Shown here piece after piece: positions 1 to 25,545 of a stretch of 25,545 nt of DNA; position 1 is the stretch's first letter, and the number at the start of each line of letters is the position of its first letter. The stretch comes from a virus. The notes under the pieces are model-generated. The model worked only from the letters and a program-made list of their open reading frames with translations, searched no databases and was not told where the DNA came from. The translations under genes and the position numbers were made by a program. Location: positions 1-25,545 of IMG/VR virus record IMGVR_UViG_3300027821_000027. The stretch is one strand, 5' to 3'.

Positions 1-808
1 CAGCCGGTCCCTGTGGTCCCTGTGACCCAACGCTTCCTGCAACGCCCTGCGGCCCTTGTACGCCCGCTCCGGTGGCACCTTGCGGACCCTGCGGCCCAAT
101 CGACCCTGCGGCTCCCTGCACACCAGCCGCTCCCGCTGCACCTTGCGGCCCCTGCGCTCCCGCTGCACCTTGCGGCCCCTGCGGACCCTGCCCACTCTTG
201 ATGATCGCGGCTAGGTTCTGGTTGTGGCTGAAGGCGTAGTTCGACGGACTGGCCGACACGAACGCCACCGGGACGTAGAAGAAGTCCGCCATGTTGACGG
301 CGGGACCGAGCTTGGCGAATTCCTGATAGTTGAGCGCAAAATCGGCGTCCTGCAGGATGATCCGGTCGCCGACGTCCATCAGCTTGAACATCAGCGTCGG
401 GTCGAAGCCGTCGCTGGTCAGCCAGTCGAAGATCAGCGTGGTGGAGGCCTGCTGGCTGAGGTTGTTCCAGCGCATCTTGCCGGTGCCCGGGTCGGCAATG
501 GCGATGGCGTGGGTGTCGGCCTTGTAGAAGAACACCGACGACGAGCCGCCGGTCTCGCCCTGCGGACCTTGCGGCCCGGTAACACTTACCCCCTGCGGAC
601 CTTGCGGCCCGGTCGGCCCCTGCGTACCTTGGAAGCCCTGCGGCCCGCGAATAGCCTCTACAACTACGACAGTAGGCGGCGGTGCAGGCGGGGTTATAAC
701 CAGCAGCGGCTGCGGCGCTGGTGTGACGAATACGGTGTTAGGTGGCGAATCCGGTGGCGTGACGACTACAACATCGTCCTCCGCATCCACCAGTACGACG
801 TCGGTCAT
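1..808 (-). CDS. Collagen-like tail fibre or appendage protein, partial (C-terminus beyond left edge)
   Basis: The frame stays open from ATG at 808 to the window edge, giving 269 codons, so it is incomplete at the C-terminus. Residues 1-53 are rich in Val, Pro and Asp. Residues about 54-88 are Gly-X-Y triplets (GPQG, GPTG). Residues about 89-204 form a non-collagen domain with aromatic and beta-type sequence (for example [10 protein letters not shown] and KMRWNN). A second Gly-X-Y block starts near residue 205 and runs off the edge. Collagen-like triplets in phages occur in trimeric fibres and spikes, so a receptor-binding appendage is the likely role; this is inference from repeat and position. 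The ATG overlaps the TGA of the upstream 140-aa gene (ATGA), which suggests coupled translation. The length and any tip domain are unknown. Confidence 0.85.
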
Positions 809-1227
809 GGCGTCGCAGCATCGACAGTAACAGCAGGACTGAAAGACACAGAACCCTCGACCAAGCGATCTTCCGTCAAGTCAGGGTTGTAGCATTTCAG
901 ATCCCAAAAGCCCCCACTAGCTACTGCATCGGTCAACTCATCCGGTATCACGATAATAATGTTGCCTTGCGCATCCCCGGTAATGCCGCCATCAGTATCT
1001 TCCGACGTGAGTGTCACCATCACATCAGCATCAGGCTTCTGCTTCTTGCGAATCTGCACGCGAAAGCTACAACCGGTAAAATCGTGCGGCACGTCGATCT
1101 GCTGATTACCATCCACATCAAGGATCGGATCGCCATTGCTATCCACCAGCAACGTGCCGAAGCGGAACTTAGGGAAACGAAACGTCGCCCCCTGTTCGAT
1201 GGTGATATCGTACGTAGCGGCAGGCAT
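805..1227 (-). CDS. Fibre/baseplate-associated beta-domain protein
   Basis: A 140-aa protein opening with [16 protein letters not shown] and ending in [15 protein letters not shown]. This pattern, a short N-terminal strand with 'EQGATF', a central 'FRVQIRKK' strand and a final 'EGxVxxSP', is familiar from small phage proteins encoded just before tail fibres, distantly like the N-terminal domain of baseplate protein BppU. It probably forms an immunoglobulin-like beta sandwich that attaches or supports the fibre. It starts 7 nt after the giant gene's stop, with a GAGAG Shine-Dalgarno-like stretch, and overlaps the fibre start by ATGA. The family assignment is from memory of the pattern; the exact role is inferred from position. 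Confidence 0.7.
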
Positions 1228-1234
1228 AGCACTC

Positions 1235-4200
1235 TCACTGTGGGATTTGCGGAAACTGCTGCATGATCGGGTACATCGCCTTCTTGGGTGCCAAGATCCC
1301 GGTGCCAGTTGCCGTACCTACTGCGCGTTCCTGATAGCGTTGCGGCAGACCCGACAGGAGATTCGGACTCAGCTGCGGATTGCGCATCACCATCTTGATG
1401 TTCTCCTGAAACAATTCACCCAATGCAGCATAATCCCCACGATCAACAGCACGATACGCTTCATTGCGCAAGATCTGCTGCCGCCGTTCCAACAGCTGCT
1501 GCGTCGTCTTGAACGCGAACGATGCCTCACTCTGTTCCGCGCGTGCACTCGACTTGAAGCCACCCGCCTGCGCCAGAATGTTCCACGCCGATGGCGCTCC
1601 GATAGGAATGATGTTATTCGCACCCTCCGTTTCGTAACCATGCTGCGCCATGAGCGCCGCCGTGCCCGCGTTACGTACAACCGCAGGCGTCGCATCATTG
1701 AAGAACTTCACCCAGTCACCTTCGCTGGCAGCGGTAAGTCCAGTGGCAATCCCCGCCATTGCACCAATTGACGGTCCAAGGAACTCGAACGCGTGATCCT
1801 TGATCCGATCATCGATCTTGCGCCGGTCTTCAAGAAACGACGTGAACGGTGCGAGATCCGCGAATCCCGACCGAGTACTCATGTCGATGTCGAACAACCG
1901 GGGTAACCCGCGCGAAATCACTTCCTCGGTCTTCTTCAGTGCCTCGCCCTTGAGTCCAACTCCCTGCAACACCGACCCTGTGAAATGCCGCACCGATTGC
2001 TGCACATCGGGGGGCGTGTCCTCCTTGTTCTGAATCAGCCCGAGGAACATGTTTGCCAAGCCACTGAGCGCGCCCATGAACGGCATGCCCAACGTACCCG
2101 CCATCATCCCGGTCATCCCGGCAATACCAGCCAACGTCTTGGCCGATTCCGCCTGCTCCGCTGGAGTGCCGCCACGCAGCTTCAGGTAGTTGCGATAGAA
2201 CATCTCCGTAGCCTGAATATCGAACTGGCCGAAACCCACTGCCAGCGGCGTCGCCGCGCGTAACACTCCACGCCGTCCTAGATTGCGCGCGATGTTGGCC
2301 TGCGAGTGATCGCCATCCGTGTCACGAATCGTCTGCAGTGCGTGATCCTTGGCCTTCTCGTGCACCGCATTCAGCCGCGAGCCTTCCACCAGTGCCCCGT
2401 TGCCGTTGTTCTGCCGCCAGTTCGGATCGGCCTTATCCATCATCAACTCATGCGCCGACAGCGCCGAGACCAACCGATTGGCAACCTCGATCATGTGCGG
2501 GAACACCGTCGCCGCCTGCATCGTCTTGCTGCCGAATCCTTGATCTTCCGGATTAAGCCGTGCAACTTCGTGAGTTACTCCGAAGTTCAGCAGCGACGAC
2601 CACACCGCATGGCTCATTAGATCCAGCTGCGCCTCGTTCAGCAGCGACGATCCATCCGCCTTGGTCAGCTTGGAGAACTCCAGCCGCAGATTCGACAGGC
2701 TCGCAAACCGCGAAAACTTGTCGCCGCTGGATTCCAGCCAGCCCATGTGCATCAACTTGGTAACCATGCCGTAGGCGAGCGCCGTATTCTTCGCCATGGA
2801 CAGCGCCGCAGCGCCATAACCGTGCTTACTGCCAAGCGTCGGCAGCGTCATCTGCCACGGCTGCACGGCGAGCATCGTCATATACGCGGGCGACAGCGCC
2901 AGCCGCCACGCAGCCGGGAACGCCCGCAGCCGGTCTAACACTGGCGCATCGACTGGCGTGTTGAGATCTTCAACCCGCCCGCGCACATCGGCCATGTACT
3001 TGCCGATCTGCGTCTTGACATCGCTCAGTCCCGGTGAAATATCCTCGCGCAACTCCTTCATCGCACCGTTAAGCCGGTTCAGCGTATTCGACATCCCGGT
3101 TGACGAACGCATGCCCTGCAACGCCCGCATCGACATCGTGGTGCGCTCACCAAAGTTGCGGATGTAGTCGGTGCTGTAACCATTCAACCCGTCACTGGTA
3201 GCCGATGCCTTATACGGCGAATTATCCGGCAGCTGCTGCAGATAGGTGTCGAACACCATGCTAGTCAACGCAGGCTTCATGCTGGGTTCGATGAAATCGC
3301 TATTGGCGATTCGATCCCGCAAGATGTGCATGTACCCCGGCGTGGCCGAATCCTGCGACCGCAATTTCTCGCTAATCGGCCCATCCGCCCACGTATTCTG
3401 GCCGTTCGCATCCTTGAACAACCCTTCATCCAAGAACGGACGCAGCTGCTTGAGCGTTTCCTCATAGTGACTGTTATTGTCGAAACGCATGTATACGCGA
3501 CGATTCTCCGTGCCATCCGCATTCACCCTCGGCGGTCCCCAGCCACGCCGCAAACCGTCCACCACAGCACCGACCCGTTTCCACTCGGCATCACCTCCAT
3601 TAACAGTGAACATGACCATCTTGTCGCCCGCGCGTCCGAGATGCATGTACGGCACTTCCCGCAACCGCGAATAATTGCCGTACTGATCATCCAGCATGGC
3701 GCGTAGCGATCCTGCATCCTGCGCGCCCTTGCTCTGCGCGCCACCCGCTGCAAGCTCGCGGTCGTGGATCTCCTTGACGATCCGCATCGTCTCCTGCATG
3801 CCGTTCTGCAACGCCTGCCGCTGCGTCTTGAGCGGCACCGATCCCATGTCCCGACCCGCCTGTTCCCGCGTATCCAGCTGCTTCATCACCGACTTCATTT
3901 CCGGCAACTCGTGCATGCCGTACGTCTGCAACACCGCCTTCATCGCCTGCGCAGTATGCCGCGTTAACATCAGATCGTGGAAGTCCGTCATGCCGTGATA
4001 CACCGCCATCGGCGTTGCCACCGGCTTGCCACCCGCGCGCCGCTGCAGCTGCTCGGACGTCCGCTTCAGATCCTGATACTCATTCTTCAGCCGCTGCACA
4101 TCCGGCGAATCCCCCGGTTTGACCGGCAACGTCGGATCAACCTGCAACCGCGCCGCTTCCGAACCCATCCGGCCAACCCGATCCGACAGCGCCCGGTGGG

Positions 4201-7200
4201 TGTTGAACAGCTTCCACGCGGTATCCGCGATCCGCCCGCCTTCCAGTTTCACCAGCGTGGCAATAGCGGCCCGATCCGCAACATGCTGACGGATCTCGTC
4301 ATGCACACCTGCAATACGGGTTAACGCAACTGAAGCAGTAGGAAACTGCTGAATGGCCTTGTCGATCACCATGCGCAGTACCTGTTTCTGGTGATTCAAC
4401 GAGAACCACGCCAGCCCCTTGTTCCACTGCGCATCCGGCTTCTCGGACATGCGCTTCGTTGCCGAGTCTGCCGTGCCCAGCTTGAAGAAGCCGCGTAGCG
4501 CGTTAGGCATGAACCATGACTCACCCGTGCGGTTGAGCGGGCTGCGGTACACGGTGGTCAGGCTGCGATTCGGACTACCGAACAGCGTCGGTGCCGCCTG
4601 CATCAGCTGCTCGAAGTCCGTACGCGCACGCTTCCATGCCGGAACCAGATCGCGGATAACATCAAACACCCGCGTCAGCAAATTTGCCCGACCCCCCAGC
4701 AGCCGCTGCAAATCCGGGTTGTTCATCGCTTCGGACAGAAACTCATGCTCGTCATTGAGCGCCAGCATGTGCGCGGGATTGTCCTGATCGGCAATCTTGG
4801 AGAACCGCTCCATGATCCCCTGCACCGTCTTGATCGCCTGCACCTCCACCCGATCCTGCGCCGATAGCTCACTATCCGGACGGACAAGGTTAGCCAGCGC
4901 GCGAATCGTACCTGCGTGCGTCAGCGCATGCGTGATCTCGTGCAGCATCGTCGTGGTGTTCATGCCACCACGCCCAATCTCGATGGTGTTAGTGAACGGC
5001 ACGTAACGTCCGCCATTGAAGTCGGGGTTCTCAATCACCCGAATCGTGGCGGTCGGATTCGCTTTCGCCAGCAGCTTTGCCACTGCGCGAATAATCACGT
5101 TGTGATGCGTACGACCAAGATGCTCCAGCACACCCATGGCGTGCGGCGTCTCGGCCACCCGTGCTGCCAGTTTCGCGTTGTCCAGCCGCGCCAGTCCAGT
5201 CTTCTCCGCATCCGCCACGGCAATATCACGCCGATACTTGGTATACGCCTGATTGAACAAATCGGCAGCACGCTGCTCCGGACCCTCGCCCGCCTGAAGC
5301 TCCCGCACCGCGCCTTCACGCTGCAAATTGAGCGAGCGCCGTAGCGAATCCGCCGCTTCCTGTGTTAACGCGCCACTGCGCAGCGACTCCTCGATTTGCG
5401 CATTCTTGTAATCAAACTGTGCGTGCAACTCAACCGACTCCCGCAACGCCCGCGCGATGTTCTTTTCCTCGGCAATGCCAGCTGCGTTAACCCGCGCCGC
5501 TGTCTGGATCGACCGAACCAGATGAGTAACATAATCAGCGAACCGCTTGTGCGTGGCAGCATCGAGCGTGCCCAACGCTTCCGTCGCCGTCCGCTGTGTC
5601 TTGACCGCCCGTCCGCCCAGCTTGGCATCGGCGCTGAACCGTCCGCCCGCTTCGCCCGACATCATTGCATCGAACGTAGCCTGCATTTCCTTCGGCAGCA
5701 GGTTCCGCACCACCTTCAGCGTACCGGCGTACTTGTGCGCTTCCAGATAACGGAACACGTTCACCAGATTCGAACCGGTGCCGATGCCTTCCTTGGGATC
5801 GAGCGGTTCGTTGGTGAACGAGTAATACTCATCCGTCGCGGCAGGCTCACCCTCACCACGCTGCTTCGCCTTCTCGGTGGCACCCACTGCTTCCGAGTAC
5901 TCGCGCAGCTGCGGCGAATCCTTCACCATCTCGGTAAGATCATCAACGTGCTGCGCCAACGTCTCGCGCTCGCCCGACGCATCGATCTCCCGTTGTGCCG
6001 CCGCTGCCTGCTTGATCCGCTCGACCAACGCCTGCCGCGCCGCATACTGATCCGCGCTCGGCGTCTTGATCTTCGACATCGCGTTGTAGTCCGCGCGCAT
6101 CTGCTTCAACGCGTTGGACTGTGCTTCCAGCTGGGCCAGTCGCATGCGCGCTTCGTGCAGTTCCGGATGTGCGGCAGCGAACGCCGCCCGTGCCGCATCC
6201 TCGCGCTGCTGGGCCGCATCGATGGCAGCTTGATGCGCTGCCTGTTCATCAGGCGACTGCTCGGCACGCCGCTGCGCCCGTGCTACTTCCAGCTTGGCCT
6301 TCTCGACTTCGTACGCCCGCTTGGCCCCTGCCGCTGTTAATGTCCCGTCCGGATTCACCTCGTTGGGCTTCACCGTCCCGGCGTTGAGCAGCGCGTTCAG
6401 TTCCTCCTGCGTCGGCGGACGCTTGGAAAAATCACCATAGGCGACCGGCTCACCCGGTGTTACCGGCGTGACATCGGCCCCTGTCCTTGCGGCAGCTGCG
6501 GTTGCGCGTTCTTGCGCAGCTTGGTCAGCGCCTGCGCGGGATTCGGCATCCCTTGCTGCTGCAGCGCCTTGCTCAACATCGCGGGCATTTTGGCTCCAGG
6601 TCTCGTCGGCGGTTGGTCTGGATTCGGCCCGCGCACTTGCTTCGGTGGCAGCTTTAAGATCGGCACTTGATGGCTCCTTCGCGTTGTATGGACCTTCGTA
6701 CGATTCCAAGCGCGCGATAAGCCGCGACAGCCCCTCGTACGACTCGGTAGTCTTGTCCTTCACGGCATCCCGCGCTGCACGCAACGCATTCAGCTGCTGC
6801 ACATACAGCGTCTTACCCTTCACTCCTTCCAGCACCCGGTTCATGAACCCCGCGTGCGGGCGCTTGGCTCCCGCAGCCGTAGCCGCGTCAATCCACGTCT
6901 TAGCGAAATCCTGCACTGCCAGCGGAGTGTTACCAGTGATCTTGCCTGCCATCGCATCGTCAGCGAGCTTGTTCGCCGCCGCGACACGTGCTGCTACTTC
7001 CGGCCCACGTGGAAGCCGCGTAGCTTCCGGATTAACACCGACCGTTGGTGTAACTCCAGCAGCTGCTACTTCCGCCGCATTCCGCGCAAGATCTCCTTCC
7101 GGATCAGCAGCTATCGCGGCCTGATGATCCGCCTCTAGCTCTCCCCGCGTCGGTGTACGCTCCGGTGTTATCCCAGCGCGTCGCAGTGCCTGTTCCATCG

Positions 7201-8962
7201 CCGTTTGCGGCGGAGCTGGTGGTTCAGGGGCTTCCCGCGCCGCTTTATCCGCAGCTTCACGCTCACGTGCAGCAGTGTTATAAGGATCGGGACGTGGCGC
7301 TCCTGCGGGCTGGTTCAGCAGCGGCTGCAAATCAAGCTCGCCCTGCCCTTCAGGAACCTTCGGTTCTTCAGGGATGCTGAATACGTCGGTCGGTGCCCGT
7401 CGTACAGCAGGTTCTTCCGCTGGTGACGGCTGCAATTCGAATGGCCGCTCACCCAGTTGCCCCTGCTCGAACAACGTGCGCTGCTGTGGCTGATCCAACG
7501 CAAACATTCCAGTCGGCGCTGCTGCTTCTGGCGCTGGCTGCTTCTGGATCTCGTCATTGACGTAGCTGACGTAGGCGTCCTTCAACCCGGATTCGCTTAT
7601 CCGGCCACCCTTGGCAAGCGGACCCGTCTTCATGGTGCGCTGCGCCTGCACCCACGCCGCGAACGGCATAACGCCTTCAGGCGGATTGGCAACCAGCTGG
7701 TCGGTAAGCGCCTTGTTTACCACACTCCCGGCTTCCTCTGCGGCTCGCCGGTCGAACATGTGCTTCCACGCCAGCTGTGCATCGAACTTGTTGGTGTACT
7801 GCGGCGCTGGACCGCCAGTAACACCAGTCTGCTGGTTTATGAAATCCTGCAGCGGAGTGTTCGGCGCTGGTGGCTGTGCCGCAACGGGTGCCGCAGGCGC
7901 GGGTGCAGCAGGCTGCTGCATCTGCTGTGTCGTATCGTACTTGTAATCAGGCCGTAACTCAGGAGTAACACCGTCATTGAGTGCTGCCAGTGCTTCCTTG
8001 CGCCATGCATCCGATCCTTCCGGATCGAGCGCACGCAGATCTGCAGCGATGTTATTCGCCGCCATGCTGCGCCGTGCATACGAAAAGTTCGGGTTCTCCA
8101 ACGCTGCCGCCTGCGACGCGCGCATCGCGTTGGTCTTCATGATCGCCGGGGCAGCGAACGGCCCCATCACGGCAGTCAGCAGCGCAGTCGGCGCAAACGA
8201 CTGCTTCGCTGCATCCCATGGCGATGCCGTACCGGGCAAGCCGCTTTCGAACGCCGCAGTGCCTGCAGCAGTCGCCGCCTGCGCGGGCAGCTGGGTTGCT
8301 TCCGCCCGTAGCACACCACGTCCCATCGCACCCCACAGCGATGGATCAGCGTACGACTCGAAGCCCTTCGCCAAGGCACCCCGCTGCACCGCTGCTTCAG
8401 TACCTGACACCAAACGGCCCAATGCTCCAACACCAATCGTCTGCCCGATGCCCTGCACCGCTGCCGCGCCCAGCGACGGCAGAATGCCGCCACCCTTCTC
8501 CCGCGTCGCGGTGTACTGACTGGCAGCGAACAGACCCCCCGCGATACGCGCTGCTGCCGCCTCACCCACACCGGGAATCAGTGCCAACCCAGCCAACCCG
8601 GCGACGGTAGGCACCATCGATGCAACGTTACCAGCCAGCCCGGTTACCCGGTACATCTCAGCATTGCCGCGCTCTTGTGCGGACTTCTCGATCCCCTTGC
8701 CCGCCGAATCGAGACCGAACGTCTGCAGAATGCGCCCCGCCATCTCGGGCGCTTCCACCATAACACCACGTGCCAGCCCATGACCGATGTCGGTAAGTAC
8801 GCTGTTTTCGGGCAGTATGGGTGCTGCAGCCGTAGGCGCAGGCATGCCACGTGTACGTCCTGCCTGATAATTGGCGAGTGCTTGCTGCGCATCCGCTGTA
8901 GTACTCGCAGCCGTAGGCAGCGGCGCATCCAGCGTCGGATACAACGCGTTCGGATCAGGCAT
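1235..8962 (-). CDS. Giant polyvalent internal-virion/DNA-ejection protein with a zincin motif
   Basis: At 2,575 aa it takes up 30% of the window. Residues about 110-150 are hydrophobic and Gly/Ala-rich. A long Ala/Pro/Glu/Gln-rich stretch with helical runs follows (about 350-1,000). A zincin-type HEITH motif sits at 1341-1345 (His1341, Glu1342, His1345), preceded by a strand-like segment as in metallopeptidases. Two further hydrophobic stretches lie near 2025-2075 and 2280-2310. Phages with N4-gp56-type capsids often carry such giant proteins, described as polyvalent proteins: they travel in the virion, enter the cell with the DNA and combine peptidase, anti-restriction and membrane-active parts. 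Ejection-protein function is inferred from size, position before the fibre genes and these segments. I found no RNA polymerase motifs, so it is not an obvious N4 virion RNA polymerase. The ATG lies 2 nt after the upstream stop. Confidence 0.8.
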   Translation of the reverse strand: MPDPNALYPTLDAPLPTAASTTADAQQALANYQAGRTRGMPAPTAAAPILPENSVLTDIGHGLARGVMVEAPEMAGRILQTFGLDSAGKGIEKSAQERGNAEMYRVTGLAGNVASMVPTVAGLAGLALIPGVGEAAAARIAGGLFAASQYTATREKGGGILPSLGAAAVQGIGQTIGVGALGRLVSGTEAAVQRGALAKGFESYADPSLWGAMGRGVLRAEATQLPAQAATAAGTAAFESGLPGTASPWDAAKQSFAPTALLTAVMGPFAAPAIMKTNAMRASQAAALENPNFSYARRSMAANNIAADLRALDPEGSDAWRKEALAALNDGVTPELRPDYKYDTTQQMQQPAAPAPAAPVAAQPPAPNTPLQDFINQQTGVTGGPAPQYTNKFDAQLAWKHMFDRRAAEEAGSVVNKALTDQLVANPPEGVMPFAAWVQAQRTMKTGPLAKGGRISESGLKDAYVSYVNDEIQKQPAPEAAAPTGMFALDQPQQRTLFEQGQLGERPFELQPSPAEEPAVRRAPTDVFSIPEEPKVPEGQGELDLQPLLNQPAGAPRPDPYNTAAREREAADKAAREAPEPPAPPQTAMEQALRRAGITPERTPTRGELEADHQAAIAADPEGDLARNAAEVAAAGVTPTVGVNPEATRLPRGPEVAARVAAANKLADDAMAGKITGNTPLAVQDFAKTWIDAATAAGAKRPHAGFMNRVLEGVKGKTLYVQQLNALRAARDAVKDKTTESYEGLSRLIARLESYEGPYNAKEPSSADLKAATEASARAESRPTADETWSQNARDVEQGAAAARDAESRAGADQAAQERATAAAARTGADVTPVTPGEPVAYGDFSKRPPTQEELNALLNAGTVKPNEVNPDGTLTAAGAKRAYEVEKAKLEVARAQRRAEQSPDEQAAHQAAIDAAQQREDAARAAFAAAHPELHEARMRLAQLEAQSNALKQMRADYNAMSKIKTPSADQYAARQALVERIKQAAAAQREIDASGERETLAQHVDDLTEMVKDSPQLREYSEAVGATEKAKQRGEGEPAATDEYYSFTNEPLDPKEGIGTGSNLVNVFRYLEAHKYAGTLKVVRNLLPKEMQATFDAMMSGEAGGRFSADAKLGGRAVKTQRTATEALGTLDAATHKRFADYVTHLVRSIQTAARVNAAGIAEEKNIARALRESVELHAQFDYKNAQIEESLRSGALTQEAADSLRRSLNLQREGAVRELQAGEGPEQRAADLFNQAYTKYRRDIAVADAEKTGLARLDNAKLAARVAETPHAMGVLEHLGRTHHNVIIRAVAKLLAKANPTATIRVIENPDFNGGRYVPFTNTIEIGRGGMNTTTMLHEITHALTHAGTIRALANLVRPDSELSAQDRVEVQAIKTVQGIMERFSKIADQDNPAHMLALNDEHEFLSEAMNNPDLQRLLGGRANLLTRVFDVIRDLVPAWKRARTDFEQLMQAAPTLFGSPNRSLTTVYRSPLNRTGESWFMPNALRGFFKLGTADSATKRMSEKPDAQWNKGLAWFSLNHQKQVLRMVIDKAIQQFPTASVALTRIAGVHDEIRQHVADRAAIATLVKLEGGRIADTAWKLFNTHRALSDRVGRMGSEAARLQVDPTLPVKPGDSPDVQRLKNEYQDLKRTSEQLQRRAGGKPVATPMAVYHGMTDFHDLMLTRHTAQAMKAVLQTYGMHELPEMKSVMKQLDTREQAGRDMGSVPLKTQRQALQNGMQETMRIVKEIHDRELAAGGAQSKGAQDAGSLRAMLDDQYGNYSRLREVPYMHLGRAGDKMVMFTVNGGDAEWKRVGAVVDGLRRGWGPPRVNADGTENRRVYMRFDNNSHYEETLKQLRPFLDEGLFKDANGQNTWADGPISEKLRSQDSATPGYMHILRDRIANSDFIEPSMKPALTSMVFDTYLQQLPDNSPYKASATSDGLNGYSTDYIRNFGERTTMSMRALQGMRSSTGMSNTLNRLNGAMKELREDISPGLSDVKTQIGKYMADVRGRVEDLNTPVDAPVLDRLRAFPAAWRLALSPAYMTMLAVQPWQMTLPTLGSKHGYGAAALSMAKNTALAYGMVTKLMHMGWLESSGDKFSRFASLSNLRLEFSKLTKADGSSLLNEAQLDLMSHAVWSSLLNFGVTHEVARLNPEDQGFGSKTMQAATVFPHMIEVANRLVSALSAHELMMDKADPNWRQNNGNGALVEGSRLNAVHEKAKDHALQTIRDTDGDHSQANIARNLGRRGVLRAATPLAVGFGQFDIQATEMFYRNYLKLRGGTPAEQAESAKTLAGIAGMTGMMAGTLGMPFMGALSGLANMFLGLIQNKEDTPPDVQQSVRHFTGSVLQGVGLKGEALKKTEEVISRGLPRLFDIDMSTRSGFADLAPFTSFLEDRRKIDDRIKDHAFEFLGPSIGAMAGIATGLTAASEGDWVKFFNDATPAVVRNAGTAALMAQHGYETEGANNIIPIGAPSAWNILAQAGGFKSSARAEQSEASFAFKTTQQLLERRQQILRNEAYRAVDRGDYAALGELFQENIKMVMRNPQLSPNLLSGLPQRYQERAVGTATGTGILAPKKAMYPIMQQFPQIPQ

Positions 8963-8964
8963 GG

Positions 8965-10176
8965 CTATTGACGGTAATACTCGTCGTCATACTTCGTACG
9001 CCACGGCGCATCAGATGGCGACGGCACTGGCATCCCTCCCACCCCCGGTACTTGCACTACCGGCGCTCCCGTTACCATGGGCGTACCTGCCCCCGGACCG
9101 GTGTTCGGGTAACCAAGATAGATGCCCCCTTCAGGAAACTGATCCGACCGGAATGCCTGCGTACCCATCGGACCGTGAATCTGCGTAATGTTGGAACCAC
9201 CGGCATAAGCCGCCTGCCCTGCCTGTGCAGCGTTAATACCCTGTGGCCCTTGCCCAATCTGCCAATAAGCACGTGACTTCTGCAATCGATCCGGATCGTT
9301 CAAAACCCGCTGCCGCTCCAACTCCAGCTGCTGCGCATGAATCTGCGCCAGCTTCTGATTAACACCAAGATTGCCCTGATTGACGAACAGATTGCCCCAA
9401 TTGACCCCCTGCTGATTGCGCGCCACATCCAGCTGCCCCTGCGACACCCCCAGCTGCCCCGCCTGTATCCCGGTATTCTGCAATGCGTTCAACCGCCGCG
9501 CTTCCGGCCCTGCCTTGATCATGTCCAGAATACTGGTGTTAGCGTTGGCCCGATACCCGGCCAGTCGCGCCCGCGAAGCGGCAATATCGGCACCGATGCC
9601 ATACGCATCCTGATTACTGCCCGCACGTGGCGCAGTCGTCGCGTAACCTCCGCTCATGCCCCCACCACCCACACCAGCCCCGCCATTGAATGTCGGATAT
9701 CCGCTGCCGGGAGCAGCACCGCCACCGTAGCCAGTGTTATAACCTCCACCCGCGCTGGCCTGCTGTACCGCATTCCGGTTGGCAAGGCTCGCTTCCAGAT
9801 TGCGCGCCGCCGTGCCGACTGCCGGGGGATTGATCGGGTAACCGCCGGGACCGACCGCCAGCCCGGTTCCCTCGAACGTGGCAGGACTGGAAGGCTGATC
9901 GGAGAACGCGTTGAATACGCCACGATTGTTCGCCGTTGCCACCACGCGCGAAGTGCCTTCCCCCGCAGCAGCGTTACCGCCGAAGCCGGGGCCATAATCA
10001 TTGGCAATCTGTTGTCCCGGCATACCCCTGCCCCGAATTGCTGCCCGATAATCCCACGTATTGGCAGGGCCATATGTCTGTGTTACCCCGCCGACCACCG
10101 GGGCATTGGCAGGAACCGGACGAGCATCCGCTGATAGGTAGGGACCGGGAGGAAGATCTTCGGGTCTGGTAGGCAT
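8965..10176 (-). CDS. Gly/Gln-rich minor virion protein (candidate internal protein)
   Basis: A 403-aa protein with a low-complexity first half (PGG, GGG, YNTGYGGG) and a distinct repeat section at about residues 240-300. In that section units such as QAGQLGVSQGQLDVARNQ recur with a Gln/Asn and hydrophobic rhythm and lead into a helical stretch, QLELERQR. Its place between the adaptor gene and the giant ejection protein suggests a minor structural or internal virion protein. I recognise no catalytic motif. It starts after the adaptor stop with a GAGGTGA ribosome-binding sequence that includes that stop codon. Its end is 2 nt from the giant gene's ATG, so the two are probably co-translated. 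Confidence 0.65.
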   Translation of the reverse strand: MPTRPEDLPPGPYLSADARPVPANAPVVGGVTQTYGPANTWDYRAAIRGRGMPGQQIANDYGPGFGGNAAAGEGTSRVVATANNRGVFNAFSDQPSSPATFEGTGLAVGPGGYPINPPAVGTAARNLEASLANRNAVQQASAGGGYNTGYGGGAAPGSGYPTFNGGAGVGGGGMSGGYATTAPRAGSNQDAYGIGADIAASRARLAGYRANANTSILDMIKAGPEARRLNALQNTGIQAGQLGVSQGQLDVARNQQGVNWGNLFVNQGNLGVNQKLAQIHAQQLELERQRVLNDPDRLQKSRAYWQIGQGPQGINAAQAGQAAYAGGSNITQIHGPMGTQAFRSDQFPEGGIYLGYPNTGPGAGTPMVTGAPVVQVPGVGGMPVPSPSDAPWRTKYDDEYYRQ

Positions 10177-10180
10177 GATG

Positions 10181-10930
10181 TCACCTCACGTATGTAAAAC
10201 CATTACCACCGAACTTCCACATCACTGGCTCGAACATCTTCTTTTGCTGCACTTCCTTCAGACACTCGGCAATTGCCTCATCGAAGCGTGCACGATGGCG
10301 CTGTGCCTTCTCGTTTGCTTCGGCATCGACGTCCCAGTTGCGCAACGCCCGCCACGCTGCCCACTCCAGCATGTCGAGATGCCAGTCAGCCGGGATCTCC
10401 GGTTCTGCGTTCACACTGGTCATATCGCCAAGTGGCAACCGGATAACCCGAAGGTAGACAAGCTTGCCGACCTGATCATCGTTCGGCACCGGATCGAACA
10501 GGATCTGCACCTGATGCTCGTCACCGACCTCCAGACCTTCATCAGTGGCGAACCGCTGTGGCTTGCCACCTTGCCCACGTCCGGTATAGTCGATGCGATC
10601 CGTAGCCGGATTCATGAACGTGAACTGCTCCAAGTGCGTGCTGCGTACCAGATCCACTTCCGAGTCCTGATGCCGCGCACTGGTAACCCGTAGCACCGAC
10701 GCACTGGCCTTGTATACGGCCTGCCCCGGTACCAGTGTTATCTGCGTCGCTTCCTTGGTAGTCGAATCCCGCAGGCACAGCGCCCGCCGCGCGAAGCGCC
10801 GATGCGCCTCGTTGATGTATAACACCAGCGCCGCATCCGACCAGTACGAATCCGGTGGTCCCGTCTTCAGCGTGCTGCTGTCACGCAGCAGGTTAGTACG
10901 CAACTCAATCAGCAAATCCTTGAGTTTCAC
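10181..10930 (-). CDS. Head-to-tail adaptor protein (SU10-adaptor-like)
   Basis: A 249-aa protein beginning MKLKDLLIELRTNLL, with SYWSDAALVLYINEAHRR at about 28-45, then LVPGQAVY, a central beta region ending in LRVIRLPLGDM, and EPEIPADWHLDMLEWAAWRAL near 180-200. This order (N-terminal helix, 'W.D..L..yiNEA.re.aR', 'G...Y' strand, 'eIP...H..l..wa..rA') is typical of adaptor proteins that bind under the portal ring and join it to the tail, as in phage SU10 and other head-tail connector proteins. Its position in the late operon fits. The start overlaps the upstream stop as ATGA. The family is recognised by pattern only. Confidence 0.75.
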   Translation of the reverse strand: MKLKDLLIELRTNLLRDSSTLKTGPPDSYWSDAALVLYINEAHRRFARRALCLRDSTTKEATQITLVPGQAVYKASASVLRVTSARHQDSEVDLVRSTHLEQFTFMNPATDRIDYTGRGQGGKPQRFATDEGLEVGDEHQVQILFDPVPNDDQVGKLVYLRVIRLPLGDMTSVNAEPEIPADWHLDMLEWAAWRALRNWDVDAEANEKAQRHRARFDEAIAECLKEVQQKKMFEPVMWKFGGNGFTYVR

Positions 10931-11334
10931 GCCGCTTCCTCACGTGGGGCTTGCACGAGCCGATATGGAAATCGAAGTCGAGGCTTGTAATCGATGACTT
11001 GCTTGGTGACCTGATCGACCACCGGGGCCAGATACTCGGCATTGTTCAGGATCTCCAGCACTTCAACCGGCACCTCCGCTGGCACCCCGGCTTTCAGCAT
11101 GAAGCCAGTGCCGTTATGGCCGATGAACTGACCGGTCGGCGGAATGTTGTCGTTGTCCTCCAGCACCAGCCACACTCGGGTCTTGTACTTCGCCAACTGA
11201 TTAGGCTTCAGCTTGGATTTCGGCGCTTCACGCACCGGCACGTTAAGTTCCGGCAGCGGTACGCCACTTGCTGCCTGCGGCATGATGGTCTCGTCCGACT
11301 CAATGTTACTGCCAAGATCTACAGGGGGATTCAT
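10927..11334 (-). CDS. Small head/connector-associated protein, unknown function
   Basis: A 135-aa protein whose core reads KTRVWLVLEDNDNIPPTGQF, then FMLKAG, VPVEVLEILNNA and RLRFPYRLV. I recognise this layout from small proteins encoded next to the capsid gene in N4-gp56-type phages, but no function is known to me. It is the first gene after the hairpin terminator at 11,356-11,381. A strong AAGGAG lies only 4 nt from the ATG. It overlaps the adaptor start by ATGA. A role in head completion or connector assembly would be a guess from position. Confidence 0.65.
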   Translation of the reverse strand: MNPPVDLGSNIESDETIMPQAASGVPLPELNVPVREAPKSKLKPNQLAKYKTRVWLVLEDNDNIPPTGQFIGHNGTGFMLKAGVPAEVPVEVLEILNNAEYLAPVVDQVTKQVIDYKPRLRFPYRLVQAPREEAA

Positions 11335-11355
11335 AACACTCCTTCAGATGGTAAA

Positions 11356-11381
11356 AAGGCGGCGAGTCACCCCGCCGCCTT
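11356..11381 (-). terminator. Rho-independent terminator within the late operon
   Basis: Read on the minus strand, AAGGCGGCG and CGCCGCCTT form a 9-bp stem around an 8-nt loop. A run of five T's, two of them in the stem, ends it (11,353-11,357). It lies in the 70-nt gap between the 117-aa gene and the 135-aa gene, after the capsid genes. It would reduce transcription of the tail and ejection genes relative to the head genes unless read through. Confidence 0.75.
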
Positions 11382-11404
11382 CCGGTGTTACTACGGCGGA
11401 TAGA

Positions 11405-11758
11405 TCAGGCAGCAGCGTGGGTTGCGTTCTTTTTCGGCTTGCTCGTCGTACCCGCAGCCGACTTGACCGCAGTTTCGTTATCGGCAGCAGCCTTCGCCAT
11501 GGCTTCCGCAGCCACACGATCCTGCTCTGCTTCCTTTACCGCAATTTCCGCTTCACGCGCTTCCTTCTCGCGCGCTGCATCTTCCGCAAGCTTCACCCGT
11601 GCTTCAGCGTCGGCCTTGGCTGCTTGTTCTTCCTCCTCGGTCAACGGCGGTGGCATGCGCTTCACTGCCTGTTCGATCAGCATGCGGATGTAGTCTTTGT
11701 CACCCTTGACCATCGTCGGGATCGAATCGACGTAGGCCATTACCAGATTTGCATTCAT
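11405..11758 (-). CDS. Small Ala/Glu-rich coiled-coil protein
   Basis: A 117-aa protein with a short N-terminal helix (MNANLVMAYVDSIPTMV), then from about residue 38 a long uninterrupted Ala/Glu/Lys helix (for example EEEEQAAKADAEARVKLAEDA), and a Lys/Pro tail. This predicts an elongated coiled coil. It has an AAGGAA ribosome-binding sequence, lies 11 nt after the 116-aa gene, and is the last gene before the hairpin terminator. I do not recognise a family. A minor head role is possible from position only. Confidence 0.55.
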   Translation of the reverse strand: MNANLVMAYVDSIPTMVKGDKDYIRMLIEQAVKRMPPPLTEEEEQAAKADAEARVKLAEDAAREKEAREAEIAVKEAEQDRVAAEAMAKAAADNETAVKSAAGTTSKPKKNATHAAA

Positions 11759-11769
11759 GCTCGTTCCTT

Positions 11770-12120
11770 TCAGCCGTCAGCGATCAACGTAAACGAACTC
11801 GACACCGGGATGTCCGCCGCCTTGATGGTAACCTGTCCACCCGTGCCCAGCGCAGGCGTACCCAGTGTGATGCCTGCAGGCGCGACATCCACGGTACGCG
11901 TTCCCGCCGCGACGGTACGAACCGCCGTACCAACCGCCATGCCCTCGTAATACTCCAGCTGGTTGAACGGCGTGGTGCGGCTTATCCACAGCACATAACG
12001 CGGCACAAAGCCGACATTGAATGTCGTATCGGCAGCAGCGACCGCATCCGTAGTGATGTTAAGAATCGCCTTGTTGACGACTCCCCCCGAATTGGTACGT
12101 GTAACAACAGTGGCACCCAT
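11770..12120 (-). CDS. Small beta-rich head protein, decoration-like
   Basis: A 116-aa protein with the recognisable core TTFNVGFVPRYVLWISRTTP, then LEYYEGMAVGTA, VAAGTRTVDV and a final IPVSSSFTLIADG. Small proteins with this 'F.vGFvPryV...w..gm..gt' pattern are common beside N4-gp56-type capsid genes and are probably virion surface or decoration proteins. That role is inferred, not shown by a motif. GAGGAA stands 7 nt before the ATG, and the upstream 144-aa gene ends with TAA in a TAACACGAGG context. Confidence 0.65.
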   Translation of the reverse strand: MGATVVTRTNSGGVVNKAILNITTDAVAAADTTFNVGFVPRYVLWISRTTPFNQLEYYEGMAVGTAVRTVAAGTRTVDVAPAGITLGTPALGTGGQVTIKAADIPVSSSFTLIADG

Positions 12121-12134
12121 GATAGTTCCTCGTG

Positions 12135-12569
12135 TTAAGCAGCAGTCGTGATCGGAGGCGGATCGCCATTCGCAGCATAGGTGTTAGTAGCCACACCCGT
12201 GTCGGCATCCAGCGATGCGTTGGTCAGCATGATCGAATCGCGCAACGCGTTCAGATCCGCGACCACTGATGCTGGCACTCCAGCACTACCACCCGTACCA
12301 CCGCCGCCGCCCGCGCCTACCCGTCTGATCTCATCGATCAGCGCCTCGAACAGCTTCTTGGTCTCGGGATCGGCCAGCGATGCCTGCACGAACGGCGATG
12401 ACTCCGAAGGCGCATCCGCAGCCAGCGACGACAGGTTGATGTTCTTCACCCGTGCCGCCTTCTCGATCTTCCCCGCCTTTCCAGTCTTCGGCTTCCCACC
12501 CTGCTCACGCTGATACCGTTCCTCTGCAGCAGCCTCGTCCTTGACTTCCTGATCATGTTTCGTGGTCAT
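12135..12569 (-). CDS. Small head-region protein, unknown function
   Basis: A 144-aa protein with a highly charged N-terminus (residues 1-45, rich in Lys, Glu and Gln), then a helix containing PETKKLFEALIDEIRRV. A glycine linker (GAGGGGGTGG) follows, and then a C-terminal segment with VADLNALRDSIMLTNASLDA. The start is well supported: the capsid gene's stop TAA is part of TAAGGAG, 5 nt before the ATG. I do not recognise the family. Position directly after the capsid gene suggests a head-associated role. Confidence 0.55.
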   Translation of the reverse strand: MTTKHDQEVKDEAAAEERYQREQGGKPKTGKAGKIEKAARVKNINLSSLAADAPSESSPFVQASLADPETKKLFEALIDEIRRVGAGGGGGTGGSAGVPASVVADLNALRDSIMLTNASLDADTGVATNTYAANGDPPPITTAA

Positions 12570-12578
12570 GGCGGCTCC

Positions 12579-13637
12579 TTACGCTGTCGCCGCGACTTCC
12601 GCGCGGATCATGAACGCATCCTGCAGAATCACCGCCGACTGCCACGCCTTCCAGCCCACCGTACCGCGCTGCCCCAGCGGATCACCCGCCGCAGGCTTCG
12701 GGTTGACCACCATCGGCGTCAACGAGTCCTTGCCGCGCAGCGGCACGATGCCGTACGCATCTCGCGCGAGGAACAGCATCGGATATATGTCGGCATTGGT
12801 GCCTGACGTCGAACGCATCAACCCTTTGGCACCACCGGCATCGGGAAACGCCGAGAACACCGTCGAAGTGAGATAGCGGACGCGCTCGACCGCGCCGATC
12901 TCGTTCTCCCACGGTGTCGTCGTGCCGTACTGCTTGGTGGGAATGAACCCCGCCATGGTACGAATGTCCGTCTCGCAATCCGGATGACACAGCGCGATAT
13001 ACGCAGCTTCCACCGGTTCCGTACGGAAATCCGGAGTGGACTTCAGCGTGCTGGTAATGAACTTGGCATTCTGCCGATTTAGCGCCGCTGTGATCGACCG
13101 CTGCAACGCCAACGAGATCGGTGTTACCACACCAACCCGCGTAGAAATGGCAGGAGCGCCCGCGTAGAACACGTTGGCTCCGGCCTTGAGAATGTTGTAG
13201 CGAATCGTCTCGATAGTGAGCGCCGCCTGCTCGCTCATAATCGTAGTGGCTTCTGACAGGATCGGATCTTCGTGGGTGTCTTCGATCACATCAGTGATGC
13301 CGATGAAATCGCCGTACTGCTGCAGCTGGACCGTGTAGTCCTGAAACGTCATCCGCGATCCGGCAGGCGTCACGCCTTCGACCAGCGGCGACAACGCCAA
13401 CGGTGTGTAGAACGGACTACCCGCGCCATTGACGCCCCCCGCGCTGTTACCAGCGGAGCCGGTTGCGCCAACGAGAAAATAACGCCGGAACTTCGCGGTC
13501 TGCGTGTTGTTCTGCGGAATCGGGTACATCTGCCCGAACTTCTCGATGCACATGTACGGCATCGCCCGCTTGAGCAATTCCTTGACGACGTACGCAGCGG
13601 TACGCGGCGTGATGTCGCCATAAGTAGTGTTAGGCAT
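12579..13637 (-). CDS. Major capsid protein, N4-gp56 family
   Basis: A 352-aa protein opening with TTYGDITPRTAAYVVKELLK at residues 4-23, followed by CIEKFGQMYPIPQNNTQTAK and FRRYF. Later come EGVTPAGSRMTF, LQQYGDFIGITDVIEDTHED and AALTIETIRYNILKAGANVF. These are hallmarks of the N4-gp56 major capsid family (HK97 fold), in which hundreds of copies build the icosahedral shell. Length fits the family. It follows the scaffold gene by 19 nt, with AAGGA 8 nt or so before the ATG. Assignment is confident from several conserved blocks in the right order. Confidence 0.93.
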   Translation of the reverse strand: MPNTTYGDITPRTAAYVVKELLKRAMPYMCIEKFGQMYPIPQNNTQTAKFRRYFLVGATGSAGNSAGGVNGAGSPFYTPLALSPLVEGVTPAGSRMTFQDYTVQLQQYGDFIGITDVIEDTHEDPILSEATTIMSEQAALTIETIRYNILKAGANVFYAGAPAISTRVGVVTPISLALQRSITAALNRQNAKFITSTLKSTPDFRTEPVEAAYIALCHPDCETDIRTMAGFIPTKQYGTTTPWENEIGAVERVRYLTSTVFSAFPDAGGAKGLMRSTSGTNADIYPMLFLARDAYGIVPLRGKDSLTPMVVNPKPAAGDPLGQRGTVGWKAWQSAVILQDAFMIRAEVAATA

Positions 13638-13656
13638 GATCAGGTTCCTTCAGCAG

Positions 13657-14646
13657 TTAATTGCCAGTACGCGTAGCTTCCGCCCACGCCGCATCGAAAT
13701 CGTTGGGGTCCGCTCCCGCGACCGGGGTTGTGCGCTTCGACCCGACAACTCGTAGCCTGCTCGCCGCTTGTTTGGCAGCTGCTGAAAGTTCGGTCTTTCC
13801 TGCCACGGATGGTGCAGTTCCTGCTGCCACAGCCGGTGTAGCCGCCGGATGCGACTTCTTGTATTCAGTGATAAGTTCCGCTACTTCCTCAGGAGTGCCC
13901 TGCGTCATGGTCAGTTTTGCACCCGCCTTGAAGGGACCGGGCAGTGTTTCTACCCACTGCACTACCCTGTCATACACTTCATCATAGTCTGCATGTTCAC
14001 CACGAAGTGCTGACAACGCCAGTTGCTCGGAAATTACATCCGAAAGATCAGCAAATCGTTGTAGTGCCGGATTGTACGTCTTTTGAATCTGGTTAAACGT
14101 ATACTGCACAGCGTTGTACACCGCTTGTTTGATGGCAACTTGCTGTGCTTGGGCAATGTCCGGCCAGTTCTTCTCCAGATCGGTCAGAACCGTCTTTTCC
14201 TCGTCGCTCGGCGTGTACCAAGCCGGTTCGGCGGGGGGTTGAGGGGCTGCAGGAGCCTCGGCAGCGCCCGCTGGAGGGGTTTCCCGGCCCGCTGGGGCGG
14301 TTTCCGCAGGTGCCGGGGGTGCACTGGGGGCAGGCGGTTTCGGTGCCCTCAGGGCCGCATTTTCGGCTTCCAGCCGCGCAATCTTGGCCTCAGGGGCTTC
14401 TTCCGGCTCCTCGACAGGCTCGGCAGCAGGTTCAGCAGGGGTTTCCGGCTCCTCGGGAACCGCCACAGGCTCGGCAACGGGTTCAGCTGCAGCTGCAGGC
14501 TCCGCAGGTACTGCCGGTGCAGCAGGTGCAGCGGGGTCCGGTGCCTTGGGAGTATCTTCACCGACTGCTTCAGTGAACGCACTGGCGAAGGTTTCGTCAT
14601 CAGTGGGTGTTGCAGCGGGTGTTTCCGGTGTGTTCGGCTTAGGCAT
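13657..14646 (-). CDS. Capsid scaffolding protein
   Basis: A 329-aa protein. The first 160 residues are Ala/Pro/Glu-rich and likely disordered, with a short coiled-coil stretch at 86-100 (EAKIARLEAENAALR). The second half is helical (NWPDIAQAQQVAIKQAVYNA) and ends with DPNDFDAAWAEATRTGN. An acidic disordered N-terminus, a helical C-terminus and a place directly before the capsid gene fit a scaffolding protein that guides procapsid assembly. No clear Shine-Dalgarno precedes the ATG; it begins 8 nt after the 88-aa gene ends, so re-initiation is possible. The role is inferred from composition and order. Confidence 0.8.
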   Translation of the reverse strand: MPKPNTPETPAATPTDDETFASAFTEAVGEDTPKAPDPAAPAAPAVPAEPAAAAEPVAEPVAVPEEPETPAEPAAEPVEEPEEAPEAKIARLEAENAALRAPKPPAPSAPPAPAETAPAGRETPPAGAAEAPAAPQPPAEPAWYTPSDEEKTVLTDLEKNWPDIAQAQQVAIKQAVYNAVQYTFNQIQKTYNPALQRFADLSDVISEQLALSALRGEHADYDEVYDRVVQWVETLPGPFKAGAKLTMTQGTPEEVAELITEYKKSHPAATPAVAAGTAPSVAGKTELSAAAKQAASRLRVVGSKRTTPVAGADPNDFDAAWAEATRTGN

Positions 14647-14654
14647 GGGCGCAC

Positions 14655-14921
14655 TTATACGGTAGGTTTGAGCGGCTTGTCAACGCGAGTGGTATCGCGC
14701 TCGATACAGTCGATGATGTTAGCCCATACACTGGCTTCACCCTGCAATCGCTCCACTTCATCCTTCCCCACCCGCAGCAGCTTCACCTTGCGATCCTCCA
14801 GTTCCATTCGTGCGAGGCGGAGGAGGGTTTGCACCGCTGGTGTTGCGGAATCCCTGTGCAATTGCAGGCGGTATTCCTGCACCTGTGCGTGCTGCGTGAA
14901 CATCTGCTGGGGCAACACCAC
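14655..14921 (-). CDS. Small helical protein nested in the end of the portal gene
   Basis: An 88-aa protein starting at GTG. A perfect AGGAGG lies 8 nt upstream, inside the portal gene, so this start is well supported although the two genes overlap by 164 nt in different frames. The C-terminal half (LLRLARMELEDRKVKLLRVG, then KDEVERLQGEASVWANII) is an amphipathic helix. Similar short helical proteins with '...LQG.a......I' are often encoded between portal and scaffold genes. A shorter product from the internal ATG at 14,810 is possible. The function is unknown; an assembly accessory role is only a guess from position. Confidence 0.7.
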   Translation of the reverse strand: MVLPQQMFTQHAQVQEYRLQLHRDSATPAVQTLLRLARMELEDRKVKLLRVGKDEVERLQGEASVWANIIDCIERDTTRVDKPLKPTV

Positions 14922-17046
14922 TTTCCAGTCCTCCTAACACTGCGTTATACACGGCAACCTGACTCTTGGCCGAATTGGAATCGGCTTGGGTCAGCGACTT
15001 GGTAGCATCCGCCAACAGTTTGCGCACCTCGGCGCGCAGCAGTTCCTTCATCTGGTCGGCCTGCTCCGCTGCCTTCTGCTGCTGCGCCTGATCGATCTGC
15101 GTGGCTTCGTTCTCGGTGACGATGGTTTCCTTGATGTCGATATCACGCACACCCATGCGTTCCTTGAGCAATGCATGCCACTTCACGTAAGGACGCTCCT
15201 CGGGCTGCAACGTCTGTGCCAGTTGATCGTACGCCATACCCCGCACTTCCTTGGCGATGAGGGAAGAAGATCCTCGTGCAATCGGCGTGAAATCGCCACG
15301 CACATCCTGCTTGTCGTTGAAATGCCTGTTGAACACGATTAGCGCATTCATCACCGACATGGTGAAAATGTCGAAGTTGCGCACCACGTCCTTGAATGGC
15401 AGCGCCGCCATGCCTTGGATCATCGACGCGCCTGCGGCTGTTCTGAAAGGTTCTGACGGACCTTTCTGCATGTCGCCACCCGTGGCCGGGTTGACGAACG
15501 TCTCCTGATCCGCGAACTCCATGAACATCTTCACCACGCTCTGCAGATCGGGCAGGTGCGAATTGATTTCGACGTTCTTCACCGCAGGCCACTGCGCATC
15601 CTGACCAACGCCTTCGCGATACCAGATCTTGTACGGCTGGATCGAGGAGAAGTCCTGCCCCGCCACCATCAGATCCATGTTGATCTCAAGGTTCGGCCCG
15701 CACACCACGGATGCATTGTCCAATAACATCCTTGAAGACGCCGAAATCGCCATCTGCGAATCGCGCATGATGTTAGGCAGGCCATTGCCCAGCAGCGTGG
15801 TGTCGTCTTCCTCGAAGATGAAGTGGTGGTACATCTGCACCCGCTGGTCGGGTTCCAACTCGACCCACGGCGACAGATCACAGCGGATGACCGTGTTCCC
15901 CAACGTCCAGACCGATGCGTCGGCCATATCACCGGATAAACCCTGTGGCAACACGATCCCCGCTGCTTTCAGATAATCGGTAGCTATGAAGCCATCCCAC
16001 ACGATAATCTCGAACTTCCTACCAAGATTCGGATTGACGTTACTGTGCACGCCGATAACCCGAAGCTCCGACTCGAACGTCTTCTCCTTGTAGTTACCCT
16101 GCGGATTGTCCTGCAGGATCTTCAGGATCTCGTCCTGCATGAACTCGGGCCGGTCAGCCAGTTCACGCAGCTGCGACTTGCTCATCACCATGCGCTGGAA
16201 CTGGCCGTCCATGGTGGCGAAGTGCTTGGACGACATGTCGGGGTAGTAATCCCAGATCGGCACGAACTCGAACTGCGGACGGAACGCTTCGAACGTCTGC
16301 GACTGCCAGCCCCCCGGCACCTGTACCCAGCGTCTTTGATCTTGCGTACGGGTGAACGGACCCTTCAGCACGCCCGCGCCGTACATGATCCCCGATAACA
16401 GCACCTTCCTGCAGAGGGCCACGTAGTTGAGGTTCCGGTTGCCACCGACCTCGGCCAGCTGATCCTCGATCTCCTTCTCCAGATTCTTCGCCCGCTCGGT
16501 GGCGAATTTGTACACCATGTCCTCGATCTGCTCGCTGCCCAGCGGCTGGCCCTGCGCACCCTGCTGGGCCTGCTGCAGCACCTGATTCAGATCGTCGGTT
16601 TCAAGGTTGGGGATCGGGGATGCCTCGATGCCCCAGTTCTTTTCGGAAGTAGGAAACAGCAGGTTCATCAGCCGGGATAACATCGAGATGCACTTCACCC
16701 GCGTGATGCGCGGGTATGCCTGCGAACGCGACTTATCCATCTTCTGCATGACATCCGGGTCGTATTCCCCGAGAAACTGGCGCAGGTTGCGCGCCCACTT
16801 CAACTCCTGCAGACGGCGGTAATTCTCGTAACTCTTGAAATCACTGGCGAGCTTGGCTCCGAGGGACTGGAGCTTCGCTTTATCTATCGGCGGGGGACCG
16901 AGGCGCAGTGCAACTTCGGCATCCGCCGCCGCATCCATGTCGTTGTCGGCGGGCAACAGCGCAGGCACTGGCCCCATCGAGGACATGGAAGGCATGCTCA
17001 TCGGCTGCGACGGCATGGGAGCGATGCCAGTGACGGGAGATGCCAT
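14758..17046 (-). CDS. Portal protein
   Basis: A 762-aa protein. After a Met/Pro/Ser-rich N-terminus comes a helical region (FKSYENYRRLQELKWARNLR) and RITRVKCISMLSRLMNLLFP, which resembles the start of the conserved portal domain in N4- and SU10-like phages. Later blocks include QFEFVPIWDYYPDMSS and LLGNGLPNIMRDSQMAISAS. The last 60 residues are Pro/Gly-rich and encode the nested 88-aa gene in another frame. Portal proteins form the 12-subunit ring through which DNA is packaged and released. Position after large terminase and before scaffold and capsid agrees. The ATG lies 5 nt after the previous stop, without a strong Shine-Dalgarno. Confidence 0.88.
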   Translation of the reverse strand: MASPVTGIAPMPSQPMSMPSMSSMGPVPALLPADNDMDAAADAEVALRLGPPPIDKAKLQSLGAKLASDFKSYENYRRLQELKWARNLRQFLGEYDPDVMQKMDKSRSQAYPRITRVKCISMLSRLMNLLFPTSEKNWGIEASPIPNLETDDLNQVLQQAQQGAQGQPLGSEQIEDMVYKFATERAKNLEKEIEDQLAEVGGNRNLNYVALCRKVLLSGIMYGAGVLKGPFTRTQDQRRWVQVPGGWQSQTFEAFRPQFEFVPIWDYYPDMSSKHFATMDGQFQRMVMSKSQLRELADRPEFMQDEILKILQDNPQGNYKEKTFESELRVIGVHSNVNPNLGRKFEIIVWDGFIATDYLKAAGIVLPQGLSGDMADASVWTLGNTVIRCDLSPWVELEPDQRVQMYHHFIFEEDDTTLLGNGLPNIMRDSQMAISASSRMLLDNASVVCGPNLEINMDLMVAGQDFSSIQPYKIWYREGVGQDAQWPAVKNVEINSHLPDLQSVVKMFMEFADQETFVNPATGGDMQKGPSEPFRTAAGASMIQGMAALPFKDVVRNFDIFTMSVMNALIVFNRHFNDKQDVRGDFTPIARGSSSLIAKEVRGMAYDQLAQTLQPEERPYVKWHALLKERMGVRDIDIKETIVTENEATQIDQAQQQKAAEQADQMKELLRAEVRKLLADATKSLTQADSNSAKSQVAVYNAVLGGLESGVAPADVHAARTGAGIPPAIAQGFRNTSGANPPPPRTNGTGGSQGEAAAGGEG

Positions 17047-17051
17047 GGTGT

Positions 17052-17702
17052 CTACTCGTTAGGGTTGCTACGATTGGCGGTGTTAATACCCAGCCGGGTC
17101 ATGACCCGGCTTATCGTCGCCTGCGCGCGATCCAGCGCCGTCTCCGGGGGCAGCGGTGCCAGCTGATCGGTAGGCGGCAGGGTTATGTTCACCGGGCGCG
17201 CGTTGGGCGAGCCTGCGGGTAACACCGACCCAGCGTAGGTACGCAATGCTGCATATGGGTTGCTGACCGCCATCTGCAACTTGTCCGGTACTGACAGCTG
17301 GTTCCAGCTGCCATACGTGCCGGGGTTGAACTTGTAACGGTCGGTTACGATGGTGCTGGTGTTGGGGTTGTTCCGGTAATTGAACTGCCCCAGTGTATTC
17401 TCGATGTTACCCTGTGGTGTCTGCAGCTGATCGAACATCGAATTGCTGTACGACCCCGGCAATCCCAGCTTCTTGTAAGTGCTGTAAGTCACTGCGCCGG
17501 GAGTGGCGGGCCAGCGATCCTGCGCAGTGGGTGCGGCTTGGGTCAACTGACGAATCTTCGCCAGTTCCTGCGGAGTGAAATTCTTCTCGGTAATCGGGTC
17601 GGTCCTGCCCAGCACCACGCTGTCGAGGTAGGTTCGCGCAGCGGTCGGGATACGCGGCGCATTGGGTGCAATCAGGCCAAGCCCCGGCAGTGGTATCGGC
17701 AC
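17052..17702 (-). CDS. Virion-associated protein candidate between terminase and portal
   Basis: A 216-aa protein starting at GTG, with AGGAG 5 nt upstream; the AGGAG includes the stop codon of the terminase gene. The N-terminus is Pro-rich. The middle contains YSTYKKLGLPGSYSNSM, ENTLGQFNYRN and TDRYKFNPGTY, a pattern I associate with proteins in phage structural clusters. The C-terminus has a short helix (DRAQATISRVMTRLGI). I see no enzyme motif. It may be a small internal or connector-related protein; confidence in a specific role is low, but coding is well supported by start context and tight spacing. Confidence 0.6.
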   Translation of the reverse strand: MPIPLPGLGLIAPNAPRIPTAARTYLDSVVLGRTDPITEKNFTPQELAKIRQLTQAAPTAQDRWPATPGAVTYSTYKKLGLPGSYSNSMFDQLQTPQGNIENTLGQFNYRNNPNTSTIVTDRYKFNPGTYGSWNQLSVPDKLQMAVSNPYAALRTYAGSVLPAGSPNARPVNITLPPTDQLAPLPPETALDRAQATISRVMTRLGINTANRSNPNE

Positions 17703-17710
17703 CGCATCTC

Positions 17711-19132
17711 CTAGCGCATGTTGTACATGTTCGCCACCTGCCGCATGGCTGGCAGCTTACGCTTCGCCTCGCTCTGGATGCCCTTGTAGAAGAACTTGCA
17801 CAGGTAGCTGAAGCCATCGCCGGGGTGGCTCCAGTCGTTCTTCACTGGCTCGGGCGAAGTATCCCCCTTTTGCGACTTGCTGTAACGCCAGCCGGAACGA
17901 AGGGCACGGATCAAGCCTTTACACTGGGGATCGATCAATAGCGCGGGGCCAGAGTCAGTGAGTCTGGTGGTGAAGTGTTCAATCGCTTCAATTCTGCCGG
18001 GTAGCCGGTTGTTGCTATCGGCAATCTTGACCTTGTAGTGCTTGGCGATGGTCTGCAGCACTGTCTTCTCATCCGTCTGTGTTCTTTGACTGGATGCAGG
18101 ATCCGGTGACACGGTAAAGTTATAGTCTCTGTATTTTACCCTCATCAGAGGTTGTACCCGGTTGGTTATGAACCTTTGTGCACCCATGTCACGCTGGATG
18201 AGTTCATCATAGACAAGTAAGCGGCCATGTAAATCCATCTGGCCGAAGATCATGGCACTGTTCATGCCGGGGTCGAATCCTCCGACAAGAGGGAGATGAG
18301 GGTTTGGCGCGAGAGGCTTCTTGGCGACATGTAAGTCGTAATTAAAGGTAGCGATGACCGGTGTACCGGAGATGGAGTAGCCCCATTCCACATCGATGTA
18401 CTGCTTGATCCAGTGGGGGGTGTGATCTTTAGCGAGGTTGGTGTAATAACCCCTGCCACCGGGGAGGTTATCGAGATTTTCGGCATCATCGGCAAATCCT
18501 CCGGGCTGTTCGAAGTAGGTCCAGTTGGTATCCTTGGTGGTATCTTCATCGTACTTGTTCGCTGCTTCCAGTGCTTCATGCCACCAGTCATCTTCATTAC
18601 CGGGGTTGGATGACCCCCACATGCCCCAGTTAGTGGCCCCGCCATCCTTCTGGCTGGGGAAGCGTCCGCAGCGGGCGGCGACGGCATCGATGATCTCGCG
18701 CGGGATCTCCACGAACTCGTCAAAGATGGCGAAGGTAAGTTCCAAGGAAAGCACGCGGGATACGTCATCCGCCGTGTCCAAGGCTCTGAATAACACCTCT
18801 ACCTCAACATCTGAAAAACGTAATACAAAGCGTTTGTCCGTCGCATGCCACGTCCCCGCCTCGCCGTTCTTGAACCAGATGTTCCAGCTGACGATGGTGG
18901 TGTCGGTCAGCTGCGGGGCGGTGTTACGAATTATGGCGCAGCGGACGCGGCGCTTGCCATCGACCGGGGATGGCACCTGCTTGGTGGCGAGGTTCACCAG
19001 CTTCATGAAGATGCCGGTGGTCTTGCCGCTGCCGACCGGGCCGATGATCCAGTCGGCAAAGAAGGAATGCGGCTTGAAGTGGCGGATGAACGCCTTGACC
19101 GTCCTAGCGGGGTTGTACTGAATTGTCGCCAT
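17711..19132 (-). CDS. terL: Terminase large subunit (packaging ATPase/nuclease)
   Basis: Read as 473 aa from ATG at 19,132; an in-frame GTG 42 nt upstream lacks a ribosome-binding sequence. The ATPase half has Walker A GPVGSGKT at 31-38, Walker B TFAIFDE at 133-139 and a coupling-type motif GSSNP at 173-177. The nuclease half shows an RNase H-like set of acids: Asp287 in GGFDPG, Asp344 in VSPDPASS and Asp439 in HPGDGFSY. This enzyme cuts concatemeric DNA and pumps it into the procapsid through the portal. Length and motif order are typical and complete. The genome-end type (pac or cos) cannot be read from the window. Confidence 0.95.
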   Translation of the reverse strand: MATIQYNPARTVKAFIRHFKPHSFFADWIIGPVGSGKTTGIFMKLVNLATKQVPSPVDGKRRVRCAIIRNTAPQLTDTTIVSWNIWFKNGEAGTWHATDKRFVLRFSDVEVEVLFRALDTADDVSRVLSLELTFAIFDEFVEIPREIIDAVAARCGRFPSQKDGGATNWGMWGSSNPGNEDDWWHEALEAANKYDEDTTKDTNWTYFEQPGGFADDAENLDNLPGGRGYYTNLAKDHTPHWIKQYIDVEWGYSISGTPVIATFNYDLHVAKKPLAPNPHLPLVGGFDPGMNSAMIFGQMDLHGRLLVYDELIQRDMGAQRFITNRVQPLMRVKYRDYNFTVSPDPASSQRTQTDEKTVLQTIAKHYKVKIADSNNRLPGRIEAIEHFTTRLTDSGPALLIDPQCKGLIRALRSGWRYSKSQKGDTSPEPVKNDWSHPGDGFSYLCKFFYKGIQSEAKRKLPAMRQVANMYNMR

Positions 19133-19146
19133 GGGTTGGTGCTGTC

Positions 19147-19353
19147 TCAGCGCAACTTCTGCACGGCTTGCCACAGGTCATGGCCGTACCACTCAGCCCA
19201 CGCCGGATCGCTCTCGGCGTACTGCATGAACAGGTGGTGGGCAGTGCCATGGTCGTTCATCGCCTGCGCCTTGCACTTCGGCCAGATGTCCTCCATGTCG
19301 ATGCGCCGCCGCCGCGCCCACCACCAACGCTGGATGAAGTTGCCTTTAGACAT
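19147..19353 (-). CDS. Small protein next to large terminase, unknown function
   Basis: A 68-aa protein starting at ATG 19,353 (MSKGNFIQRWWWARRRRIDM), with the core RIDMEDIWPKCKAQAMNDHG followed by ESDPAWAEWYG. Proteins with 'RIDMe.lWp.Ck.qa...' followed by 'dpaW' are common small genes beside terminase in related phages; no function is known to me. Its ATG overlaps the end of the preceding gene by 8 nt and sits in AACACCAATG without a Shine-Dalgarno. A longer in-frame start at 19,407 would lie deep in the preceding gene and looks less natural. It ends 14 nt before the terminase ATG. Confidence 0.7.
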   Translation of the reverse strand: MSKGNFIQRWWWARRRRIDMEDIWPKCKAQAMNDHGTAHHLFMQYAESDPAWAEWYGHDLWQAVQKLR

Positions 19354-19594
19354 TGGTGTTATTGTCGTGGAGCGGGGTGGTGCGCGAGGGCGGCTTGAAC
19401 CTCGCAATGCGCCGGTCGAGGATGATCAGGTACTGCTGCATGGCGTTGCCCTGCTGCCGAAGCAGCAGCTGATCGAGGGCAGGCAGGTTGTCGAACGCGG
19501 GCGACGTAGTAAAGGACTGGAGTTTATGAAACCGGACGGCAAGCTCGGCGCGTTCGAGATGCACCCGTTCCTGATAGTCAGTGTTATCGATCAT
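19346..19594 (-). CDS. Small helical phage protein, crAss001_48-like
   Basis: An 82-aa protein with two helical stretches: YQERVHLERAELAVRFHKLQ and, after a 'SPAFDNLP' break, LDQLLLRQQGNAMQQYLIIL ending in DRRIARF. This two-helix pattern ('RV..E.aeL..+..kL..F..s..F..l....+.lL..Q...M..Y...L..RI') matches my memory of the crAss001_48-related family of small phage proteins, whose function I do not know. It starts at ATG 4 nt after the Acb2-like gene's stop, in TTAACACCATG, with no Shine-Dalgarno, so translation is probably coupled to the Acb2-like gene. The assignment is by pattern only. Confidence 0.65.
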   Translation of the reverse strand: MIDNTDYQERVHLERAELAVRFHKLQSFTTSPAFDNLPALDQLLLRQQGNAMQQYLIILDRRIARFKPPSRTTPLHDNNTNV

Positions 19595-19598
19595 GGTG

Positions 19599-19823
19599 TT
19601 AAAAAAACGTAGGCTTGGCGACCGCGCGGGTGAGCGCCATTAAACCAGTTTGTAAATCAGTTGCGCCGATGCTGACCCAGCGTTGATCGACGTCCGGAAT
19701 TGCACGCAACGCCTCAATCATCTTACCAAGGTCTACTCCACGCTCCTTGATCGAGTTGATCAGCGCGATTTCATCCCGGTTCAATTCCCGGTAGCCTTTT
19801 ATTTCACGATGCTGGTTGTCCAT
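19599..19823 (-). CDS. acb2: Acb2-like anti-CBASS cyclic-nucleotide sponge
   Basis: A 74-aa protein. YRELNRDEIALINSIKERG at 11-29 is followed by LGKMIEALR, then DQRWVSIGATDLQTGLMALT and RAVAKPTFF to the end. This is the signature of the Acb2 (anti-CBASS 2; Acb2/Tad1 hairpin) family. These proteins form hexamers that bind and hide the cyclic nucleotides made by CBASS defence enzymes, so the effector is not activated. Tyr11 and Lys26 are present; from memory, these match the numbering of the cyclic-dinucleotide-binding residues in phage PaMx33 Acb2. Length fits the short family members. It lies between small and large terminase genes, after a TAA with a 9-nt gap and no clear Shine-Dalgarno. Binding specificity cannot be read from sequence. 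Confidence 0.85.
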   Translation of the reverse strand: MDNQHREIKGYRELNRDEIALINSIKERGVDLGKMIEALRAIPDVDQRWVSIGATDLQTGLMALTRAVAKPTFF

Positions 19824-19832
19824 GGTCTGGTG

Positions 19833-20081
19833 TTAACGCCTGAAGTGAATGAGCAGACGAGGCTGCTTGCCATCCGGCTTGGGACGGCACCAGCAGGAGG
19901 GGTCGAGGGTGTGGGTACCGTCGTAGGGAAAGACGTGGGTCAGCCGAGGTTTATCTGGATGTTTAGAGGTGCGACTTGGTTTGGCTGCTCCTTTGGTTCG
20001 AGTCCTGCTACCCGGTGGGTGTGCTTGATCAGGTCTGCCCGCACTGCGCTGGGGGTGTTCTGGTTGTGGATCATTTTCCAT
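19833..20081 (-). CDS. Small Cys-containing phage protein overlapping small terminase
   Basis: An 82-aa protein starting at ATG 20,081, with TTGGAG 5 nt upstream, inside the small-terminase gene; the two overlap by 142 nt in different frames. Residues 1-47, in the overlap, are Pro/Lys/Arg-rich and may be little constrained. The part beyond the overlap reads HVFPYDGTHTLDPSCWCRP and ends in LLIHFRR. Small phage proteins with 'h..P.dd...H.....C.C.p......lv.H' are common near terminase genes. The two cysteines (CWC) could help bind metal. The N-terminal extent is less certain than the C-terminal part. Confidence 0.55.
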   Translation of the reverse strand: MENDPQPEHPQRSAGRPDQAHPPGSRTRTKGAAKPSRTSKHPDKPRLTHVFPYDGTHTLDPSCWCRPKPDGKQPRLLIHFRR

Positions 20082-20506
20082 GACGTCTCCAATAGTGCTT
20101 CCGACTGCAACCGGGCTTTGACACGAAAGGACATGCCCTCGCGCTGCATGGCTTCTATCGCTGCCTGCAGCGACTTGACGAAGATCGGGTTCTGTCTAAG
20201 CGTTTCCCAGCCAGCAGGGGTGATGTTATAGGCGGTGAGGATCTCGTTGCGTGGGGAATCTCCCAACGCAAGCTCGATGGGGAGGGTGGGAGGGAAACCA
20301 AGCAGGGCCGGGTTCTCAAGGCCATTGCGCGGCGGGTCGGGGCGCAGGAGGGAAGGCAGGTACTCGGCAGCGAGGGCATGCTCCACGGCATTGCGCACCA
20401 TCTCCTCGACTTCAGCCAGAGGAACCAACTCCTTCCCCTCACTGACACCATCGTTGTCAGGTTCGACGTCGTGGACTGGTTTACCTCGTTCGCCGTATCG
20501 CTTCAT
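19940..20506 (-). CDS. Putative terminase small subunit
   Basis: A 188-aa protein with an acidic N-terminal third (LAEVEEMVRNAVEHALAAEY), then a conserved-looking core: EILTAYNITPAGWETLRQNP, FVKSLQAAIEAMQREGMSFR, AEALLETS-like helix (LQSEALLETSWKMIHN) and SAVRADLIKHTHRVAGLEPK. It ends in NIQINLG. A helical core that begins with a helix-turn-helix-like 'aYnITpagwe.l..np.F', in a gene upstream of large terminase, fits the small terminase that recognises phage DNA. No biochemical motif proves it, so a different DNA-binding or assembly protein is possible. It starts by ATGA overlap with the 76-aa gene. Confidence 0.6.
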   Translation of the reverse strand: MKRYGERGKPVHDVEPDNDGVSEGKELVPLAEVEEMVRNAVEHALAAEYLPSLLRPDPPRNGLENPALLGFPPTLPIELALGDSPRNEILTAYNITPAGWETLRQNPIFVKSLQAAIEAMQREGMSFRVKARLQSEALLETSWKMIHNQNTPSAVRADLIKHTHRVAGLEPKEQPNQVAPLNIQINLG

Positions 20507-20733
20507 GGCAACTTGCCCTTGGCACGCAGTAATATATTCCGCCGTTTCACTCGGGCGATGTACTCGCGCCTGATCGCCTGCACCTTACCACTGTTCTTGG
20601 CCCGCCATTCCCGCTGAATTTCATTGGCGTACACCTTGCAGTAGGTGGCAAGGCCGTCAGGGGCGTTGGAATTGCTGCCAAATTCGCTGGCAGAGTGGAA
20701 TTTCTGATGGCCGGGACACCATTTGAGGGGCAT
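20503..20733 (-). CDS. Small Cys/His protein, first gene of the late operon
   Basis: A 76-aa basic protein. The N-terminus has KWCPGHQKFHSASEFGSN, then DGLATYCKVYANEIQREWRA, followed by a Lys/Arg helix. The layout matches small phage zinc-finger-like proteins of the form 'K.C..C...K..SEF....DGL...C+.C..e..+.w+.kN' often found near endonuclease VII-like or HNH genes. Here the usual Cys pairs read C6-x2-His9 and C32-x2-Tyr35, so the metal site seems degenerate or altered. It may bind nucleic acid, but that is inference. The ATG starts almost where a sigma-70-type promoter predicts transcription to begin. Confidence 0.6.
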   Translation of the reverse strand: MPLKWCPGHQKFHSASEFGSNSNAPDGLATYCKVYANEIQREWRAKNSGKVQAIRREYIARVKRRNILLRAKGKLP

Positions 20734-20739
20734 TTTCCC

Positions 20740-20768
20740 AGTGTAAACGCGTTTTTAAGGGTCGTCAA
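20740..20768 (-). promoter_or_regulatory. Sigma-70-type promoter of the late operon
   Basis: On the minus strand TTGACG (20,763-20,768) and TACACT (20,740-20,745) are separated by exactly 17 nt. The predicted transcription start, about 7 nt past the -10 box, falls at or next to the ATG at 20,733. If this promoter is used, the first gene's mRNA would be leaderless. An A/T dyad lies 6 bp upstream of the -35 box. Confidence 0.6.
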
Positions 20769-20790
20769 AGGCATAAAAATGGTCATTTTT

Positions 20791-20843
20791 AGTGCAAATT
20801 TAGTGGTAAAAAGGCTTAAAATAGTGCGAATTTCACTGTAAAA
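20791..20843. repeat. Two 21-nt direct repeats upstream of the late promoter
   Basis: Copy 1 (20,791-20,811) and copy 2 (20,823-20,843) share AGTGC-N-AATTT and GTAAAA, matching at 16 of 21 positions, with starts 32 bp apart, about three helical turns. Copy 2 also contains an AGTG-N7-CACT dyad. Paired sites on one face of the helix suggest binding of a regulator. Confidence 0.5.
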
Positions 20844-21031
20844 TGAGGATAAAAGGGATGTAAATTGGAAAAGTACACAATTCTATATGAACGAAGGGCA
20901 AATCAGCGCGCCCTCGACTTTACGAACCCCCCTTCGGCCCTTGCTCTGGCAAAGTAATTCTTTCCTATCGTTACGTTAGCACCATGCACGTGCGCTATCG
21001 CCCGTCTGGTGGCACGCATGTTGTGCGTATG

Positions 21032-21050
21032 TTTGTCACATACTGACAAA
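21032..21050 (+). promoter_or_regulatory. 19-bp dyad, copy 1
   Basis: TTTGTCA, spacer CATAC, TGACAAA: 7-bp arms with a 5-nt centre, 90 nt upstream of the 211-aa gene. TTGTCA could also serve as a -35 box. It is one of five near-identical copies, all in the right 3.3 kb of the window. Confidence 0.75.
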
Positions 21051-21098
21051 TGCCTATCAATCTGCCCCATAGCATGCGGATACGTGAGACTATTCTTC

Positions 21099-21128
21099 TG
21101 CGGCAATAACGCCGCATTCACTCGGAGA
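21099..21128 (+). promoter_or_regulatory. Leader hairpin and ribosome-binding element of the 211-aa gene
   Basis: TGCGGC and GCCGCA form a 6-bp stem with an AATAAC loop. ATTCACTCGGAGA follows directly (21,116-21,128), with GGAG 12 nt from the ATG. The same element precedes two other right-arm genes. Confidence 0.5.
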
Positions 21129-21139
21129 GTGTACGCATC

Positions 21140-21775
21140 ATGAACAAATCGATGAAACAGGTAGCAATGGCGTTGGCTATGGCGGGTGCGGGTGCAGTGG
21201 ATGCAGCTGCGCCTAAGGCAAAAGCTGGCAAGATCATTGCCGCGTTCCACGCGGATAATGGTTGGATCGGTGGCAAGTCGAAGTTGATGGCGAAGATTGA
21301 TGACGGTATCGCCACGTTGCAAAAGATCTGCACGACGCGCGAGTATCACGCGTTGGAATCGCTCGCCGCCGACGCGTACGAACGCAAGTCTCAGGCGGAC
21401 GCATGGGACGTCATCATGGATGCACACGTGGCCGAGATCTTTGGCGACAAGTGTCCAGTCGCAAAGTACGTTCCGATCATCAAGGCATTCCGCGAGATCT
21501 TCGGCGCATATCCTGCAACGTGCATGCGGAACGCAATCAAGCGGCGCTTCAAGAAATTGCCGAACCGTGGCAAGGGGACTGGCAAGGGGATCAAAGGCAT
21601 GAATCCCAAGAAATGGTTTCGCGGCATTAACACCAGCGTCAAGGGATTGATGTTGCGCGCTAGCAAGTCGCCGGGTGGTGACATCGATGGCGACGTACTA
21701 CGCGAGTTCACTGCCGTTATGAAACGATTGGCTGAAGTACGCGCGAAGATGGAAAAGCGTATTGCTGCCAAGTAA
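21140..21775 (+). CDS. Unknown basic protein, first right-arm gene
   Basis: A 211-aa protein I do not recognise. The N-terminus (Lys residues at 3 and 6, hydrophobic 8-20, then DAAAP) resembles a short export signal, though no clear reason for export is visible. The middle is helical (WDVIMDAHVAEIFG). Residues 129-161 are very basic (NAIKRRFKKLPNRGKGTGKG), which suggests nucleic-acid binding. The C-terminus is a helix, LAEVRAKMEKRIAAK. ATG 21,140 is chosen because ATTCACTCGGAGA, also found before the next gene, stands just upstream. The gene ends in TAACAC, 55 nt before the next gene. Position to the right of the divergent region suggests control separate from the late genes. Confidence 0.7.
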   Translation: MNKSMKQVAMALAMAGAGAVDAAAPKAKAGKIIAAFHADNGWIGGKSKLMAKIDDGIATLQKICTTREYHALESLAADAYERKSQADAWDVIMDAHVAEIFGDKCPVAKYVPIIKAFREIFGAYPATCMRNAIKRRFKKLPNRGKGTGKGIKGMNPKKWFRGINTSVKGLMLRASKSPGGDIDGDVLREFTAVMKRLAEVRAKMEKRIAAK

Positions 21776-21785
21776 CACGCAACAC

Positions 21786-21811
21786 ACCAGCGCGCCACGT
21801 GGCGCGCTGGT
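21786..21811. repeat. Perfect 26-bp GC-rich palindrome between two right-arm genes
   Basis: ACCAGCGCGCCAC is followed directly by its reverse complement, so as RNA it would fold to a very stable hairpin with an ACGT tip. No T-run follows, so it is not a standard terminator. It lies between the 211-aa stop and the ATTCACTCGGAGA element of the next gene, where it could act as a processing or stability hairpin. Confidence 0.7.
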
Positions 21812-21830
21812 TCATTCACTCGGAGACATC

Positions 21831-22055
21831 ATGACACTAGCGGAACAATTGAAAGCCAAGATCAACGCGCAACCAATGGCGGTGCGTGCAATTACTGTGT
21901 TGGATGCAGCTGACATAGCGTGTGCACTAATCAACCATGGCGTACCGTTCACATGCTGCGGTACGTTCATTGAAATAGCAGGAGGACATGCCAAGGTAGC
22001 CATGCATATCATCAATGGTGCACTAGCACCGACACGCTGGGTTGTAACGCTTTAG
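21831..22055 (+). CDS. Small protein of unknown function
   Basis: A 74-aa protein (MTLAEQLKAKINAQPMAVRA, later DIACALINHGVPFTCCG). ATG 21,831 is chosen over an upstream in-frame ATG at 21,762 that would overlap the 211-aa gene, because ATTCACTCGGAGA with GGAG stands 5-6 nt before it. The sequence looks like a small alpha/beta protein with a Cys pair at TCCG. I do not recognise a family. The gene ends 5 nt before a strong terminator, so it closes the first right-arm transcription unit. Confidence 0.7.
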   Translation: MTLAEQLKAKINAQPMAVRAITVLDAADIACALINHGVPFTCCGTFIEIAGGHAKVAMHIINGALAPTRWVVTL

Positions 22056-22060
22056 CATTC

Positions 22061-22093
22061 GGGGCGCATCCTTCGGGATGCGCCCCTTTTTTT
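22061..22093 (+). terminator. Strong rho-independent terminator
   Basis: GGGGCGCATCC and GGATGCGCCCC form a perfect 11-bp stem capped by a TTCG tetraloop, followed by seven T's (22,087-22,093). It starts 5 nt after the 74-aa gene's stop and ends the 211/74-aa transcription unit. Confidence 0.95.
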
Positions 22094-22109
22094 GTCCATC
22101 GTTTTGTGT

Positions 22110-22129
22110 GCACCATGGATACATGGTGC
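22110..22129. repeat. 20-bp inverted repeat just past the terminator
   Basis: GCACCATG, loop GATA, CATGGTGC: an exact 8-bp stem 17 nt after the terminator's T-run. It has no T-run of its own. Role unknown. Confidence 0.6.
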
Positions 22130-22186
22130 CCATCGGGACAGTAGTATGTCTGCGGCTGCGTATGTGGGACGTATGTCACCAACATG

Positions 22187-22205
22187 TTTGTCAGTATGTG
22201 ACAAA
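22187..22205 (-). promoter_or_regulatory. 19-bp dyad, copy 2 (inverted)
   Basis: TTTGTCA, spacer GTATG, TGACAAA. The spacer is the reverse complement of that in copies 1 and 5, so this copy faces the other way. It lies in non-coding DNA, preceded by several GTATGT words (22,143-22,176). Confidence 0.7.
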
Positions 22206-22394
22206 TACCGCGTAGAACGCTCTCAGCGAGGCGCGCGTGTGTTTTGGCTACCCCACCACCACCAAGCAGTCCACGCACGCTCAAACGCCTGATTTAGGCC
22301 GATTCCGGCGGACTTAAACGAGATCGTAGTAATCCCTCGGCTTCGTCAGGTGCAGGTGCACACACAGCACGCCCACACACATCACACAAACATG

Positions 22395-22413
22395 TTTGTC
22401 AGTATGTGACAAA
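22395..22413 (-). promoter_or_regulatory. 19-bp dyad, copy 3 (inverted)
   Basis: TTTGTCA, spacer GTATG, TGACAAA, in the same orientation as copy 2. Flanks ACATG before and AAATA-type bases after are shared with copy 2. No gene follows within a convincing distance. Confidence 0.7.
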
Positions 22414-22649
22414 TATCCACAATTCATGTTTAGGGGTAGTTACTGCAACGTATATATGGAAGAATACCCAATAAAATCAATGCCAAAACAGGAAGCGGCA
22501 CACAGATTACTATGTCAATGTCCTAAATCGATGGTTTTTGACCGCCTAAAGCCACTTTTCTACCCTAAACAAACACCAAGAATCAACAACTTAGCTCGTA
22601 CATACATAGTGTGTAGTATTCCGTCTGCATACTAGCACCGCAATGGCGG

Positions 22650-22675
22650 CTTGTCCTACAAACTTGTCCTACAAA
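22650..22675. repeat. Tandem 13-bp repeat
   Basis: CTTGTCCTACAAA occurs twice head to tail without a break (22,650-22,662 and 22,663-22,675) in non-coding DNA. Role unknown; it may be a small binding-site array or replication slippage. Confidence 0.6.
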
Positions 22676-22846
22676 AACACCACTGATTCAAAAGAGAAAG
22701 ATACCAAAAGTATGCATATGAAGGCACAATTATATTATTTAGAGATCAACTTATATGTATGACTTTTAGCATACCGTTCATAGTGCGGATTTAATCTACA
22801 GCACACGGTTACGATTATTTTGTGAAAAATAGTATACCCCATATGA

Positions 22847-22910
22847 ATCTATGCACATGCTACATTTTGGTCGCGTTCGAAGACTTACCATTTGTAGCAT
22901 GTGCATAGAT
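22847..22910. repeat. Perfect 18-bp inverted repeat with 28-nt loop
   Basis: ATCTATGCACATGCTACA (22,847-22,864) pairs exactly with 22,893-22,910. Inside the loop TGGT and ACCA could add a further short stem. The flanks also match partly (CCATAT on both sides). No T-run follows on either strand, so it is not a standard terminator. A cruciform, structured RNA or protein-binding site is possible. Confidence 0.7.
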
Positions 22911-23069
22911 GAATATATGGTCTACCCCTCCAAAAAGCCGTGCATCTGTGCCTCGACGGTAACCTCACATAACCAATCAAGCACTTAGCTTCCACAAACT
23001 CACATTTGACCCATCATAAATGTGCCGTTCCAGAGCATTCTATGTGCCGATAACTAACTAAGTACTTGA

Positions 23070-23098
23070 TTCAACATCAACCACCCCCCCTCTATAAT
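23070..23098 (+). promoter_or_regulatory. Promoter candidate with consensus -10
   Basis: A perfect TATAAT (23,093-23,098) lies 17 nt after TTCAAC, a weak -35. It reads towards the HNH gene with a leader of about 180 nt. Confidence 0.45.
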
Positions 23099-23205
23099 GT
23101 GCGCACTACCTATTGTTTAGTGTGTTATAAAAACAGCACTTGATACACCAAATAGATGCACGTTTCTGTAGCCAATGACTGCTACAAACAATGCAGATCA
23201 ATCAC

Positions 23206-23235
23206 TTGACTTCACTTAATTTGTGCTGCTACATT
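23206..23235 (+). promoter_or_regulatory. Promoter candidate directly upstream of the HNH gene
   Basis: TTGACT and TACATT are 18 nt apart. The predicted start would give a leader of about 40 nt before the HNH ATG at 23,282. Confidence 0.5.
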
Positions 23236-23281
23236 TTGCTCCCGCACCCCACCCACTCAACCTCATTGGTAACCCTCGCCT

Positions 23282-23665
23282 ATGCAAACAGACCTCGCTC
23301 CCCTCATCACCCCGAACGTCGAGCGCAATTTCATGCGCCATATCACCGTCGAAACCCTGCCGCCGCTCGCTGACGCCAAGGTCGAGCGTTGCTGGTTGTG
23401 GACGGCGGGGTACCGCATGCGCGTTGGTTATGCCCACGCGTTGCCTCATCGGGTCAGTTTCGAGATCTTCCGTGGCTCCCCGCCACCCGGTGCGTGGATT
23501 CTGCACGGCTGTCCCAACCCCAGCTGCGTCCATCCGTTGCACCTGATTCTGTTCCAGCCCCAAGATCACCCGCTGCGCTGGCGCTCCCCGGCTGAAGTCG
23601 AAGCGCGGCGCTTCGCCAAGCAGCTGCGACGCAATCAGCGCATGAACCACAAACCCACCGAATAA
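23282..23665 (+). CDS. HNH endonuclease (homing-type)
   Basis: A 127-aa protein with the layout of small phage HNH nucleases: CWLW at 37-40, the 'aHRvsyE' block as HRVSFEIFRG at 56-65, and the metal-finger core HGCPNPSCVHPLHL at 75-88 (His75, Cys77, Asn79, Cys82, His87). These enzymes cut DNA, often as selfish homing genes, and some help packaging. The Asn usually present before the last Pro-x-His is His84 here, a variant I believe also occurs in active-looking members. The gene stands alone between two gene-poor stretches with its own promoter candidates and no strong Shine-Dalgarno, which fits a mobile insertion. A role in packaging is less likely because it is far from the terminase genes. 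Confidence 0.85.
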   Translation: MQTDLAPLITPNVERNFMRHITVETLPPLADAKVERCWLWTAGYRMRVGYAHALPHRVSFEIFRGSPPPGAWILHGCPNPSCVHPLHLILFQPQDHPLRWRSPAEVEARRFAKQLRRNQRMNHKPTE

Positions 23666-23712
23666 GCACAGGATTAAACACCTGAAAAACACGTAAAAAC
23701 AACGCTCTACGC

Positions 23713-23741
23713 TTGCATCCTCCCCCTATATGTGGTATAAT
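23713..23741 (+). promoter_or_regulatory. Extended -10 promoter
   Basis: A consensus TATAAT (23,736-23,741) is preceded by TGG, giving an extended -10 element. TTGCAT stands 17 nt upstream as a partial -35. It reads rightwards into the dyad 4 leader and probably the small-gene cluster. Confidence 0.65.
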
Positions 23742-23845
23742 GCGCCTGTCGGCTGGGAGAACGTCATCCCACAACGACATGTTCAAAACAATTCGACAGC
23801 AGGACGCGCGAGTCGGGTGCCCCCGACGACGCTGCTCAGTTCACG

Positions 23846-23864
23846 TTTGTCACACACTGACAAA
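23846..23864 (+). promoter_or_regulatory. 19-bp dyad, copy 4
   Basis: TTTGTCA, spacer CACAC, TGACAAA; one spacer base differs from copies 1 and 5. It lies about 105 nt downstream of the extended -10 promoter and shares TCACG before it with copy 5. Confidence 0.7.
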
Positions 23865-23911
23865 TATTCACGAACGCCAAGGTGCAGGGCCGCGAGGCCC
23901 GGAGCCAAGAC

Positions 23912-24194
23912 ATGAATCCAAGCAGGAGTTGGCCGGAGTTGTGCCAGCCCTAGCGAGACGGCCTTCGGTGGTTCGGCGGATGGTGAACGGCAGGCTGGGA
24001 TCGGGGTCGATGAACTGCCTCGCGCGCTGGTGGGTGTGGCCGGGTGCATCACCCGTGCCGTTGCGAACACCTGCTGGAAAGATCGATGGCTGCGGACGCG
24101 GCAGTTGTTGATTCGATTATTGGTGACCTGCGGTGATGCTGTTCCTATGGCCTTGAAATTGTGCCTAAGGGATTCACCGCAGGCTTCTTCTTAG
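23912..24194 (+). other. Possible frameshifted or unstarted small gene
   Basis: An ATG (23,912) with GGAG 7 nt upstream opens a frame of only 13 codons (MNPSRSWPELCQP). The +1 frame is open from 23,916 to TAG at 24,192-24,194, 92 sense codons, with protein-like content such as PRALVGVAGCITRAVAN and KDRWLRTRQLLIRLL. It has no ATG until near its end; GTG codons lie in the middle without a ribosome-binding sequence. A +1 shift soon after the ATG would join the two. This could be a programmed frameshift, a decayed gene, a sequencing error or chance. Confidence 0.3.
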
Positions 24195-24278
24195 TGTGGC
24201 TTGGCGTGAAAACGGGATCGTAGTAGCGCACGTACAGGCCACACCAAGAAGGAGCAGCACCCAGCAGTACCACTCACG

Positions 24279-24297
24279 TTTGTCACATACTGACAAA
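24279..24297 (+). promoter_or_regulatory. 19-bp dyad, copy 5, with leader element
   Basis: TTTGTCA, spacer CATAC, TGACAAA, identical to copy 1. Four bases later comes ATTCACTTGGAGA (24,302-24,314) and then the ATG at 24,320, so the dyad lies within the probable leader of the 91-aa gene. Confidence 0.75.
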
Positions 24298-24319
24298 CAT
24301 AATTCACTTGGAGAACAGC

Positions 24320-24595
24320 ATGGCACGAGCAAAGAGCATCAAGGGCGGCAGGGGCTTGGTAGGCGCAGCCCTTGGCAGGACCGCGCACAACGCGGGCAGG
24401 TACGCAGTGATGGCTACCCTCACCGGCTCGTATGGCGAGACGGTGCACCGGATCGTCGGTGGCCTGTACTGGCACCCGCTGAAGTGCGCGGAAAGAGCAG
24501 TCAAGCTGCATGTCGAGAAGCGGTACCAGAACATTGAATTTGTGAATCTTCAAACCGGCGCACGCGTGCCGGTGACGCAGATCATCAACCACTAG
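24320..24595 (+). CDS. Small basic protein of unknown function
   Basis: A 91-aa protein starting MARAKSIKGGRGLVGAALGR, with a second half that looks alpha/beta (AERAVKLHVEKRYQNIEFVN). The N-terminus is rich in Lys, Arg and Gly and may bind nucleic acid. ATG 24,320 is chosen because GGAG of the ATTCACTTGGAGA element is 6 nt before it; a TTG 12 nt upstream lies inside that element. I do not recognise a family. It heads a cluster of closely spaced small genes that reaches the right edge and probably forms one transcription unit under dyad copy 5. Confidence 0.7.
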   Translation: MARAKSIKGGRGLVGAALGRTAHNAGRYAVMATLTGSYGETVHRIVGGLYWHPLKCAERAVKLHVEKRYQNIEFVNLQTGARVPVTQIINH

Positions 24596-24606
24596 GAGAA
24601 TCGAGC

Positions 24607-24828
24607 ATGAAAGTCTCAACTGATGGCGGCAGGACGTGGCAGGTGGCCCGAGAAGGGGTGCGGGTTGAGTATCGCGATGTGTACGAGGAGGTGGATTGTA
24701 CGAGCGATTTGCTGGTAAGTTGCAACAGCGATGGGATCGTGTTCGAAGTCTCCGCTGATGATGTAGTGTTGCGCGTTGGCGGCATCCGGTTTGCCGAGAT
24801 CATGGAGATGACCGAGGTAGCCCAATGA
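24607..24828 (+). CDS. Small protein with an Asp-box-like N-terminus
   Basis: A 73-aa protein starting MKVSTDGGRTWQVAREGVRV. Residues 4-11 (STDGGRTW) fit the Asp-box pattern S-x-D-x-G-x-T-W, a beta-hairpin motif. The rest (VDCTSDLLVSC, SDGIVFEVSADDVVLRVG) is beta-rich. Short phage and bacterial proteins starting this way ('M.vS.DGG.TWq.a..gVRv.y.d') are common but have no known function to me. An AGGAG lies before the ATG. It ends by ATGA overlap with the next gene. Confidence 0.7.
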   Translation: MKVSTDGGRTWQVAREGVRVEYRDVYEEVDCTSDLLVSCNSDGIVFEVSADDVVLRVGGIRFAEIMEMTEVAQ

Positions 24829-25079
24829 CCCGCGCATCGATCAAGCACTGGAAGAATGTCGAAGCGAAGAACGCCAAGCGGGATCGACCGGCCAAGTTCC
24901 TTGGCTGTACCTGTCCCAATCCCGAATGCAGGCTCACGTGGATCGTCTGCGAACTGCCTCAAAGCATCACCAGCCTCGCCGCACTGACCGCCAAGCACCT
25001 GCAATGCCCGAACTGCGGCATTCCACCCGTGGTTGCCACCCCGGCAGCGGTTAGAACCTTACTTACCTCAGAGGAGTAA
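24825..25079 (+). CDS. Small zinc-ribbon-like protein
   Basis: An 84-aa protein with a basic N-terminus (KHWKNVEAKNAKRDRPAKF) and two cysteine groups: Cys28, Cys30 and Cys35 in CTCPNPEC, and Cys61 and Cys64 in CPNCG. The spacing of about 25 residues between the groups suits a zinc ribbon, which often binds nucleic acid or a protein partner. It starts within ATGA of the previous gene and ends in TAACACC, 4 nt before the next ATG. I do not recognise a named family. Confidence 0.7.
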   Translation: MTRASIKHWKNVEAKNAKRDRPAKFLGCTCPNPECRLTWIVCELPQSITSLAALTAKHLQCPNCGIPPVVATPAAVRTLLTSEE

Positions 25080-25083
25080 CACC

Positions 25084-25440
25084 ATGTACCAGATCAACGA
25101 TTTTTTCAAGAGCGCCGAGGTTGACGATTACGAGGATGGTTGCCAGCTTGAGGGTGGCACCTGTTGCCATCTCGACATTCGCATGAGCGCAGCCACGCTG
25201 CCGATGTTAATAGAACAGGTAAGGCAGTTCTTCGGGGCAGATTCCGATTGCATCACGTTGGACGCATGCGAGGAAATCGGCAGGCTTGACGTCAATCGCA
25301 TGGAGGATGGCAACGGTGACCCGGCATCGTCCGAGCAGATCGAGTTGTGGAAGAAGCGGGAGCAGAAGCTGTGGTACGTGACCTATACGGCTTACGTCTA
25401 TGAATGCAAGGCAGTAACACTGACACAGGAGAAAGTATGA
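25084..25440 (+). CDS. Small acidic protein of unknown function
   Basis: A 118-aa protein starting MYQINDFFKSAEVDDYEDG. It has a Cys-rich patch (GGTCCHLDIRM), an acidic middle and a C-terminal half with EQIELWKKREQKLWYV and TAYVYECKAVTL. ATG 25,084 is chosen over an in-frame ATG at 25,033 because GAGGAG stands just before it and the earlier start overlaps the zinc-ribbon gene. The ATG context is TAACACCATG. The gene ends by ATGA overlap with the next. No family recognised. Confidence 0.65.
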   Translation: MYQINDFFKSAEVDDYEDGCQLEGGTCCHLDIRMSAATLPMLIEQVRQFFGADSDCITLDACEEIGRLDVNRMEDGNGDPASSEQIELWKKREQKLWYVTYTAYVYECKAVTLTQEKV

Positions 25441-25545
25441 CCTACCCACAACCCAAGGAATTGAAACTCGGCGTCGAAGTGGCTGACATGCATTACGGCC
25501 ACCACCCGCTGGCACAGCACTACCAGATCAGCGGCAAGACCGCGT
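25437..25545 (+). CDS. Unknown protein, partial (cut by right edge)
   Basis: ATG overlaps the stop of the 118-aa gene (ATGA). The frame stays open for 36 codons to the edge, starting MTYPQPKELKLGVEVADMHY. Too little is visible to name it. The tight overlap shows it belongs to the same cluster. Confidence 0.6.
   Translation, partial: MTYPQPKELKLGVEVADMHYGHHPLAQHYQISGKTA

Follow-up and report, generated by a model that had tools for sequence, protein, structure and literature searches.

The window, a 25,545-nucleotide stretch of viral DNA, carries in its early (right) arm several small early genes, a terminator-like stem and two recurring motifs: the dyad TTTGTCA-N5-TGACAAA, and a second motif, element B (GGKANNGTAGT), which is asymmetric and common to the window and its relatives. 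The features of this region are listed below in window coordinates.

21032..21050, + strand: dyad copy 1 (TTTGTCACATACTGACAAA), located where the packaging operon and the first early gene diverge, 90 bp before the ATG of the latter
21140..21775, + strand: first early gene (211 aa), which occupies the place of family F and is a candidate regulator by position only
21831..22055, + strand: small early ORF, 74 aa, no family
22061..22086, + strand: intrinsic-terminator-like stem of 11 pairs, then a T-run, ending the first early transcript
22135..22145, + strand: element B (GGGACAGTAGT)
22187..22205, + strand: dyad copy 2 (TTTGTCAGTATGTGACAAA), element B 52 nt upstream
22320..22330, + strand: element B (GAGATCGTAGT)
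22395..22413, + strand: dyad copy 3 (TTTGTCAGTATGTGACAAA), element B 75 nt upstream
23846..23864, + strand: dyad copy 4 (TTTGTCACACACTGACAAA), 3' of the HNH gene, without a nearby element B
24214..24224, + strand: element B (GGGATCGTAGT)
24279..24297, + strand: dyad copy 5 (TTTGTCACATACTGACAAA), element B 65 nt upstream, ATG of the 91-aa gene 23 bp on
24320..24595, + strand: early gene of 91 aa that follows copy 5, with a homologue in the relative G023

A scan of the whole window found exactly five copies of the dyad, all in the early arm and all intergenic. An earlier note on this DNA had placed the copies correctly, and both arms are indeed exact in all five, with variation confined to the 5-bp centre. 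Allowing up to three mismatches added no copy anywhere in the 25.5-kb window, which bears out the reported absence from the late genes. Dinucleotide shuffles (n=100) searched with the same tolerance gave a mean of 0.59 copies and a maximum of 2. When all dyads with 6-bp arms (gap 0-15) were scanned without bias, the TTTGTCA dyad ranked first with its five copies, and 20 shuffled sequences never gave more than two copies of any dyad. The copy number is far above chance. Copies 1 and 5 stand before the 211-aa and 91-aa genes as had been noted, at 90 bp from the ATG at 21140 and 23 bp from the ATG at 24320, respectively. Copies 2 to 4 have no called gene directly downstream. The exact 19-mer was found in no other viral contig among those scanned, and a scan of viral contigs for the TTTGTCA dyad returned scattered matches with varied centres (among the matches listed).

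Copies 2 and 3 had been described as pointing opposite to the others. This is true of the 5-bp centre but not of the flanks, as all five copies have AYG on the left and YRY on the right, giving them + strand polarity, and the directional element near copies 2, 3 and 5 is on the + strand in each case. The centre therefore does not show the direction of transcription. Throughout the window and its relatives, element B follows the early-transcription strand (22 copies versus 1 in the opposite orientation) and is usually found upstream of a dyad. It is a directional, promoter-like element, and most dyad copies lie between it and a ribosome-binding site. A sigma-70 promoter was considered and rejected, as an alignment of 23 copies revealed no -35/-10 pattern.

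Related genomes, defined by a major capsid protein approximately 50-81% identical, were then compared. Of the other genomes, ten include an early arm, and nine of these have their own multi-copy dyad, different in sequence from that of the window; examples are GTGTAGGCATGCCTACAC, GTGTTAACGCGTTAACAC and TCACGACwGTCGTGA, and Pseudomonas phage Rollin, a relative, has AAAAGGTAGCAAGTTACTACCTTTT. In Rollin and in the first 66-kb relative, the dyad was found only by searching for any repeated dyad, not by the window's spelling, and TTGTCA-N(3-9)-TGACAA had no match in 50 related records. Genomes with such a dyad have 4-8 copies, in the early arm only. The restriction to the right arm claimed in the earlier note, which could be upheld for this 25.5-kb fragment, is also seen in long relatives, whose genomes are about 61-68 kb. 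Overall, 52 of 57 copies are intergenic, compared to a non-coding share of 6-17% per genome, although three of the seven copies in G045 are inside genes. In four relatives, the dyad is a perfect even palindrome without a loop, and that of G032 is AT-rich and contains TATAAT, so it could be a -10 element. Searches for repeated dyads gave none of this kind in G037 (64 kb, early arm present), and none was found in G023, a contig without the first-gene region. Bacterial genomes contained only distant relatives (capsid protein 40-52% identical), and the stretches examined had no repeated dyad. Some of these relatives lie on long chromosomal contigs, which suggests that distant members of the group may be prophages. 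No account of these dyads was found in the literature.

The positions of the dyads are kept while their sequences differ. In the window, G018, G017, G025 and G045, a distance of 90-142 bp separates the first dyad from the first early gene downstream of it, and further copies repeatedly occur 10-70 bp upstream of the start codons of different early genes. The first copy usually lies beside the divergent packaging operon. An orthologous ATPase gene (fam26) is preceded, at 14-28 bp, by four unrelated dyads in G002, G025, G045 and G032, a placement that is improbable by chance (p = 0.015, permutation over the early genes that are preceded by a gap). At the level of sequence, this comparison shows that the dyad set is replaced as a whole between relatives, with its positions kept.

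Whether the first early gene changes together with the dyad was also considered. A first early gene of family F occurs in G013, G017, G018 and G025, and the dyads of these four genomes are all of one class, GTGTnnnCryGnnnACAC. Other dyads are found in the window, G002 and G045, whose first early gene is not detectably family F; for the 211-aa protein of the window, no homology to family F was detected. Homologues of the 211-aa gene were found neither by tblastn in phages nor by a peptide scan of viral contigs, blastn in phages gave no direct homologues of the early arm, and a peptide scan with a single family F protein matched its own contig only. The predicted structure of the 211-aa protein was useless (pLDDT 37). 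The family F model was of moderate confidence (pLDDT 74) and had no convincing match in the PDB or BFVD, including solved DNA-binding folds; TetR-type matches were weak (Z up to 4.6), within chance for helical bundles, and were discarded. Pfam searches of 135 early-arm proteins gave no recognisable regulator family and one weak HTH match only. By position alone, the first early gene is our candidate for the regulator.

These results suggest that the dyads are probably operators for a dimeric, phage-encoded regulator of early genes that co-diverges with its site. Several near-identical sites in control regions that are rare elsewhere, each with two-fold symmetric half-sites and a tolerant centre, are what an operator regulon should have, and the invariant arms with a variable centre are as for a dimer that would read two half-sites. 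We infer from this pattern that: a homodimeric protein made by the phage would bind the two 7-bp arms (12 bp from centre to centre); its binding at several control regions of the early arm would determine how strongly or when the host RNA polymerase transcribes the early genes; and regulator and operator would co-diverge among related phages, giving each phage a private dyad. A repressor and an activator cannot be told apart from sequence. On balance, repression would be expected since most copies lie between element B and the ribosome-binding site, and it would act by blocking the start or early elongation of transcription, presumably with feedback on the first early gene. The suggestion in the earlier note of an operator for a repressor or activator is thus well supported by the comparison, in that relatives keep the positions and change the sequence as a set.

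The two other suggestions of that note are disfavoured. Processing hairpins would be one case of dyads that work as hairpins in the leaders of early mRNAs, in processing, stabilisation, or the binding of an RNA-binding repressor near the ribosome-binding site. Many copies do lie 10-40 nt before a start codon, and most dyads fold as RNA (-2.6 to -16.7 kcal/mol; -4.7 to -5.6 for those of the window). However, the G032 dyad has no RNA fold, the arms never co-vary within a genome, single changes in the centre go uncompensated (GCATGC to GCGTGC in G017; CGCG to CGTG in G025), Rfam had no match on the window, and the first copy, 90-142 bp upstream of its gene, probably precedes the transcript start, all of which makes a role in RNA quite unlikely. 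Intrinsic terminators were rejected as well, as no dyad is followed by a T-run and the real terminator is at 22061-22086. Promoters of a phage-encoded RNA polymerase, such as the hairpin promoters of the N4 virion RNA polymerase, would account for the small number of exact copies near early-arm genes, and these phages, like N4, have a giant virion protein (2,200-2,700 aa). This protein nevertheless shows no relation to the N4 enzyme (hhalign probability 2% against gp50) and its profile matched nothing in the PDB; the T7-type polymerase family (PF00940) had no match in the window or ten related genomes, whereas T7 and N4, the controls, were detected; and the loopless even palindromes of four relatives are unlike N4 promoters. 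We consider such promoters highly improbable.

Sites for a replication initiator, or for a protein of partition or silencing, would not be mainly operators. Dispersed like the centromere sites of N15, they would also be multi-copy, perfectly symmetric, phage-specific and spread among early and replication genes. The Rollin copies are in fact clustered in one non-coding region, two of them only 45 bp apart. On the other hand, an origin has no need of copies placed repeatedly before the starts of different early genes, and the ParB_N domain (PF02195) expected of a ParB/parS-like system was found neither in the window nor in ten related genomes, whereas the control was detected; we regard this alternative as unlikely. 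Least credible is a host regulator differing between the phages' hosts. The hosts of these contigs could differ, but a different multi-copy host operator would be needed for each phage at the same gene positions, and the matches listed for the TTTGTCA dyad in viral contigs were scattered and had varied centres.

Turnover of private operators as a set has a precedent in temperate phages, in which such operators determine immunity. The same pattern is found here in phages without a recognised integrase or repressor, with an orthologous target gene kept and its operator rewritten; the integrase families PF00589 and PF00239 are absent from the window (a fragment) and ten related genomes, with controls detected. 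If the dyads are operators, they would offer nine or more naturally occurring regulator/operator pairs in which changes of DNA specificity could be studied. They would also lead directly to a new class of phage regulator, as a known bait sequence is at hand for every genome. More speculatively, this widespread and apparently integrase-less podovirus group might possess a new, fast-diverging family of DNA-binding proteins encoded by the first early gene, always located beside the packaging operon, which would govern a multi-operator early regulon, regulator and operators being replaced together. If this tentative idea were true, the private code of each phage could insulate it from co-infecting relatives with no lysogeny involved.

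Several known systems resemble the one described here in part. The CI/Cro operators of lambda are likewise short two-fold symmetric sites near early promoters by a divergent gap. They are grouped in two clusters, whereas single copies are spread here over kilobases before several early genes, and no CI/Cro-like gene was recognised. Phage N4, too, has both inverted repeats before early genes and a giant virion protein; it differs in the identity of that protein, and many of the relatives' dyads are even palindromes without a loop. The low-copy, well-conserved intergenic motifs of the podoviruses phiEco32 and 7-11 are asymmetric promoters dependent on a phage sigma factor (PMC4331800) and are comparable to element B; our dyads are symmetric, and no Sigma70_r2 domain (PF04542) was found, although diverged phage sigma factors may escape detection. 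Cluster A mycobacteriophages have operators and stoperators read by the Rep immunity repressor (PMC6550527, PMC9283540). These phages are temperate and their repressor gene is recognised; neither a repressor nor an integrase, as expected with immunity operators, was recognised here, the window being a fragment. Their stoperators are asymmetric 13-bp sites, mostly in one orientation and genome-wide (PMC6550527), and differ in form from our dyad-symmetric sites, which number 4-8 per genome in the early arm only. What the two have in common is many phage-specific sites per genome that diverge between related phages in an unchanged layout; in Cluster A the phage-encoded repressor that reads them diverges as well.

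The full IMG/VR record is the 25,545-base window and, because related IMG/VR contigs extend up to 61-68 kb, it represents a genome fragment; its nearest named relative, with a 45% identical terminase, is Pseudomonas phage Rollin. Genes were called using a custom script, and the minus strand carries every confidently called gene left of about 20.7 kb. From the layout and gene content, we infer that the right arm is early.

Left of ~20.7 kb, minus strand: large terminase, portal, major capsid protein and a 2,575-aa virion protein (1235-8962)
Right of ~20.7 kb, plus strand: early arm, beginning with a 211-aa gene, then a 74-aa ORF
22061-22086: intrinsic terminator after the 74-aa ORF
23282-23665: HNH endonuclease gene within a long poorly coding stretch of the early arm
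From 24320 on: small genes of the early arm

A minus-strand reading frame with collagen-like GPQ repeats (1-805), which runs off the left contig end, is probably a tail-fibre gene. The 2,575-aa virion protein, which had no match in Pfam, PHROG or PDB, carries an HExxH motif (H1341, E1342, H1345) that is invariant across nine aligned relatives. The A+T-rich, poorly coding stretch at 22420-23665 (GC about 0.4 versus 0.58) has the HNH gene at its end, and the two may constitute a homing-type element inserted between dyad copies 3 and 4.

The earlier note had reported five copies of the dyad TTTGTCA-N5-TGACAAA confined to the right arm. All five are present with exact arms, starting at 21,032, 22,187, 22,395, 23,846 and 24,279; all are intergenic, and the window holds no further copy even with up to three mismatches (shuffled windows, same tolerance: mean 0.59, maximum 2). 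In a scan of every dyad having 6-bp arms and a gap of 0-15, this one alone near the top of the list had more than one well-separated copy, and 20 shuffles never gave more than two copies of any dyad. Copies 2 and 3 had also been described as opposite to the others; this is true of the reversed centre and not of the flanks, which hold plus-strand polarity in all five, and the centre is therefore no guide to orientation. The exact 19-mer (CAYAC centre) was absent from every other viral contig scanned, and the 14-base dyad with a free centre gave, among the matches listed, scattered ones with varied centres, as chance predicts for so large a collection.

Relatives retain the dyad layout and differ in the dyad letters. 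Stretches of Rollin and 14 related IMG/VR contigs, 15 records in all, were each searched for any repeated dyad.

Repeated dyads in related genomes
G013: GTGTAGGCATGCCTACAC, five copies
G018: GTGTGTGCATGCACACAC, four copies and one imperfect
G017: GTGTATGCATGCATACAC, six copies, centre changed in one
G025: GTGTTAACGCGTTAACAC, eight copies, centre changed in one
G045: TCACGACwGTCGTGA, seven copies
G044: TGGCCGTTAACG-centred dyads, six copies
G002: TCCAA-N5-TTGGA-type, four copies, mostly within GTCA...TGAC
G032: ATATAAwTTATAT, six copies
Rollin: AAGGTAG-N7-CTACCTT, five copies, one at the opposite end of the circular record

When the 6-bp arms had to be exact, real counts were 4-8 in G013, G017, G018, G025, G032 and G045, and three separated places in Rollin, while shuffled versions (few in number, 10-20 per genome) peaked at 1-3 copies of any dyad. 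The G002 and G044 dyads have weaker support (5-bp-arm or imperfect matches), and these two and Rollin have fewer or imperfect copies. Across ten genomes, 52 of 57 copies were intergenic, where non-coding DNA amounts to 6-17%. G037 has an early arm, in which no such repeated dyad was found; the G023 contig stops short of the first early gene, and G020, G008, G015 and G049, with little or no recognised early arm, were left out of the tally.

Positions are also shared. Four unrelated dyads lie directly upstream of the fam26 ATPase gene (28 bp in G002, 22 bp in G025, 26 bp in G045 and 14 bp in G032); when dyads were permuted among those early genes that have an upstream gap, one family reached four genomes in 1.5% of trials. 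The fam65 gene is preceded by its own genome's dyad in G018 (21 bp) and G025 (98 bp). A dyad also keeps its place in the divergent gap that separates the packaging operon from the first early gene, with distances to that gene's start of 90 bp in the window, 115 in G018, 142 in G017, 99 in G025 and 98 in G045; the short contig L129 has its single dyad there too. Just upstream of this place, a second palindrome, AAAGAATTCTTT, occurs in L147, L155 and L160, with the variant AAGCATGCTT in L152.

The same intergenic gaps contain an asymmetric motif, GGKANNGTAGT (element B), located in the window as follows.

22135-22145: element B before dyad copy 2
22320-22330: element B before dyad copy 3
24214-24224: element B before dyad copy 5

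It is also found in the early arms of G002, G017, G018, G025 and G032. In nine genomes, 22 non-coding copies are on the early-transcription strand versus one on the other, and a dyad starts 17-123 nt downstream of 18 of the 22. As element B keeps its sequence among genomes whose dyads differ, it is probably read by a conserved partner and the dyad by a diverging one. No sigma-70 spacing pattern was found around element B, which is possibly a promoter of an unrecognised type.

Position, together with a dyad class common to a few genomes, suggests a candidate regulator: family F, the fast-diverging proteins that the first early genes of G013, G017, G018, G025, L147, L152 and L155 encode (members joined by phmmer, with L152 as bridge). 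Except for L155, which lacks such a dyad at the divergent-gap place though family F is present, these genomes have dyads of the class GTGTnnnCryGnnnACAC; L152 carries TAGGCATGCCTA, and L147, whose first early protein is 91% identical to that of G018, has the G018 dyad. The structure model of family F is all-helical (pLDDT 74); residues 121-139, judged by eye, may form a helix-turn-helix, and no fold match is convincing. The window's 211-aa protein occupies the same place and is similar in length; it has no detectable homology to family F.

The earlier note had left operator, promoter and hairpin side by side. The exact arms with a free centre, the symmetry, the sites before several early genes and the turnover of whole sets indicate that the dyads are probably operators, which a dimeric phage regulator would bind. 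Repression is the mode of control favoured by their location between element B and the ribosome-binding site, and the upstream place of the first copy would suit an activator as well. The G032 dyad could be a promoter element instead. Searches for a phage RNA polymerase, an N4-type virion RNAP, a sigma factor, ParB and integrases found none. An RNA hairpin fits the dyads poorly.

Distant capsid-gene relatives (L258, L261 and L264; 42-52%) are carried by long contigs from the chromosomes of Marinomonas, Fulvimarina and Aminobacter, and related prophages therefore probably exist. Closest in working to the putative operators are the multi-site repressor systems found in temperate phages. One example is the Cluster A mycobacteriophages, in which the site consensus also differs among related phages (PMC6550527). 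Missing here are the features that define Cluster A: sites that are asymmetric and spread across the genome, and lysogeny genes that can be recognised. The dyad set is classed among phage operator systems, as a variant with a putative regulator.
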